From an uncultured Gammaproteobacteria bacterium (GTDB lineage Bacteria; Pseudomonadota; Gammaproteobacteria; Eutrophobiales; Eutrophobiaceae), in assembly GCA_943788815.1 (NCBI GenBank), contig CALSRS010000001.1, positions 1,859,501 to 1,923,500 on the forward strand: 64,000 nt of DNA. Reading direction: 5' to 3'. The translations under genes were made by a program, and so were the position numbers. Positions 1 to 64,000 of the stretch are shown in pieces. Each line of letters starts with the position of its first letter. The first letter of the stretch is position 1. The notes below the pieces were generated by a model. That model did not search any database. It had not been told where the DNA came from and worked only from the letters and a program-made list of their open reading frames with translations.

Positions 1-294
1 GCGGCAGCACACGGCTATCCAGATAGTCCACGTAAGGGTGATGAAATTAATGGCCTTGAATTCGATACAGGAGAAAACATCAAGGTCTTTCATGCCGGCA
101 CACGAGAAGATAATGGAAAGATTTTAACATCTGGGGGAAGAGTGTTGTGTGTCACGGCCCTTGGTGACAATGTCACTTCAGCGCAAACTTTGGCACAATC
201 TGCCATTGAGACTATCAGTTGGGATGGAATGTTCTACCGTCGAGATATTGGATATCGTGCCGTTGCCAGGGAGTCTTTACACAAAAAGAGTTAA
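1..294 (+). CDS. purD: Phosphoribosylamine-glycine ligase, C-terminal part (cut by window edge)
   Basis: The window opens inside this gene; frame 1 is open from base 1 to the TAA at 292-294, giving the last 97 residues. The tail carries the PurD C-terminal signature GGRVLCVTALGDNV followed by WDGMFYRRDIGYRA, which I recognise as the end of the GARS C-terminal domain. PurD joins phosphoribosylamine to glycine with ATP in de novo purine synthesis in the cytoplasm. Another purine gene, purC, lies far away at 13.7 kb, so the pathway is not one operon here. No terminator is obvious right after the stop. The assignment is firm; the N-terminal ATP-grasp domain is outside the window. Confidence 0.95.
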   Translation, partial: AAAHGYPDSPRKGDEINGLEFDTGENIKVFHAGTREDNGKILTSGGRVLCVTALGDNVTSAQTLAQSAIETISWDGMFYRRDIGYRAVARESLHKKS

Positions 295-544
295 GAATAA
301 AAAACTTAGGGGTGGGTACTTCACGGAAACTATTAATTGATATTAACTCCAGAGAAGTGAATATTTGAAAAAAAACCGAAAAAAACGCTAAAAAGCAGGT
401 TATAGGAGTTGGCTTTGCTCAATTTCCATAGCATAATTGCCGAACTTGGGGATGTTGTCTACACGGTTGACCTGACAAAGAATTACCACTGGTAAAATGG
501 ACTAAGAATTAATAAATTAATGATGCAATTCATGAGGAGAAAAA
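295..544. other. Intergenic region upstream of the HU-like gene
   Basis: 250 bases without a convincing gene. It is AT-rich with an A-run near 370-395. The last bases carry a strong Shine-Dalgarno (GAGGAG at 533-538) for the gene at 545. A TTGACC hexamer at about 468 and a TAAAAT near 493 could be promoter boxes, but their spacing (about 20) is poor, so I do not call a promoter. Confidence 0.4.
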
Positions 545-871
545 ATGGCTAATACAGTTGCTACCAAACAAACCAAATCACAGATTTTAAGCGTTCTCGC
601 AGAAGACACCGAGTTGTCAAAGAAAGAAGTTACTGCAGTTCTTGATGCGCTTGCAGAACTTGCTCACGCTCATTTAAAAAAGGGTGGGTCAGGTGAATTT
701 AGCGTTCCTTCCCTGGGAATTAAATTGCGCAGAGTAATTAAGCCGGCGCGCGAAGCAAGAGAAGGCACAAACCCATTTACGGGCGAGAAGATTATGATCA
801 AGGCAAAACCTGCTTCAACCGCAGTCAAGGCTACTGCATTGAAAGCTCTGAAGGACGCTGTGGCATCCTAA
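545..871 (+). CDS. HU/IHF-family histone-like DNA-binding protein
   Basis: 108-residue basic protein of the bacterial HU superfamily. The N-terminal helical part starts TKSQILSVLAEDTELSKKEV and is followed by the arm region with the hallmark NPFTGEKIMIKAKPA, where HU proteins intercalate a proline into DNA. It is about 18 residues longer than classical HU (90), with a short N-terminal extension and a longer loop around VIKPAREAREG, like the divergent HU-like paralogues common in proteobacteria. It probably binds and bends DNA non-specifically. ATG start with Shine-Dalgarno GAGGAG 6 bases upstream. It stands alone, ends at a strong terminator, and faces hisH. Family certain, specific role unknown. 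Confidence 0.88.
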   Translation: MANTVATKQTKSQILSVLAEDTELSKKEVTAVLDALAELAHAHLKKGGSGEFSVPSLGIKLRRVIKPAREAREGTNPFTGEKIMIKAKPASTAVKATALKALKDAVAS

Positions 872-891
872 TTTAGGTATTTAGAACCAGT

Positions 892-924
892 AAAAAAGCC
901 GGGTTCGTTGAATCCGGCTTTTTT
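892..924. terminator. Bidirectional rho-independent terminator between the HU-like gene and hisH
   Basis: Stem AAAAAGCCGG... / ...CCGGCTTTTT around a short GTTG loop, with an A-run on one side and a T-run on the other, so it can end transcription of both converging genes. The last T residues overlap the TAA stop of hisH (923-925). Confidence 0.9.
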
Positions 925-1561
925 ATTGCCAGTTAAGAAAATTCAATAGTAACTGCAGGCCACTTTTTTGGCTTTTTTCCGGGTGAAATTGCACAGCAAA
1001 TAAATTCTCCCTTGCCACTACTGATGTAAACGGAAGGATATAGTCTGTACTACCGCAGACATCTTCTTTGTTGTCTGGATTTACATAGTAGCTGTGGACA
1101 AAATAAAACCGCTCAGCCTCACTAATCCCGTCCCACATAGGGTGAGTTTTGTCATGATTTACGAGATTCCAGCCCATATGCGGAATCTTATACGCCTCAC
1201 CATATTCATCTTTGCTTGCCTCAGGAAAACGTAAAACATTGCCGGGGATGATCCCGAGTCCTAAAGTACCACCGTCCTCCTCGCTAGAGTCAAATAATGC
1301 CTGTAAGCCCAAGCATAAGCCCAGATAAGGCTTTTTAAATATTGACTCCTTAATGACTAAATCTAGCCCTTTATGAACAAGGGAATCCATACATTGCTTA
1401 ATAGCACCTTGCCCGGGAAAGACGATTTTATCCGCAGAATGAATAAGTTCCGGACTATCAGTCAAAAGTATCTTATGGCGGCCCTGAGACACATATTCCA
1501 GTGCTTTGACGACAGACCTAAGATTACTTGCCCCGTAATCAATTACAGCAACAGATTGCAT
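923..1561 (-). CDS. hisH: Imidazole glycerol phosphate synthase, glutaminase subunit
   Basis: 212-residue class I glutamine amidotransferase that hydrolyses glutamine and channels ammonia to HisF to make imidazole glycerol phosphate and AICAR in histidine synthesis. The nucleophile elbow is GLCLGLQALF with Cys at about residue 83, and the His/Glu part of the triad is AVQFHPEKSQ near the C-terminus. I chose the ATG at 1561 (MQSVAVIDYG), which fits the family N-terminus; an upstream ATG at 1609 would add 16 residues overlapping hisB. It lies 13 bases after hisB and ends in the shared terminator. The usual followers hisA and hisF are absent, so its partner HisF must be encoded elsewhere. Confidence 0.95.
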   Translation of the reverse strand: MQSVAVIDYGASNLRSVVKALEYVSQGRHKILLTDSPELIHSADKIVFPGQGAIKQCMDSLVHKGLDLVIKESIFKKPYLGLCLGLQALFDSSEEDGGTLGLGIIPGNVLRFPEASKDEYGEAYKIPHMGWNLVNHDKTHPMWDGISEAERFYFVHSYYVNPDNKEDVCGSTDYILPFTSVVARENLFAVQFHPEKSQKSGLQLLLNFLNWQ

Positions 1562-1574
1562 ATCAGAACTATTT

Positions 1575-2171
1575 TTATAAGGAACCCTTGGTTGATGGGG
1601 TAGCGCCACCGAGTTGAATGTCTTTAGCGACGGCCATTCTTAATGCTCTGCCAAATGCCTTGAATATACTCTCTGCAACATGGTGGGCATTTCGTCCACG
1701 AAGATTATCAATATGCATGGTAATCAGGGCGTGATTAGTGAAACCCTGGAAAAATTCAAAAATCAGATCCAGGTCAAAATCACCTACTCTGGCCCTGGGA
1801 TAATCGACCTTGTATTCGATGCCTGGGCGACCAGAACAATCCAGAACGACACGTGACAGGGCTTCATCAAGGGGTACATACGCATGACCATACCGATAAA
1901 TCCCAGATTTATCGCCGATGGCTTGGGAAAATGCTTGTCCAAGCGTGATGCCGACATCCTCAACAGTATGATGGGCGTCGATTTCAAGGTCGCCAGTCGC
2001 ATTTATTTCAAGATCAATCATTCCATGCCTGGATACCTGGTCTAGCATATGCTCCAGAAACGGAATTCCAGTTTTAATATTGGCTATACCTGATCCGTCA
2101 AGATTGAGGGTGACAGAAATGTTGGTTTCTTTGGTCTCCCTATTAACGGTAGCCATACGTGTATCAGACAT
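1575..2171 (-). CDS. hisB: Imidazoleglycerol-phosphate dehydratase
   Basis: 198-residue monofunctional HisB that dehydrates imidazole glycerol phosphate to imidazole acetol phosphate, the sixth step of histidine synthesis. The two manganese-binding histidine motifs are present: [11 protein letters not shown] in the first half and [14 protein letters not shown] in the second. Length matches the single-domain form of most bacteria rather than the bifunctional E. coli enzyme, so histidinol phosphatase is elsewhere. Starts at ATG 2171 ([11 protein letters not shown]); ATG 2156 is an in-frame alternative. It is the first gene of a two-gene hisBH unit divergent from hemF. Confidence 0.96.
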
Positions 2172-2225
2172 GATTTAATCCTGTTGTTTATTGATATATA
2201 ACAATACCACATGAAATAGGGTTAG

Positions 2226-3500
<1,275 letters not shown>

Positions 3501-3502
3501 AC

Positions 3503-3940
3503 CTATACTTCCAGCCAGAATGTCACGGGCCCGTCATTGGTGAGTGATACCTTCATATCTGCGCCAAATATTCCTTGTTCGACATTGCTATAGACCTGCC
3601 GGGCATAGTTGAGCATATGGCCAAACAGGTCTTCAGCATTTCCCGGGGTTGCTGCACTACTAAAACCAGGTCTGGTACCTTTATGGGTATCCGCTGCCAG
3701 CGTAAATTGGGGTACAAGTAACAATCCACCCTGAATATCCTTCAAGCTCATATTCATTTTTCCATTGTTGTCAGGAAAAATTCTGTAGCCTAAAATTCGA
3801 TTCAGTAGTTTTTCTGCGTGGGAGGGACTGTCATTTTTTTGTATTGCAATCAGGGAAAGGATCCCCTTATTAATTTGTGCAATACGGTTTTCATTAACCT
3901 CAACGTGAGCATGACTTACCCTTTGGATCAGGCCAATCAC
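3503..3940 (-). CDS. dtd: D-aminoacyl-tRNA deacylase
   Basis: 145-residue DTD that removes D-amino acids (and glycine from tRNA-Ala) from mischarged tRNA, a translation quality-control role in the cytosol. It begins MIGLIQRVSHAHVEV and ends with the family's C-terminal NDGPVTFWLEV, which holds the cross-subunit Gly-cisPro motif (GP). The usual SQFTL block is PQFTLAADTHKGTRPGF here. Length is normal. A 50-codon membrane ORF lies 13 bases upstream on the same strand, so the two may share a transcript. The gene ends at the edge of the repeat element. Confidence 0.95.
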   Translation of the reverse strand: MIGLIQRVSHAHVEVNENRIAQINKGILSLIAIQKNDSPSHAEKLLNRILGYRIFPDNNGKMNMSLKDIQGGLLLVPQFTLAADTHKGTRPGFSSAATPGNAEDLFGHMLNYARQVYSNVEQGIFGADMKVSLTNDGPVTFWLEV

Positions 3941-3953
3941 ATGTCAAATTGAT

Positions 3954-4106
3954 TTAAATGATACTGAGATAATCCAGAATATTCACCCCAAATAGGGCGA
4001 TAGCAGCTACTAGCACTGCCCATTCCATATTACGCCTGGCAAGAAAACCAGTGAAGTGCAATATCAAAGTTATTATTGACGCAATATAGACTATATAAAA
4101 AACCAT
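3954..4106 (-). CDS. Small two-helix membrane protein, hypothetical
   Basis: A 50-codon ORF read from ATG 4106 to TAA at 3954. It begins MVFYIVYIASIITLILHF, passes a short basic turn (LARRNMEW) and continues AVLVAAIALFGVNILDYL, so two hydrophobic helices joined by a positively charged loop can be seen. A GGGGA Shine-Dalgarno-like stretch sits 6-10 bases before the ATG, and dtd follows 13 bases after its stop. I do not recognise a family; it is too short for a function call. Support comes from ribosome site, hydrophobic pattern and gene spacing. Confidence 0.5.
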   Translation of the reverse strand: MVFYIVYIASIITLILHFTGFLARRNMEWAVLVAAIALFGVNILDYLSII

Positions 4107-4232
4107 AAAATTCCCCAAGGTTGGTAGATTTTTTTGATTGTAAAATCAAATAACTATTCGAGGTTTATGCAAGCAATTACTTGTGAATTTTGAAATATTT
4201 CACTACACCTAAGCTAGTAACGTTGCTATCAA

Positions 4233-4892
4233 TTAGCGGCGTATCGTTTTTACCTCGTTATTATCGGCGATTATTAAGATATCTGCTGGTCTAAGGGCAA
4301 ATAGACCATTAGTGACAATGCCCGTTATCTGGTTAAGTTTAGTTTCCATTTCAACCGGGTTGATAATCTTAAGATTGTGGATATCAAGAATAATATTTCC
4401 ATTATCAGTTGTGTATCCTTGTCTTAGTTCTGGTGTCCCACCCAGCTTGGCTATTTCCCGCGCTACAAAACTTTGTGCCATAGGTATGACCTCAACAGGT
4501 AATGGGAATTTTCCAAGCATATCTACCAGTTTGGTATCATCAACAATACAGACAAATTTATTGCTCGCCGCGGCAACTATCTTTTCTCTTGTTAGAGCGC
4601 CGCCGCCGCCTTTAATGAGATGAAGGTTTTTGGTAGATTCATCTGCACCATCTATATAAACAGGTATCTCATTAACATGATTAAGATTAACTACCGGGAT
4701 ATTATGTTTTTTTAATCTTTCTTCAGAAGCTTTTGAGCTGGATACAGCGCCTTCAATTCTATTTTTAATCTCAGCAAGTTGATCAATGAAATAGTTGACT
4801 GTGCTGCCTGTTCCAACTCCAACTATTGAGTCATCCTCAATATATTCAATTGCAGCCATGGCGGCAGCCTTCTTTTTTTCATCTGGTGACAT
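4233..4892 (-). CDS. rpiA: Ribose-5-phosphate isomerase A
   Basis: 219-residue enzyme that interconverts ribose-5-phosphate and ribulose-5-phosphate in the pentose phosphate pathway. Signature blocks are [14 protein letters not shown] for phosphate binding, YIDGADE with the catalytic Asp, and [16 protein letters not shown] with the catalytic Glu/Lys region. Length equals the E. coli enzyme. In E. coli rpiA also lies near ssrS, so the location supports conserved synteny. It appears to be a single gene; the 168 bases upstream hold no other recognisable feature. It complements the transketolase gene at 20.3 kb. Confidence 0.96.
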
Positions 4893-5060
4893 GGGTAGCG
4901 CCTTTGTTTGGAGTTATTTTATTGTATATAAGATTAGGGTATTAAGACAGGTTGAGTACGTGTAGGTTTAAGTGCCAGGTTTCTGTGCGAATAATTAGGA
5001 TTCAGGAGAAATTATTTTTTTGACTGGTGTAATAGTAAATAGTCAGAATTTGATTACACC

Positions 5061-5519
5061 TCATTCCAGCGTCAAAATATATTCCCATTCCATTTTTGTA
5101 ACGGGCATGATTGATAGCCGGTTTCCTTTCTGTAGAAGTCTAAAGTCTTTCAGGCGCTTATGATCTCTTAGTTCAGTAAGTGTGATAGTCCGTTTGAACT
5201 GCCGCTGATATTTGACATCAACCAGGTACCATCGAGGCTTGTCAGGATCACTTTTTGAATCAAAGTGTTTATTGTTTTTGTCAAAAGCCGTGTGGTCGGC
5301 TCTGGGTTTACTTGCAATTTTCATAACCCCGACGATGCCAGGTTCATCACAGTTTGAATGGTAAAAAAAAGCCAGATCGCCAGTCTTCATATCATCCCTA
5401 ATGAAGTTTCTGGCCTGATAATTACGGATACCGTCCCAGGGTTCTGTCTGCCTGGTATTTTGTCTCAGGTTTTCAATGCTGAATTCATTCGGTTCAGATT
5501 TCATTAACCAGTAATTCAT
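5061..5519 (-). CDS. EVE domain-containing protein (YTH/PUA-like fold)
   Basis: 152 residues from ATG 5519 (MNYWLMKSEPNEFSIENL), the standard N-terminus of the family, preceded by Shine-Dalgarno AAGGA. Further family blocks are WDGIRNYQARNF, GDLAFFYHSN, PGIVGVMKIASK and PRWYLVDVKY. The EVE domain is related to YTH and PUA folds that bind modified bases in nucleic acids; the bacterial substrate is not settled. A longer frame from 5594 is open, but those 25 extra residues fall in the 6S RNA gene and do not look like protein, so I reject that start. The gene sits immediately downstream of 6S RNA, where E. coli has ygfA/fau. Confidence 0.9.
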   Translation of the reverse strand: MNYWLMKSEPNEFSIENLRQNTRQTEPWDGIRNYQARNFIRDDMKTGDLAFFYHSNCDEPGIVGVMKIASKPRADHTAFDKNNKHFDSKSDPDKPRWYLVDVKYQRQFKRTITLTELRDHKRLKDFRLLQKGNRLSIMPVTKMEWEYILTLE

Positions 5520-5540
5520 TATTATGTCCTTAAAAAAACA

Positions 5541-5727
5541 AGAGGGTATCAACCGTTCTGTCGTACAGACCTTGAACTTGAACCACAGGCTCAAGTGGGG
5601 ACAGCAAATGATATATCAGGCTTCCCCATAAGGGCATGCACAACAATATCACGGTAAGTCCCCGGGGTGATGTAATTAGGCTCAAGTTACATCAGTCTGG
5701 GATCGAGAAGTTCAGAAGATACCCAAG
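5541..5727 (-). ncRNA. ssrS: 6S RNA
   Basis: No protein fits the 255 bases between zapA and the EVE gene, exactly where gammaproteobacteria keep 6S RNA. Read on the minus strand, a closing stem pairs GGGTATC (5718-5724) with GATACCC (5544-5550), enclosing about 170 nt, close to the 180-190 nt of known 6S RNAs. The central part has GCATGCCC followed by GAAGCCT, resembling the E. coli bubble region (GCATGCTCGG...GAAGCCT), and a TTTTTTT run follows the 3' stem. 6S RNA mimics an open promoter and sequesters sigma70 RNA polymerase in stationary phase. Ends are approximate. Confidence 0.82.
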
Positions 5728-5774
5728 CTCAATTCTACTATCCTCACTTATATGCGAGGCATATCAAAAATTAC

Positions 5775-6092
5775 TTATTGGTGAATTTCCAGTTGTTTAC
5801 CGTTCGTAAGCGCTTCATCCAGCTTATTTTTAAGACGTGTAATGGTTTTGTCTATGCTATTAGTATAGTCCGCATTATGACGCTTGTAAGCGAGGAGTTC
5901 GTGAGAAATATTGAGGGCTGTCATCACAGCTACCCTCTCAGATCCAATGACCTTGCCGCTTTCCTTGACCTCTTTCATTTTCATATTCAGAAATGTCACA
6001 GCAGTGTGTAACTGCTCACGCTCATCATCATTACAGGATATCAGGTATTCTTTGTCTAGAATATTAACAGCGACAGGTTTCGAGTCATTCAC
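5775..6092 (-). CDS. zapA: Cell division protein ZapA
   Basis: 105-residue FtsZ-associated protein. It starts MNDSKPVAVNILDKEYLISC, has the ERVAVMTALNISHELLAYK helix typical of ZapA, and ends in a heptad-rich region that forms the tetramer coiled coil. ZapA cross-links FtsZ filaments at the division ring. Its start codon overlaps the stop of the zapB-like gene by 4 bases (ATGA), so the two are translationally coupled, and 6S RNA follows it as in E. coli. Confidence 0.93.
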   Translation of the reverse strand: MNDSKPVAVNILDKEYLISCNDDEREQLHTAVTFLNMKMKEVKESGKVIGSERVAVMTALNISHELLAYKRHNADYTNSIDKTITRLKNKLDEALTNGKQLEIHQ

Positions 6093-6313
6093 GACCGGGT
6101 CTCCATGGCGCGAAGTCGCGTGATCATGGATTCAATACGTGTCCTTGCCTGCTCAGTTTTCTCAATTAGGACAGAGCGTTCCTGGATCAGGTTATCCTGT
6201 TGGGACCTCAAGGCGGTATTTTCTGTCTTGAGATTATCTATAGTGTTAATTAATTCATCGACCCTTGCTTCAAGGGCCGCTAAATCCGTAGAATCGTCAT
6301 TATCATTATTCAT
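6089..6313 (-). CDS. TIGR02449-type small coiled-coil protein (ZapB-like)
   Basis: 74 residues, almost entirely a predicted coiled coil: DLAALEARVDELINTIDNLK followed by heptads through RIESMITRLRAME. This matches the small protein family (TIGR02449) found directly before zapA in many gammaproteobacteria, sometimes called ZapB-like. By its form and its ATGA overlap with zapA it probably acts with ZapA at the division ring; this is inference from context. It is the first gene of the minus-strand unit and diverges from ygfB with a 173-base gap. Confidence 0.82.
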   Translation of the reverse strand: MNNDNDDSTDLAALEARVDELINTIDNLKTENTALRSQQDNLIQERSVLIEKTEQARTRIESMITRLRAMETRS

Positions 6314-6486
6314 AGTTAAACAATCTTATACTTATTCACTGATGTCAAGACTAGAGAGTATTTATCAGGCAATATAGGTCTACCGTGACTGAGGGTCAAC
6401 CTCCTTTAATAAATTATAAACTAGGACTTGAATAAATGTGTAGATGCCCTGCAAAATACTGCTTTAAGTAACTTACTCCTATTCTA

Positions 6487-7038
6487 ATGCTGGATTACAA
6501 AGAGTTAAATAATATATTGGAAAATCTTCAGTCAGATGCTGATGCAGCTGATTGCCATGGGTTTTTTTGTGGTCAAATTTGTGTAACAGAGTTTCCTTTG
6601 CAGGAGGTCTGGAAAGAATATCTGGACCTTAAACCAGATATTGATATTGAAGCAGTGCAAGGTCTTGAAGAATTGCATGTTCTCATTGCAGATACCATGA
6701 AGTCCCTGGAGTCTCATGATCTGGATTTTCAACCCTTACTCCCAAATGACGATTCTCCTATCGATGAGCGTATTTCTGCGCTTAGCGAGTGGTGTCATGG
6801 GTTTCTTAACGGATTTGCGATAAGCCAACAGGCTAATTCTAGTCTTGAGGATGAGGATAGTAAGGAATTAATCGAAAATTTCACACGCATATGTAACCTG
6901 GGTGCGGGTGATGAGCCAGATGAAGGTGATGAAAGGGCGCTATTTGAGCTAGTTGAATATGTCCGATTAGGTGCAATTTTTATGTACGACCAACTCAGTA
7001 TTAGTATTCCTGGGCGTAGCCAGGAGGTCTACCATTGA
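6487..7038 (+). CDS. ygfB: UPF0149 family protein YgfB
   Basis: 183-residue acidic protein of the YgfB/YecA family. It opens MLDYKELNNILENLQSDADA followed by the family block DCHGFFCGQIC, and contains ALSEWCHGFLNGFAIS and a C-terminal YVRLGAIFMYDQL. The protein is all-helical. In Pseudomonas aeruginosa YgfB has been linked to regulation of the ampDh3 amidase gene; whether that holds here is unknown. It leads the ygfB-pepP-ubiH-ubiI-glnS series and ends TGATG, coupled to pepP. Confidence 0.93.
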   Translation: MLDYKELNNILENLQSDADAADCHGFFCGQICVTEFPLQEVWKEYLDLKPDIDIEAVQGLEELHVLIADTMKSLESHDLDFQPLLPNDDSPIDERISALSEWCHGFLNGFAISQQANSSLEDEDSKELIENFTRICNLGAGDEPDEGDERALFELVEYVRLGAIFMYDQLSISIPGRSQEVYH

Positions 7039-8354
7039 TGAATAAACGCGAATTTTTTCGTAGACGTAAAAGACTAATGGATCTGATGGGTGATGAAAGT
7101 GTTGCCATCATTCCAACTTCTCCGGTTCATATAAGAAACAGGGATGTCGAATTTCCTCATCGACCTGACAGTGACTTTTTTTACTTAAGTGGATATCCAG
7201 AGCCCGAAGCTGTGCTTGTTTTGGTTCCAGATAGGCACCATGGTGAGTTTGTGCTTTTTTGCCGGGAAAGAGATGAAAAGATGGAAACATGGAATGGAAG
7301 ACGGTCTGGCCTGGAGGGTGCATGTGATATTTATGGTGCAAATGACGCATTTCCAATAGAAGATATGGACGATATTCTCCCGGGAATGCTTGAAGACCGG
7401 GAGCGCATTTATTACACCATGGGAAATGATTCCGGTTTTGACCAACGGGTCCTTGGTTGGGTGAATCAGGTCAGGAAACAGGCGCGTACAGGGATCAATG
7501 CGCCAGATGAGTTTGTTTCTTTAAATCACTTACTCCACGAAATGCGCCTGTTTAAGTCACGATCTGAAATTACGCTAATGAAAAAAGCGGCAAAGATATC
7601 CTGTCATGCACATAAACGTGCCATGAAGGTATGTAAACCTGGAATGATGGAATATCAGATTGAAGCGGAATTATTGCATGAATTTATGCGTCATGGTTGC
7701 AGGTCTGCTGCATACCCTTCTATTGTGGGTTCAGGAGAAAACGGCTGCATACTTCACTACACAGAGAACAATAGTGAAATGAATGATGGTGAGCTTTTGC
7801 TAATCGATGCAGGCGCTGAGCTAGAGGGGTATGCCAGTGATATCACCCGGACATTTCCTGTCAATGGTGAATATAGCAAAGAGCAAAAACAAATCTATGA
7901 ATTAGTGCTCGAAGCAAACGAAAAAGCGATTAAGAAAGTTAGGCCAGGAAATCACTGGAATGACCCCCATGATGTTGCTGTAGAAATATTAACGGAAGGA
8001 ATGGTTTCTCTGGGTATATTGAAAGGGACAGTGAAGTCCAATATTAAGAATGAATCTTACAAAAAATATTTTATGCATCGTACGGGACACTGGTTAGGTA
8101 TGGACGTTCATGACGTTGGTGATTATAAGCTTGATGGCGAATGGAGAAAACTGGAGCCGGGCATGGTCACCACCATTGAACCTGGGTTGTATTTTCAACC
8201 ACAAAATGGATTGCAAAAGAAATGGTGGAACATCGGGGTCAGAATTGAAGATGATGTGTTGGTTACTAAAGAAGGAAATGAAGTGTTCTCACACGATGCG
8301 CCAAAGACAGTTGATGAAATCCAGGCATTGATGGCAACAGCAAAGGTAGCTTAA
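7038..8354 (+). CDS. pepP: Xaa-Pro aminopeptidase
   Basis: 438-residue metallopeptidase that removes N-terminal residues preceding proline. The C-terminal pita-bread domain has all metal ligands: two Asp in LLIDAGAELEGYASDITRTF, His in HRTGHWLGMDVHDVG, Glu in TTIEPGLYF and Glu in GVRIEDDVLV. The N-terminal aminopeptidase-P domain contains FPHRPDSDFFYLSGYPEPEA. I chose ATG 7038, preceded by Shine-Dalgarno AGGAGG at 7022 and overlapping the ygfB stop; a TTG at 7035 is in frame. The gene lies next to ubiH as in E. coli. Confidence 0.95.
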   Translation: MNKREFFRRRKRLMDLMGDESVAIIPTSPVHIRNRDVEFPHRPDSDFFYLSGYPEPEAVLVLVPDRHHGEFVLFCRERDEKMETWNGRRSGLEGACDIYGANDAFPIEDMDDILPGMLEDRERIYYTMGNDSGFDQRVLGWVNQVRKQARTGINAPDEFVSLNHLLHEMRLFKSRSEITLMKKAAKISCHAHKRAMKVCKPGMMEYQIEAELLHEFMRHGCRSAAYPSIVGSGENGCILHYTENNSEMNDGELLLIDAGAELEGYASDITRTFPVNGEYSKEQKQIYELVLEANEKAIKKVRPGNHWNDPHDVAVEILTEGMVSLGILKGTVKSNIKNESYKKYFMHRTGHWLGMDVHDVGDYKLDGEWRKLEPGMVTTIEPGLYFQPQNGLQKKWWNIGVRIEDDVLVTKEGNEVFSHDAPKTVDEIQALMATAKVA

Positions 8355-8357
8355 AAC

Positions 8358-8511
8358 ATAGACAGGATTGACAAGATTTTTTAAAAATTAAAAGGATAAA
8401 AAAATTAAGAACAACTAATTTGTCCTCGATTTCATTTTTTTTGTTAAAATCATCTGCAAGCAGTTTATTCACATCCTGCAAATCTTGTTTAATCTTGTCA
8501 ATCCTGTCTAT
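8358..8511. repeat. Short element with perfect 21-bp terminal inverted repeats
   Basis: ATAGACAGGATTGACAAGAT(T) at 8358-8378 is repeated in exact inverse at 8491-8511, enclosing about 112 AT-rich bases without an ORF. It lies 3 bases after the pepP stop and 14 bases before ubiH, inside an otherwise tight gene series. It resembles a MITE or REP-like element; transcripts crossing it would form a long hairpin. Confidence 0.75.
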
Positions 8512-8525
8512 TTAAGATTTTAAAA

Positions 8526-9758
8526 ATGAAAAAAGAATATGATATCGCAATCGTTGGTGGCGGCCTGGTAGGTGCCAGCCTGGCTTGTTGCCTGTCAAAA
8601 TCTGGATATCGCATTGTTGTACTGGAAAAAACACCAATAAATTCAGATCTACAGTCCAGCTATGACGAAAGAGGTTTGGCACTTTCTTTAGCATCTTGCA
8701 GGATATTGGATGCCATAGGTATATGGCATGATATTAGTAAAAACTGTGTCCCGATTAAAAATATTCATGTATCTGACAGAGGCAATACCGGCATCGTCAG
8801 GCTGGATGCAGAAGAAATGGGTCTACAAGCCATGGGTTACGTCGTGGTTGCAAGAGCGTTAGGCAAAGGATTAATGGATAAGCTACAAAGCTATCCTGAA
8901 ATTGATTATCTGACACCTGCAGAGGTAGTCAATTTTTCACAGACCAGGGAAAAGATGACGCTAAATGTGGACTATGGAGGTTCAGTCAGAGAAATTTCCT
9001 GTCAGCTGCTTGTAGGTGCGGACGGTTCGAATTCGCGTATTCGAAATCAGGCAGGATTATCCGCATACGTTAAAGAGTATAATCAGACTGCTATAGTCTC
9101 CAACATGTCTGTCGATACAGATACCAAGTTTACTGCCTATGAACGATTTACTCCATCTGGCCCCCTGGCGATGTTGCCTCTGGACAAGTCCAGGTTTGTC
9201 TCCATCTTTTGTATTAGTAATACAAATGCCGGTTCATATATGGAAATGGATGATGAAGCATATATCTCAAAATTACAGGAGGTAGCAGGCACACGTATTG
9301 GCAATATCCAAAAACTCGGTATAAGGAAAAGTTATCCTCTCAAGATGATCAAATCAGAGCCACAGTTTAGTAATCGTCTTGTGTTGTTAGGCAATTCTGC
9401 GCATACCATACACCCCAATGGCGCCCAGGGATTTAATCTTGGTTTAAGAGATGCTGCATCACTTGCAGAAATACTGATAACAAATAGAAAAACCTCTAAA
9501 TCTGACGCGGGGTCAGATCAGGTATTAGAAGAATATATTAATTTTAGACAACCCGACCACAACAGGGTTGTTGGTATGTCAGACGGGTTAACTGAAATAT
9601 TCTATACAGACAATATGATTAAAAAAGTACTCAGAAATTCTGCAATGTCCTTACTAAATATGGTGCCAGCGTTTAAATATAAGTTCGCCAGAATAGCTAT
9701 GGGAGTTGACGGCAGACAGCCATCGTTGGTCAGGGGTCTGCTGCTAGACCAGTTATGA
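8526..9758 (+). CDS. ubiH: 2-octaprenyl-6-methoxyphenol hydroxylase (UbiH type FAD monooxygenase)
   Basis: 410-residue flavoprotein of the UbiH/COQ6 family. The N-terminal Rossmann motif is DIAIVGGGLVGASLACCL, the middle motif is LLVGADGSNSRIRNQAG, and the second FAD motif is LLGNSAHTIHPNGAQGFNLG. UbiH hydroxylates the C1 position of the ubiquinone ring in the aerobic pathway. It overlaps ubiI by 4 bases, and pepP lies upstream as in E. coli. UbiH and UbiI paralogues are hard to separate; order and similarity to the HTIHP/GFNLGLRDAA form favour UbiH for this copy. Confidence 0.88.
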   Translation: MKKEYDIAIVGGGLVGASLACCLSKSGYRIVVLEKTPINSDLQSSYDERGLALSLASCRILDAIGIWHDISKNCVPIKNIHVSDRGNTGIVRLDAEEMGLQAMGYVVVARALGKGLMDKLQSYPEIDYLTPAEVVNFSQTREKMTLNVDYGGSVREISCQLLVGADGSNSRIRNQAGLSAYVKEYNQTAIVSNMSVDTDTKFTAYERFTPSGPLAMLPLDKSRFVSIFCISNTNAGSYMEMDDEAYISKLQEVAGTRIGNIQKLGIRKSYPLKMIKSEPQFSNRLVLLGNSAHTIHPNGAQGFNLGLRDAASLAEILITNRKTSKSDAGSDQVLEEYINFRQPDHNRVVGMSDGLTEIFYTDNMIKKVLRNSAMSLLNMVPAFKYKFARIAMGVDGRQPSLVRGLLLDQL

Positions 9759-10990
9759 TTACTGAGCAAACAGACATTATAATTTCAGGTGCCGGCCTGA
9801 CTGGTTGTACGTTAGCTGCCTTGCTAGCAAAACAAGGGATATCATCCACTATCATTGAAAGCTCAAACTCAGCGTTTAAGTCATCTTCAGCCAGGAAAGA
9901 TCCCAGGATTCTTTCACTTACTCCTGCAACGAAACGAATATTGAGTTCCATAGATATTTGGCATCAATTGCCTGTAGGTAAAATCGGTGGGTTTGAAAAG
10001 ATTCACATCTGGGATGACGACACAAAAGCAGATATTGTATTTAATTGTAGTGATGTCTGTGCTCCGGCACTGGGGTATATCGTGGGACAAGCAGTGTTAC
10101 AGGAAGTATTAGAGAAGCTGATAAACTCCATACCGATTATTAACACCATGACAGGTGTTACAATTGCATCATATATTGAAGATGATGGCATGATAAATTG
10201 TGAGCTGTCCGATGGTAGAGTAATTAAATCACGATTATTAGTTGGAGCTGATGGTGCAAATTCACAAATCAGAAACCTCGCCGGCATTGCAGTAGAGTGT
10301 ATCGATTATCATCAAAAAGCCGTCGCTTGTATTGTCCAGACCCAGATTCCGCATGATAAAATTGCACGTCAGCGTTTTTTGTCTACTGGGCCATTGGCTT
10401 TTTTGCCAATGCATGAGGAAAACCAATGTGGCGTAGTATGGTCAACTCAAAGTGAGTTGGCGGACGCTCTGTTGGTACTAGATGACAGAGAGTTTTGCCT
10501 CGCGCTGGAGGAGGCATTTGAAAGCAGGCTTGGTGAAGTCCAGCGCTGTGAACAAAGGGTTGGTTTTAAGCTGCATAGAAACCAGGCCTTGAGCTATTTC
10601 AATCGGCTTTGTGTATTAGTGGGCGATGCTGCCCACACCGTACACCCCCTTGCTGGTCAGGGTGCAAATCTGGGTATTACAGACGCTGCGGTGTTGTCAC
10701 AACTATTACAACAGGCAAAATTGGATGACAGAATGTTAGTGTCCAGACAAGTTTTAAGAAACTATGAACGTTGGCGTAAAACAGAAAATAAAAAAATGAC
10801 ATTGATACTGGAAGGCCTCAAAAATTTCTTTGAGGCAGAAAACGATCTAGTTTCATTTATTCGTGGAAATGGCATGATGATGATTAATCACTCACCATTC
10901 ATCAAGAACAGGATTATGAAATATGCAATGGGCTTATCTGGAGATGTGCCATCAATCATCAATGGTCCGTTGATAAAGGAATTTATTTAA
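9755..10990 (+). CDS. ubiI: 2-octaprenylphenol hydroxylase (UbiI/VisC type FAD monooxygenase)
   Basis: 411-residue paralogue of the preceding gene. Motifs: IIISGAGLTGCTLAALLAK at the N-terminus, LLVGADGANSQIRNLAG in the middle and VGDAAHTVHPLAGQGANLGI near the C-terminus. UbiI hydroxylates ring carbon C5 in aerobic ubiquinone synthesis; the family members act in a membrane-associated Ubi complex. The start overlaps ubiH (ATGA) and its TAA overlaps the glnS ATG (TAATG), so expression is probably coupled across all three. Assignment as UbiI rather than UbiF rests on position. Confidence 0.88.
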   Translation: MITEQTDIIISGAGLTGCTLAALLAKQGISSTIIESSNSAFKSSSARKDPRILSLTPATKRILSSIDIWHQLPVGKIGGFEKIHIWDDDTKADIVFNCSDVCAPALGYIVGQAVLQEVLEKLINSIPIINTMTGVTIASYIEDDGMINCELSDGRVIKSRLLVGADGANSQIRNLAGIAVECIDYHQKAVACIVQTQIPHDKIARQRFLSTGPLAFLPMHEENQCGVVWSTQSELADALLVLDDREFCLALEEAFESRLGEVQRCEQRVGFKLHRNQALSYFNRLCVLVGDAAHTVHPLAGQGANLGITDAAVLSQLLQQAKLDDRMLVSRQVLRNYERWRKTENKKMTLILEGLKNFFEAENDLVSFIRGNGMMMINHSPFIKNRIMKYAMGLSGDVPSIINGPLIKEFI

Positions 10991-12669
10991 TGAAGGATGA
11001 AAAACAAGTAGCTAATACCAATTTTATCAGGAAGATAGTAGAGACTGATCTGCACGAAAATCCTGATTTTCCAAAAATTATGACGCGCTTTCCACCAGAA
11101 CCAAATGGGTACCTGCATATAGGCCATGCCAAATCCATTTGCTTAAATTTTGGCTTGGCCGAAGAGTTCAAAGGTCTGTGCAATTTGCGGTTTGATGATA
11201 CTAATCCTGAGAAGGAAAACACCGAATATGTTGAATCTATAAAAAATGATGTGAGGTGGTTAGGGTTTGATTGGGGCGAACGACTTTATTTTGCATCTGA
11301 TTATTTTACGGATCTGTACAACTTTGCTGTTGAACTGATTAAAAAGGATAAGGCATATGTTGATGGGCTTAGTGGTGAAGAGATACAAGAATATCGAGGA
11401 ACACTGACACAGCCTGGGAAAGAAAGCCCATGGCGTAATCGTGCCACACAGGAGAGCCTGGATCTGTTTGTAGGGATGAAAAACGGTGATTTTGAAGAAG
11501 GTAAATACGTATTAAGAGCAAAAATCGATATGGGTTCACCAAACATTAATATGCGAGACCCAGTCTTATACCGAATAAGGCAGGCTCATCATCACCGTAC
11601 CGCAGACAAATGGAAAATATACCCAATGTACGATTACGCTCATTGTTTATCTGACGCAATTGAGCATATTACCCATTCTGTTTGCACCCTGGAGTTTGAA
11701 GATCACAGGCCGTTATATGACTGGATAATAGATAATCTTGATACGCCATCCAGGCCTCATCAATATGAATTTTCACGCTTGAACCTGGATTATTCAGTTA
11801 TTAGCAAAAGAAAGTTAATCGCTCTGGTAAACGAAGGATTTGTAAATGGATGGGATGATCCCAGAATGCCGACAATATCTGGTTTAAGGCGGCGTGGTTA
11901 TACCCCTTCATCGATCAGGAAATTTTGTGACGTAATTGGAGTTACCAAAAATGACACACGAATCGACCCCGTGGTCCTGGAGACAGTATTACGTGATGAG
12001 CTGGGTGATACTGCACAACGTGCAATGGCTGTAATAAACCCTCTCAAAGTTGTTATTGAAAACTATCCAGATTCAACAGAAGACCTGGATGCGATGAATC
12101 ATCCACAAAAACAGGAAATGGGCACTCGTAAAATTCCATTTTCAAAAACAATTTACATTGAACACGATGATTTCATGGAAGACGCACCACGAAAATTTTT
12201 CAGGCTTTCCTTAGGCAGAGAAGTTAGATTGAAGTATGCCTATTTGATTACCTGCACGGACGTAATTAAAAATGAACAAGGCGAAGTCACTGAATTAAGA
12301 TGCTCATATGATCCCGAGTCCAGAGGAGGTAATGCACCCGATGGCAGAAAAGTAAAAGGCACAATACACTGGGTTGCCGAGTCTGCTGAAGTGCACGCCG
12401 AAATGCGTTTATATGATCGTATGTTCAAAACGGCATTCCCCGACAAGGAAGATAACTGGCGGGATGATTTTAATCAGGAATCAGCCGTGATCATGAAAAA
12501 TTGTCTGATCGAGCCGTCGCTGAAACAGGTGGAAAAAGGTAAATCTATCCAGTTCGAGAGACTGGGATATTTCTGTGCAGATAGTATCGATCACAGTAGC
12601 GAGTCACCAGTTTTTAACCGCATTGTGACATTGCGGGATACATGGGCGAAGGTAAGTAAAGAAAAGTGA
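10990..12669 (+). CDS. glnS: Glutaminyl-tRNA synthetase
   Basis: 559-residue class I synthetase that charges tRNA-Gln directly. The HIGH motif is in PPEPNGYLHIGHAKSICLNF (residues about 43-46) and the KMSKS equivalent is VISKRK (about 270), the usual form in GlnRS. The catalytic core is followed by the two beta-barrel anticodon-binding domains. Presence of GlnRS suggests that Gln-tRNA is not made by transamidation. The ATG shares its A with the ubiI stop codon. The gene ends in a GTGAG-rich repeat (12666-12684). Confidence 0.97.
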   Translation: MKDEKQVANTNFIRKIVETDLHENPDFPKIMTRFPPEPNGYLHIGHAKSICLNFGLAEEFKGLCNLRFDDTNPEKENTEYVESIKNDVRWLGFDWGERLYFASDYFTDLYNFAVELIKKDKAYVDGLSGEEIQEYRGTLTQPGKESPWRNRATQESLDLFVGMKNGDFEEGKYVLRAKIDMGSPNINMRDPVLYRIRQAHHHRTADKWKIYPMYDYAHCLSDAIEHITHSVCTLEFEDHRPLYDWIIDNLDTPSRPHQYEFSRLNLDYSVISKRKLIALVNEGFVNGWDDPRMPTISGLRRRGYTPSSIRKFCDVIGVTKNDTRIDPVVLETVLRDELGDTAQRAMAVINPLKVVIENYPDSTEDLDAMNHPQKQEMGTRKIPFSKTIYIEHDDFMEDAPRKFFRLSLGREVRLKYAYLITCTDVIKNEQGEVTELRCSYDPESRGGNAPDGRKVKGTIHWVAESAEVHAEMRLYDRMFKTAFPDKEDNWRDDFNQESAVIMKNCLIEPSLKQVEKGKSIQFERLGYFCADSIDHSSESPVFNRIVTLRDTWAKVSKEK

Positions 12670-12818
12670 GGGGTGAGGAGTGAGACGTAAGGAGTCAGCG
12701 TGTTTAGATTTTGAATAGCTTGGAGAGATAACTAATTTACGTACACAGCTAATACGCAATATTTAAAAAGCTAAAATTGTTGATACCATATGCCTCTCTC
12801 CTAACACTTCCAAATCTA

Positions 12819-13604
12819 TTAAATGTTTCTTCCGTAAAATATTTCCCTCATTTCTTGAAATAATCTTTCTTCTATTAATTCTCGCTGTTCGGAAGAAAAG
12901 TCTTCTGCATTAACTTCAAACAGGTAGTTATTAAGATCAACATCATTTAATAGCATCTTGGTATGAAAGATATTTTCCTGGTAGATATTTACATCTATCA
13001 TTTGATACCGTTCTTGAGTTTCGTCATCGATGAAATTTTGAATGGAATTAATCTCATGGTCGTTGTAATGCTTGTTACCTGACACATCACGAGTAAATCC
13101 TCTGATACGGTAATCGACTATGACAATATCCGATTCGAAGCTATGTATAAGGAAATTCAATGCCTTTAGGGGAGAGATCATGCCACAGGTACTAACATCA
13201 ATGTCTGCGCGAAAGGTACTGATGCCGTTGTCCGGATGGCTTTCCGGGTAGGTATGGACTGTTAAATGGCTCTTATCCAGGTGGGCAACAACAGCCTCGG
13301 GGGAAGGACCGGGTTCTTCTTCATTATTGATGTTAGGCATCGAAGACGGTTCTTCTGAAATCAATACCGTGACACTTGCACCCAGGGGGTCATAATCTGC
13401 CTTGGCAATATTGAGTATTTTGGCGCCGATGATATTGGCTACGTCCTCGAGGATTTGTGTCAATCTCTCAGCATTATATGCTTCATCAATATAATCAATG
13501 TACTGCTTGTTCTCGTTTTCAGAACAGGTGTAACAAACATCATAGATGTTGAAACTAAGGGTTTTAGTAAGATTATTGAAGCCGTGTAGGCGAATTTTAT
13601 CCAT
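12819..13604 (-). CDS. speD: S-adenosylmethionine decarboxylase proenzyme
   Basis: 261-residue class 1A pyruvoyl enzyme that makes decarboxylated SAM for spermidine synthesis. The self-cleavage site is [13 protein letters not shown] with Ser112, the same number as in E. coli SpeD; cleavage before this serine produces the pyruvoyl group. Catalytic Cys lies in [17 protein letters not shown], and [20 protein letters not shown] is a typical long-form C-terminal block. It stands alone between glnS and purC. No speE is present in the window. It draws on the SAM pool supplied by metK at 23 kb. Confidence 0.95.
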
Positions 13605-13754
13605 TCACTATACCGGGTTTTGATTACGATAATTATAAGAGGGATGGCACATTACACCAGAGTACAAATTTCTCAAAGAAAAAAATAACATGATCTGGTC
13701 GACGCCTTGCAGGTATGTAAGAATATACCGGTAATATTTACATAAGGACATAAG

Positions 13755-14651
13755 ATGGACTCAACATTAACTACACTGTACAGGACTAATTTAAATAAGC
13801 TTGATCTTTTGACGAGTGGCAAGGTGAGGGATATTTATAATATCGATGACGATCATATGTTGGTAGTGACATCTGACAGGCTTTCCGCCTTTGACGTAGT
13901 ACTTCCTGACCCCATACCAGGAAAAGGAAAAGTCCTCACGGCCTTGTCTGATTTCTGGCTTAATCGCTTTGAAGACCTGGTGCCGAACCATTTAACTAAT
14001 ATTACCCTGGAGTCTGTATTAAAGGATGAAGAAGAGCGCGCAGCTATTGAAGGGCGAGGGATAGTCGTCAAAAAGCTAAAACCTTTGCCGGTAGAAGCGA
14101 TAGTCAGAGGGTATATTATTGGTTCTGGGTGGAAGGAATATCAACAATCAGGAAGTGTATGCGGTATGGAACTGGCTAAAGGCCTACAGCAAGCAGATAA
14201 ATTATCAGAGCCAATTTTTACGCCTTCAACGAAGGCAGAGATTGGAGATCACGATGAAAACATCAACTATGAATCAATGGTTGATCTTATTGGAAGTGAG
14301 CTCGCAGCTAAAGTCAGAGACATTAGTCTGCAGGTATATTCAAAAGGAGCCGAATATGCTTTGGGTAAAGGAATCATCGTAGCGGATACTAAACTTGAGT
14401 TTGGATTGGATAATGATGGCAAGCTGTATCTCATTGATGAGGTGCTTACTCCGGATTCCTCCCGATTTTGGCCGGTTTCAGAATATAAACCGGGAGTCAG
14501 TCCTCCCAGTTTTGATAAGCAGTACGTTCGAGATTATCTGGAGACTTTGGATTGGGACAAGAAGGCCCCCGGTCCTGCGCTTCCAGAAGAAGTAATTCGT
14601 AACACAGCAATAAAATATCGAGAGGCACAGGAAATCCTTACAGGACGATGA
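13755..14651 (+). CDS. purC: Phosphoribosylaminoimidazole-succinocarboxamide synthase
   Basis: 298-residue SAICAR synthetase, which adds aspartate to CAIR with ATP in purine synthesis. Motifs: LLTSGKVRDIYNID, VTSDRLSAFDVVLPDPIPGK, VEAIVRGYIIGSGWKEY, and IVADTKLEFGLD followed by LIDEVLTPDSSRFWP. The length is that of the longer, eukaryote/Pseudomonas-unlike ~300-residue form rather than the 237-residue E. coli type. ATG start with Shine-Dalgarno AAGGA. The stop overlaps the next gene by 4 bases, linking a purine enzyme with two envelope proteins. Confidence 0.95.
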   Translation: MDSTLTTLYRTNLNKLDLLTSGKVRDIYNIDDDHMLVVTSDRLSAFDVVLPDPIPGKGKVLTALSDFWLNRFEDLVPNHLTNITLESVLKDEEERAAIEGRGIVVKKLKPLPVEAIVRGYIIGSGWKEYQQSGSVCGMELAKGLQQADKLSEPIFTPSTKAEIGDHDENINYESMVDLIGSELAAKVRDISLQVYSKGAEYALGKGIIVADTKLEFGLDNDGKLYLIDEVLTPDSSRFWPVSEYKPGVSPPSFDKQYVRDYLETLDWDKKAPGPALPEEVIRNTAIKYREAQEILTGR

Positions 14652-15190
14652 GATTAGCGACGTTTATCATCTTGCTTGGTTGGATATCTGTTGGCTATAC
14701 ACAAGTCTATGAAGAACCATCGTGGATTCCGCCATTACCACCACCTGTACAAGAATATTGTGGCGATGTCGAAAAAGTCAGCGAACCGGTATTGTCATAT
14801 CGTATATCACCTGCTTGCGAAATCACTGAGGTCCAGACGATCGGTGAATATCAATACGGCGTAGCACAAGTTAAGAGGGAAATTCTTGGGTTTTCCAGTA
14901 AGGAAATGATTAAAAAATATGTATCAGATGAATTTAGATTATTCAATGAAGTCAAGATTGACCTGCATAGATCTATGGAGCCTACCGCAACTCTGGTATG
15001 TACTGTAGAAATGCTAGGTAATAGCATCATAGACGCAAGGATTTTACGGAGCATGAATAACAGCAACACGGTGTCCTATAAGACAGAGCAGCTAATCATA
15101 GAGGACGGAAAGCTACCAAATCTGGGTGTTTTTACCTATACTACTGAGGTCAGGTATATACACAACAATTGTCCTGAACACTTGCGGTAA
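14648..15190 (+). CDS. Exported protein of unknown function, coupled to purC
   Basis: 180 residues; I do not recognise the family. A signal peptide is visible (MRLATFIILLGWISVGYTQ), followed by a Pro-rich stretch (EPSWIPPLPPPVQEY) and four scattered Cys residues that could form disulfides in the periplasm. The rest is mixed beta/alpha with no known motif. It overlaps purC (ATGA) and is followed 17 bases later by a small lipoprotein gene, so the three probably form one transcript. Localisation is a fair inference; function is open. Confidence 0.65.
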   Translation: MRLATFIILLGWISVGYTQVYEEPSWIPPLPPPVQEYCGDVEKVSEPVLSYRISPACEITEVQTIGEYQYGVAQVKREILGFSSKEMIKKYVSDEFRLFNEVKIDLHRSMEPTATLVCTVEMLGNSIIDARILRSMNNSNTVSYKTEQLIIEDGKLPNLGVFTYTTEVRYIHNNCPEHLR

Positions 15191-15207
15191 AATTACGGAG
15201 TTTAATC

Positions 15208-15429
15208 ATGAAAACTATATTAATCGGCTTTTTCTTGCTTTTGACCCTTTCCTTATATGGTTGTTCTGGAGACGATGATGTTGCAGGCACCGATTCTAAT
15301 CAGCCTGTAACAGTAGAGGCTGATGTGGCATCTCAGGCAGAAACGATGGAAGAGATATGGGCATCATCTTTAGAGCCGGCGGAGAAGGCGAGGCGCGTTC
15401 AGGAGTTACTTGCCCAACAAGGAAATTGA
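15208..15429 (+). CDS. Small lipoprotein, hypothetical
   Basis: 73 residues. The N-terminus MKTILIGFFLLLTLSLYGC ends in a lipobox (LYGC), so it should be lipid-anchored at Cys19. The mature part is short and acidic (SGDDDVAGTD) with a C-terminal helix EKARRVQELLAQQ. Asp at +4 rather than +2 does not signal inner-membrane retention by the simple rule. It follows the unknown exported protein and ends just before a terminator. No family recognised. Confidence 0.65.
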   Translation: MKTILIGFFLLLTLSLYGCSGDDDVAGTDSNQPVTVEADVASQAETMEEIWASSLEPAEKARRVQELLAQQGN

Positions 15430-15483
15430 CTATCAGCTTCTTTGTGAAAAGCACTTTCCTGTAAATAGGCCAGAAATCCTAAC

Positions 15484-15514
15484 AAAAAAATCCCGCTATT
15501 GCGGGATTTTTTTT
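15484..15514. terminator. Bidirectional rho-independent terminator between the lipoprotein gene and fba
   Basis: Hairpin AAATCCCGC TATT GCGGGATTT flanked by A- and T-runs on both sides. It serves the purC unit on the plus strand and the tkt-fba unit on the minus strand. Confidence 0.92.
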
Positions 15515-15519
15515 GTTAA

Positions 15520-16542
15520 TTATTCTTCCATGTCACTTGAGTATTTGCCGGTACAAGCCAGGCTATTACATTTTTCCCTGTGTAATAAGGCGTTGCGAGC
15601 AGACTCAACATTGTTTTCTTTTCCTTCCCATGCTTTTAGGCAAGGCTCCTGTAAGGCGCGACCATAAGAAAAACTCAGTGGCCATGGAAGGTTCGGGTTT
15701 GATGCGTTCATGGCATTAAGGTGTTCTGTCGCCAGCTGTGGACTTTGGCCTCCAGAAAGAAAAACAATTCCAGGTAATGAAGGTGGAACAGTTGCTAGCA
15801 GGCACTTAACTGTTTTTTCAGCAACCTCATCAACGCCAGCCTGTTGAGGACATTGCTTCCCTGAGATGACCATGTTGATTTTTAAAATAGTATGTTCGAT
15901 AGAAACACCCTGATTGTTTAACTCTGAAAATAGATGTGTAAGCGTTTTTTCAGTGACGTCATAACAAACGTCTATAGTATTATCTGCGTCCATGAGAACT
16001 TCCGGCTCAACCATGGGTACAATACCTGCCTCCTGGCATAGTGCTGCGTATCGAGCGAGGGCATGGGTGTTCGCATGTATACATCCTTCTGAGGGAATAC
16101 CATCACCTATGGTAATGACAGCGCGCCATTTAGCAAATTTCGCACCAAGATCACGATATTCAGCAAGACGATCTCTGAGATCATCAAGGCCTTCAGTCAC
16201 CTTTTCATCGGGATGACCGGCCAGATCTTTGGCCCCTTTGTCTACCTTAATACCAGGCATGATTCCCCGCTCAATTAAAGCTTTTGGGAAAGGTGTTCCA
16301 TCACTTGAAGATTGGCGCATGGTTTCATCAAATAAAATCATTCCACTTATAAATTCCTCACATCCAGGTGCAGTAATTAAAAGATCACGGTAGGCTCGCC
16401 TGTTTTCTTCCGATGAATCAATGCCTATAGTTTTGAAGCGTTTTTCAATAGTTGGAAAGCTCTCGTCAATTGCAAGTATGCCCTTTCCCTGAGCCACCAT
16501 GGCTTTTGCAGTTTGTTTTAATTGCTGAGAGTAATCAGTCAT
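15520..16542 (-). CDS. Class I fructose-bisphosphate aldolase
   Basis: 340-residue Schiff-base aldolase that splits or forms fructose-1,6-bisphosphate. It follows the animal/plant class I fold: GILAIDESFPTIEKRF, the substrate region MPGIKVDKGAKDLAG, the catalytic-lysine strand TILKINMVISGK, and FLSGGQSP for phosphate binding. Many gammaproteobacteria use class II zinc aldolases, so class I is worth noting. It is the last gene of the tkt-gap-pgk-pyk-fba series, 41 bases after pyk, and ends at a strong terminator. Confidence 0.94.
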   Translation of the reverse strand: MTDYSQQLKQTAKAMVAQGKGILAIDESFPTIEKRFKTIGIDSSEENRRAYRDLLITAPGCEEFISGMILFDETMRQSSSDGTPFPKALIERGIMPGIKVDKGAKDLAGHPDEKVTEGLDDLRDRLAEYRDLGAKFAKWRAVITIGDGIPSEGCIHANTHALARYAALCQEAGIVPMVEPEVLMDADNTIDVCYDVTEKTLTHLFSELNNQGVSIEHTILKINMVISGKQCPQQAGVDEVAEKTVKCLLATVPPSLPGIVFLSGGQSPQLATEHLNAMNASNPNLPWPLSFSYGRALQEPCLKAWEGKENNVESARNALLHREKCNSLACTGKYSSDMEE

Positions 16543-16583
16543 ATTTATGCTCCTGTACTTTAAAAATTACGTGTATGTTAAGT

Positions 16584-18026
16584 TTAATAATTGTACCAAG
16601 TGGCAGCTTTTACCCTGATAACTTTCATGTTGTTTGTTCCACCTCTTCTGCCACTAAGATCTCCCCTGGTGATAATTACTAAATCACCCTCCTTGACTAG
16701 ATTTGCCTGAACAAGATCTTGAATTATCATATTATTTACATCCACGGATTCAATTGTGGTTACGTCAAAAAATATAGGATAAACACCGCGGTATAATTTT
16801 ACCCTGCGCATAGTGCTTAGGTGGCGTGTAAAGCCAAAAATTGGTATGCCTGAACTGATACGGGACATCCAAAGACAGGTCGACCCTGTTTCTGTGAGTG
16901 CAACAATAGCACTGGCACCGATGTGGTTTGCTGTATACATAGTGGCCATCGCAATGGCTTCATCTATTTTTTCAAATCGTGTATTTATACGGTGATCTGA
17001 TGTGCGGATAGAGCTCTGTTTTTCTGTCTCTTCGCAAATTTTGACCATGGTTTGCACCACTTTTACTGGGTAACGTCCCACACTGGTTTCACCAGATAAC
17101 ATAACAGCGTCTGTGCCATCTAAAACTGCATTGGCTACATCAAATACTTCGGCTCGAAGTGGGGTTTGGCTACCTATCATGGATTCCATCATTTGTGTTG
17201 CAGTTATGACCGCTGTATCCATTTCTCGGGCCATGCCGATCAATCTTTTTTGTACGGGAGGCAGTGCGGCATCACCAATTTCTACCCCCATATCTCCTCT
17301 TGCAATCATGATGGCATCGGCAGCTTCTATAATTTCTTCCGCATTATGTATTGCCTCGATGCGTTCAAATTTTGCTATTATTTTAGTTCGGACCTTGAGT
17401 TTCTTGAGGATAGACCGAGTGGACTTGACGTCTGAGGCACTACGTACAAAAGAAACAGCAATGTAATCAACCTCGTTGTGTATAGCATGCACCAGGTCTG
17501 CCTTGTCCTTGTCTGTCAGGGCCTTGGCAGATAAACCACCCCCCCGTAGATTGATTCCTTTATTATTTGATAAAGTGCCGCCAACAATTGTTCTACAATG
17601 AATCTCCTGGTCGACAACTTTCTCAACAATTAGCTCAATTCTTCCATCGTCAATTAAGAGTATATTTCCCTTGCGTACGTCTTTTGCCAGCTTTTTATAA
17701 GTGACCCCCACGCGTTTTTGATTGCCCGCACTGGGCGCCAAAGCGGTATCTATAATAAATGGGTCATTCTCTTTAAGGACAATCTTGCCTTTACGAAATC
17801 GCTCTAGCCTGATTTTGGGTCCTTGAAGATCGGCAATTACCCCGGTTTCAATTCCAAGCTTCGTAGAAATCTCCCTTACATTTAGAATCGCCTGTTCATG
17901 GGAAGCGTGGTCCTGATGTGAGTAATTCAATCTGAATAGATCTACGCCGGCGAGTACAAGTTTCTCAATGGTAATGGGTTTACTCGTTGCCGGACCCAGT
18001 GTGGCAATTATTTTGGTTCTGCGCAT
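16584..18026 (-). CDS. pyk: Pyruvate kinase
   Basis: 480-residue enzyme converting phosphoenolpyruvate and ADP to pyruvate and ATP. Motifs: RRTKIIATLGPATS at the N-terminus, FRLNYSHQDHASH, IAKFERIEAIHNAEEII with the active-site Lys, IMIARGDMGVEIG for Mg/PEP binding, and TQMMESMI. The C-terminal allosteric domain is present. The canonical FRxNxSHG reads FRLNYSHQD here. It starts 9 bases after pgk in the operon. Confidence 0.95.
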   Translation of the reverse strand: MRRTKIIATLGPATSKPITIEKLVLAGVDLFRLNYSHQDHASHEQAILNVREISTKLGIETGVIADLQGPKIRLERFRKGKIVLKENDPFIIDTALAPSAGNQKRVGVTYKKLAKDVRKGNILLIDDGRIELIVEKVVDQEIHCRTIVGGTLSNNKGINLRGGGLSAKALTDKDKADLVHAIHNEVDYIAVSFVRSASDVKSTRSILKKLKVRTKIIAKFERIEAIHNAEEIIEAADAIMIARGDMGVEIGDAALPPVQKRLIGMAREMDTAVITATQMMESMIGSQTPLRAEVFDVANAVLDGTDAVMLSGETSVGRYPVKVVQTMVKICEETEKQSSIRTSDHRINTRFEKIDEAIAMATMYTANHIGASAIVALTETGSTCLWMSRISSGIPIFGFTRHLSTMRRVKLYRGVYPIFFDVTTIESVDVNNMIIQDLVQANLVKEGDLVIITRGDLSGRRGGTNNMKVIRVKAATWYNY

Positions 18027-18035
18027 TTTATATAA

Positions 18036-19250
18036 CTAATTTTCCTTTTCTGTAGCATGCCATGCAAGGGCGCATTCTTCCAGTATCGCTATAGCGGGTA
18101 GAGTTTTTCCCTCAAGAAATTCCAGGAAGGCACCGCCCGCAGTGGTAATATAGGATATATCTGCACCTATATTAAATTTTGAAATCGCAGATAGTGTATC
18201 TCCACCTCCAGCAACAGAAAACGCACTGCTTTGAGCAATTGCTTTACCCAGAGCTTCAGTGCCTTTGGCGAACTGATCAATTTCAAAGACACCTAATGGG
18301 CCATTCCAGATAATAGTTTTTGCGCTAAGCAATTCTGTTTTGTAATTAGAAGCGGTTTGAGGTCCGATATCCAGGATGAGATCGTCATCGGCAATATTAT
18401 CGATCGGTTTTATAAGCGCCTCAGCTTTTTTGTCTACTGACTTGCCACAGATCACATCTACCGGAAGCGGAATTTCCTTATTCTGTTTATTTGCAAGTTC
18501 GATAATTTCATTTGCGGTCACTAGTAGATTATCTTCACATAACGATTTCCCTATATTGATTCCAGTTGCCTTGAGAAAAGTATTAGCAATCCCACCACCG
18601 ACGATGAGCTTGTCAACCTTCTCCAGCAAAGATTTGAGAACTTTAAGCTTGGTGGATATCTTTGAACCACCGACAATGGCAATTAACGGATGCTCCGGCT
18701 TGTTGAATGCTCGACTTAATGCGTCCATTTCCTTCACCATAAGTGGCCCAGCGCAGGCGATAGGCACATACTTTGCTACTCCATGGGTTGATGCATGAGA
18801 TCGGTGGGCAGCAGCAAAGGCGTCATTGACATAAATATCACATATAGATGCCATTAATCTGGACAAGTTTTCGTCGTTGCTGGTTTCTCCAACATTAAAA
18901 CGCACATTCTCCAGTAAAATTATCCTGCGCGTGGTTTCTTCGTTAATGCGGTCCCAGTTGGAAACAAATTTTACATCTTCGCCGATTAAGGTAGACAAGG
19001 CATTTGCCACAGGTAACAGGCTACAGCTTTCCTTGAATTTCCCCTCCTTGGGCCTGCCCAGGTGGGACATGATGATTACCCTGCCATTATTTTTAATGAT
19101 TTGTTTAATGGTCGGTAACGAGGCCTGTATCCGGGTGTAATCCAGGATATTGCCGTTTTCCATGGGTACGTTAAAGTCAACACGTACCAGTACTCTCTTA
19201 CCTGAAAGTGAGATGTCATCCAGGGTGATGAAGTGGTTTTGGTCAGGCAT
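18036..19250 (-). CDS. pgk: Phosphoglycerate kinase
   Basis: 404-residue two-domain kinase interconverting 1,3-bisphosphoglycerate and 3-phosphoglycerate with ATP formation. The N-terminal signature is GKRVLVRVDFNVPMENG, followed by IIMSHLGRPKEG and the linker region IVGGSKISTKLKVL; nucleotide-binding glycine motifs IWNGPLGVFE and SVAGGGDTLSAISKF are in the C-terminal domain. It lies 9 bases after gap in the carbon operon. Confidence 0.96.
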   Translation of the reverse strand: MPDQNHFITLDDISLSGKRVLVRVDFNVPMENGNILDYTRIQASLPTIKQIIKNNGRVIIMSHLGRPKEGKFKESCSLLPVANALSTLIGEDVKFVSNWDRINEETTRRIILLENVRFNVGETSNDENLSRLMASICDIYVNDAFAAAHRSHASTHGVAKYVPIACAGPLMVKEMDALSRAFNKPEHPLIAIVGGSKISTKLKVLKSLLEKVDKLIVGGGIANTFLKATGINIGKSLCEDNLLVTANEIIELANKQNKEIPLPVDVICGKSVDKKAEALIKPIDNIADDDLILDIGPQTASNYKTELLSAKTIIWNGPLGVFEIDQFAKGTEALGKAIAQSSAFSVAGGGDTLSAISKFNIGADISYITTAGGAFLEFLEGKTLPAIAILEECALAWHATEKEN

Positions 19251-19259
19251 TAGATTTAA

Positions 19260-20273
19260 TTATTTGGCATTAACCAGAGCAACTGTGGTGTCCAGCATCC
19301 TGTTGGAGAATCCCCATTCGTTGTCATACCAAGCTACTACCTTTACCAGCCTTTTTTCAATTACCTTGGTGAGCTCTGCATCGTAGGTGGATGATGCAGG
19401 GTTATGGTTATAGTCAATTGAAACTAAGGGTTCGTCATTATAATCAAGCACTCCTTTGAGATTGCCGTTACTTGCCTCTTTAACTAGTTTGTTTATTTCT
19501 TCTGTGCTGGTGTCTTTGGCGGCCGTAAAACTTAAATCAACCATGGACACATTGATGGTAGGGACACGTACAGCAAAACCGTCAAGCTTGCCGTTAAGCT
19601 CAGGTAGAACTAGCCCAACAGCTGCAGCTGCGCCGGTTTGGGTTGGTATCATAGACATGGTTGCAGATCTTGCCCGTCTTAAATCTGAATGATATACGTC
19701 TGTTAATACTTGATCATTTGTATACGCATGTATGGTTGTCATAACGCCGCTGACGATACCAATATTTTCATGTAATACTTTGGCCAACGGGGCCAGGCAG
19801 TTTGTTGTGCATGATGCGTTTGAAATAACGGTGTGTTCGGCTTTGAGTACATTGTGATTTACGCCATAGACAACAGTGGCATCAATGTCCTTACTTCCAG
19901 GAGCCGATATGATGACCTTGTTCGCACCGGCATCGATATGTTTGCTTGCTTTTTCCTTACTGGTGAAAAAACCGGTTGATTCATGAACGACGTCGACTCC
20001 AAGTTCACCCCAGGGCAAGTTGCCAGGGTCGCGTTCTGAAAGAACGCGAATTTTATCGCCGTTTACAATCATATAGTCACCTTCTACTGTGACCGTGCCA
20101 GGAAATTTTCCATGGGCCGTATCATAACGCGTCAAATGGGCGTTTGTTTCAGCATTGCCAAGGTCATTGATTGCGACGATTTGTATTTCATCTGTGCGAC
20201 CAGATTCATACAGTGCGCGCAAAATATTTCTGCCAATTCGTCCATAGCCATTAATTCCAATCTTTATTGCCAT
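19260..20273 (-). CDS. gap: Glyceraldehyde-3-phosphate dehydrogenase
   Basis: 337-residue phosphorylating GAPDH. The NAD-binding N-terminus is [18 protein letters not shown] with Asp37 (NDLGN), consistent with NAD preference. The catalytic block is [12 protein letters not shown] with Cys155. C-terminal blocks include [13 protein letters not shown]. It stands between tkt and pgk, an order also seen in Calvin-cycle (cbb) and gap operons of proteobacteria, so it may work in both glycolytic and gluconeogenic directions. Confidence 0.96.
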
Positions 20274-20306
20274 TGATTTACTCCACGATGTTTACTTCAG
20301 GAAAAG

Positions 20307-22313
20307 TTATGCGATTTTCTCGATCAGTCCTACGAGGTTTTCGGTTGTAATACCAAAATGTTTGTATACCTGCTCAGCCGGTGCTGATTCACCAAATGTA
20401 GGAACCCCTAGTATCAGGCCATCCAGCCCAACATATTTTCGCCAGTAGTCAGGTATCCCAGCTTCCACTGCTATTCGTTTTCGACATTTTAGTGGCAATA
20501 CGCTGTTTTTATATGCTTCATCTTGTTTATCGAAAGCGTCAGTGCAAGGCATGGAGACTACTCTTACATTGATATCATTATTTTCATATTGCCTGGCCGC
20601 ATCGAGCGCCATCTGTACTTCAGATCCTGTTGCAATAATAATGACATCGGGTATCGACTCATCACCATATATGATGTACGCGCCTTTATAGATATTGGAA
20701 ATTGCAACTTCTGATCGTTCAATATGTGCAAGGTTTTGGCGGGAAAATAATAACGAAGTTGGTCCAGTATCATTTTCTATGGCAACAGTCCAGGCAACCG
20801 CGGTTTCCACAGTATCACAGGGCCGCCAGGTTGACATATTCGGTATCATTCTTAATGTTGCTGTCTGTTCCACTGCCTGGTGTGTGGGGCCATCTTCACC
20901 AAGCCCAATCGAATCATGGGTAAACACAAATATGTTTCTCTGTTTCATCAACGCTGCCATGCGAAGAGCATTTCTTGCGTATTCAGAAAAGATTAAAAAA
21001 GTTGATCCATAAGGTATAAATCCACCATGCAGCGCAATGCCATTATTGATGGCACACATGGCAAATTCCCTAACCCCATAATAAATATAATTCCCATTGG
21101 CATTATCACCACTAATCGCTTTTGACCCTGACCAAATTGTCAGGTTAGAGCCGGCAAGATCCGCTGAACCACCGATCAATTCTGGCAAAATTGGGCCATA
21201 TGCATTGAGTGAATTTTGAGATGCTTTTCTCGAGGCTATCGATTCAGTCTTCTCAACGCAGCTTTCAATATACTGACTTACAGTTTGATCCCAGTCAGAT
21301 GGTAAATGACCTTGCATCCTGCGTTGAAATTCATTTGCAAGAGCGGGGTGATCTTTGCTGTAGGCATCGAACATGGATTGCCATTTTGATTCATGTTCGA
21401 TGCCTTTTTTTCGCGCGTCCCAGCCGGCATAATATTCATCCGGTATCACAAAAGGGTCATTAGTCCATTTCAGGTTTTTTCTGACTAGCTCAACTTCATC
21501 AACACCTAATGCCGAACCATGGGATGATTCCTTTCCTTGCTTATTCGGTGAACCCCAGCCGATTATTGTCCGGCAGATAATGAGACTGGGTTGTTCGGGG
21601 TTATCCTTGGCTTTCTTAATGGCATCTGATATTTCATCGGGGTTATGACCATCAACATTATTAATTACATGCCATTGGTAGGATTCAAACCGCTTTTCAA
21701 TGTCTTCTGTAAACCAGCCCTGTATCTCACCATCTATTGAAATATTGTTACTGTCATAAATTGCAATCAACTTGCCCAGTTTAAGTGTGCCAGCCAGTGA
21801 ACAGGCCTCATGGGATATCCCTTCCATCAGGCACCCATCACCTACTGTCACATAAGTAAAGTGGTCAACAATGTCATATTCATTCTGGTTAAATTGAGAG
21901 GCCAGTACTTTTTCTGCAATGGCCATACCTATGGCATTGGCCACACCCTGACCCAGGGGGCCGGTGGTGGTTTCGATACCGGGGGTATATCCATATTCAG
22001 GATGACCTGGTGTCTTTGAGTGTAATTGCCTGAACGCACGAATATCCTCCATCGATACGTTATAACCGCTTAAATGCAACAGGGAATATAACAACATGGA
22101 GCCATGGCCGTTGCTCATGATGAACCTGTCCCGATTGAACCACGTGGGATTGCCCGGATTATGTATTAAATAATCATTCCATAAGACCTCGGCGATATCT
22201 GCCATCCCCATGGGGGCGCCCGGATGACCGGAATTGGCTTTTTGCACCGCGTCCATGCTTAATACCCGTATGGCATTGGCTAATTCGTGCCTGCTTAGCA
22301 AGTTGTTCTCCAA
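20307..22313 (-). CDS. tkt: Transketolase
   Basis: 668-residue thiamine-diphosphate enzyme moving two-carbon units between pentose, triose and hexose phosphates. The N-terminal domain shows [20 protein letters not shown] and the ThDP motif [18 protein letters not shown] continuing to the NN. The middle domain has [19 protein letters not shown], and the C-terminal domain [16 protein letters not shown]. First gene of the series; 33 bases separate it from gap. An upstream palindrome (22446-22468) may be its operator. No ribulose-bisphosphate carboxylase or phosphoribulokinase is in the window. Confidence 0.96.
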
Positions 22314-22445
22314 ATGTTAGATATGTTTGCTTAAACTTTGTATTTAAAAGTCCTGCCTTTGCCGTTGGAGCATCGATGTCATTTATAATCAAGTCAGGAG
22401 ACTCAATCATTGATTTCATATAACATTTTTTAAAATGTAAGGCGG

Positions 22446-22468
22446 GTTACTCTGATACTCAGAGTGAC
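22446..22468. promoter_or_regulatory. Palindromic operator-like site upstream of tkt
   Basis: GTTACTCTGA-TAC-TCAGAGTGAC is a 10-bp inverted repeat with one mismatch around a 3-base centre. It lies 133 bases upstream of the tkt ATG in the gap between tkt and the thioredoxin-like gene. It could bind a dimeric regulator of the carbon operon; no regulator gene is adjacent, so the role is inference. Confidence 0.4.
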
Positions 22469-22573
22469 ATATTGTCTCTCACAGCGTTGAGATGAGCAAG
22501 TGCCATGGTTGTTTACAGTGTGTTTAAAATCTAGTTTATGGTCTAAAGGTGAGAACTTACTTTAAGTTCGCAC

Positions 22574-23131
22574 TTATTTCTCTTTCCATTTTATCGAGCA
22601 ACCCATGCTAGCAATTTGATCTTGTGGTCCTTTCCCTGTCGTCGCAATCAATTTCATCGCTTCAACTAAGTCACGTCTTGGATTGCTAGAGGTGTTTGAG
22701 GGTGTGGTATCGTCCAGGCGCCCACGGTACTGTAATTTAAGGTCTTTGTTATACCCGAAAAAATCCGGAGTACACACGGCGCCGTAGGCCCTTGCGACAT
22801 CCTGTGTTGCATCGATCAGGTAGGGAAAAGGGTAGTTATATTGTTTTGCCACCTGCTGCATATTTTCAAATGAATCATCTGGATATGTCTCAGTATCATT
22901 AGACATAATTGCTACACACTGTATGCCCAATGCCTGTAATTTCTGCACATCTTGAACCAATAAATGCTGAATGGCCTTAACATAAGGGCAATGATTACAA
23001 ATAAACATCAACACAGTGCCCTTATCGCCGCGGCATTTTTCCAGCGACCAATCTTCTCCATCAACACCAGGTAATAAAAAATCAATTGCACCAAGGCCAA
23101 ATTCACAAACGGGTGGTTGCATTAATGCCAT
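22574..23131 (-). CDS. Thioredoxin-fold protein (AhpC/TSA-like redoxin)
   Basis: 185 residues with a redoxin fold: the active-site strand reads TVLMFICNHCPYVKAI, where a single cysteine in CNHCPYV (two Cys spaced CxxC) sits at the helix start, as in the widespread 'NHCPYV' thioredoxin-family proteins. Later blocks are GIQCVAIMSND, YPFPYLIDATQDVARAYGAVCTPDFFGY and LQYRGRLDD. No signal peptide, so it is probably cytosolic and peroxiredoxin- or reductase-like; substrate unknown. It diverges from metK with 123 bases between them. Confidence 0.82.
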   Translation of the reverse strand: MALMQPPVCEFGLGAIDFLLPGVDGEDWSLEKCRGDKGTVLMFICNHCPYVKAIQHLLVQDVQKLQALGIQCVAIMSNDTETYPDDSFENMQQVAKQYNYPFPYLIDATQDVARAYGAVCTPDFFGYNKDLKLQYRGRLDDTTPSNTSSNPRRDLVEAMKLIATTGKGPQDQIASMGCSIKWKEK

Positions 23132-23254
23132 CTACGTACTCCTAATAATCAATGGTTACATCTCTATCAAGTTCGAGCTAAAATATGCAGTAAGATCTAA
23201 TCTTGCGTATAGTATCGCAGCAAATAAAAATATTAAATTTAAAGGGCAGATTAA

Positions 23255-24433
23255 ATGCAAAAGAATTTCCTGTTTACCTCTGAGTCAGTATCAGAGGGAC
23301 ATCCTGACAAGGTCGCTGATCAAATTTCAGATGCCGTACTTGATGCACTTATAAAAGACGATCCTGCTTCCAGAGTCGCCTGTGAAACCATGATCAACAC
23401 CGGGATGGTTGTGTTGTCCGGGGAGATTACTTCAACTTCAGTGATAGATTACGTTGATGTAGTCAGAAACACAGTCCGGGATATCGGATACACCTCATCT
23501 TCCATGGGTTTTGACGCAGATACCTGTGCTGTGGTGGTGTCGTTGGATAATCAATCTGCTGACATTGCCCAGGGGGTAAATGAAGGTGAAGGACTGGATC
23601 TGGACCAGGGCGCAGGCGACCAGGGTCTGATGTTTGGTTATGCCTGTACTGAAACCGAGGTATTGATGCCTTTTGCAATAACCTATGCACATAGATTAGT
23701 AATGAAACAGGCGTCAGTGAGAAAATCAGGAAAACTAAGCTGGTTGAGACCCGATGCAAAGTCCCAGGTGACAGTGTTATATGAAGATGGTGTGCCAAAA
23801 TCGATAGATACCGTTGTCCTGTCCACTCAGCATGATCCTGAGGTAGAACATAAGGAACTCTCAGAAGCTGTCATTGAAGAGATTATCAAGCCGACATTAC
23901 CTGAAAATATGATCACAGATAAAACCCGCTTTCTTGTTAACCCTACTGGCAGATTTGTCATCGGTGGGCCTGTTGGTGACTGTGGGCTAACGGGAAGAAA
24001 GATCATCGTCGATACGTATGGAGGTTCGGCACACCATGGCGGCGGTGCATTTTCCGGTAAGGATCCGTCCAAGGTTGACCGGTCAGCTGCTTACGCCGGT
24101 CGTTATGTAGCAAAGAACATCGTTGCCGCTGGACTTGCGGATAAATGTGAAGTGCAACTTGCCTATGCTATCGGCGTTGCCGAGCCAGTTAGTCTGATGG
24201 TAAATACTTTCGGTACTGGAAAAATTGATGAAGAAAATATAGCTGCTTTGGTTCGGGAGCACTTTGACCTCAGGCCCAAAGCCATAATTCAGACCCTGGA
24301 TTTACTCAGGCCTATCTATAAACAAAGTGCAGCCTATGGCCATTTTGGCAGGAACGACGTGGAGTTCCCCTGGGAAAAGACGGACAAGGCCGCCGCACTA
24401 AAAGAGGCCGCTGGAATAACTAACGCAGCATAA
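23255..24433 (+). CDS. metK: S-adenosylmethionine synthase
   Basis: 392-residue enzyme forming SAM from methionine and ATP. Signature blocks: [20 protein letters not shown] at the N-terminus, [19 protein letters not shown], and the glycine-rich [20 protein letters not shown] for triphosphate binding. The protein is of ordinary length. It heads the metK-ahcY-metF series. I looked for a SAM riboswitch in the 123-base leader and found none; the recognisable riboswitch is the SAH class before ahcY. Confidence 0.97.
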
Positions 24434-24561
24434 TAAACTAAAAACTTACTTATATCATTAGACTGAAATGACCTGGTTAGGCTGAATTGGCCTGGAAAAA
24501 TATTTCTATCGCGTCTATACTTCCGTGCCCTGTGACGTAAGTTGCAGGTGGTTAACTAACT

Positions 24562-24632
24562 CCACATTCAAGGAGCGCTGCGACGGACACCCGCCAGGCT
24601 TGAATGTAGAATTCAAAAAACGGCGCTCGCTT
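24562..24632 (+). promoter_or_regulatory. SAH riboswitch in the ahcY leader
   Basis: The 219 bases between metK and ahcY hold the SAH-riboswitch core. P1 pairs ACATTCAA (24564-24571) with TTGAATGT (24600-24607). The conserved GAGCGCTGCGACGGAC and CCGCCAGGCT lie between them. A pseudoknot pairs GAGCGC (24573-24578) with GCGCTC (24623-24628) inside ACGGCGCTC, ending about 13 bases before the AGGAG ribosome site. This class normally switches expression on when S-adenosylhomocysteine accumulates, matching the AhcY reaction that removes it. Confidence 0.93.
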
Positions 24633-24652
24633 AAATTGTTAGGAGAAACAAT

Positions 24653-26068
24653 ATGAGCGTAGCGAGCAAGTCCATGTTTACAGATTATCACGTGGCCGAT
24701 ATGGGTCTATCCCAGTGGGGTCATAAGGAAATTCGAATTGCAGAGACCGAAATGCCTGGTTTGATGGCGATTCGTGACGAATATTCTAACGAGGCCCCAT
24801 TAAAAGGTGCAAGAATTGCCGGGTCACTACACATGACCATACAGACGGCAGTCTTAATTGAAACTCTGATCGCCTTAGGTGCTGAGGTCCGATGGGCCTC
24901 CTGCAATATTTATTCAACCCAGGACCATGCAGCGGCCGCGATTGCTGATCAGCAGATCCCGGTATTTGCATATAAAGGCGAGTCTCTGGAGGAATACTGG
25001 GATTTCACTCACCAGATTATGGAATGGCCCGATGGTAGTGCGCCCAACATGGTTCTTGATGATGGGGGTGATGCAACCATGCTGATCACGCTTGGTTCAC
25101 AGGCAGAACAGGATATCAGTGTGTTGGATAATCCTGGTAGCGAAGAAGAAGAGTTTTTCTTTGCAGCTATTAAGAAAAAGCTCCAATCATCTCCGGGATG
25201 GTATTCCAGGATTAAGGAAAACATTAAAGGCGTGACCGAAGAGACCACCACAGGGGTGCATCGTCTCTATCAGATGCAAGAAGATAAGACATTGCCCTTT
25301 CCCGCGATTAACGTCAATGACTCGGTCACAAAATCAAAATTCGATAACCTGTATGGTTGCCGTGAGTCACTGGTAGATGGAATAAAGCGGGCAACGGACG
25401 TAATGATTGCCGGAAAAAAAGCCGTTGTGCTGGGTTTTGGTGATGTAGGAAAAGGTTGTGCTCAATCATTACGCGGTCTAGGTGCCATTGTTTCTGTGAC
25501 TGAAGTTGATCCCATCTGTGCACTTCAGGCTGCTATGGAAGGATACAGTGTCGTAACTTTAGATGATATTTGCGATAAGGCAGATATTTTTGTAACAGCA
25601 ACAGGAAATTGCAGCGTCATCACATTTGATCATATGAAACGTATGAAAGATGAAGCCATAGTCTGCAATATCGGGCATTTTGATAATGAAATTGATGTTG
25701 CAGATCTTGAAGAGTGTGAATGGGATGAGATTAAGCCGCAGGTGGACCATGTAAAATTTCCTGACGGCAAAAAAATTATCCTGCTAGCTAAGGGAAGGCT
25801 GGTAAATCTTGGTTGCGCGACCGGGCATCCGAGTTTTGTAATGTCGAATTCTTTTACTAACCAGGTACTGGCCCAGATCGAATTATTCACCAAGACCGGG
25901 GAGTATGAAAATAAGGTTTACGTATTACCTAAGTATCTTGATGAAAAAGTAGCGCGGCTACACCTGAAAAAAATTGGTGTGGACCTGACAACACTGACGG
26001 ACAGACAGGCAAAGTACATAGGCGTGGATGTTTCCGGGCCTTACAAGCCTGAGTACTATAGGTATTAA
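24653..26068 (+). CDS. ahcY: Adenosylhomocysteinase
   Basis: 471-residue NAD-dependent enzyme that hydrolyses S-adenosylhomocysteine to homocysteine and adenosine. Motifs: [36 protein letters not shown] with substrate contacts, the Rossmann motif [16 protein letters not shown], and the C-terminal YKPEYYRY that closes the neighbouring active site. It has the longer form (insert near residues 150-190) usual in proteobacteria. Shine-Dalgarno AGGAG precedes ATG 24653. Controlled by the SAH riboswitch; it returns homocysteine to the methyl cycle next to metF. Confidence 0.97.
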
Positions 26069-26120
26069 TCGACATTTGCATCAGTTGAAAAATGCATTTT
26101 TGACGTCGATTTAATTGACA

Positions 26121-26975
26121 ATGTCTGCTCAAGCGCAATACCAGAAAAAGTTCAGTTTCGAATTTTTTCCACCACGCTCCGCTGAAGCGGAGCGTGTTCT
26201 GCTTGAATCACAGACCAAGCTCGCGGCGCTACAGCCTGATTATTTTTCAATAACCTACGGGGCGGGAGGCAGTGCAAGGGAACAAACGCTGGAATCCGCT
26301 ATTTCGATCAAACAAAGTACGTCGATTCCCGTTGCGCCACATCTCTCGTGTATCAATAGTAGTAAAGAAGAGATATCCGGTGTGCTAGATCAGTATCGTA
26401 AATTGGAGTTTACGCATCTGGTTGTCATCCGTGGCGATTTGCCAGCTGATGGCAAAAATATAGGGGAATTTAAATACGCCAGTGACCTGGTTGCGTTTAT
26501 AAGAGAAACCACAGGTGATTTTTTCAGTATAGATGTCGCCTGTTACCCGGAATTTCATCCTGAGTCTACTAGTGTCGAAGCCGAGTTTGAAAATTTCAAG
26601 CGTAAAGTTGATGCCGGTGCGAACGGCGCAATCACCCAATATTTTTATAACCCTTATGCATATTATGAATTCATCAATAATTGCGAACGTCAAAATATCT
26701 GCTTACCGGTGGTACCTGGGATTATGCCGATAACAAACTGTGAGCAACTGGTCAGGTTTTCAGACAGATGCGGGGCAGAAATACCTCAGTGGATACTTCG
26801 AAGACTGCAGACCTATGGTAATGATCTCGAGGCGATTGGGGATTTTGGTCTGGAAGTAGTCACGGAAATTTGCCAGGCATTACTGGATTTTGGCGCCCCC
26901 GGCTTACATATCTACTCCATGAACAGGTATGTTACTTGTGAGAAGATATGGAGAAATCTGGGTCTGGTTGAGTGA
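26121..26975 (+). CDS. metF: Methylenetetrahydrofolate reductase
   Basis: 284-residue FAD enzyme reducing 5,10-methylene-THF to 5-methyl-THF, the methyl donor for methionine. Motifs: FSFEFFPPRSAEAE, DYFSITYGAGGS, PVAPHLSCI, HLVVIRGDLPADG and GANGAITQYFYNP. It completes the methyl cycle with metK and ahcY. Start ATG 26121 (MSAQAQYQKKFSFEF); TTG 26115 is an in-frame alternative. The 46 bases between ahcY and metF hold an imperfect inverted repeat (AATCGAC 26067-26073 with GTCGATT 26105-26111). Confidence 0.94.
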   Translation: MSAQAQYQKKFSFEFFPPRSAEAERVLLESQTKLAALQPDYFSITYGAGGSAREQTLESAISIKQSTSIPVAPHLSCINSSKEEISGVLDQYRKLEFTHLVVIRGDLPADGKNIGEFKYASDLVAFIRETTGDFFSIDVACYPEFHPESTSVEAEFENFKRKVDAGANGAITQYFYNPYAYYEFINNCERQNICLPVVPGIMPITNCEQLVRFSDRCGAEIPQWILRRLQTYGNDLEAIGDFGLEVVTEICQALLDFGAPGLHIYSMNRYVTCEKIWRNLGLVE

Positions 26976-27129
26976 TATTCACCTCATTTACTTTTAAATT
27001 TTCTCATTTTTAAGCCACATTCTGCCATTATGCTTGTAGCGCCTTAAACATAATTGTATTTTGAGCATTAATATTTGCCGTTAAGTATTTCATTCGGTAT
27101 AGAACCAAGCTGGTGTAAAAAATAGAATA

Positions 27130-27837
27130 ATGAAAACACATGTGCTATTTGTCGATGATGATCCACTTATTGTGGAGTCATTATCTATCGCGCTGGCTGA
27201 TGAATTTACCATTCATTCAGCAGAAAGTCGGGATCAAACAAATAAGTTATTAAGAAAGATAGAAGATAAACCGGGCCTTGCGCTCATAGATCTGGGATTA
27301 CCTCCTCATCCACATAGCCCCGAAGAAGGCTTCAAGTTAATTGAAGAACTGGTTGCTTACAATCCAAATATAAAAATTCTGGTTTTATCTGGACAAAATG
27401 AAGCCGGAAATATCCAGCATGCACTGACCCTGGGTGCAGTAGACTTTGTTCCTAAACCCTGTGACGTCCCACTATTGAAAACGCGCTTACAACATCAGCA
27501 GATGATGCTGGAAGCCGAGTCATCCCGAGGTAGCAGGGAATCTAGTGGTGAAGATTTTCTTGGCAAAAGTCCTGCAATAAAAACCTTGCATGAAGTGGTT
27601 AGGCAATTTGCCAATACCCCTTTTCCTGTCCTTGTTGAAGGAGAATCCGGTAGTGGTAAGGAACTAATCGCAAAATACATCCATGAAAATAGTCCGAACT
27701 CATCATCTCCCTTGTTGACGATCAACTGTGCTGCTTTTTCACCAGAACTTCTCGAAGCCCAACTCTTCGGGCATGCAAAGGGGGCTTTTACCGGTGCTAC
27801 AAAAGATGTGTCTGGTGTATCCCGTCAAAGCATATGA
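27130..27837 (+). pseudogene. NtrC-family response regulator, 3' end lost at an insertion sequence
   Basis: The intact part has a receiver domain (VLFVDDDPLIVESLS, phospho-Asp54 in LALIDLGLPPHP, Lys in VDFVPKPCDV) and the start of a sigma54-activator AAA+ domain: Walker A GESGSGKELIAKYIHENS and the sigma54-contact loop AKGAFTGATKD. Native coding stops at about residue 228; the last codons (VSRQSI) come from the IS terminal repeat at 27816. Missing are Walker B, the sensor regions and the DNA-binding domain, so it cannot act as a sigma54 activator. The sequence right of the IS does not continue this gene. PEP-CTERM/PrsR-like regulators have this layout, but I cannot assign one. Confidence 0.88.
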
Positions 27838-27903
27838 GACAGAATTGAGCTGATTTCTAAGAGAGACTTCTGATAAGTTAAACTTATAAATAGGAGTCTC
27901 ATT

Positions 27904-28263
27904 ATGAGCAATAATAGCGAGAAATTAGTTAAAGATATACGTCGTCGTACCCGTAAGAAGTATTCCTCTGAAGAAAAGATCCGAATTGTACTGGAAGGGA
28001 TGCGTGGAGAAGAAAGCATTGCCGAGCTGTGTCGCCGTGAAGGATTGAATCAAAACGTGTATTACCGCTGGAGTAAGGAGTTCCTGGAAGCGGGTAAACA
28101 GCGTCTGGCGGGCGATATAAAACGGGAAGCAAACTCCACTGAAGTGACCGACCTGAAGAAAGAAAATGACCAGCTCAAACGCCTGGTGGCTGACATCATG
28201 CTGAAGAACGAGGTACTTAAAAAAAGTGTGCTTGGCTTGGAGTCGACCTGGGAAGACGAATGA
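27904..28263 (+). CDS. IS3-family transposase OrfA
   Basis: 119 residues. The N-terminal half is a helix-turn-helix (RRTRKKYSSEEKIRIVLEG followed by SIAELCRREGLNQNVYYRW), and the C-terminal half is a leucine-zipper coiled coil (EVTDLKKENDQLKRLVADI). It binds the IS ends and regulates OrfB. Shine-Dalgarno AGGAG precedes the ATG. It overlaps OrfB by 4 bases (ATGA), so OrfB seems made by coupled re-initiation, unlike the slippery frameshift of classical IS3 members. Confidence 0.93.
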   Translation: MSNNSEKLVKDIRRRTRKKYSSEEKIRIVLEGMRGEESIAELCRREGLNQNVYYRWSKEFLEAGKQRLAGDIKREANSTEVTDLKKENDQLKRLVADIMLKNEVLKKSVLGLESTWEDE

Positions 28264-29246
28264 GTCTTTCAGCAGCTGAAAAGCTGGAAGTGATCCGCTT
28301 GGTAGAGGCGTCGGAATTACCCGTGAAACGCACTCTGGCCGAGTTAGGTGTGAGCCGCAGCAGTTTCTATCGTTGGTATCGGCAATACCTGGATGATGGT
28401 CCAGAGGGCCTGGAGCCAGATAATCGGTCCCCGAGACAGTTCTGGAATAAGATACCTGAGATGGTGAAGGAGCAGTGTCTGGAGCTCGCGTTACAGTACC
28501 CTGACAAATCGCCTCGGGAACTTGCCTGGACCATCACCGATGAGCACAACTACTTCATCTCGGAATCCAGCGTTTATCGACTGTTAAAGCAGTACGATCT
28601 CATTACCAGTCCTGCTTATATCCTGATGCAAGCGGGTGATTCGTTTCAGAATCCAACACGACGAGTCAACGAGCTTTGGCAGACTGACTTCACCTACTTT
28701 CGTATTGTTGGTTGGGGGTGGTATTACCTGTCCACTGTTCTAGATGATTACTCCCGCTACATCATTGCCTGGAAGTTAACAACCAGCATGGCAGCTGATG
28801 ACGTGAAGCAGACGCTGGATGCGGCGATTGAGACCACGGGAGTCAACGAGATAACGGTCAAACACCGACCTCGCTTACTGAGTGATAACGGGCCTTGTTA
28901 TATCTCCTCGGAATTGAAGGATTATCTGAGTAAATATCAGATGCAACACACCCGTGGCGCACCGTACCATCCCATGACACAAGGCAAGATAGAGCGATAT
29001 CACCGCTCCATGAAGAACGTCGTGAAGCTGGAGCACTATTATTATCCGTGGGAACTCGAACATGCTATCCGGCAATTTGTACAATACTACAATCATGAAC
29101 GTTACCATGAGTCACTTGATAATATTACGCCGGCAGATATGTATTTTGGCCGCTATCATGAAATTATGGATAGAAGAACCATTATCAAATACGAAACATT
29201 ACAACAGAGGAGAAAGGAAAATTTAAGAATATATATAAATCAGTGA
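28260..29246 (+). CDS. IS3-family transposase OrfB (DDE integrase core)
   Basis: 328 residues with an intact DD(35)E catalytic triad: Asp143 in LWQTDFTYF, Asp209 in RLLSDNGPCY and Glu245 in TQGKIERYHRS, 35 residues between the last two. The N-terminal part is an HTH region (ELGVSRSSFYRWYRQYL) and the C-terminus has the family tail FVQYYNHERYHESLDNITP. No frameshift or stop is seen, so the element may still be active. Confidence 0.94.
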   Translation: MSLSAAEKLEVIRLVEASELPVKRTLAELGVSRSSFYRWYRQYLDDGPEGLEPDNRSPRQFWNKIPEMVKEQCLELALQYPDKSPRELAWTITDEHNYFISESSVYRLLKQYDLITSPAYILMQAGDSFQNPTRRVNELWQTDFTYFRIVGWGWYYLSTVLDDYSRYIIAWKLTTSMAADDVKQTLDAAIETTGVNEITVKHRPRLLSDNGPCYISSELKDYLSKYQMQHTRGAPYHPMTQGKIERYHRSMKNVVKLEHYYYPWELEHAIRQFVQYYNHERYHESLDNITPADMYFGRYHEIMDRRTIIKYETLQQRRKENLRIYINQ

Positions 29247-29282
29247 AACAAGACTATAATAGTTAAAAGTCTCTCTTAACAT

Positions 29283-30716
29283 TTACGCTATTTTGTCCCA
29301 AATCTTTTGACGACTTACATTCTGAACAAATTGTTTGAGGCTGAGTAAGGCCTGATTATTGGGATCTATTTTTAAACCAATGTCGACATAGCTAGACGTT
29401 TTATCAAGTTCATTATTAACCATAGCCTGTTCCGCCAGCACTGCGTACTGTTCTGCAATACTATAAATTCCTTTTATTGCTATATCGTTTCCAGGATTCA
29501 TTTCCAGTAGTCGATTGAAATAATAATAGGCGTTATCCTTTGGTGGATAGGTTAGTTTTAACTCATCCAGACTTTTGTTTCCCAGCCAGATCAAAGCACT
29601 TATTACCTCGTCTAATTCAGGACCGGGTTCAGCTTCCTGGGGGGGCGGCACACTGATTGGTGTAGTCTGAGTTGACGTATTTTGAGTTTGTATCGCTGTG
29701 GGGATTGATACTTGTGATTCCGAGAGTACCGTCTGTGTTGATGCAGCCGCAGTGTTTGATGCGGGTGTCTTTAATTGAATATCCATATATTCAAGTGTAG
29801 AAAATAAAATTAATCCCAGTAATAACATGCCAACCAGGATCTGTTTTCCCCGCTTGTCTCGTTTTACAGGGTCTAATTGTCCCCATCCGCCGATGATATC
29901 GATATCCAGAGTATGCTTTTTGTGTTTTCTTTGAACCTTTTCAATTTTTTGGACCAGAGTCTCCGCATCAGGGATACGCTTATCCCGATCTTTTGCCATC
30001 ATGCCATTCAGCAGATCTTGATACTCACTGAGTTCTTCTGGTAACTGCGGGATGGGTGCCTGCTTATGCTGTATGACGATGTCAATTACCGAAGTAGATG
30101 TATAAGGTTTTTCTCCGGTCAACATTTCATAAAAGATACAACCCACGCTGTATATATCAGCTCTTCCGTCGATCTTTAATCCATCGGCCTGTTCAGGACT
30201 GACATAGTTGGGGCTACCGAGAAAAATACCTGTTGACGTAAGATCATGCTCATTGTCGACTTCTTTGGCGATACCAAAATCAGTCAATAAGGGAGTCGCA
30301 CTATCGCGGAACAGAATATTTGCAGGTTTTACATCACGGTGGACAATTCCATGTTTATGGGCTTCATTTAACGCGTTGGATATTTTTGCAAGGATATCCA
30401 GGGACTCGTCATCGGACATTGGTAATTCAAGACGCTGCTTTAGGTCACCACCTTGAACATATTCCATTGAAATATAAAACATATTATTCGCAACACCAAT
30501 ATCAAAAATAGTGATGATATTAGGATGCGAGAGTGATGCGATAATCCGACCCTCTGCCATAAACCGTTCAATAAGGTCTTTTGACTCATCCGCATCGACA
30601 TGATCTAGAATCTTAAGTCAAACAGATCGACCAAGGGATTCCTGAATAGCCAGATAAACGGTGGCCATGCCACCTTTGCCGGTTTCGTTTTTAATAATGT
30701 AGCCGGGTATTTCCAT
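29283..30716 (-). pseudogene. Membrane Ser/Thr protein kinase, nonsense codon and IS-truncated C-terminus
   Basis: The frame starts at ATG 30716 with MEIPGYIIKNETGKGGMATVYLA (glycine loop), then hits an in-frame TGA at 30618-30620 exactly where the VAxK alanine is expected (GRSV-stop-LKILDH), and runs open again to 29283. Downstream blocks are normal: HRDVKPANILF, DFGIAKEV, GSPNYVSPEQADG, then a membrane helix (ILVGMLLLGLILFSTLEY), a Ser/Thr/Pro-rich linker and TPR-like helices. The last 11 codons (from VSRQKI) are IS terminal repeat, so the periplasmic part is cut. An ATG at 30560 could give a product without the glycine loop and lysine, which would be inactive as a kinase. Confidence 0.87.
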
Positions 30717-30859
30717 GGGCAGATTATAAAGCTATTTTAGACAATGTTATACGCGCCTGCGCAAAAATGGTGCAAAATAACAGGGGTATATCCTGTTTTA
30801 ATCTAAAATAATAGAGGGGAGAACTTAGAATTCCTGTTTAAAGACAATTGCACAAGGGG

Positions 30860-31309
30860 TTACTCAGAGGCTCGGTGTTTGGCTTTTATATAGTCCTTAT
30901 GGGATACATATAACAAATCGGCAATCTTGCGGATAAAATATTCCTCGTATTTATCAATGACATTGTCTGCAACCGCAACACGCCATAATAACTCTATGAC
31001 AGTCGCTTTTTCGTTTTGGTCCAGGGCGTCATTAACGGTTCTGGTGAAGTCATGAAGTGAAATAGCATGATCAAACTCATTTTTGGCGGTGTTAATTATT
31101 TCGCTAATTTCATCACTATTAAGATGAAAATGATAAGCCATGGCCTTTTCGATAACCTTGATTTCTTCATCACCGATTTGTGAATCTGCTAGCGCTATTT
31201 CAAGCATAAGCACGGCAGCACAGAGCTCTAGCGTACGCTCCCTGGTTTCATTTTGTGTATTGCCAGCGTTGGTATGCTGGTCAAAAAATTCCGACAGTGA
31301 TTTAAACAT
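30860..31309 (-). CDS. TerB-like (tellurite resistance TerB family) protein
   Basis: 149 residues, all helical, with paired acidic motifs of the TerB fold: ALADSQIGDEEIKVIEKAM in the first half and VAVADNVIDKYEEYFIRKIA in the second, both resembling metal-binding or regulatory D-x-x-I-D/E segments. TerB-like proteins are common next to membrane kinases and stress genes; the standalone form has no proven role in tellurite resistance. It lies 9 bases after hspQ on the same strand, so the two are probably cotranscribed. Confidence 0.83.
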   Translation of the reverse strand: MFKSLSEFFDQHTNAGNTQNETRERTLELCAAVLMLEIALADSQIGDEEIKVIEKAMAYHFHLNSDEISEIINTAKNEFDHAISLHDFTRTVNDALDQNEKATVIELLWRVAVADNVIDKYEEYFIRKIADLLYVSHKDYIKAKHRASE

Positions 31310-31318
31310 TCCGAATGA

Positions 31319-31678
31319 TTAATTCAATTGCCAGGAATGATTAATATATTTGCCGTTATTAAATTCGTCAAAATAGGTATGAATCATTGGGTGTTCGATA
31401 CTTTCAGTGGAAGTATCTACCTGTAAATTACGCTCAGCGACATAGGTTTCATATAGTGATTTATTTACAAGGACCTTGTACCAGGGGGCATTTTTTGGAG
31501 GACTGGTTTTTGCCACCCTCTGGTACCATTCTTCAGTGCCAAGGAATACCGGATCAATATCAACTATAACCCCGCGATAGTCTAAAAGTTTATGTGTAAC
31601 AAGTTGACCTATATTAAACTTGGCTTCTGTTTGAGTCATTTCGTATATTTGTCCATTTGTTGCTTCGTTCATAACCAT
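31319..31678 (-). CDS. hspQ: Heat shock protein HspQ (hemimethylated-DNA-binding YccV family)
   Basis: 119 residues with the YccV fold: AKFNIGQLVTHKLLDYRGVIVDIDPVF, then YKVLVNKSLYETYVAERNL and HPMIHTYFDEF. In E. coli HspQ is a heat-shock protein that binds hemimethylated oriC DNA, promotes decay of mutant DnaA, and acts as a Lon specificity factor. Start at ATG 31678, with AGGT upstream; Met13-14 (MTQTEAKF) could be an alternative nearer the usual length of about 105. Followed by the TerB-like gene. Confidence 0.88.
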   Translation of the reverse strand: MVMNEATNGQIYEMTQTEAKFNIGQLVTHKLLDYRGVIVDIDPVFLGTEEWYQRVAKTSPPKNAPWYKVLVNKSLYETYVAERNLQVDTSTESIEHPMIHTYFDEFNNGKYINHSWQLN

Positions 31679-31739
31679 AGCTAGTACCTGATATATGATA
31701 GTAAGTGATTCATCTCTTTTTTAATATATAGTGTTTATC

Positions 31740-32471
31740 ATGAGAAAAACAAGAGTATATGTAGAAACCAATCTGACAGCAGGCATAGCCGTTTCCATAG
31801 GAGACGATAGTTTTCATCATTTAAGTCATGTATTAAAACACCGTGTAGGGGATGTGATTTATGCATTTGATGGCAATGGTGGGTATTTTGAGTCAACCAT
31901 CATAAGCAAAAGTAAACGTTCAATTACTATACATCCGGAAGTCTTCGTCAAGGATAATCGCGAGTCTGGACTCAGGTTAACATTGGCCCAGGGTATTTCC
32001 CGGGGACAAAAGATGGATTTTACAATCCAGAAAGCAGTCGAGCTTGGTGTCTATATTTTTGTACCCATCATGACAGATCGTAGTAATGTCAGGCTTGATA
32101 GTGAGCGTTCCGAGAAACGGCTAAAACATTGGCAAAAAATCATTATTAGTGCCTGTGAACAATGCGGTCGTAATGTTCTGCCTACTATACTCGAACCGGT
32201 GAAACTGGAGGAATGGATTAGTGTAGATACAAATTCAATGCGTTTTGTACTTGAGCCCGAATCTGACAGCTCATTATCTGATTTAAAAGACGAATGTGCT
32301 GATATTTCATTAATATGCGGCCCAGAAGGGGGCTTAAGTGATAATGAGCTCGAAATATGTAAAAAATCAGGTTATTTAGCCGTTTCCCTGGGTCCCAGAA
32401 TACTCAGAACAGAAACCGCAGCGATTTCAGCATTAGCGATACTCCAGTCGCGATGGGGTGATATTAGATAA
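31740..32471 (+). CDS. rsmE: 16S rRNA (uracil(1498)-N3)-methyltransferase
   Basis: 243-residue SPOUT-class methyltransferase that methylates U1498 of 16S rRNA. The N-terminal PUA-like part is RKTRVYVETNL and HHLSHVLKHRVGD; the knotted SAM-binding C-terminus has LICGPEGGLSDNELEI and SLGPRILRTETAAISALAIL, the family hallmark. ATG 31740 gives the family N-terminus; a GTG at 31731 adds three residues. It lies 60 bases before gshA on the same strand. Confidence 0.95.
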   Translation: MRKTRVYVETNLTAGIAVSIGDDSFHHLSHVLKHRVGDVIYAFDGNGGYFESTIISKSKRSITIHPEVFVKDNRESGLRLTLAQGISRGQKMDFTIQKAVELGVYIFVPIMTDRSNVRLDSERSEKRLKHWQKIIISACEQCGRNVLPTILEPVKLEEWISVDTNSMRFVLEPESDSSLSDLKDECADISLICGPEGGLSDNELEICKKSGYLAVSLGPRILRTETAAISALAILQSRWGDIR

Positions 32472-32531
32472 AGATGTATTTTGGGTTATCAAATGTATAA
32501 TTCAACACGATTTAAGAATATAAGGTAGGAC

Positions 32532-33827
32532 GTGAGTAAATCCGAATCGCCAGTTCCTCATCTAACAACGGCATTATTAGGGCCGTTGATGCAGTTAGAG
32601 GAGCAATTTATAAATAAGCAGAGCAAAATTGAGTCCTGGTTTAGAGAACTGTGGCGATTGACGCCTGCGCCATTTTATTCCTCTGTCGATCTCAGGAATG
32701 CAGGATATAAAATCGCACCCGTTGATACTAACCTGTTTCCAGCAGGGTTTAATAATTTGAACCCAGATTTTGAACCACTTTGCATACAGGCAATTCAACT
32801 TGCCGTTGAAAAAATCGGCAAGCGTGTTGATCGCATATTACTAATACCTGAGAATCATACTCGAAATCAATTTTACCTAAAAAATGTCGCGGTCTTATCT
32901 TCACTAATAACTAAGGCCGGATTTGAAGTTGTCTTAGGTTCATTAATGGAAGATTTGACCGAAGCAGTAACAATTACCCTGGATAATGATGATGAGGTAA
33001 AGTTATTTCCTGTTAAGCGAAATGACGATCGCATATATGTAAATGATGAATTTTATCCTGACCTTGTCATATTAAATAATGATTTGTCTGCTGGCAGGCC
33101 CTCCATATTGGAAGAGCTTGCACAACCAGTTACGCCTTCATTGTCTCTGGGTTGGTCTAGTCGCATGAAGTCTGGCCATTTTAAAAACTACCAGGACATT
33201 GCCGAAGAGTTTTCCACAAGACTGGAACTGGACCCCTGGTTAATATCTCCGTTGTTCAGAAATTGTGGTGAAATAGATTTTATGAAACGTGAAGGAAATA
33301 GCTGCCTTGAAAATAACGTTAATGCTTTATTAACTTCAATTAAGAAAAAATACGAAGAATATAATGTAGATCAAAGACCATACGTAGTCGTAAAGGCAGA
33401 ATCTGGCACCTATGGCATGGGTGTAATGATGGCCCATAGCGCTGAAGAGATTTTGGAGTTAAACAGAAAAGACCGCACAAAAATGGCAACAACCAAGGAA
33501 GGGAAAAAAGTAACCAAAGTCATCATCCAGGAAGGTGTATACACCAATGAAACCTGGGGGGAAGATAAAAACTCAGCAGAACCGGTAGTCTATTCTATAG
33601 ATAAAAATGTTGTCGGTGGATTTTACAGGGTACATGCCAAAAAAAGTGCAGATGAGAATTTGAATTCACCCGGCATGCGATTTGAACCTCTGGCATTTGA
33701 TGATTGTTGTATTTCACCAGATAAAGATAAAGCACCAGATTCACATGCTAATCGGTTTTATATCTATGGTGTGATCGCCCGACTTGCCAATCTTGCTGCA
33801 GCAAGAGAAGCAGCAAGTTTTAAGTAA
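32532..33827 (+). CDS. gshA: Glutamate-cysteine ligase, proteobacterial alternative type
   Basis: 431 residues, GTG start after AGGTAGGA. The sequence matches the glutamate-cysteine ligase form described from Acidithiobacillus and Nitrosomonas (TIGR02049), not the E. coli GshA family. Recognisable blocks are LTPAPFYSSVDLRNAGYKIAP, DTNLFPAGFNNL and an ATP-grasp-like YVVVKAESGTYGMGVMMA. It makes gamma-glutamylcysteine, the first step of glutathione synthesis. gshB is not next to it, although rsmE often neighbours glutathione genes. Family assignment is from memory of these blocks. Confidence 0.85.
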   Translation: MSKSESPVPHLTTALLGPLMQLEEQFINKQSKIESWFRELWRLTPAPFYSSVDLRNAGYKIAPVDTNLFPAGFNNLNPDFEPLCIQAIQLAVEKIGKRVDRILLIPENHTRNQFYLKNVAVLSSLITKAGFEVVLGSLMEDLTEAVTITLDNDDEVKLFPVKRNDDRIYVNDEFYPDLVILNNDLSAGRPSILEELAQPVTPSLSLGWSSRMKSGHFKNYQDIAEEFSTRLELDPWLISPLFRNCGEIDFMKREGNSCLENNVNALLTSIKKKYEEYNVDQRPYVVVKAESGTYGMGVMMAHSAEEILELNRKDRTKMATTKEGKKVTKVIIQEGVYTNETWGEDKNSAEPVVYSIDKNVVGGFYRVHAKKSADENLNSPGMRFEPLAFDDCCISPDKDKAPDSHANRFYIYGVIARLANLAAAREAASFK

Positions 33828-33926
33828 AAAAAAAGTAGTAAAACTTTCTCGCCATTCCCGTAAACATAGGAATGATAAGTATGTAGATAAGCTGAATTAG
33901 TCTCGCGGCATCATATTGCCCACACC

Positions 33927-34661
33927 TCATAAATTCTTCAACCGTCTCCTGAGTTCAGCAATATGCCGACGGCTGACAGAAAAAGTTTCATTATTGTCTT
34001 TTAGCCGTACTATGCAGCCACCATCCTCACCTTTTTCCAGGGACTGGATTTGTTTTAGTGCGATTAATGCATTTCGGTGTATTCTGAAAAATGATTCCGA
34101 AAATTCCTGCTCCAGGCTTTTTAATGGTTTATCCAGTAATGTTTCTTTGTCTTTCCAGTAGGCCACCACGTACTTTTGATCTGCCTTAAAGCAGCCAATT
34201 TCCTCTACCGGGATAAGTAATGTTTTACCGGTGCTGGGGCTACTTAAATGTGTGCGTACTGGATTTGTCCCTTGTAAGGCAGGTAGTGTGTCCAGACGAG
34301 ATGCCGAGATTTTGCGTGCCTTCTCAAGAGCCTGGATTAGCCTTTCTTCACGGACAGGTTTTAATAAATAATCAATAGCATTGGCTTCAAATGCCTGGAT
34401 GGCATGCTTGTCGTAGGCAGTCGCAAATATCAGAGCAGGAGGAGAGGGGAGCGCTGCAATATGTGAAGCAGCCTCCAGTCCATCCATGACGGGCATTCGA
34501 ATATCCATAATGATGGTGTCAGGATGATATTGCTCAACGCTCTCGATGGCATTTTTGCCGTTATCGGCTTCAAGAATTTCAAAATCATCATTGATTTTAC
34601 TTACCAGGTCATGCATTCGTTGCCTGGCTAGTTGTTCATCATCAACTATCAGTATTTTCAT
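33927..34661 (-). CDS. algR: LytTR-family response regulator (AlgR-like)
   Basis: 244 residues: receiver domain (MKILIVDDEQLARQRM, phospho-Asp53 in IIMDIRMPVMDG, YLLKPVREERL) and a C-terminal LytTR DNA-binding domain (LLIPVEEIGCFKADQKYVVA ... FFRIHRNALIALKQIQSLEK). It is coupled by a 4-base overlap to the sensor kinase upstream, and the pair stands back to back with argH, the same arrangement as algZ-algR of Pseudomonas, which controls alginate, type IV pili and other traits. Targets here are unknown. Confidence 0.87.
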   Translation of the reverse strand: MKILIVDDEQLARQRMHDLVSKINDDFEILEADNGKNAIESVEQYHPDTIIMDIRMPVMDGLEAASHIAALPSPPALIFATAYDKHAIQAFEANAIDYLLKPVREERLIQALEKARKISASRLDTLPALQGTNPVRTHLSSPSTGKTLLIPVEEIGCFKADQKYVVAYWKDKETLLDKPLKSLEQEFSESFFRIHRNALIALKQIQSLEKGEDGGCIVRLKDNNETFSVSRRHIAELRRRLKNL

Positions 34662-35701
34662 GTTCGTCGAGGTATTAATATAGTGACGGAATAGGAATTT
34701 TCTTCCTGATTCACCGTAAGCAGGTTGTCGTATTCAAAAAATGAGGCAAGGCGTTGTTTGATGTTTTCTTGTGCAACTCTGTTGCCGGCTTTACTGGTGG
34801 TATTAGAGGGAGACTGGTTAATGGGATTCATAATTTTGATTGAGATATTCCCGTCGTCCATTGCTCCAGATATAGAAATTATGCCGCCATCAGGGTTTAG
34901 TTCAATCCCATGATAGATAGCGTTTTCTATTAAGGGTTGAATGCAAAGCAGTGGTAGCGAGAAATTACCAGGAATATTGTCCAGATCCCAGTTGACTGTA
35001 AGTCTTTCACCCAGCCTGTGTTTTTCTATACGAAGATAACCTTTGCAAAGGTTGATTTCGTCATCCAGAGTAGTTGTCTTTTGGGTGTCCTGCAGGCTGG
35101 CCCGAAACAAATCTGCTAAATCCTCTATGGATTCTTCCGCAAGATCAGGTGTACGGCGGATTAAGCTGGCGATGGTATTCATGCAGTTAAACAAAAAGTG
35201 CGGTTTGATTCTGGATTGTAATGCCTGGAATCTGGCATCGGATTCTGATTCGATACGTAGTTTCCATTGGTGATTGACATAAAAATATCTCAATGCCAAT
35301 GCCCATGCGATGGCACTGATGGACATGACTCGCGTTATAAAAACAGTATGCCCACTATTGATATAATTTGATTCTAGCTGCAGTACAAAGATATACCATG
35401 CCAGTTCAGAAACAATAAAGGTAACCACTAATGTTAAGCAGTAGCTAATACTTGCAACCCATTTTTCTGTTAGTTTTTGTAAGTACTTTCTAAAGATACA
35501 TAACAATGCGGTGCAACTTAAAGCTACCCATTGGATAAACAATGAATTCATGGCCAGATCGACCGTACGAATATACAAAGACGGATTTTGTGAAAGAGAA
35601 AGGAATAAAGCCAGGAGTTCTGCCAGTAGAATAATGACAAACAAAGTTCTGACGTTGCAAAAATCGGGTAAAAAAGTGCCGTGTTGTTGTTTATTGTCCA
35701 T
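34658..35701 (-). CDS. algZ: LytS/AlgZ-type membrane sensor histidine kinase
   Basis: 347 residues: four membrane helices in residues 18-140 (for example LFVIILLAELLALFLSL), then the His_kinase domain of the LytS type with phospho-His168 in RIKPHFLFNCMNTIASLIRR, and a GHKL ATPase part with LPLLCIQPLIENAIYHGI as the N-box. It signals to the LytTR regulator encoded just downstream (overlap ATGA). Divergent from argH with 80 bases between. The ligand is not evident. Confidence 0.87.
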   Translation of the reverse strand: MDNKQQHGTFLPDFCNVRTLFVIILLAELLALFLSLSQNPSLYIRTVDLAMNSLFIQWVALSCTALLCIFRKYLQKLTEKWVASISYCLTLVVTFIVSELAWYIFVLQLESNYINSGHTVFITRVMSISAIAWALALRYFYVNHQWKLRIESESDARFQALQSRIKPHFLFNCMNTIASLIRRTPDLAEESIEDLADLFRASLQDTQKTTTLDDEINLCKGYLRIEKHRLGERLTVNWDLDNIPGNFSLPLLCIQPLIENAIYHGIELNPDGGIISISGAMDDGNISIKIMNPINQSPSNTTSKAGNRVAQENIKQRLASFFEYDNLLTVNQEENSYSVTILIPRRT

Positions 35702-35781
35702 CTTTTTTAAGTAAAACCATAATCGTAAGCATCATGTTAGGCTATAATGTTGGCTTTAAACGTTACCGGACTCCGCTGTAA

Positions 35782-37182
35782 ATGACATCCAAGAATACAT
35801 CAGAAAAGCCCTGGGGTGGACGATTTCACCACACGACGAATAATTCTGTGGAAAAGTTCACAGAATCAGTTTCGTTCGATTACAGGTTATATCGGCACGA
35901 TATCATGGGATCCATTGCGCATACCCGCATGTTGATGAAGGTTGGTGTGCTTGAAGAAGATGAATCTAATACCATTATTCAGGGATTAGAGGCTATCCAC
36001 AAAGAGATTGAGGCAGGTGATTTTCAATGGAAAATGGAACTCGAAGATGTCCATATGAACATTGAATCTGCGCTGGTACAAAAGGTGGGTGACGTTGGAA
36101 AAAAACTTCATACCGGCCGATCTCGAAATGACCAGGTAGCCACCGACCTAAGACTATATTTACGAGATGAAATCGATCAGATACGGGGTTCGCTGCAAAA
36201 ATTAATGGGCGCCATCTGCAATCTGGCAGAAAGTGAAGCACAAACTATTATGCCCGGATTCACCCATTTACAAGTGGCACAACCTGTGACTTTTGGTCAT
36301 CACTTAATGGCCTGGTTTGAAATGTTAAAACGCGATGATGAACGTATGGTAGATTGTCGAAAGCGGGTCAACAGTTTACCGCTGGGGGCTGCAGCACTGG
36401 CCGGCACCAGTTATCCTCTGGACAGGGAGTACACCGCTGAGCTACTGGGTTTCGAACGAATTGCTCAAAACTCCATGGATGCCGTCAGCGACCGGGATTT
36501 CGTAATTGAATTTTGTTCGGCAGCCTCAATTATCATGATGCATTTATCACGGTTTTCAGAAGAACTGATCTTGTGGATCAACCCCATGTTTGGTTTTATC
36601 GATATCGATGATGCCTACTGTACCGGCTCATCCATTATGCCCCAGAAAAAAAATCCGGATATCCCGGAATTGGTGAGGGGAAAAAGTGCCAGGGTATTTG
36701 GTGATCTTATGGCCATGCTCACATTGATGAAGGCACAGCCATTGGCTTATAACCGCGACAACCAGGAAGACAAGATTGCTCTATTTGACGTAATAGATAC
36801 CTTACATGGCAGTCTGGAAATTTATGCTGGCATGATTCCTGAAATTACTGTTAACAGAGATGCCATGTTAAATGCGGCCAGTCAGGGTTATGCAACGGCA
36901 ACCGACCTTGCGGATTATCTGGTTAAAGCTGGGATGGCCTTCAGGGATGCTCATGATGCTGTGGGTAAAACTGTCAGTTATGCCATTGAAAACGGCAAGG
37001 CCTTATCTGAACTGACCTTGGATGAGTTGGGTGAATTTTGCCCGAATCTTAATGAGGATATTTATCAGTATCTGGAACTAAATGGTTCTGTTAATGCCAG
37101 AGATATTATAGGCGGGACTGCGCCGGCGCAGGTAAGAAACGCAATTGCATCAGGACGCGAATACCTGAAAGGCATCCAATAA
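35782..37182 (+). CDS. argH: Argininosuccinate lyase
   Basis: 466-residue member of the fumarase/aspartase superfamily that splits argininosuccinate to arginine and fumarate. Motifs: [56 protein letters not shown] and the signature loop [20 protein letters not shown]. Length is typical. It faces away from the algZ-algR pair as in pseudomonads, and the AsmA gene follows after 21 bases. Confidence 0.97.
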
Positions 37183-37203
37183 CATTACTCGGTAGAGGTA
37201 CGT

Positions 37204-40200
37204 ATGAAATCGTTCATCAAGATATTTGGCATACTTTTCGGCCTGGTAATCGTCGCGCTGGCAGCTATTATTATTTATATATCCACACTGGATCCCAATG
37301 ATTACAAGGCCATGATTGCTGATGGTTTTGAAGAGGAAACAGGCCGGGAAATGTCTATCAATGGAGATGTTGTGGTCACCATTTATCCGTGGCTCGGAGT
37401 GGAAATCAACGACGTTACTATCGGTAATGCCCCTGGGTTTGGAGATATGCCTTTCCTGCAACTGCGACATGCCATGGTCAGGTTGAAACTTATGCCATTG
37501 CTACAGGAAAAATACGAGATCGATACCGTTCGTGTGCATGGCCTGGCTATCAACCTGATGAAAGACGCATCTGGCAGGACTAATTGGGATGACATGGCGG
37601 AAGACATGTCTGGGCGGGAAAGTTCTGATACCACATTGTCGCTTGCGGCAATCGTATTGGGAGGTGTAGATATTCGAGATACCAGTCTGACATGGGATGA
37701 CCAGTCTACGGGAACACGATCCGCCATTTCTAATCTGCAAATGACCACCGGTGAACTGGTCTACGGTGAACCCATCGATCTAAATATGACCTTTGATGCG
37801 GTATCTAATCAGCCGGAGCTGGTAGCAGATGTAGCTTTAAGCAGTACATTGAATTATGACCTGGACAACGAGATCTATGATATTGCACCATTGAATTTTA
37901 CTACGATGCTTGTTGGCCCAAACGTTCCGCAAAATTCTACAGACATTACTCTTAACAGCGCCATTCGTGTCGATCTTGGAAGTGACTCTTTGGTTATCAA
38001 TGACCTGAATTTTTCCGCATTGGGTACCCGGCTTACCGGCGAGGTCCAGGCCATTAGGATTCGCAACGGCGAACCAACAGTGCAAACGGATATTAATCTG
38101 ACAGGTAATGACCTGGCGTTACTCTTTAAAGTAGCAGAAATTGAACCGTTGGCAACGCAACTGGCCAGTCTGAATGACAGGGCGTTCAGTTTTAATGCTG
38201 CGATTACTGCAGACATGGAAAGTGATGAGATGACTATCTCAAATATGCAGGCCAGCATGATTGGTTCGCAATTTACCGCTGCTCTGAGTACCCGTGGTCT
38301 GCAATCAGATTCTGCCGCGATCATAGGTGAGGTCTCCGCTAGTGGTCCTGACTTACCAATGCTGCTACAGGTATTGGGACAGTTACAGGGGGGTGCCGAT
38401 TCCAGTCTGTCGCAACTGGCTACACAAATACAAAATGTTAGAAACCGCCAGTTTAATTTTTCTGCGGATATTGATGCTGATATGGGTGGTGGTGATTTTG
38501 ATATTTCCGGTCTAAACGCCAGTCTATTGGGATCAGATATCTCCGGGGATATTATTGCCTCGGCAATGAATTCATCAGCGCCAACTATTCGCGGTAATCT
38601 CAATGCGGCGGGTCCAGACTTACCTTCATTGATGCAATTACTGGGACAGATCCAGGGCGGCGCAGATTCATCGTTGACCACTTATGGCAGGCAGTTGGCC
38701 AGTATGTCTAATAAGGCCTATACCATTGAAACCCGTTTCGATGCCAATATGACAAATGGAGACATCAATATTCCTGCGCTTTCTATCAATGCCCTGGGGA
38801 TACGGATAAACGGAAATCTGGTAGCTAACGATATGCAACGAGATAATGGCTCTATTAATGGGCAGTTGGCCTTGTCAGGTAGTCAGATCGGGCCTTTCCT
38901 CAAAGCGATTGACCAGGCTGATCTGGGTGAGGTGATGCAATCTATCAACCTGAGTGCGGCAATTAACGGCACGAGAACCAATTTAAACGTTAGCCCCCTG
39001 GATCTAAAGCTGGTATTTGCCGGGGAGCAGATACCTAATTCCCCGGTGGAAATGAATCTGTCTGCCAACTCCAGGCTAAACCTTGAGACCGAGTCCTTAA
39101 ACCTGAATAATTTTCAAATTGCCGGTCTTGGTTTGAATGTAAGAGGTAATATCAGCGCAGAACAAATCTTTGGTGCGCGGCAATACCAGGGAGATATTGA
39201 GGTTGCGCCTTTCAGTTTTTGCCAGCTCATGCGTCAGTTAAACCAGGATCCTCCTGATACCGCAGATAACCGTGCCTATACTAATGTCGCACTATCAACT
39301 GCGTTTGATGGTTCAGCCAATCATATGAATGTTAGTCGTCTTGCCATGACCCTGGATGAATCGAAATTGAATGGTACCTTATCGATAACAGATTTTGAAA
39401 ACTCAGCGGTGAGCTTCGGAATAGACATAGATAAGATAAATGCAGATCGATATTTACCACCCGCTGATGGTGACCAGCAACGGCCATTGACACCAGAGAC
39501 CGCAGTCGGTGCAGCAGCTCAGTTACCGTTGGAAACCTTGCGTTCATTAAATACCCAGGGTGAATTAAAGATCGGACAATTAATCATCTCCAACGCAAAG
39601 GTATCCGATGTAGTTCTGGCTATGAATGCCAAGGATGGGCAGATCAAGCTGTCACCGGTATCAGCAAATCTTTATGAAGGTAGTTATCGAGGTGATATCA
39701 GCCTGAACGCAACATCAGATCAGCCGACTATGAGTTTTGACTCCGCACTTCAGGGGATTAACATTGATCCATTAATGGTAGACGTGTTTGGTGCGTCCAG
39801 TGTTAGTGGTACAGGGAATATGGAATTAAAGGTCACTGCCAGCGGTATCGATACACCAGGTATGATTAAAAATCTAAATGGGAATGGCAAAATATTTCTT
39901 GAAGATGGTGTATTACAGGGAGTGGATGTGGCCAGGGTCCTGGCCCAGGTGGAGATCATGATCCGTAACCGCAGACCCATGCAGATCGACAGGGGTGAAC
40001 AGACGCCGTTTGATACCTTTTCCAGTACCCTGGATATCAGGGGTGGTGTTGTTAGAAGTAATGATCTGGCAATCAAGGCGCCGGGAATTCAGGTCACAGG
40101 TCAAGGGACAGTGATCAACTTGAATAACAACAACATTAATTACGACATGATAGCCTCCGCAGACCAGGGGACAGCTACCCGGGGAGAGGAACAATATGAT

Positions 40201-40491
40201 ATTGGTGGTTATAGTATTCCCATTAAATGTTCCGGCAATGCCAGTGACCCCAGTTGTCTACCCAATGTGGAAAAGATTATCGCCGAGGTAGTACAACGAG
40301 AAGTCCAAAAGCAGATCGGCAACGTTTTGCAAAGGGCACTGGGTGTTGAAGTCCCAGCAACACAGCCACAGCAAGCAACTGATCCTGCGACGCAACCACA
40401 ACAACAGACCCAGCCACAACAACAAACCCAGCCGGTAGATCCCGCCGAAGAAATTCTAAACAGAGCACTGGAAGGTATATTCGGCCGCTAG
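37204..40491 (+). CDS. AsmA-family protein with internal repeats
   Basis: 1095 residues. One N-terminal membrane helix (IKIFGILFGLVIVALAAIII) anchors a large periplasmic domain. The AsmA N-terminal domain (TGREMSINGDVVVTIYPWLG, NAPGFGDMPFL) and C-terminal AsmA_2 region (LNGNGKIFLEDGVLQGVDVA) are clear. Between residues about 317 and 580 three tandem copies of an 88-90-residue unit occur, marked by SLNDRAFSFNA, VRNRQFNFSAD and MSNKAYTIETR and by the repeated ASGPDLPMLLQVLGQLQGGA / AAGPDLPSLMQLLGQIQGGA. The tail is Gln/Pro-rich. AsmA-like proteins move phospholipids toward the outer membrane. Confidence 0.92.
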   Translation: MKSFIKIFGILFGLVIVALAAIIIYISTLDPNDYKAMIADGFEEETGREMSINGDVVVTIYPWLGVEINDVTIGNAPGFGDMPFLQLRHAMVRLKLMPLLQEKYEIDTVRVHGLAINLMKDASGRTNWDDMAEDMSGRESSDTTLSLAAIVLGGVDIRDTSLTWDDQSTGTRSAISNLQMTTGELVYGEPIDLNMTFDAVSNQPELVADVALSSTLNYDLDNEIYDIAPLNFTTMLVGPNVPQNSTDITLNSAIRVDLGSDSLVINDLNFSALGTRLTGEVQAIRIRNGEPTVQTDINLTGNDLALLFKVAEIEPLATQLASLNDRAFSFNAAITADMESDEMTISNMQASMIGSQFTAALSTRGLQSDSAAIIGEVSASGPDLPMLLQVLGQLQGGADSSLSQLATQIQNVRNRQFNFSADIDADMGGGDFDISGLNASLLGSDISGDIIASAMNSSAPTIRGNLNAAGPDLPSLMQLLGQIQGGADSSLTTYGRQLASMSNKAYTIETRFDANMTNGDINIPALSINALGIRINGNLVANDMQRDNGSINGQLALSGSQIGPFLKAIDQADLGEVMQSINLSAAINGTRTNLNVSPLDLKLVFAGEQIPNSPVEMNLSANSRLNLETESLNLNNFQIAGLGLNVRGNISAEQIFGARQYQGDIEVAPFSFCQLMRQLNQDPPDTADNRAYTNVALSTAFDGSANHMNVSRLAMTLDESKLNGTLSITDFENSAVSFGIDIDKINADRYLPPADGDQQRPLTPETAVGAAAQLPLETLRSLNTQGELKIGQLIISNAKVSDVVLAMNAKDGQIKLSPVSANLYEGSYRGDISLNATSDQPTMSFDSALQGINIDPLMVDVFGASSVSGTGNMELKVTASGIDTPGMIKNLNGNGKIFLEDGVLQGVDVARVLAQVEIMIRNRRPMQIDRGEQTPFDTFSSTLDIRGGVVRSNDLAIKAPGIQVTGQGTVINLNNNNINYDMIASADQGTATRGEEQYDIGGYSIPIKCSGNASDPSCLPNVEKIIAEVVQREVQKQIGNVLQRALGVEVPATQPQQATDPATQPQQQTQPQQQTQPVDPAEEILNRALEGIFGR

Positions 40492-40493
40492 TC

Positions 40494-41057
40494 ATGGGGT
40501 ATCCCCGGATCCTGCTAGTACTGATACTGGTTCATTTCCATGCCTATGGTGGCGAAGTCCTTAATACCCAGGCCTCTTATGAAAAATCAGAATTCCATAT
40601 CATCACTTCCATGGTGATAAAGGGAGATAGCCAACAGGTTTTTGATATATTGACGGATTATCAGCAGTTGGCACAAGTCAGCGAAATCGTCCTCAGTTCG
40701 CATAAAATAACAGAAAATAGATCGCTGGAAGATGGGCCCATCCGGGTAGGTATCAACACCAGGACATGTGTCCTGTTTTTTTGTTTTAAAGCCCGCATCG
40801 TAGAAGATGTGGAAATCCTTAATGAGGTTACGCTCAAGGCTGTCATCGTTCCGGAATTAAGCGACTTCAAATCAGGGGAAATTATTATTCAGGTACTGGA
40901 CTACCCGGACAATCAGACTCTAGTAAGTTTTGAAAGCCGATTTACACCGGATTTCTGGGTGCCGCCCATTATTGGGCCTATGATCATCAAACGCAAAACG
41001 ATACAGACAAGCACACATACTATATTTCAGATTGAGAAGTTATTAAATAGTGAGTGA
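40494..41057 (+). CDS. Exported SRPBCC (START-like) domain protein
   Basis: 187 residues. The N-terminus MGYPRILLVLILVHFHAYGG is a signal peptide; the rest is a SRPBCC/polyketide-cyclase-like fold: SMVIKGDSQQVFDILTDYQQ (first strand and helix), VLSSHKITENR, CFKARIVEDVEIL and FESRFTPDFWVPPIIGP before a long C-terminal helix. Such proteins bind hydrophobic ligands in a cavity. Being 2 bases after asmA and overlapping mutY, it may share lipid-related duty with the AsmA protein; that link is inference. Confidence 0.8.
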   Translation: MGYPRILLVLILVHFHAYGGEVLNTQASYEKSEFHIITSMVIKGDSQQVFDILTDYQQLAQVSEIVLSSHKITENRSLEDGPIRVGINTRTCVLFFCFKARIVEDVEILNEVTLKAVIVPELSDFKSGEIIIQVLDYPDNQTLVSFESRFTPDFWVPPIIGPMIIKRKTIQTSTHTIFQIEKLLNSE

Positions 41058-42087
41058 GTTTTCCAGCAGGATCCTAAAGTGGTTCGATACCGCAGGACGC
41101 CATGACCTTCCCTGGCAAATTGATCCCTCGCCTTATCGAGTCTGGGTGTCCGAAATTATGTTACAACAGACACAAGTTAAAACGGTCATACCTTATTATT
41201 TGAAATTTATGGAACGGTTTCCTGATATTAATCACCTTGCTGATGCCGAGCTGGATGAAGTTCTGCACCTTTGGTCAGGATTAGGTTATTACGCTCGGGC
41301 AAGAAATCTGCACAGGTCAGCAGTAAAAATTATTAAGGAGCATAAGGGAAAGTTTCCATGTGATATTGAATCGCTTATTCAGTTGCCAGGTATAGGTAAA
41401 TCTACTGCCGGCGCAATCCTGTCACTTAGTATGAAGCAGCGTCATCCAATTCTGGATGGCAATGTAAAGCGGGTATTAACGCGCCACCGAGGAATTAAAG
41501 GGTGGCCTGGAGAAAAAAAGATTGAAAATAAGTTATGGCAACTTGCTGAAGAGCTAACACCAGTAAGGCGAGTTGCAGCATATACCCAGGCGGTGATGGA
41601 TCTTGGCGCAACCGTTTGTACTCGCAGTCGTCCAACATGTAGCGAGTGTCCCGTGATGCAAAACTGTTTTGCCTATCAACATAATCAACAATCGGTTCTT
41701 CCATCAAAGCGAATAAAAAAAGCCTTGCCGGTAAAAAAAGCCATATTTGCCATCATTAAAAATCAAAAGGGCGAGGTCTTACTGGAAAAGCGCCCCCCTG
41801 TGGGTATTTGGGGAGGCCTGTGGAGTTTGCCCGAGTGCCCCATTGATGAAAATGTCACCATATGGATTGAAAATCAGTTTGGCTTCAGGGTCAGTGCGTT
41901 TGAAGAGAAAAATAATCTACGCCATACCTTCAGCCATTTTCATCTGGATATATTGCCGGTACACGTGACCTTAAAATCATTTACCAGTGTTATTAAAGAC
42001 AATGACGAAATATACTGGTATAAACCAGAGAATAAATTAAGTAAAGGTATCGCCACTCCAGTGGCAAAACTGCTACAAGACCTGTAA
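41050..42087 (+). CDS. mutY: A/G-specific adenine DNA glycosylase
   Basis: 345-residue enzyme that removes adenine mispaired with 8-oxoguanine. Catalytic Glu is in [10 protein letters not shown], the helix-hairpin-helix is [16 protein letters not shown] with Asp in [15 protein letters not shown], and the Fe-S cluster ligands follow the C-x6-C-x2-C-x5-C spacing in [25 protein letters not shown]-like C-terminal domain ([20 protein letters not shown]) recognises the oxidised base. GTG start overlapping the previous gene by 8 bases. mutY-yggX is a well-known gammaproteobacterial pair. Confidence 0.96.
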
Positions 42088-42104
42088 TCATTCAGAGGAA
42101 ATCA

Positions 42105-42377
42105 ATGTCAAACAAAGTCAATTGTATGAAACTTAACAAGGAAGCCGACGGCCTTGCCGCACAACCCTATCCGGGTGATCTGGGCAAAAGGATATTTGAG
42201 AACATTTCGCAAGAAGCCTGGAGGATGTGGCTGTCACATCAGACCATGTTAATAAATGAATATCGCCTGTCATTAATCGAGCCAAAATCAAGGAAATTCC
42301 TCGAAAAGGAGATGGAAAAATATTTCTTTGGTGGAGGATCAGAGATTCCAGAAGAGTTCGTTCCACCAGAAAGTTAG
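42105..42377 (+). CDS. yggX: Probable Fe(2+)-trafficking protein YggX
   Basis: 90 residues: [24 protein letters not shown] and [19 protein letters not shown] are the family blocks; the N-terminal Cys is kept. YggX protects Fe-S clusters, including that of MutY, from oxidative damage and is under SoxRS control in enterobacteria. It follows mutY after 17 bases with Shine-Dalgarno AGAGGA. A tRNA-Phe gene follows. Confidence 0.94.
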
Positions 42378-42474
42378 CCTAACTTGACGAACGCGCTTTC
42401 TATCTGTTTAATACGCGTTTCGCGGTTAATCACCTAATATCTTGTCACGAAAAAAGTAAATCGTTATCAAATAT

Positions 42475-42550
<76 letters not shown>

Positions 42551-42599
42551 TTCTTGCATTCATATGGGCAACATCAGTTTTCCTGTTTAAAACAGCAAT

Positions 42600-43016
42600 T
42601 CAACCCCAGCCCCCTAATTTAAAGTCCGAGTCATAATTAACCAGTCCAGTAAATTGCTTGTTAAATTCATAACCAAGTCTGACTCTGTATTCTTCATCTG
42701 TATCCCAGTGCCAGTCAAAATGTATTCTCTTTGTAAGCTGATGATCATTTTGCAATTGGAGCCTAAATTCTCCATCTGTATCCACCCTAATATTAGACTC
42801 CATGAAAAAAGGCAGTACGTAGTTTATTCCAGCTATACCCTTGGCTTTATCTTGAACTTCATCTCCTTCAACATTAAAACCTAAAAACAAACCAAAAAAA
42901 CGAGTTAAACGTCGTTCATAATCTATATCAATTTCAAATTCATTATGAAAGTCATAATCAAATTCCAGGTTAAAGTTATTACGGGCATTCATCGCCCATA
43001 ATTCTCCTGAAACCAT
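42600..43016 (-). CDS. Beta-barrel-like outer membrane fragment downstream of the multicopper oxidase
   Basis: 138 residues from ATG 43016 with alternating aromatic/charged strands (FNLEFDYDFHNEFEIDIDYE, LPFFMESNIRVDTDGEFRLQ, HFDWHWDTDEEYRVRLGYE), the look of an outer-membrane barrel. It has no signal peptide. The frame is open upstream for 26 more codons right up to the TAA of the multicopper oxidase and is in the same frame, with peptide-like sequence (QLLESQHLPWFAFANIGL). So this is probably the tail of a longer oxidase-barrel protein cut by a stop codon, or a CopB-like gene that lost its 5' end. It may not be made independently. Confidence 0.55.
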   Translation of the reverse strand: MVSGELWAMNARNNFNLEFDYDFHNEFEIDIDYERRLTRFFGLFLGFNVEGDEVQDKAKGIAGINYVLPFFMESNIRVDTDGEFRLQLQNDHQLTKRIHFDWHWDTDEEYRVRLGYEFNKQFTGLVNYDSDFKLGGWG

Positions 43017-43094
43017 GTTAGATTGAAGACCAATGTTAGCGAAGGCAAACCAGGGAAGATGTTGAGATTCAAGTAATTGTTTAAAGCCGACAGA

Positions 43095-44642
43095 TTATGA
43101 ATTGATGTCAGAATCATCATAACTAATAACAGCCGCCATACCTGATTTCATATGGTAAAGATTATGACAGTGCAAAAACCAGTCTCTCTCATCATTTGCA
43201 TCAAATTCTATTTCAACTGTCTGCATTTGAGGAACATTAACGGTGTGTTTTAATGGGGAATAATTCCCCTGACCATTATCTACCCTAAAAAAATGACCAT
43301 GAAAGTGTATAGGGTGTTTCATCATAGTAGTATTGACGAGTTTCAACCTTATTTTTTCGCCTTTTTTGATAATGATCTTTTCACTCTCGGATAAAATCAG
43401 ATCATTCAATGACCAGACATAACGTTCCATACTACCAGTAAGCTTAAGTTCTATTTCTCTAATACTTTTATTATCTTCAGGCTCAAATGGAGTGATCGAA
43501 CGTAGCCCATAATATTCAATCAATTCACTATTAGATTGACGCATTAAATGTTGACTATGGTCCATGTTAGGATCCATTGGTTGTGTTTCCATCGCAGACA
43601 TAATCTGAGGCTTGTCATGCATACTATGGTCGACCATGTATAAGTCTGGTTTTGATAAATCCTTTACGTTAGTAATATCTCCACTACCGAAATATACTGA
43701 TGCATATCCTGTCACATCCTCAGATGTTGCTCGAAATTCAAAGCCCCCCGGTCCTTCGGGCAAAGTAACCATGACATCGTAAGTTTCTGCAATGGCAATT
43801 TGTAGTTTGTCTACCTGGTAAGGCTCTATAGGCATCCCGTCCATTTCAACAATGGTCATATTGCCGCCTGAATAATTGAGATAAAAATAACTAGATGCCG
43901 CAGCATTAATTATCCTGAGTCTTACCGTGTCTCCAGGTTTTACGTCACTCATCCATGATGACTCTTTACCATTAACTAGAAAAGCATCATAAGCAACATC
44001 TGAAATATCCATAGGCCCCATCCGAGATAGGGCACCATTTATTCGGTTTTGAATTGCAATCTGTCCATTTTTTAACACCTCCTGCCATGACTGAACGGTA
44101 TCCTTTTTAAAGGCATAGTAATGATCATTGCGTTTTAAGTTTCGCATGACATCTTTGGGATTTTCATTTGTCCAGTCGGAAAATACCAAAACTTTTTCCA
44201 GGTCATACTCATAGCGAGGTTGTTTATCTTTAAATATCAAGGCACCGTAAATTCCTCTTTGTTCCTGCAAATCAGTATGAGAGTGATACCAGTAAGTCCC
44301 TGAATGTTTTATCTCAAATTCATAGGTAAATGATTCGTTGGGTGGGATTGGAAGCGTGTTTAAATAAGGGACGCCATCTTGATCATAGGGAAGGAGAACG
44401 CCATGCCAGTGAATAGAAGTTTCCACATCCATGTGATTGTTGAAAGTTACCTGTAAAGAATCGCCAATCATTGCTTCAATGGTTGGCGCAGGAATTTGAT
44501 TGTTGATAGCCATAGCCTGAATATTTTCCCCGGTAATATTCATTTCTTGATAATCAACATCAAAACTATACTTAGCAACACTGGAAAAACAGGCTGTTGA
44601 GATAAAACATAACAGTGTAAAACATAGAATACGAATAGACAT
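43095..44642 (-). CDS. copA: Multicopper oxidase (CopA-like), exported
   Basis: 515 residues from ATG 44642, which has GGAGG 9 bases upstream; an open frame to 44696 adds 18 unlikely residues. Signal peptide MSIRILCFTLLCFISTACFS. All four copper motifs are present: SIHWHGVLLPYDQDG, GTYWYHSHTDLQEQRG, HPIHFHGHFF and FLHCHNLYHMKSGM. A Met/His-rich loop (DPNMDHSQHLM) resembles copper-binding loops of CopA/PcoA. It probably oxidises Cu(I) in the periplasm. It follows a Met/Cys-rich small protein, and its frame continues past the TAA at 43095 into a barrel-like tail. Confidence 0.88.
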   Translation of the reverse strand: MSIRILCFTLLCFISTACFSSVAKYSFDVDYQEMNITGENIQAMAINNQIPAPTIEAMIGDSLQVTFNNHMDVETSIHWHGVLLPYDQDGVPYLNTLPIPPNESFTYEFEIKHSGTYWYHSHTDLQEQRGIYGALIFKDKQPRYEYDLEKVLVFSDWTNENPKDVMRNLKRNDHYYAFKKDTVQSWQEVLKNGQIAIQNRINGALSRMGPMDISDVAYDAFLVNGKESSWMSDVKPGDTVRLRIINAAASSYFYLNYSGGNMTIVEMDGMPIEPYQVDKLQIAIAETYDVMVTLPEGPGGFEFRATSEDVTGYASVYFGSGDITNVKDLSKPDLYMVDHSMHDKPQIMSAMETQPMDPNMDHSQHLMRQSNSELIEYYGLRSITPFEPEDNKSIREIELKLTGSMERYVWSLNDLILSESEKIIIKKGEKIRLKLVNTTMMKHPIHFHGHFFRVDNGQGNYSPLKHTVNVPQMQTVEIEFDANDERDWFLHCHNLYHMKSGMAAVISYDDSDINS

Positions 44643-44715
44643 TATTAAAAACCTCCATTGCATAATAGGCATTAAGAAATACCTATAAAATTTCAAATTG
44701 AATTACTGCAATGAG

Positions 44716-45039
44716 TTAGGCTTTTGGGGGCCGGTATATCTGTCTGAGGAAATTAGAAGGGTGTAAATTGGGTTGATATACAAAAGAGTTATTAATCGAT
44801 TTAATATTGTGCTGGATATAGTTTGATGTCATGTTACTAAATGACATGCACATTGCAAAATTACAGTCACTGCAATCGAATGAGTCAACTGGTTGGACCA
44901 TGTCATGACAGTTCATATCATTCATAGATTCCATATCTGCTGACATCATTGGACAATCAAAACTCATAACAGGTGCTACAAAACTAAATGTTATTGTTAT
45001 AAGTAGCAGGGAGGCTAGTTTTTTGTAATATCTTTTCAT
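44716..45039 (-). CDS. Small Met/Cys-rich exported protein, probable copper binding (CopL-like)
   Basis: 107 residues. Signal peptide KKLASLLLITITFSFVAPVMS is followed by CPMMSADMESMNDMNCHDM and DSFDCSDCNFAMCMSFSNM, so Met, Cys and His are dense in the first 60 mature residues, a copper-chelating pattern. It is located 73 bases before the multicopper oxidase on the same strand. CopL-type leader proteins precede copAB in Xanthomonas with similar features, but I cannot show homology. Function as a periplasmic copper binder is inference. Confidence 0.65.
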   Translation of the reverse strand: MKRYYKKLASLLLITITFSFVAPVMSFDCPMMSADMESMNDMNCHDMVQPVDSFDCSDCNFAMCMSFSNMTSNYIQHNIKSINNSFVYQPNLHPSNFLRQIYRPPKA

Positions 45040-45402
45040 ATCAAGGGAACAGTCTATGACAAAATATTTATGATTGCGAAGATTGATAACAAGTTTTTTA
45101 TTAATGCCACTTTGGGTCGAATCAGAAATTAATGTGGCAAAAATGGCTCAAATCGAAATAGCATAAGATATTAGTGAACCAAATTTGTATCTTTTGGCGT
45201 TTAGCTAACGTCGTAAGTAACTGAATTTACGTATTTCTAGTTAATTTAAATTCCAGTTGGAAACCCTCGTGTCTATAGTTCAATTCTGGCCTAGACACTA
45301 CACGCGCCCATCCACCTATTTTGTTGCATGCTACTTAAACTGACGTGTATTCTGTAATCAGAATTGTTAATAGATTTTTGAAGATATAGGGGAAAGTTAA
45401 TA
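45040..45402. other. Intergenic region with a decayed tRNA-Phe 3' fragment
   Basis: 363 bases without a gene. At 45259-45300 the sequence follows the anticodon-to-CCA half of tRNA-Phe: GGAAACCCTCGTGTC against GAAAATCCTCGTGTC, then AGTTCAATTCTG against AGTTCGATTCTG, ending CACTA. No 5' half is present and the T stem is broken, so it is a remnant, not a tRNA. The rest is AT-rich and probably holds the promoters of the diverging neighbours. Confidence 0.65.
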
Positions 45403-46053
45403 ATGAACAGATACGCCTGGGTTTTACTATTACTTTGCTTCGTGCTATCTACAGCATACGGTCAAGATTATGAAGCGACCAAACAAGAGGCTGAAAAAGG
45501 TAATGTTGCCGCTCAAGTTGAATTAGGTCTCATGTACAACACCGGAGAGGGTGTTGCTAGAGATGATGCCGAAGCGCTCAAGTGGTACACACTAGCAGCT
45601 GAGCAAGGCGATGCTCAGGGTCAAAATAATCTGGGTAATATGTATCGAGAGGGGGAGGGCGGTCCTAAAAATGATGTCGAAGCGGTTAAGTGGTACACAT
45701 TATCTGCAATACAAGGTCATGCTAGTGCTCAAAACCATCTGGGTTACAATTATTACATTGGGGCAGGCGTTCCAAAAAATGATGCCGAAGCGATTAAGTG
45801 GTACAAACTAGCAGTAGTACAAGGCCATGCCCATTCCCAATATAATCTGGGTGTCATGTACGCCAATGGCGAGGGCGTTCCTGAGAATGCAGTCATGGCC
45901 TATGTGTGGTATTCACTTTCAGCTGCCCAGGGTTTTAGACTTGCTACTGAAGACGTTGATACGATTAAAGCCAAACTATCACAAGATCAGCTAGCCGAGG
46001 CCAAGAAGATAGCCTCCCGTTGTTTAGAATCAAAGTATATGGATTGTAATTAA
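45403..46053 (+). CDS. Exported Sel1-repeat protein
   Basis: 216 residues: a signal peptide (RYAWVLLLLCFVLSTAYGQ) and four Sel1-like 36-residue repeats, e.g. AAQVELGLMYNTGEGVARDD followed by AEALKWYTLAAEQG, AQGQNNLGNMYREGEGGPKN, ASAQNHLGYNYYIGAGVPKN and AHSQYNLGVMYANGEGVPEN. The C-terminus (AEAKKIASRCLESKYMDC) has two Cys. Sel1 solenoids are protein-binding scaffolds; the partner is unknown. It stands alone beside the copper island. Confidence 0.88.
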   Translation: MNRYAWVLLLLCFVLSTAYGQDYEATKQEAEKGNVAAQVELGLMYNTGEGVARDDAEALKWYTLAAEQGDAQGQNNLGNMYREGEGGPKNDVEAVKWYTLSAIQGHASAQNHLGYNYYIGAGVPKNDAEAIKWYKLAVVQGHAHSQYNLGVMYANGEGVPENAVMAYVWYSLSAAQGFRLATEDVDTIKAKLSQDQLAEAKKIASRCLESKYMDCN

Positions 46054-46365
46054 TTATCAGGCAGGAAAAATGAGATTCTCACGGTCAAGGCACGATTTTC
46101 AAAATATTATAATCCGTTCTTATAACCAAGATTAGATATGTCAGTAAATAAATCATCCATCAATGTGATGGGATGAGATGTTTAGTTGCGCAGGCTTTGT
46201 GAGTCATTGTATTTGCAGGTTTCAATATTAATAATATTTTATTAAACGATGCGGCCTGTCGAAGATCAATATTTCTAATGTAGACCAGGTCTATATTGTT
46301 TTGAGTGCTACTATTGCCTGCTATTCATTAGCTATATTAAATTATTTTAACGAGGGAGAGACTTG
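46054..46365. other. Intergenic region with an operator-like palindrome
   Basis: 312 AT-rich bases without a gene. The one clear element is TAGACC-A-GGTCTA at 46281-46293, a perfect 6+6 palindrome about 73 bases before the CMD-fold lipoprotein gene. It resembles TetR-family operators of the TAGACC...GGTCTA type. Shine-Dalgarno GAGGGAGAG lies at the end of the region. Confidence 0.5.
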
Positions 46366-47058
46366 ATGAAAGTAATGAGGATCATTGAATTAATATTGTT
46401 TAGTTTTTCTATAGTGTTGTCTGGATGCTCGTCAGTTACCACGCATGATGAAAATTTAACTGATAACACAGCTATGACGAAGGTGGAATATCTCGCTTCT
46501 TTTCCTGACGATATTAATCTTGAATCCCGAGGAAGGTTGCCTATAGTCAATCGAGCTGATCTCGATGATGAAGGTAAAGCGATATATGATAGATATACCT
46601 CTCCTGACTCCACCTCGCTTGCCGGACTTGCAGGTCCTGGAGGTCTTCGTTTGCACTCCAATGTAGATAAATCTCCCACCAGGATTGATGGCAAGGTACG
46701 CGCGCTTATTCGCCTGACGATGGCGAGAGAGTTAGATCAGGTGTTTGAATGGACGCTCTATGAACCTGTTGGATTAAGGGAAGGAATATCTCCTGAAGTA
46801 CTGGATGTGATTCGATATGACCAATCACTCACCGGTGTGCCGCTAAAGGAGGCCTCTATTGTTCGTTTGGCAAGGGAGATATTCCGAAACCATCATGTCA
46901 GTTCTGATACTTACCAGTTGTTAAAAGAACAATTTGGAAGCAAGGAACTTATGGAAATTGCATATCTGGTGGGGGATGCCATGGAGAGTTACACACTATT
47001 ATTTATGTTTGATGTGCATCTTCCATATGAAAGAAAACCATTGTTACCTGTCAAATAA
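46366..47058 (+). CDS. Lipoprotein with a carboxymuconolactone decarboxylase (AhpD-like) fold
   Basis: 230 residues from ATG 46366. Lipobox IVLSGC places it in the envelope. The body has the CMD helices: GKVRALIRLTMARELDQVFEWTLYE and the following helices to VGDAMESYTLLFMFDVHLPY. In active family members this helix reads E-W-x-x-H and often carries a CxxC; here the His is Tyr and no CxxC is present, so redox or decarboxylase chemistry is doubtful. A TTG at 46363 is an alternative start. It faces the DsrE-like gene. Confidence 0.75.
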   Translation: MKVMRIIELILFSFSIVLSGCSSVTTHDENLTDNTAMTKVEYLASFPDDINLESRGRLPIVNRADLDDEGKAIYDRYTSPDSTSLAGLAGPGGLRLHSNVDKSPTRIDGKVRALIRLTMARELDQVFEWTLYEPVGLREGISPEVLDVIRYDQSLTGVPLKEASIVRLAREIFRNHHVSSDTYQLLKEQFGSKELMEIAYLVGDAMESYTLLFMFDVHLPYERKPLLPVK

Positions 47059-47092
47059 CTAATAAAAAACACAATACCAATAAGATTCGTTT

Positions 47093-47141
47093 AGGGTCAG
47101 AGTAAAATATATTCTATTAATTAAATTTTTACTCTGACCCT
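47093..47141. terminator. Bidirectional terminator-like inverted repeat
   Basis: AGGGTCAGAGTAAAA (47093-47107) and its exact complement TTTTACTCTGACCCT (47127-47141) around a 19-base AT-rich loop, between two converging genes. GGGTCAGAGTAAAA repeats are scattered in many proteobacterial genomes, so it may be a REP-like unit acting as a terminator. Confidence 0.7.
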
Positions 47142-47146
47142 GAAGT

Positions 47147-47818
47147 TTATTCTGCGTATAACAGGCTATAGCCATATTCCTGTGATCGAGTCGCGGCAAG
47201 AACGCCAGCTGCGACAAAGTGACCATTTGGAACCGCCCCATCAACAAGCAGGGCAAAAGCTTCATCGATAGACATTCCAGTTCCTTTGGAAATATTTATA
47301 GCTGCCCTACGGCTCGCCCTTTGACAGATGGCGAAGTGTACGCCTAAATCCAATAGTTTCGGAATGGTGTTTGATCCACTATAGGAGTTGGAGGCATACA
47401 TGGGATTGCTTGACGGTGCTGAGACTGAAGGGTCTCGATTAATAAACTCGCCATACTTTTCCCAAAGTGCATTACCAAAACCGTAAGGAGTAGAAGCATG
47501 ACGGAAACATACTACCATTGCATAATCTGACGCCTTTCCATCGTATTCTTCCATATGGGAAACGATAATATTATTAGCAAATCGTATTGCGCTTCCTCCC
47601 CCTGCTACAGTGGAAGAGTCAACAAAGACGCGATGCTGTCCCTGTAGCTCGTTAAACCATGAATCCTTACTATGACGGGCAGGTTGAAATCCACTAGAGC
47701 TTTGCTGAGCCTGTGCTGATCCTGACCCGGTGGCAGCGGCGATGCCGGCAACCGTTGCAACACTCATATTGGTTAGTAAGGTACGGCGTCCTACAACTTT
47801 CTCTTCATTGTCTTCCAT
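47147..47818 (-). CDS. Tat-exported DsrE-like protein, unknown function
   Basis: 223 residues. A twin-arginine signal is clear (EKVVGRRTLLTNMSVATVAG up to SAQAQ). The mature part resembles DsrE/DsrF-type folds: an early strand and helix FANNIIVSHMEEYDGKASDY, MVVCFRHASTPYGFGNALWE, then KLLDLGVHFAICQRASRRAA. Cys residues in VVCFRH and AICQRA could be reactive, as in DsrE-family sulfur carriers, though those are usually cytosolic. It lies 68 bases downstream of a SulP gene and a TsdA-like cytochrome gene, so a sulfur role is plausible. Confidence 0.65.
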   Translation of the reverse strand: MEDNEEKVVGRRTLLTNMSVATVAGIAAATGSGSAQAQQSSSGFQPARHSKDSWFNELQGQHRVFVDSSTVAGGGSAIRFANNIIVSHMEEYDGKASDYAMVVCFRHASTPYGFGNALWEKYGEFINRDPSVSAPSSNPMYASNSYSGSNTIPKLLDLGVHFAICQRASRRAAINISKGTGMSIDEAFALLVDGAVPNGHFVAAGVLAATRSQEYGYSLLYAE

Positions 47819-47886
47819 TGTGTTCTCCCGCTATAGTATTAGGTGTGAATGTGGATTTTTATCCAGGGTTAGTTCTGATTATATGA

Positions 47887-49467
47887 CTATTCTACTGTGA
47901 GTGAAACGAGTTCAATTTCACTGCTCCCACCCAGTTTTTTTAGAAAATTACGCTGTTTTTCATTCATGAGAAGTGTCAATTTTCCGCCATTGGCAGCCAT
48001 GTTTCTGGATTCGCGACCAAAAAAATCTATTGCTGACTGATCGAGATGAGTTGTGTATTGAAGGTCAACAGTGAGTTGTTCCTTAACATGGTTATGAAAT
48101 ATTTCTGTCAGTTGAGACACCGAGGCATAGAACAAAGCACCTTTAACCTTAAGCAGGATGCCTGAATCTGTGTTTTCCATCTTTAACTCAAGCTGACTAA
48201 TTCGAAACATGAATACGCTAATAGACAAAAATACGGCAACCGCTACACCTGCAGTAAGACCAAAAAAGATAATACTGATAAAAGTAGCGAGGTAAATAAC
48301 CAGTTCAGAGCGTACTTGAGCGTAGTGTTTAATATCGCTCCACTTGATCATGTCTGCGCCCACAATAAATAAGGTACCTGCCATTGCCGCCATGGGCATA
48401 TAGGTCAATATTGGCCCCAGAAAAGTAACAAGCATGAGTACAAAACCTGCTGTGAGGATCCCGGATAAAGGCGTAGTGGAACCAAGACTCCGGTTTGCCC
48501 TGGTGCGATTAAAACTTCCAGAGCCAACAAACCCGGAAAAGAAAGGTGCGAGAAAATTAGAAACTCCCTGAGCATAAACTTCTTTATCCAGGTTGATGTC
48601 CTGATTTGTCTCCATTTTGAGTTCTCTCACAATCACCAATGATTGTGCAAGACCTATGAATGCAATTGTTATGGCATAAGGAATCAGTGTGACACTTGTT
48701 ATTAGATACTCGATATTTATTGTGGGAATGTGAAAGGGCATCCATTGTAAGGGCATGCGCCCAAGGTATTCCAACTCGGTGACTGGCTGTGGCCAGATAA
48801 ACGCTACGAGCATGCCACACAAATAACCTGTGGTTACAGCAATGATAAGGAAATAGCGTGGGGAAAAACGCCGACCTAAATAGCCACCAGTTATGGTTGC
48901 GATTCCAATAGCAAAACTATAGGGGTTCACGAGATCTATGGCATCACTAATAATGATATAAAGCTTTTCATAAAAGAACGTAGTGTTAAAAGTAGACAGA
49001 TCGAGAATACTGTCTAGCGAAGCCATCATAATCAAAAAACCCGCACCAGCAGAGATGCCCGAAATGGCTCCCGGGGAAAGATATTGAAAAATACGTGCGC
49101 CCCGTAATACCCAAAATAACAACTGAACTATCCCTACCATCATACAAAGCAGGAAAACAAAATCGATATACACCGGGCTTCCACGCCCTGCCAAAGGTAG
49201 GACGGCTGTCCCTATGAGTATAGCAACAGCTGTATTGGGTCCACTCATCATGGAAGAGGTGCCCAGTAAACTTGAAAACAGGGTGACGAAGATTGCGCAA
49301 TACAAACCGTATTCAGGCTGTAGTCCTGCAAGGTAGGCATAGGTGATACCCTGTGGGATGACAAGTATGGCGCCTACAAAACCTGCGAATGCTTCGGTTC
49401 GCCAATTGTGTAACTTTTCTATCCAGGCAAATGAAGGTGTCGCTTCTTTGAGAAGTGTTCCGATCAA
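47887..49467 (-). CDS. SulP-family anion permease with STAS domain
   Basis: 526 residues with about a dozen hydrophobic segments. The SulP signature is in the N-terminal part (ILVIPQGITYAYLAGLQPEY, FSSLLGTSSMMSGPNTAVAI) and the family motif GFVGSGSFNRTRANRSLGST in the middle. The C-terminal 95 residues form a STAS domain ending in the TTHLDQSAIDFFGRESR region. SulP proteins import sulfate, bicarbonate or other anions. It overlaps the di-haem cytochrome gene by 4 bases, which favours a sulfur oxyanion as substrate. Confidence 0.9.
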   Translation of the reverse strand: MIGTLLKEATPSFAWIEKLHNWRTEAFAGFVGAILVIPQGITYAYLAGLQPEYGLYCAIFVTLFSSLLGTSSMMSGPNTAVAILIGTAVLPLAGRGSPVYIDFVFLLCMMVGIVQLLFWVLRGARIFQYLSPGAISGISAGAGFLIMMASLDSILDLSTFNTTFFYEKLYIIISDAIDLVNPYSFAIGIATITGGYLGRRFSPRYFLIIAVTTGYLCGMLVAFIWPQPVTELEYLGRMPLQWMPFHIPTINIEYLITSVTLIPYAITIAFIGLAQSLVIVRELKMETNQDINLDKEVYAQGVSNFLAPFFSGFVGSGSFNRTRANRSLGSTTPLSGILTAGFVLMLVTFLGPILTYMPMAAMAGTLFIVGADMIKWSDIKHYAQVRSELVIYLATFISIIFFGLTAGVAVAVFLSISVFMFRISQLELKMENTDSGILLKVKGALFYASVSQLTEIFHNHVKEQLTVDLQYTTHLDQSAIDFFGRESRNMAANGGKLTLLMNEKQRNFLKKLGGSSEIELVSLTVE

Positions 49468-50252
49468 TCGAATAGATGTTCCAGTAGTTTGAGGAATTTG
49501 CTATCTCTAGGATCTGAAGGGCGAATTTGTAAATTCAGGTATGCCGACACGTCGAGAGCTTGTTGGTGGCTAAGTGATTTACCGTTACCTAAAGGCATAT
49601 TTGCCCATATGAAACCGGCGGCTTTATGAATATCATTCATTCCTGCGCCTTTATTGTAGGAATCAAGGCCCCATACGGGAGGCATTTCAACTACGCCTTC
49701 ACCTTGCTCTCCATGACAACTCGAACAGCGTTCCAGGTAAATTGATCGGCCATTGGCAGGGTTTGGATCGTAACCAGTGTCTGGCAGGGTAGGTACACCG
49801 CGTCCATCTGGTTCCTCTCCCATTACTTGTCCCTGAGATAGATACGTTACATAGGCTGCGATCGCTAGTACTTCCGGGGCATCCTCGGGCGGCATGATTC
49901 CATCCATGCTGTATAGAAAACATTCTCGGATTCGTAGACCAATGCCGTTACGTTTACCATTTTTAGATCGCCACTTGGGATACATTCCTGCTACGTTTAG
50001 TGGTATTGCGTCTTTTTTCGTACCTGCCTGTAAATGGCAATTGTTGCAATTAAGACTATTGCCAACATAACGGCTGGCGATATTTTGTGTATCTGTGACT
50101 ATCTTGTAGCCATAAACCACATTGGAGTAATAATCATCCAGAAAAGGTTCATTAAGTAGCTGCTCGATACTGGGTTGGTCCTGCTGAGCATGGCACAATG
50201 ATATCGGTACTACTAGCAGAGAACAGTAACAGAGGATATGGTTAATTTTCAT
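49464..50252 (-). CDS. Di-haem cytochrome c, TsdA-like (thiosulfate dehydrogenase type)
   Basis: 262 residues with a signal peptide (to CHA, about residue 22) and two haem sites, CNNCH at 69-73 and CSSCH at 176-180. Between them, RIRECFLYSMDG holds Cys111 in the place of the cysteine axial ligand of TsdA, where the family motif is R-I-x-x-C-x-x-R-S-M-N-G. TsdA joins two thiosulfates to tetrathionate in the periplasm; tetrathionate reduction is also possible. It leads the unit with SulP and the DsrE-like gene. Homology to SoxA-like cytochromes cannot be excluded. Confidence 0.8.
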   Translation of the reverse strand: MKINHILCYCSLLVVPISLCHAQQDQPSIEQLLNEPFLDDYYSNVVYGYKIVTDTQNIASRYVGNSLNCNNCHLQAGTKKDAIPLNVAGMYPKWRSKNGKRNGIGLRIRECFLYSMDGIMPPEDAPEVLAIAAYVTYLSQGQVMGEEPDGRGVPTLPDTGYDPNPANGRSIYLERCSSCHGEQGEGVVEMPPVWGLDSYNKGAGMNDIHKAAGFIWANMPLGNGKSLSHQQALDVSAYLNLQIRPSDPRDSKFLKLLEHLFD

Positions 50253-50432
50253 TGTTTGAGCTTTTAACGCAATGGTTAAAAGTCATTGTATGCAAGTTAA
50301 GAAAATGATGGAAGGATAAAAAGTGAAACAGCTGAGCAACTAATATTATTGATAGTAGATATCAATGTAAAATTACACTTAACTGTTACATCTGGTCGTT
50401 TAATCGAGAATTATAGTGAGGAGTGAAGCGGT

Positions 50433-50702
50433 CTATCTACGTTTTTTAGTAACGCGCCTTGCCCGAGGGGTCTCAAATTTAACCTTGATAAAATTTCCAC
50501 CAACCGAAGCACCGTTTAGCCCGCTAATTGCAGCCCTGGCTTCATGACCTTCCATCTCAACAAAACCGAAACCCTTACATTTTCCAGTAAAGATATCTGT
50601 TGCAATCTGAATTGACCTTACAGTTCCATATTCTGAGAATAGCTCACGGACTTCATTCTCAGTAGTGTCTTTTGACAGGCTTCCTATAAAAATCTTTTTC
50701 AA
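50433..50702 (-). CDS. RRM-type RNA-binding protein
   Basis: 89 residues with one RNA recognition motif: RNP2 KKIFIGSLSKDTTENEVREL and RNP1 GKCKGFGFVEMEGHEA, then the basic tail TPRARRVTKKRR. Bacterial RRM proteins of this size (cyanobacterial Rbp and related) are often cold-induced. It lies 89 bases downstream of a cold-shock gene on the same strand, with a hairpin (50746-50773) between, so the pair may share cold induction. Confidence 0.92.
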   Translation of the reverse strand: MKKIFIGSLSKDTTENEVRELFSEYGTVRSIQIATDIFTGKCKGFGFVEMEGHEARAAISGLNGASVGGNFIKVKFETPRARRVTKKRR

Positions 50703-50745
50703 TGATAATATTCTTAAGTTTAATAATTAGTGTTTATGAAAATGA

Positions 50746-50773
50746 AATAACCCTGACAGATATCAGGATTATT
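50746..50773 (-). terminator. Hairpin between the cold-shock gene and the RRM gene
   Basis: AATAACCCTGA (50746-50756) pairs with TCAGGATTATT (50763-50773) with one mismatch; on the minus strand it is followed by TTTCATTTTC. It could end the csp transcript or attenuate read-through to the RRM gene. Confidence 0.5.
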
Positions 50774-50790
50774 CACATGCCTCAAAATGA

Positions 50791-50997
50791 TTAATCTGTG
50801 GCTGTAACATCAACAGCTTGTAGACCCTTCTCGCCTTGTTGTACATCAAAGCTTACGCTCTGTCCTTCTCTCAGGGTGCGAAAACCGCTACTTGAAATTG
50901 AAGTTTGGTGTACAAACACATCTTCTGAACCATCTGAGGGAGTGATAAAGCCAAACCCTTTTGACTCGTTAAACCATTTTACTGTTCCTGTCTTCAT
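50791..50997 (-). CDS. Cold-shock protein (CspA family)
   Basis: 68 residues from ATG 50997: [20 protein letters not shown] with both RNA-binding motifs ([15 protein letters not shown]). The protein is a one-domain OB-fold RNA chaperone that melts RNA structure. The ATG has GAGG upstream. A frame open to 51099 adds 34 residues in what is more probably the long 5' leader typical of csp mRNAs; I reject it. Confidence 0.95.
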
Positions 50998-51321
50998 GAA
51001 ATAAACCTCGTTAAATAAAATTTTAAATGTTGTTATGCTATCGAGGTAATTTACAGGACTGATTCCAAAAGAAATAAAACTGAAATGGCCAAGATACAAA
51101 ACGTTGCACTATACAATTATGCATTAAAACTACGTTACACGGCTACATTTGATAGACTTTAGTTAAATAAGTCAAGGTATATTATGAATTACCTAATGTT
51201 TAACTTTAACTTATTTCAATATCCACATGTGTAAAAAAGTAAATAAATTTGCTGTGTTATAGTCATAACTGTATATTCGTTAGTTCGCCCGCCACTTTGT
51301 TTATCTTTTGAGGAAATCTTC

Positions 51322-51659
51322 ATGAACTCAAGCAGTATCAGCGCTTCAGAATTTTTGTGATACAACTTATGCACAAAAGAAAGAGGGCCGGTGATGGAAG
51401 TATCAGGTTTCCGGATCTACAGTGTTGGAACCCTGAGACCAAGGTTGTAACCTTTGTAGCAGAAATAGATGGGGAACGAATAGACTGCAGGATAAAGTCA
51501 TCTGATTTAAGTAAAAAATTCCCCAAAAGTTCTGATGACCCCTTGAAATCCACTATATCAAACAAGAAAGCGCTCGAATCGATAGCTATATTCAAGATTG
51601 AGAAAAAATTATTTGGTACTAATGGTTCGGTTGAAATTTGTTATGACGATTTTAAATAA
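51322..51659 (+). CDS. DUF1488-like protein with a 12-codon upstream frame
   Basis: The main frame (GTG 51357 or ATG 51369, up to 100 residues) reads IRFPDLQCWNPETKVVTFVA, EIDGERIDCRIKSSDL and a C-terminal FKIEKKLFG, the pattern of DUF1488 proteins. A better ribosome site (TTGAGGAAA) precedes ATG 51322, which opens MNSSSISASEFL and stops at 51358-51360, overlapping the GTG (GTGA). Either translation is coupled through this leader, or one base was gained in the T-run at 51352-51356. Function unknown. Confidence 0.65.
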
Positions 51660-51799
51660 TCTAATTAGATTATTAAATTACAAATCGTCGGGAACTTACA
51701 CTTTGGAGTGAATTTTTAAATTATTTTTCTCACTTTCTAGAATTGCAAAACCCGACACACAAAACCAGTTGCTTAACTTAAGCATATTAATACCAGGCT

Positions 51800-52684
51800 C
51801 TAGCTAAACTCATTAAAAAACGTTTGCGCCATTCTATCGACATTAGCTTGTTTGTTTGTAAATAGTTTGAATGCTTCGCAAGCCTGGTGTATGGCCATCC
51901 CGCTACCATCCAAAGTCTTACAACCCAATTTACGTGCTGCTTTGAGTAGTTTGGTTTCTAGTGGAAAATAGATCACGTCGGCAAGCCAATGGTCAGGTAA
52001 TAAATATTCAGACGGGAGAGGCATGCCTGGATATTTTTTCATTCCAATCGGAGTAGTGTTGATTATGCCATTACAATTATTTGCCACAAATTTGATATTA
52101 TCAGGAATAATAAAATCTATATCTTTGAATCTATTTGTTAACCGTTTAACTAATGCCTTTGTCTTGTCCGTATCCAGGTCATAAATATATATTGTTTTAA
52201 TACCGGTTTTGGCTAATGCATAGGCAACCGCAGATCCCGCACCGCCTGCACCTAGCTGGATAACAGATTCTTTTGATACATCAGGCAAGGATATTTTTAA
52301 GCTCGCGTAGAAACCCTGCCAGTCTGTATTATGTCCATAGCGTTTTCCTTTCTTAAAAAGAATAGTATTAACTGCACCCAGATCAGACGCTTCGGTTGTA
52401 ATTTCATCAAGATATTTAATAATTGTTTGTTTACAAGGGTGTGTTACATTTATGCCCGTGTATCCAGCATTTTCAATTTCATCAAGAAAGTCTTCCAGAT
52501 TGATTAAATTTAAATCGAAATAATCCAGGTCAAATAAATCGTAATTCAAAGAAAACTGCTGAGCCTCAGCTTCGCGTATGTGCATTAGCGGGCTTCGAGA
52601 TTCTTGTATGCCGGACCCAATCAAACCCACATTAATATCGGCATTATTGCTTCCTTGTTTTGAAAGATATTTTCTCATTGACAT
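51800..52684 (-). CDS. Shikimate/quinate dehydrogenase family protein (AroE-like)
   Basis: 294 residues: substrate part GLIGSGIQESRSPLMHIREA and GYTGINVTHPCKQTIIKYL (catalytic Lys; usual PFK is PCK), then NTDWQGFYASL, NADP loop QLGAGGAGSAVAYALA and DGSGMAIHQACEAFKLF. The GSGIQxSxSP start and THPCKQ are typical of the quinate/shikimate dehydrogenase branch rather than the housekeeping AroE. It diverges from an MFS transporter gene 44 bases away, which suggests quinate/shikimate uptake and use. Confidence 0.83.
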   Translation of the reverse strand: MSMRKYLSKQGSNNADINVGLIGSGIQESRSPLMHIREAEAQQFSLNYDLFDLDYFDLNLINLEDFLDEIENAGYTGINVTHPCKQTIIKYLDEITTEASDLGAVNTILFKKGKRYGHNTDWQGFYASLKISLPDVSKESVIQLGAGGAGSAVAYALAKTGIKTIYIYDLDTDKTKALVKRLTNRFKDIDFIIPDNIKFVANNCNGIINTTPIGMKKYPGMPLPSEYLLPDHWLADVIYFPLETKLLKAARKLGCKTLDGSGMAIHQACEAFKLFTNKQANVDRMAQTFFNEFS

Positions 52685-52728
52685 ATGCTAAAGTACCGAG
52701 CCTGGTCCTGAAATAAAAAGTAGTCGTG

Positions 52729-54024
52729 ATGGCATCTAGTATAGTACACAAAAAGACTAAAAAAACGCGCGCCCGCTTTGTAATACTCGCCTTAATTTCA
52801 ACTGGCACAATGATCAATTATCTTGATCGGACTATATTGGGTATTGCGGCACCAGCATTGACTCAGGAGCTGGGGATAAGTGCGGCGCTGATGGGGATCG
52901 TATTTTCAGCATTCTCGTGGTCTTATACCGCAATGCAAATCCCCGGCGGAGTTTTGCTGGATAAATTTGGCTCTCGAATAATTTATTTTCTGTCTTTGAC
53001 ATTGTGGTCATTGTTTACCGCATTACATGGGTTGGTTAATAGTGTTTGGACACTATTTGCTATGCGACTGGGATTAGGTATTGCTGAAGCACCCTGTTTT
53101 CCAGCTAATAGCCGGATAGTTGCAACCTGGTTTCCTCAGCAGGAAAGGGCAATGGCAACTGGGGTATATACAGTTGGTGAATATATTGGTCTGGCATTTT
53201 TAAGTCCTGTGTTGTTCTGGATACTTGCGACGTTTGGTTGGCGTGCGCTATTTATTATTGTGGGTCTCCTGGGAATCTTGTTTGGCATTATATGGATTAG
53301 GTACTATCGCGAACCGCAAGATTATATAAACGTCAACAAGGAAGAGCTGGGCTATATAGAATCAGGTGGTGGGTTGGTATCGGGGCATAAAGAGACCGTC
53401 AAATTTGAATGGAGTATGATTTTTAAATTACTTAAATACCGTCAACTCTCCGGTATATGTCTTGGGCAATTTGCAAGTAATTCAACATTAGTTTTCTTCC
53501 TTACCTGGTTTCCGACTTACCTGGCGACAGAGCGACAAATGGAATGGATAAAAATCGGTTTTTTTGCAGTGATGCCGTTTATTGCCGCATCAATCGGTGT
53601 TTTATTTGGAGGGTGGTTATCTGACTATCTTTTACGTTGTGGTAAATCAGTAAATGTAGCACGAAAATTACCAATAATTATGGGTCTGTTATTGGCATCA
53701 ACAATTATTGGTGCAAATTATGTTGATAGTAATGCTGCGGTTATTGCGGTCCTGTCAGTTGCTTTCTTTGCCCAGGGAATGGCTGCTTTGGGTTGGACAC
53801 TGGTATCTGATATTGCACCAATGAATCAACTGGGTTTAACTGGAGGTATTTTTAACTTTGCTGCGAACCTGGCCGGTATTATTACTCCCATGGCGATCGG
53901 GTTTATTGTAACTGCAACCGGGTCATTTATTGGTGCAATACTTTATATCGGTGTACTGGCGTTGATAGGAGCGTTTTCCTATATTTTTATTGTTGGTGAT
54001 GTGCGTAGAATCACCATTGAATAA
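52729..54024 (+). CDS. MFS transporter, anion:cation symporter type
   Basis: About 431 residues with 12 hydrophobic segments. It has the ACS-family opening MINYLDRTILGIAAPALTQE and GIAEAPCFPANSRIVATWFP, with the loop GGWLSDYLLRCG. Such transporters carry hexuronates, phthalate, quinate-like and other organic anions with protons. The adjacent divergent AroE-like gene suggests shikimate or quinate. ATG 52729; GTG 52726 is an alternative. Confidence 0.87.
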   Translation: MASSIVHKKTKKTRARFVILALISTGTMINYLDRTILGIAAPALTQELGISAALMGIVFSAFSWSYTAMQIPGGVLLDKFGSRIIYFLSLTLWSLFTALHGLVNSVWTLFAMRLGLGIAEAPCFPANSRIVATWFPQQERAMATGVYTVGEYIGLAFLSPVLFWILATFGWRALFIIVGLLGILFGIIWIRYYREPQDYINVNKEELGYIESGGGLVSGHKETVKFEWSMIFKLLKYRQLSGICLGQFASNSTLVFFLTWFPTYLATERQMEWIKIGFFAVMPFIAASIGVLFGGWLSDYLLRCGKSVNVARKLPIIMGLLLASTIIGANYVDSNAAVIAVLSVAFFAQGMAALGWTLVSDIAPMNQLGLTGGIFNFAANLAGIITPMAIGFIVTATGSFIGAILYIGVLALIGAFSYIFIVGDVRRITIE

Positions 54025-54326
54025 TATGTATTGAAAAAATTCATATAATTGCATCAGAATAAAGTAACTCTCCCTTCCTTTTCTTATATTCACAGAACCA
54101 TGCCTTATATTTAATAAGGCAATTATAAAGTTGCGTATTGTCAACGATAGCTATGCGTCGATGAAGTAATAGTTCTGATATAAAAAAAGCAAATTGTGAA
54201 ATAAACTGGATACCGAAGTAAGTTGCAATATGGCAACGCAAAATTTGATTTACTATGTGTATTGGTTGTTAATATCTTCACGATTATAATAAATTTAATT
54301 CACAGGATCTTTATTAGGCAAAAGAT
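54025..54326. other. Intergenic region, hairpin only
   Basis: 302 AT-rich bases without a convincing gene. GCCTTAT-ATTTA-ATAAGGC (54102-54120) forms a hairpin but lacks a T-run on either side, so a terminator role for the MFS gene is uncertain. A promoter for the CBS gene is probably near the right end. Confidence 0.35.
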
Positions 54327-54737
54327 ATGTCTTCAAAATTACTTGTATCACATGTCATGAAAAACACTCTAGTGGTTACTATAGACACCACGCTAAATAA
54401 GATCATGCAACAGGTTAACTGGAATCATTATTCCTGCATAGTTGTTATTGATGATGATAATGGTCTATTTGGAATCATTACACGTCAACTTATCGGATAT
54501 GCATCAAAACGAAAAATGAATTTTCAAACAGTACAAGCATGGGAAGTATGTACGCCAAATATTATCACGATTCCTCCGGATACTAGCTTGAAAGCAGCAA
54601 TAGAATTCATGATAGATAATCGAGTACGTCACCTGATTATCAAGGAAGACGATAGGTATACAGGGATTATAACACCATTGGATATCTTATCGCTAATTAA
54701 ATGGGATGATTCTGAAAAACTGGTAGTAAATTCATAA
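54327..54737 (+). CDS. CBS-domain pair protein
   Basis: 136 residues made of two CBS motifs: VSHVMKNTLVVTIDTTLNKI and CIVVIDDDNGLFGIITRQL form the first, AWEVCTPNIITIPPDTSLKA and VRHLIIKEDDRYTGIITPL the second. CBS pairs bind adenosine nucleotides and regulate partner proteins; no partner domain is attached. A small membrane protein gene follows after 16 bases. Confidence 0.88.
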   Translation: MSSKLLVSHVMKNTLVVTIDTTLNKIMQQVNWNHYSCIVVIDDDNGLFGIITRQLIGYASKRKMNFQTVQAWEVCTPNIITIPPDTSLKAAIEFMIDNRVRHLIIKEDDRYTGIITPLDILSLIKWDDSEKLVVNS

Positions 54738-54753
54738 GCATAAAGGCAAATTA

Positions 54754-54966
54754 ATGATTAAATTTAAAGAATGTTCGCCCCAATTTACTTTTTTGCTTTT
54801 TTTGGTTTTTCTTTCATGGATAGGGCCGTCAATAATATTTCTGGGAGCAGGTGAGGGTGACTTTATTATAATATTAACTGGTTTTTTTATTACCATATTT
54901 CTTTGGTTATTTATTGGGATAAACAGTTTTTGTAAAATATTTCCTCCAAAAGAAAAGTCTCATTGA
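54754..54966 (+). CDS. Small membrane protein, hypothetical
   Basis: 70 residues with two hydrophobic helices, FTFLLFLVFLSWIGPSIIFL and IIILTGFFITIFLWLFIGI, and a basic tail (KIFPPKEKSH). No recognisable family. It starts 16 bases after the CBS gene and probably shares its transcript; the CBS protein could regulate or dock on it, but this is only a guess from position. Confidence 0.55.
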   Translation: MIKFKECSPQFTFLLFLVFLSWIGPSIIFLGAGEGDFIIILTGFFITIFLWLFIGINSFCKIFPPKEKSH

Positions 54967-55028
54967 ATCTTATTGCAGTAGTATTTTAGACTGGACTATT
55001 GGTTGATAGTAGCGCCGTAGTGTCTTGC

Positions 55029-55391
55029 TTAAGTTGCAGACTTTAGACGGGAAAACACATATTCATACAAGTCGTGTTCTAATTTTTTCCCTGACTCCAT
55101 AAATAATTTTCGAACAAGCTCAATATTATGTCTGGATTCTTCTGTCAGTATTGGAGAGGATTTCATTTTTTTTGGATCGGTGGATCCACTGTCTACACCA
55201 TGATGAGAGAGGCCAGACTTATTATTCCAAGTTAAGACCTGTTCATCACTTTGTTTGTTATAGCTGATTTGAAATTCAGATATCTCATTACTATTGTCAT
55301 ACCAGACATACATGTCCAGGGTTTCATCAGAAAACCAACGCCGTTTCAGGTCATCACTGGTTTGGGTAAGATCGGATATCTCTTTTAACAT
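55029..55391 (-). CDS. Hypothetical protein coupled to trpC
   Basis: 120 residues, no signal peptide or membrane segment. The N-terminal half is a small beta-sheet-like pattern: RRWFSDETLDMYVWYDNSNE then ISEFQISYNK and VLTWNNKSGLSHHGVDSG, resembling an unnamed family that I have seen described only as hypothetical. Its ATG shares a base with the trpC TAA (TAATG), so it is the last gene of trpGDC-orf. Function unknown. Confidence 0.65.
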   Translation of the reverse strand: MLKEISDLTQTSDDLKRRWFSDETLDMYVWYDNSNEISEFQISYNKQSDEQVLTWNNKSGLSHHGVDSGSTDPKKMKSSPILTEESRHNIELVRKLFMESGKKLEHDLYEYVFSRLKSAT

Positions 55392-56191
55392 TAGGAGTTA
55401 GCAAACATTTCTCGGAGTTTTTCACCAGGATCTGGAGCGGACATGAATGCTTCACCAACCAAAAAAGCATTGACACTATGTTTCCTTAATAATGCTACCT
55501 GTTGATTTGTATGTATGCCGCTTTCTGTCACTACTATACGATCGGGAAAAACATCCGTTAACAGGTTTAATGTTGTATCTAGATCGGTTTTAAATGTATT
55601 CAGATCACGGTTGTTTATGCCAATCAAAGGGGTGCGTAGAAACAAGGCTCTTTCTAGTTCTTCACGATTATGAACTTCCACCAGAACATCCATTCCCAAA
55701 TCTAGTGTTATATCTGTTAGTTCACGGAGTTGTTGATCAGATAATGCGGCTACAATCAGGAGTATGCAGTCAGCACCTATCGACCGTGCTTCATATACTT
55801 GATAGGGATCTATAGTAAAGTCTTTCCTTAAAACCGGAAGTTCGCAGGCTTCTTTGGCAATTTTAATATACTCATCAGCACCCTGAAAAAAATCAACATC
55901 CGTCAAAACAGATAAACAAGTTGCGCCACCATGAGCATAAGATTTAGCAATGATTGCCGGGTCAAAATCTTCACGAAATATTCCTTTGCTGGGTGATGCC
56001 TTTTTTATTTCTGCGATTACCGCCGGGTTTCCATTTTCAATTGTCATGCTGATTGCATGATAAAAACTTCTGGGTGGCGGTGCGTCACCAGCATTTTTCA
56101 TTATGGAGTCCAGATTAATCTTGGCTTGCCGTTCGATGATTTCTTCCTGTTTTCGATTCAGGATTTTTTCAAGTATGTTGGATTTATTCAT
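55391..56191 (-). CDS. trpC: Indole-3-glycerol phosphate synthase
   Basis: 266 residues, a TIM barrel that closes the indole ring in tryptophan synthesis. Motifs: [15 protein letters not shown] with catalytic Lys, [32 protein letters not shown] and [19 protein letters not shown] chose ATG 56191 ([11 protein letters not shown]); a GTG at 56218 overlapping the trpD stop is an alternative. TrpC is monofunctional here, with no TrpF fused. Confidence 0.94.
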
Positions 56192-56207
56192 ATTCGCATG
56201 ATTAATC

Positions 56208-57236
56208 TTAGATCTCACCAGCTAGTTCATTGCTTTTTACAATCAACTCTTCAAGTTTCATTTTTGCAGTTCCGTTGGCAAGTGCTTCTTGAGCAAGTTT
56301 TATTCCTTCTTCAAGGGTGGAGCAAAGATTGGCAGTATAAATCGCAGCGCCGGCATTCATGACAACAATATCACGCGCTGGGGAAGCTTCGTTATTTAGG
56401 ACTGACTGCATTATTCTAAAACTGTCTTCAATACTATGGGCAACGATATCGGTAGTATTTCCCCTCTTTAAACCAAACTGTTCCGGTGTGATTTCATATT
56501 TATGAATCGTACCATCTTTAAGCTCGGAGACCTGGGTTGGTGCGGCAATACTAATTTCATCCATGCCATCATCTGAGTGTACTACCATGACATGCTTGTT
56601 CCCCAGAACCTTCATGACAGATGCCACAGGTGAGACAAGCTTGTTATCATAAACACCAATAAGTAAATTGGGTACGGTGGCTGGGTTGGTCAAAGGGCCT
56701 AACATGTTAAAGATAGTTCTAACTGCAAGCTCCTTACGTGGTCCCACAGCATACTTGGTGGCACTGTGGTGCGCTGGCGCAAACATAAATCCGACACCTA
56801 CTTTGTTTATACATTCTGCTACTTGTTCTGGTGGAAGTCCTAATTTAACACCAGCCATATCAAGAACGTCAGCACTACCACTACGGCTGGATACTGAACG
56901 GTTATTATGTTTTGCAACATGACCGCCTGCGCCTGCGATGACAAATGCAGCGGTGGTCGAGATATTAAATGTATGTAGTCCATCTCCGCCGGTACCAACG
57001 ATATCAATAAGATGATCAGCATCAACGTTTACCTTGAGAGAAAACTCTCGCATGATAGTCGCCGCAGCCGCAATTTCATCGATGGTTTCTCCTTTCATCC
57101 GCAGAGCAATTAGAAACCCACCGATTTGTGCAGGGCTTGTCTCTCCTTGCATGATGCTTCTCATTACGTCCTGCATTTCTCGACCAGAAAGATTTTCGTG
57201 GTCTATAAGTTTTGCAATTGCCTGTTGTATATTCAT
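56208..57236 (-). CDS. trpD: Anthranilate phosphoribosyltransferase
   Basis: 342 residues. Motifs: [20 protein letters not shown] for PRPP binding, [19 protein letters not shown], and [20 protein letters not shown]. It transfers phosphoribose to anthranilate, the second step of tryptophan synthesis. It starts 5 bases after trpG and precedes trpC; the order trpG-D-C with trpE elsewhere is common in gammaproteobacteria such as Pseudomonas. Confidence 0.96.
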
Positions 57237-57241
57237 TTTTC

Positions 57242-57826
57242 TTATGCGCTTAAGCTAATAAAATTCTGTAATAATTGGTGACCAGATTCCGTCAATATGG
57301 ACTCTGGGTGAAATTGAACACCATAGATTGGAAGCTCTTTATGTCTCATCCCCATGATTTCATCCTTTTCCCCATCATCTCGCACCGTCCAGGCGGTAAT
57401 TTCAAGTGATTCTGGTAATGTCGCATACTCAACTATGAGTGAGTGATAACGTGTCGCAGTGAAAGGCTCATCGAGATCTTTAAATACGTCGGTATTAGCA
57501 TGGTGTATAGGTGAAGTCTTGCCATGCATGACATCCCGTGCGTGTACCACCTGTCCACCAAAGGCTTGCCCTATGCATTGATGACCCAAACAGACACCCA
57601 GGATCGGTGTGGTTTCCTTGAATTCCTCAATGATTTGAAGGGAAATACCGGCTTCATTAGGTGTGCATGGACCTGGGGAGAGTACAATTCTTTCTGGGTT
57701 AAGTTGTCTGATTTCCTCGATGTTGATTTTATCATTACGTTGGACACGGACGTCTTCACCCAGTTCACCCAGATATTGCACCAGGTTGTAGGTGAAAGAA
57801 TCATAATTGTCTATCATGAGTAGCAT
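57242..57826 (-). CDS. trpG: Anthranilate synthase, glutamine amidotransferase component
   Basis: 194 residues of the class I amidotransferase fold: [19 protein letters not shown], nucleophile Cys in [17 protein letters not shown] and the His/Glu motif [13 protein letters not shown]. TrpG supplies ammonia to TrpE for anthranilate; PabA-type dual use with PabB is also possible. trpE is not in the window. The preceding 130 bases separate it from the VWA genes and hold no obvious leader peptide or attenuator. Confidence 0.93.
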
Positions 57827-57955
57827 AATATTGAGATACCGGAATGAAGTTAAATCTGATTGGTATTATCCAGATTTTTAATTGTGGCGACAACAAGTCC
57901 AGGATACAAGTTGTTTTAATTTAAAATTACGATTTTATCAGAAGAAAGGAGGAGA

Positions 57956-58921
57956 CTAGAGTAGCAGGAATATTAACAATGCCACAGTAGCAGAAACTAG
58001 AAAAGTATCACTGATATCCCTGCGTTGTTCTTGTGTAAACGGGGTATTTTCCGCCGGGGGTTTGAGAGTATTCTCACGAATAAATGATATTAATTCGGTA
58101 ATAGTCCCCTCTCCAAAATAATCACCACCTGTTTCAGTTGCAATAAACTTCAGCAAGTCGTCCTGTAGTGGTATTCGCAGGGGTCTGCCACTCGACTGGA
58201 GATAATCATCAACGCATTTTCCATCAATAGTCCTGAGAATGGGGGTTTCTCCTGGGTTGCCAACACCAACGGTTATCACTTTGATGCCCGCCTGCCTGAT
58301 TTCTGCCAGTGATTGTGTGAGGTCAGTTCGCCAGTCTCCATCCATAAAGCCATCGCTAAATAGAATGACGTATTCAACATCACCATAAATTTCCGGGAAT
58401 CCAACTTTTTTCTGTGCAACTACTGAGAGGCCATTTGTGATACCTGTTGCCGTGGCTTCAAATATCATTCCAACATTTAGCCCTTTGTCGATCACATCAT
58501 GTAGATAGCTATGATCAAAAGTCATTTGTGTTAATGGAAATGCGAGCCGTGCAAACGCAATAATCCCAAAGCGACCTTCAGGGACATTTTCCAGAATTTC
58601 ATGCATGACTTCTTTGCTTCTGTCCAAAAAACTGGGTTCGCTACAGAAATTACGTGCTGTCATGCTTCGGGAGATATCATTTAGAAAAATAAAATCGGCT
58701 GTGGCACGTGGTTCGACATATGGCCTGGCGCCAACCAGTACGAGAGAGAAAAACATTACTATTACGGCCGCAATTTTCAGGCCTTTATAAAACTGAGTTG
58801 GTTGTTCCGATTTAAATAGAAAAGATATAAATCCGGTGTAGTGAATACCTTTCCATAATATCCACAGAACCAGAGGTAAAATAAGAATGCTATAAAAAGC
58901 GATAGGGTATTCAAATCCCAT
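57956..58921 (-). CDS. Membrane VWA-domain protein (MxaL/BatA-like)
   Basis: 321 residues: two N-terminal helices (YSILILPLVLWILW, IAAVIVMFFSLVLVGA), a periplasmic VWA domain with an intact MIDAS D82-x-S84-x-S86 in FLNDISRSMTAR, and a C-terminal helix (VSATVALLIFLLL). The metal-ion site is typical of Bat-like and MxaL proteins that assemble or activate periplasmic enzymes. It is the last of three coupled genes; 4 bases separate it from the next VWA gene. Confidence 0.82.
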   Translation of the reverse strand: MGFEYPIAFYSILILPLVLWILWKGIHYTGFISFLFKSEQPTQFYKGLKIAAVIVMFFSLVLVGARPYVEPRATADFIFLNDISRSMTARNFCSEPSFLDRSKEVMHEILENVPEGRFGIIAFARLAFPLTQMTFDHSYLHDVIDKGLNVGMIFEATATGITNGLSVVAQKKVGFPEIYGDVEYVILFSDGFMDGDWRTDLTQSLAEIRQAGIKVITVGVGNPGETPILRTIDGKCVDDYLQSSGRPLRIPLQDDLLKFIATETGGDYFGEGTITELISFIRENTLKPPAENTPFTQEQRRDISDTFLVSATVALLIFLLL

Positions 58922-58925
58922 ACCA

Positions 58926-59978
58926 TTAAGCCCCGCCTATCCTGATGGAGGTAAATGCATTGGTTGATTGATGAAAATAAAATTGGTCTAGCCAAAGTAG
59001 TCCGGTAAGGACGAGTAATGTAATGAGAGACAGTATCCATCTTAAATCATATTCATAGACATTCGATTCCAGACTGAATAATGATGATTCTTCTACATCG
59101 CTAACGACCTTATACGCTTCTCTCATATCCTCCTCTGAATCTACCTGGAAAATGCGAAACCCTGGGTCATCCGCGAATTGTTGTGACAGACTTTCAATAA
59201 TATAGTCTGATACACCAACGCCTATCGTATAAAGGCGAATGTTATTTTCACGGAGCTCCCTTACAGCACCTCCTAGATTTTCCATATCATCCTCGGTGTC
59301 TGAGATCATAATAATTGCACCTTCTTCTCCCCCCAGGACATCTTTTGCCAGAGTCAGAGCCTTGTCGATATTGGTCAAGGATGAAAATGCTTCAAGTTGC
59401 GTGCCTGATCCCCTTCTTATATTGTCACCCAGCACTTCCAGGAACTGGTTTTGGGTATCGGTTGTAGGCCAACGGGCAAGAAAAGGTTCAGTACTAAAAA
59501 GGATTAAACCAAATCTCTCCTCAGAAAATCGTTGAAGGAAATCAAATAGAGCTTCTCTTGCTGTTTCATATCGGGTAATTCCATCCTGCCCGGCTGTCAG
59601 GTCTTCGCCACCATAACCTTTATGCTCTACAGGAAGATTCATAGATGGTGACATATCAAATGCGACAATAAAATTTTTGTGGAGTGTCTGGTTTTCAGTA
59701 GATATTAGCGGTGTATTGGTATAAAGCACTGGATCGATCCAGATAGCCGCCATCAAAACAGCAAACCCACCCCAAAGTATTGAACGATAAATTTTTCTAG
59801 AGCTGCTTTTTAGACAATGATGCGAACGCAGGTATTCCAAACCGTTTAATTTATAGTTTCCTCTTTTTTTATTAAACGCGACCTGCCAGATAAGAATAAG
59901 CAATAAAGGTATGATAACGAACACATATTCAGGAGAATTAATGATTAACTCTTCAATGATTCCGCTGTTTACTTCCAT
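58926..59978 (-). CDS. Membrane VWA-domain protein (MxaC/BatA-like)
   Basis: 350 residues: two N-terminal helices (YVFVIIPLLLILIWQVAF, ILWGGFAVLMAAIW), a VWA domain with MIDAS D108-x-S110-x-S112 in VAFDMSPSMN, the further IMISDTEDD, and a C-terminal helix (ILSLITLLVLTGLLWL). Two VWA proteins in a row next to an MxaA/K-like protein resemble mxaC and mxaL of the methanol dehydrogenase cluster and the Bat operon of other bacteria. ATG overlaps the previous stop (TAATG). Confidence 0.82.
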   Translation of the reverse strand: MEVNSGIIEELIINSPEYVFVIIPLLLILIWQVAFNKKRGNYKLNGLEYLRSHHCLKSSSRKIYRSILWGGFAVLMAAIWIDPVLYTNTPLISTENQTLHKNFIVAFDMSPSMNLPVEHKGYGGEDLTAGQDGITRYETAREALFDFLQRFSEERFGLILFSTEPFLARWPTTDTQNQFLEVLGDNIRRGSGTQLEAFSSLTNIDKALTLAKDVLGGEEGAIIMISDTEDDMENLGGAVRELRENNIRLYTIGVGVSDYIIESLSQQFADDPGFRIFQVDSEEDMREAYKVVSDVEESSLFSLESNVYEYDLRWILSLITLLVLTGLLWLDQFYFHQSTNAFTSIRIGGA

Positions 59979-61699
59979 TAAAAACGCTCCAGAATCATAT
60001 AGCCTCTGTCATTTTTCCCAGTCGCTTCCTCGTCATCATCTTCGGGTAATTCAGCATCAAGCAGGTTAATTATTCCTTGATCAGAAAGGGCTTCTTGCTC
60101 TTCACCTTCTTGTTGTGAGCGATAAAACTGCCTGATTTCGCTCAGCTTTGTCAGAATTAGACTACGTCTTTTAAGTACCAGCTCATGGTTTCTCAAGGCA
60201 TCGTCATCATATGGGTTAATCCGAATGGCGGCCTGTAGATCCAGTTGCGCACGCCTTAGCTGTTCAGTACCGTCAAGAAGAACGGAAACAATTTGAGATT
60301 CTTCATCAAATGGCCCATCCTCCAGTAACACCATGAAAAGATTTTCAACACTGTCAGATCTGACGACTGTATTGAGGATCAGTTTTTCATCATCACGATT
60401 AAACATTGAGAAACTGTTATCAGATCTTAATGTTCCAGCATTATAAAGAGAGGCAAATTTAACATTGTTATTGATAGACCTGTCTCCCATGGCAGAAAGT
60501 TCAAGGTACATGCTTTCATTCATTTCACCTTCTTGAATTTCATCCATCAAAAGGTTGTAGTTCTTAAGTTCGGCAGATAACCATAAATCAGGAAGGAGTG
60601 TCATTGCCAATAATAAAACTGCAATTGATGCGGTTATCCCTGCATGTATTAAAACGACAGGTTGATTTGAAATTCTTTGTTTAAAAGAGGGTTGTTGCTC
60701 AATTTTTAATCTGGATTCTTCGACCAGGGAGGAAAGTTGATTTTCAAGTAACAATCGAATGCTATTAAGTCCCTCAGTATCAGGTTCATCGACCTGATAA
60801 TTATCGATAAAAATTTCTCTTGCCTGTTTTGCCAGAGGATTCCATTTTTCATTGTCAGGGTTTATGCCAGCCCAGAAAGACTCTGGTGTAACACCTGTTT
60901 GAAGATATAAAAGTTTGGTAAATACCTGTTCATAATTTAGCAGGGATAGCCGATTATTCAGTTCAGTAGTAGTAACAGAAGTAAATATCCGCCATAGCTG
61001 TTCTTCTTCGGATAATTCCTTGATGCTGCGCCTGCGACCAAAATGCCATAATAAAAGGCCAGTGATACTCAGTAAGATTATCGCGCTGATGGCAGGGACA
61101 CTCTGGCGAAGTTGGTTTGCCGTACTTAGTTTTTCCTTGATTTTATGAAGTACAACGCCATCAATATAGTTTGGATAAAAGGAGCCGATATGGATTACAG
61201 TTGGGCGTATGGTATAGGTAAAGACATTGTCATCGGCCTGTTCTGCATTTGTATAATAAAGAATGAATGGGTCGATACGGTAAGTAGATTGTGGTTCAAC
61301 ACGTACTGCCTGTAGTTCATAATTTAAAATGTATTCGACTACTTGATCGGGGTGGTTAATGACAGTTTCTGAAAGATTGCGGTTTTCAAGAGGGAAAAAA
61401 CTCAAACGCCTGCGTAAATTGTCTATGTCAGGGGTCACTTTATCACTTCTATACATTAGTCTTAGTTGTTGATGAATGACTTCACCAATGTGATAGCTTG
61501 GTCTGTCAAACTCTACCCAACCTGCAATATTCTGATCTTCAGTCAGGGTCTGAGCTTGTGAAATAACAGGCTGAAAATAACGATCTGGTGTCGCTAGCAA
61601 GGATGCAATCATTACTAAACAACACACTAGTAGCACCATGGCTGTGATCAGGCCTGCGATTAGGCGAGGGCGTTTTTGAAAATGTCTAATGAATTTCAT
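59978..61699 (-). CDS. Membrane protein with MxaA-like and MxaK-like halves
   Basis: 573 residues with three membrane helices at about 15-37, 207-226 and 350-370. The first periplasmic section (GWVEFDRPSYHIGEVIHQQL, HIGSFYPNYIDGVVLHKI) is followed by a helix and a basic HFGRRRSIKEL turn as in MxaA. A last section has SLYNAGTLRSDN and AQLDLQAAIRINPYDDDALR, a TPR-like arrangement similar to MxaK. It leads two VWA genes. The MxaA/MxaK comparison is from pattern memory, not alignment; a BatD/BatB-like role for a different periplasmic enzyme is equally possible. Confidence 0.6.
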   Translation of the reverse strand: MKFIRHFQKRPRLIAGLITAMVLLVCCLVMIASLLATPDRYFQPVISQAQTLTEDQNIAGWVEFDRPSYHIGEVIHQQLRLMYRSDKVTPDIDNLRRRLSFFPLENRNLSETVINHPDQVVEYILNYELQAVRVEPQSTYRIDPFILYYTNAEQADDNVFTYTIRPTVIHIGSFYPNYIDGVVLHKIKEKLSTANQLRQSVPAISAIILLSITGLLLWHFGRRRSIKELSEEEQLWRIFTSVTTTELNNRLSLLNYEQVFTKLLYLQTGVTPESFWAGINPDNEKWNPLAKQAREIFIDNYQVDEPDTEGLNSIRLLLENQLSSLVEESRLKIEQQPSFKQRISNQPVVLIHAGITASIAVLLLAMTLLPDLWLSAELKNYNLLMDEIQEGEMNESMYLELSAMGDRSINNNVKFASLYNAGTLRSDNSFSMFNRDDEKLILNTVVRSDSVENLFMVLLEDGPFDEESQIVSVLLDGTEQLRRAQLDLQAAIRINPYDDDALRNHELVLKRRSLILTKLSEIRQFYRSQQEGEEQEALSDQGIINLLDAELPEDDDEEATGKNDRGYMILERF

Positions 61700-61760
61700 A
61701 CTGGCAGGTAAAAGATTTTGTTATGTTTATTAATATATTATTGTTTTATTTAATATCAAA

Positions 61761-61792
61761 GAAGCAGGAAGAACGAAAGCTCCCCCTGCTTC
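61761..61792 (-). terminator. Terminator-like hairpin after the amidohydrolase gene
   Basis: GAAGCAGG (61761-61768) pairs with CCTGCTTC (61785-61792). On the minus strand the stem is followed by TTTGATATT, a weak T-tract. It lies 23 bases after the stop codon of the amidohydrolase and before the MxaA/K-like gene. Confidence 0.55.
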
Positions 61793-61814
61793 GTGATTAA
61801 CTTCTATTTTCAGC

Positions 61815-63971
61815 TTAGATATTATCTGGTGACCATTCCTCATCCTTGTAGATGACCTGGTCACCTACATATGTCATCAATATCTTGTTATCTTCAATTT
61901 GATCAACAGGTACAGAAAAGTAGTCTTTATCCAGTACCACAAAATCAGCATAGTACCCGACTTCCAGACTACCTGTAACATTTTCAGCAAACAACCATTC
62001 AGATGCACGAGATGTATACAGTCTTAATGCCGCAACACGGTCTATAGCCTCTTCTGGCATTACTAATTCACCTTCAACACCAACATCACTTGGATCCTTG
62101 ATTCTTCGCGTAATAAACATGGAAAGATCCCTGAAATAGATGCTGGGCGTCAATTCATGCCCACCTTCACCTACTACCTTCACCCCAGCCTCTAGTAAAG
62201 TTTTTGTAGGGGCCAGAAATTCCAGTCCTTCAGGACCATAACGCTTTACCTGTACCAATGATTCTGCCACATCGCTGGGGCGTATCGGCACGTAAAAATT
62301 GTAGTCTTTCATGATTTCGATAACGTCTGGAATTTTTCCAACTGCACCACCATGGGCAAAACCAATACGTAAATTACGGATATCATCCATGGTCATATTT
62401 CCACGGATTCTAGCTTCTTCTATCCACTCTGCATGCAGGCGGAATTGGTGACTACCAAAGGCATGACTGCTAAACAGTCGCCAGCCGGAGGCGATGGCAG
62501 GAACCAGGAGTTGCTTTATTCGGTAGGCCTCGTCATTCATACACCATTCGCGTTGCTTCAGCGCCATAGACCCCGGCAGATCCTGATCGAAACAGGCAAC
62601 TCGCCTGGAATCACCACTACCACCATCGGTTATACCCATGGGCCAAAACCATGGGTTGGCTTCTATAGGTCCCCAGTGCGCACCAAGGTTTACAGGTAAT
62701 TGTGGTTGCGTTGGATATAGTAGCGGGCTTCTTAGCATTTCATAACCGTATCCGAACCTCACTGGTAATCGTTTATCCTCGCGCATTATTCGGTAAAAGG
62801 ATGTCATGGAACGGCCTTCTTCCAGGCTAGAGGCGATCATCGTAAGGCCACCTTCCGCATAATGATTCATGACGTCTTTCATCCATTGGTCATAAACATC
62901 CTTTGGTACCCTGGGTGGAAATATCGTCCTTGACCAGGCTTCGGACTCCTGGAATACGCCACCAATCAAACCGCGATCTCCAGCACGGTCTGTTAAGGTC
63001 ATCATGTCATTAGCTGCCAAGACAAATCCCGGCCAAAGTTCATTGGTTTTATCAAACGCCATCTGATTCATGACGATGACCCGGTGGCTGCAATGCTGAC
63101 CATGGTGACCATCTACCTCTGCCCAGCCACATCCCTGTTCAAGATGCGCATGAAATGCATCTTCCTCAAGGGCAGCTTTATTATTGGAAAAGAGTTCATT
63201 AAATGGATTATCTTTAGACAGATCAATTTGGTGCTTGTCTTGCATCGCCTGAGGTACGCGCAATGGCTCTACAATACTCTTTTGGTCCGGTCCGATACGA
63301 ACTCGAATCATCATGCCCGGTTGAACAACTGCACTGGGACTATCACCACTACCGATGGTTGCTGGATTATTGGGGATGGCCCGGGTCAGGTCTTCCATGG
63401 TGAATACGTTGTTATAGATACCTGCTGTTAGTGCAGCGATATCTGGCAGATCTGGATGTTCTTCATAAGTAACAAGTAATACATGGATCCATTCACCGGG
63501 TTCAGGCGGATATTCATTAAGCATTTGCTTTAGATTTTCCAGCGTATCAGCCGGATTCTCTTCTACCAGGACAGCGGTATGGATACCGGGGGCCCACTGG
63601 TAGGAATCGCGAACGGCTTCAACACTGGGCATCTCATTCAAGGTACTTTCAGGATGTACGTGGGTTTCGATTAATCCAGGGATGATGGTTTTACCATTGA
63701 CATTCATTATCTGGGTATTGGGACCGGCCAGCGATCTGATGTAATTGTTATTTCCCAAGTCCAGGATCTTGCCATCGCGTATCGCCATAGCCTGGTAAAT
63801 ACTTCCAGGATCAGGTGATAACATCTCCTTGTTGTCCATGGATACGATATTGCCATTAACGACGATCGTATCGGCATAGTGCAAAACTTTATCCGGTATT
63901 TGCGCATAGGCAACAGGAAAAATTGCCAGAAATGGAATCAATCTTTTAAATAATGTAATAGTCGGTTTCAT
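61815..63971 (-). CDS. Exported amidohydrolase-family protein (YtcJ/amidohydro_3-like)
   Basis: 718 residues, longer than the usual 520-600. A signal peptide is visible (LFKRLIPFLAIFPVAYA). The N-terminal strand block ADTIVVNGNIVSMDNKEM, metal-site IIPGLIETHVHPES, late GFAHGGAVGKIP and C-terminal GYYADFVVLDKDYFSVPVDQ are typical of imidazolone-type amidohydrolases. A 150-residue region (about 160-310) with acidic and His-rich parts (EVDGHHGQHCSHR) looks like an insert. Substrate unknown; C-terminal 'VPVDQI' recalls YtcJ relatives. It stands alone at the window edge. Confidence 0.75.
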   Translation of the reverse strand: MKPTITLFKRLIPFLAIFPVAYAQIPDKVLHYADTIVVNGNIVSMDNKEMLSPDPGSIYQAMAIRDGKILDLGNNNYIRSLAGPNTQIMNVNGKTIIPGLIETHVHPESTLNEMPSVEAVRDSYQWAPGIHTAVLVEENPADTLENLKQMLNEYPPEPGEWIHVLLVTYEEHPDLPDIAALTAGIYNNVFTMEDLTRAIPNNPATIGSGDSPSAVVQPGMMIRVRIGPDQKSIVEPLRVPQAMQDKHQIDLSKDNPFNELFSNNKAALEEDAFHAHLEQGCGWAEVDGHHGQHCSHRVIVMNQMAFDKTNELWPGFVLAANDMMTLTDRAGDRGLIGGVFQESEAWSRTIFPPRVPKDVYDQWMKDVMNHYAEGGLTMIASSLEEGRSMTSFYRIMREDKRLPVRFGYGYEMLRSPLLYPTQPQLPVNLGAHWGPIEANPWFWPMGITDGGSGDSRRVACFDQDLPGSMALKQREWCMNDEAYRIKQLLVPAIASGWRLFSSHAFGSHQFRLHAEWIEEARIRGNMTMDDIRNLRIGFAHGGAVGKIPDVIEIMKDYNFYVPIRPSDVAESLVQVKRYGPEGLEFLAPTKTLLEAGVKVVGEGGHELTPSIYFRDLSMFITRRIKDPSDVGVEGELVMPEEAIDRVAALRLYTSRASEWLFAENVTGSLEVGYYADFVVLDKDYFSVPVDQIEDNKILMTYVGDQVIYKDEEWSPDNI

Positions 63972-64000
63972 ATTCCCCCCAGGAAAATTTTCCCAATTAA

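Follow-up and report, generated by a model that had tools for sequence, protein, structure and literature searches.

A TsdA-family cytochrome, a SulP permease and a Tat-signal protein with a predicted DsrE fold appear to form one sulfur-handling unit in an uncultured gammaproteobacterium

In a 64,000-nucleotide stretch of DNA from an uncultured Gammaproteobacteria bacterium (the window herein), neighbouring genes for a TsdA-family cytochrome, a SulP permease and a Tat-signal protein with a predicted DsrE fold appear to constitute one sulfur-handling unit. With about even confidence, we read this locus as a three-gene thiosulfate/tetrathionate unit that spans the periplasm and inner membrane and combines an oxidative TsdA, an exported DsrE-fold carrier and anion transport by SulP. 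TsdA would oxidise thiosulfate to tetrathionate in the periplasm, the oxidative direction being the most likely one, and the Tat-exported DsrE-fold protein would meet the product in the same compartment. By analogy to DsrE3A, C165 and/or C104 of this protein would accept a thiosulfonate or sulfane group, and the resulting anion (thiosulfate, sulfite or sulfate) may cross the inner membrane via SulP.

Results

Reading of the open reading frames and their translations placed all three genes on the minus strand, at the positions assigned in a first-pass annotation of this DNA (Table 1). The overlap of 4 bases reported there between the cytochrome and permease genes was confirmed as TTGA (49464-49467), in which the TTG start of the SulP gene lies on the TGA stop of tsdA. 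The ATG of the Tat-protein gene is preceded by GGGAGA. As the trio is kept in five genomes of the window genus whose flanking genes are only partly shared, and recurs elsewhere, we do not consider it a chance neighbourhood. The promoter-like sequence upstream of the cytochrome gene is a consensus match only, and the region holds 15 such matches versus 9.5 (sd 3.7) in shuffled sequences. Directly past the end of the Tat-protein gene, between convergent genes, lies an inverted repeat that is possibly a two-way terminator or a repeat element.

Table 1. Features of the TsdA-SulP-DsrE-like locus in window coordinates.
Feature	Position	Strand	Basis
TsdA-family di-haem c-type cytochrome, 262 aa	49464..50252	-	ORF, Pfam, PDB sequence matches
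SulP-family anion permease with STAS domain, 526 aa	47887..49467	-	ORF, Pfam
Tat-signal protein, predicted DsrE fold, 223 aa	47147..47818	-	ORF, TIGR02811, model
Inverted repeat, arms 18 nt, 94% complementary, spacing 19 nt	47090..47144	.	Sequence
Promoter-like match TAGATA-18-TATAAT, upstream of cytochrome gene	50410..50439	-	Consensus match only

The cytochrome matched the Pfam models SoxA-TsdA_cyt-c and Cytochrom_C, both over their cut-offs, and a PDB sequence search returned TsdA entries at E values of about 1e-36 and TsdBA (5lo9) at 3e-38. An N-terminal signal peptide was recognised by eye. The protein has the two CxxCH motifs, the Cys and Met axial ligands and the conserved arginine of the TsdA family: haem 1 is assigned to C69xxCH73 with axial C111, within the motif R107-I-R-E-C111, and haem 2 to C176xxCH180 with axial M219. 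The cysteine axial-ligand motif of thiosulfate dehydrogenase, noted in the first-pass annotation, was borne out, as C111 aligned with the axial cysteine of the PDB TsdA entries. This residue is Cys123 in TsdA, with the roles of the ligands and arginine as described in PMC4423706. These conserved active-site residues suggest that the window cytochrome interconverts thiosulfate and tetrathionate via its cysteine-ligated haem. TsdA-family enzymes can operate in either direction.

Phylogenetic analysis grouped the SulP-linked TsdAs of Gammaproteobacteria in one clade (24 rows, eleven family codes, support 98/94). Three TsdAs on long branches (L106, L107 and L108) were omitted from this tree, and the clade had a support of 95 in a tree that included them; the TsdA of genome G007 (L067) and the unseen TsdA of L076 are absent from both. 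While A. vinosum (Allochromatium vinosum) TsdA (4wq7) and TsdBA (5lo9) likewise have two haem c domains, Cys and Met ligands and the conserved arginine, the window enzyme belongs to the separate SulP-linked clade, and both TsdAs of solved structure fall outside it. Within the clade, R107, C111 and M219 were found in 24/24 rows and the haem 1 CxxCH in 23/24, the remaining row being a fragment. The residue preceding the axial cysteine was glycine in none of the 24 rows but in 31 of the other 33; A. vinosum TsdA, which is not a clade member, also has a non-glycine residue there, aspartate. A branch with support 99 separated the SulPs of linked TsdAs from the others, and three groups were common to the enzymes and their permeases, although the order in which these groups join differed between the two trees. 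The window TsdA sits in a subclade with a long stem (1.48), so a shift in activity is possible there.

The permease contains the Sulfate_transp (2e-64, 218 bits versus a cut-off of 23.2) and STAS (25 bits versus 22.6) domains that define the SulP family, both over the curated Pfam cut-offs, and scored 224 bits against the NCBIfam sulP model TIGR00815, under its cut-off of 380. Models of bicarbonate and dicarboxylate transporters were also among its matches, below their cut-offs, and SulP proteins may have other anions as cargo.

The third protein has the sequence features of a Tat substrate, in keeping with the twin-arginine signal previously ascribed to it: RR at residues 11-12, a hydrophobic stretch and an AxA site (AQA, 35-37), with TatC encoded in the window genome (1.5e-67). 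Its first 43 residues matched the Tat-target model TIGR02811 (E 1.8e-6; 28 bits, below the cut-off of 48), and the twin arginine was invariant in 16/16 aligned members. From these features we infer that the protein is exported via Tat. The DsrE-like pattern also ascribed to it was supported by structure prediction, whereas Pfam provided no match; as no Pfam family was found at E <= 1 and the PF02635 cut-off was not reached, we refer to the protein as DsrE-fold or DsrE-like rather than as a PF02635 member. A first model from five sequences was poor (pLDDT 48) and was discarded. The model built from 15 aligned sequences was confident (pLDDT 81.6) and predicted a DsrE fold, its best structural matches being the DsrE-type structures 8uja (Z 13.4), 2pd2 (13.3), 1l1s (12.6), 1jx7 (10.9), 3mc3 (9.4) and 3pnx (9.2), followed by a match with a Z of 5.1. 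Among these, 8uja, 3mc3 and 3pnx carry DsrE-like as their structure name, a PF02635 protein matches 2pd2 and 1l1s at the sequence level, and 1jx7 is YchN. Foldseek alone returned nothing from the PDB at E <= 0.001 (best 8uja, 0.013), and the fold claim rests on the Z scores from re-alignment of Foldseek's own list together with hhalign. The latter gave 80.5% (E 1.3e-5) for the Tat protein against A6, an eight-sequence alignment of DsrE proteins near TsdA, and a non-significant 0.7% against a single Sec-type DsrE. Direct PDB sequence searches gave matches that were taken as chance: the single sequence hit chains of antibodies and of triosephosphate isomerase, and the profile hit antibody chains as well as a single signal-peptide match.

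Compared with 2pd2, 1l1s, 1jx7, 3mc3 and 3pnx, the predicted fold is alike over residues of about 60-223, while the window protein differs in its Tat signal and in the greater length of sequence separating strand 2 from strand 3 (residues 106-160). Two cysteines, C104 and C165, were invariant in 16/16 aligned members. C165 is the last residue of the predicted strand 161-165, and a cysteine that terminates strand 3 has a role in DsrE and TusD. C165 also aligned with the single invariant cysteine of A6, whereas no cysteine stands at the place of C104 in that group. DsrE-type sulfur-carrier proteins usually work inside the cell; this putatively exported one may likewise handle sulfur groups.

Among the 15 assemblies encoding the Tat protein, the neighbourhood search recovered the trio in 11 (contig ends are reached in three), and TsdA and the Tat protein were both found in the same five of 53 genomes of the order. 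Thus the two outcomes named beforehand as refuting, a Tat protein without a DsrE fold and a trio not conserved in other genomes, were both looked for and neither was found. The tsdA/SulP overlap of 4 bases was present in all ten trio loci with the junction read (the window, L067-L070, L072, L073, L075, L077 and L081); in three of these (L073, L077 and L081) the SulP and Tat-protein genes also overlap by 4 bases, so that both junctions overlap. In the other four assemblies (L071, L074, L078 and L080) the Tat protein lacks an adjacent TsdA-SulP pair, and no TsdA was detected in the L071 genome at E <= 1e-15. At L074 the Tat gene adjoins an MbnH-family di-haem gene, and at L068 (a locus sharing its contig with L009) another di-haem cytochrome gene comes after it. 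Such neighbours could be expected if the DsrE-fold protein had no sulfur role, acted on c-type cytochromes as a redox or assembly factor, and were co-inherited with the genes around it. We consider this very unlikely: the invariant C165 and its alignment with the cysteine of DsrE proteins near TsdA argue against it, as does a TsdA-family gene within 5 kb in two of the four non-trio loci.

The Tat family looks rare. No member outside the window genome was found by a single-sequence search of 370 class genomes, by profile A1 in 397 phylum genomes or by profile A4 in 369 class genomes, these overlapping samples having been drawn evenly from larger groups; two weak phylum matches were dismissed, one with three internal stops (L016) and one covering the signal region only (L017). 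Profile A4 found no member in 46 further TsdA loci, and a plasmid search gave no match. Scanning of genome contigs found none with the single Tat sequence and at least 15 loci with profile A1. In the tallies, the contig-edge locus L079 was not counted separately from L073, which belongs to the same assembly. The contig scan undercounts the family because short exact patterns were required.

The TsdA-SulP pairing extends beyond the Tat family. SulP adjoined TsdA in 16 of the 46 further loci, including L056, whose TsdA and SulP lie outside the linked clades and were excluded from the clade; L064, with a more distant SulP 1.8 kb downstream of TsdA, was not counted. In six of the 16, all from other families, the next gene encodes a Sec-type exported DsrE, followed in five (L057, L063, L066, L085 and L086) by a gene for a SoxB-like hydrolase. 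The proposal that an exported DsrE beside TsdA is a new layout is supported, with the qualification that such an arrangement extends past the trio, since Sec-type versions follow TsdA-SulP elsewhere. A rhodanese domain was found on all six long SulPs tested. This domain and the adjacency of SulP would fit cytosolic import of a sulfane-sulfur compound and, as TsdA-family enzymes are bidirectional, a reductive unit in which tetrathionate is converted to thiosulfate in the periplasm, SulP imports this as a sulfur source and the exported DsrE-fold protein helps strip thiosulfonate from proteins or small thiols. Such a reading is unlikely, and the SoxB-like gene after five related units fits oxidation better.

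The window genome gave no match to SoxB (TIGR04486) at E <= 1e-5, which counts against the preferred oxidative reading. This result, together with flanking genes in the genus that read as heterotroph-like from their translations, would also suit a protective unit not used for energy, which scavenges thiol-blocking thiosulfate, tetrathionate or polysulfide in the envelope while SulP removes the anion formed. We regard protection as quite unlikely, and the sister subclade points instead to electron use, since its TsdA genes are preceded by di-haem genes and followed by SoxB-like ones.

Discussion

The oxidative unit that we favour has partial parallels in known systems. In Metallosphaera cuprina, DsrE3A has two cysteines, each of which binds a thiosulfate group from tetrathionate according to PMC4175335. 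The window protein shares with DsrE3A a DsrE-type character and two conserved cysteines, but DsrE3A is described there as cytosolic and encoded with TusA beside an Hdr-like complex, whereas the protein described here bears a Tat signal and its gene accompanies those of TsdA and SulP. In Erythrobacter flavus, TsdA acts first and a SoxB-family enzyme then acts on its product, as related in PMC7608252; this pathway resembles the five sister units with a SoxB-like gene. The main text of that account, as available, does not contain the term DsrE and names no SulP, and the window genome differs in having no SoxB match. The YTD cluster of disproportionating bacteria (YeeE, TusA and a DsrE-like protein) likewise pairs a sulfur-anion permease with a DsrE-like protein, although its permease is of another family and the available portion of PMC13047784 names neither TsdA nor export of the DsrE-like protein. 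YeeE and TusA were not found beside the window's DsrE-like gene, which neighbours TsdA and SulP.

We tentatively suggest, while regarding it as somewhat unlikely, that in the SulP-coupled TsdA clade an exported DsrE might take the place of SoxYZ in carrying thiosulfonate and sulfane sulfur within the periplasm, perhaps having been recruited repeatedly, as the Tat type in the window's kin and the Sec type elsewhere. In one subclade, the loaded DsrE might then be the substrate from which a SoxB-like enzyme releases sulfate, so that a Sox-like cycle would run with no SoxYZ.

An open-access literature search returned no paper on a TsdA-SulP-DsrE unit or on an exported DsrE beside TsdA. To our knowledge, how sulfur groups are handed over after TsdA, and by what route sulfur anions pass the membrane of bacteria with TsdA, are open questions. 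The conserved TsdA-SulP pair and its exported DsrE-type protein offer a candidate carrier and a candidate permease for these steps and, if this is true, would extend DsrE proteins from the cytosolic relay to the periplasm.

Conservation of a TsdA, SulP and Tat protein gene unit

The first-pass annotation had read three genes as one sulfur unit: a TsdA-like cytochrome, a SulP permease overlapping it by four bases, and an exported DsrE-like protein, here the Tat protein. All three open reading frames lie where it placed them, and the SulP start, TTG, does overlap the cytochrome stop, TGA, by four bases; the Tat gene starts 68 bases past SulP, with GGGAGA preceding its ATG. In Pfam, the cytochrome scored above cut-off for both SoxA-TsdA_cyt-c and Cytochrom_C, and the gene that follows encodes a SulP permease bearing a STAS domain. 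Against solved chains, the cytochrome matched TsdA at E about 1e-36 and TsdBA at 3e-38. The cysteine axial ligand proposed for it was borne out by alignment, in which C111 fell on the haem 1-binding cysteine of solved TsdA, given as Cys123 in an excerpt of PMC4423706, and the active-site residues are intact.

Features of the window and of compared loci
Locus	Position	Feature
Window	49464-50252	TsdA cytochrome, minus strand, 262 aa
Window	49923-49925	E110, preceding the axial cysteine
Window	47887-49467	SulP permease, minus strand
Window	47147-47818	Tat protein, minus strand, 223 aa
Window	47090-47144	Inverted repeat, exact 15-base cores, between convergent genes
Window	46363-47058	Lipoprotein-like product, no Pfam match; relative near the trio in L006/L067
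Window	43095-45039	Multicopper oxidase (Pfam); directly upstream, small Cys/Met-rich product, signal-peptide-like
L048	7857-8688	TsdA split across two reading frames in that assembly
L057	2300-7922	TsdB-like, TsdA, SulP, Sec DsrE, SoxB-like, co-directional
L063	4709-10386	As L057
L071	8001-9445	Tat DsrE-like gene as two tandem copies
L074	8001-9968	Tat DsrE-like gene adjoining MbnH-family di-haem enzyme gene, opposite strand
L104	4885-6488	TsdA with exported DsrE-like gene on one side; SoxB-like gene on the other, adjoining this span

Both the Tat protein and TsdA occur in all five genomes compared from the window's genus, and among 53 genomes of the order these five are the ones with both proteins. 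In each of them the three genes stand side by side, the cytochrome of one (G007) being truncated by a contig end. The flanks of the trio share genes only in part: locus L006 keeps relatives of the window's lipoprotein-like gene and two small genes, an antiporter gene intervening; L007 and L008 have several flanking genes in common; and at L009 none of the flanking genes common to the window and L006 or to L007 and L008 was seen. Within the window, no second copy of the inverted-repeat core was found with up to two mismatches allowed. The multicopper oxidase and the small product beside it might, at a guess, serve copper handling.

Scanning genome contigs with a profile of the Tat protein family (A1) returned 15 loci. 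These lie in 14 assemblies, four of which repeat genomes of the genus; with the window added, 15 assemblies carry the Tat protein. A neighbourhood search found the trio in 11 of these (window, L067, L068, L069, L070, L072, L073, L075, L076, L077 and L081), counting L067 and L073, which lack the TsdA start at a contig end, and L076, whose TsdA is unseen because the contig is cut inside SulP. TsdA and SulP overlap by four bases in all 10 trio loci whose junction could be read, as do SulP and the Tat gene in L073, L077 and L081. The trio was not seen in L071, L074, L078 and L080 (4/15): within 5 kb, L078 and L080 do hold a TsdA-family gene of a more distant kind, the L074 genome has a TsdA-family gene at another place, and the L071 genome yielded no TsdA at E ≤ 1e-15.

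TsdA-SulP loci across Gammaproteobacteria

A TsdA profile search (E ≤ 1e-30) of 352 evenly drawn genomes of the class, each at least 90% complete, gave 47 matches in 43 genomes, the window's own included, and the loci of all 46 others were retrieved for comparison. In 16 of the 46, TsdA is followed downstream within 200 bases by a SulP gene of the same strand, and in six of these 16 (L049, L057, L063, L066, L085 and L086) a DsrE-family gene comes next. All six DsrE-family proteins score above the PF02635 cut-off and, as judged by eye, bear a signal peptide. A SoxB-like gene follows in five of the six; since two of the products reached 195 and 197 bits against SoxB TIGR04486 (n=2), far under its cut-off of 550, we regard these two as relatives of SoxB, not proven SoxB. 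The same five loci have a di-haem gene upstream of TsdA, which we take to be TsdB-like. Their five genes are co-directional (L066, L085 and L086 as in L057 and L063), and such units span three family codes of the class.

The long SulPs beside TsdA (L049-L055 and L061) have about 930-950 aa, and cyclic-nucleotide-binding and rhodanese domains follow STAS in 6/6 tested (L049-L052, L054 and L061). At L104, the exported DsrE-like gene lies 114 bases from TsdA on the opposite strand and its product had no Pfam match at E ≤ 0.01; the TsdA there groups with that of A. vinosum.

Descent of TsdA and SulP

In a tree of 56 TsdA sequences, 24 TsdAs with an adjoining SulP gene, the window's included, form one clade (support 98/94), here called SulP-linked, and L056 is the sole TsdA with a SulP neighbour outside it. 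A. vinosum TsdA, on a long branch, and TsdBA also fall outside. The clade covers ten family codes plus the window's own, its members from genome contigs being without a code. At the position preceding the axial cysteine, 24/24 SulP-linked TsdAs have E, Q, D or S and, by alignment, 31/33 others have glycine; A. vinosum TsdA has D. Genome G085 has two TsdAs, L061 and L084, the first linked and the second not.

Three subclades make up the clade: five members with TsdB-like, TsdA, SulP, Sec DsrE and SoxB-like genes; eight with TsdA and a long SulP, L049 also having a DsrE; and 11 with TsdA and a short SulP, nine with the Tat protein. The same three groups emerged in the SulP tree, which came from a short search, and the TsdA-SulP pair is therefore coherent within each. 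That tree separates 25 linked SulPs from four others (support 99), distant SulPs being under-sampled because the queries came from linked SulPs. The long-SulP group joins the group of 11 in the TsdA tree (99/88) and the group of five in the SulP tree (89); with these joining orders in conflict, the coherence of the pair is evident within the groups but not in the deeper branching.

TsdA, SulP and DsrE are already known families, and an excerpt of PMC7608252 couples TsdA with SoxB in E. flavus. In the literature searched, we found no description of the SulP-linked TsdA clade, of its pairing with exported DsrE-type proteins, or of the Tat-signal DsrE-fold family.

Predicted fold and possible role of the Tat protein

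No Pfam family was found for the Tat protein. Its AlphaFold2 model, from a 15-sequence alignment, has a pLDDT of 81.6, above 90 across most of the mature part, and from residue 62 runs strand-helix-strand-helix-helix-helix-strand-helix-helix-strand-helix-strand. The DsrE-like character suspected earlier was upheld by the model's top six structural matches, 8uja, 2pd2, 1l1s, 1jx7, 3mc3 and 3pnx (Z 13.4 to 9.2; next match 5.1); Foldseek by itself gave weak matches. Three of the six bear DsrE-like names, sequence comparison ties 1l1s (4e-14) and 2pd2 (8e-8) to a PF02635 protein, and 1jx7 (YchN) presumably belongs to the DsrE-type family. RR, C104 and C165 are invariant in 16/16 aligned members. 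C165 lies at the end of strand 3 (GVHFAICQRASRR), where DsrE and TusD have their active cysteine, and aligns with the sole invariant cysteine of A6, an alignment of eight DsrE-type proteins near TsdA (hhalign, 80.5%, E 1.3e-5).

The window organism's genome has TatC, one PF02635 gene at a locus other than the trio and a second SulP that falls outside the linked group in the SulP tree; no SoxB match was found in it (TIGR04486, E ≤ 1e-5). In M. cuprina, DsrE3A has two cysteines, each binding a thiosulfate group from tetrathionate, according to an excerpt of PMC4175335. As DsrE3A binds thiosulfate from tetrathionate, tetrathionate would be the product of TsdA, and the Tat protein is a two-cysteine protein of predicted DsrE fold with an export signal for the compartment of TsdA, we infer that the Tat protein may act there as a carrier of the thiosulfonate or sulfane group of tetrathionate.
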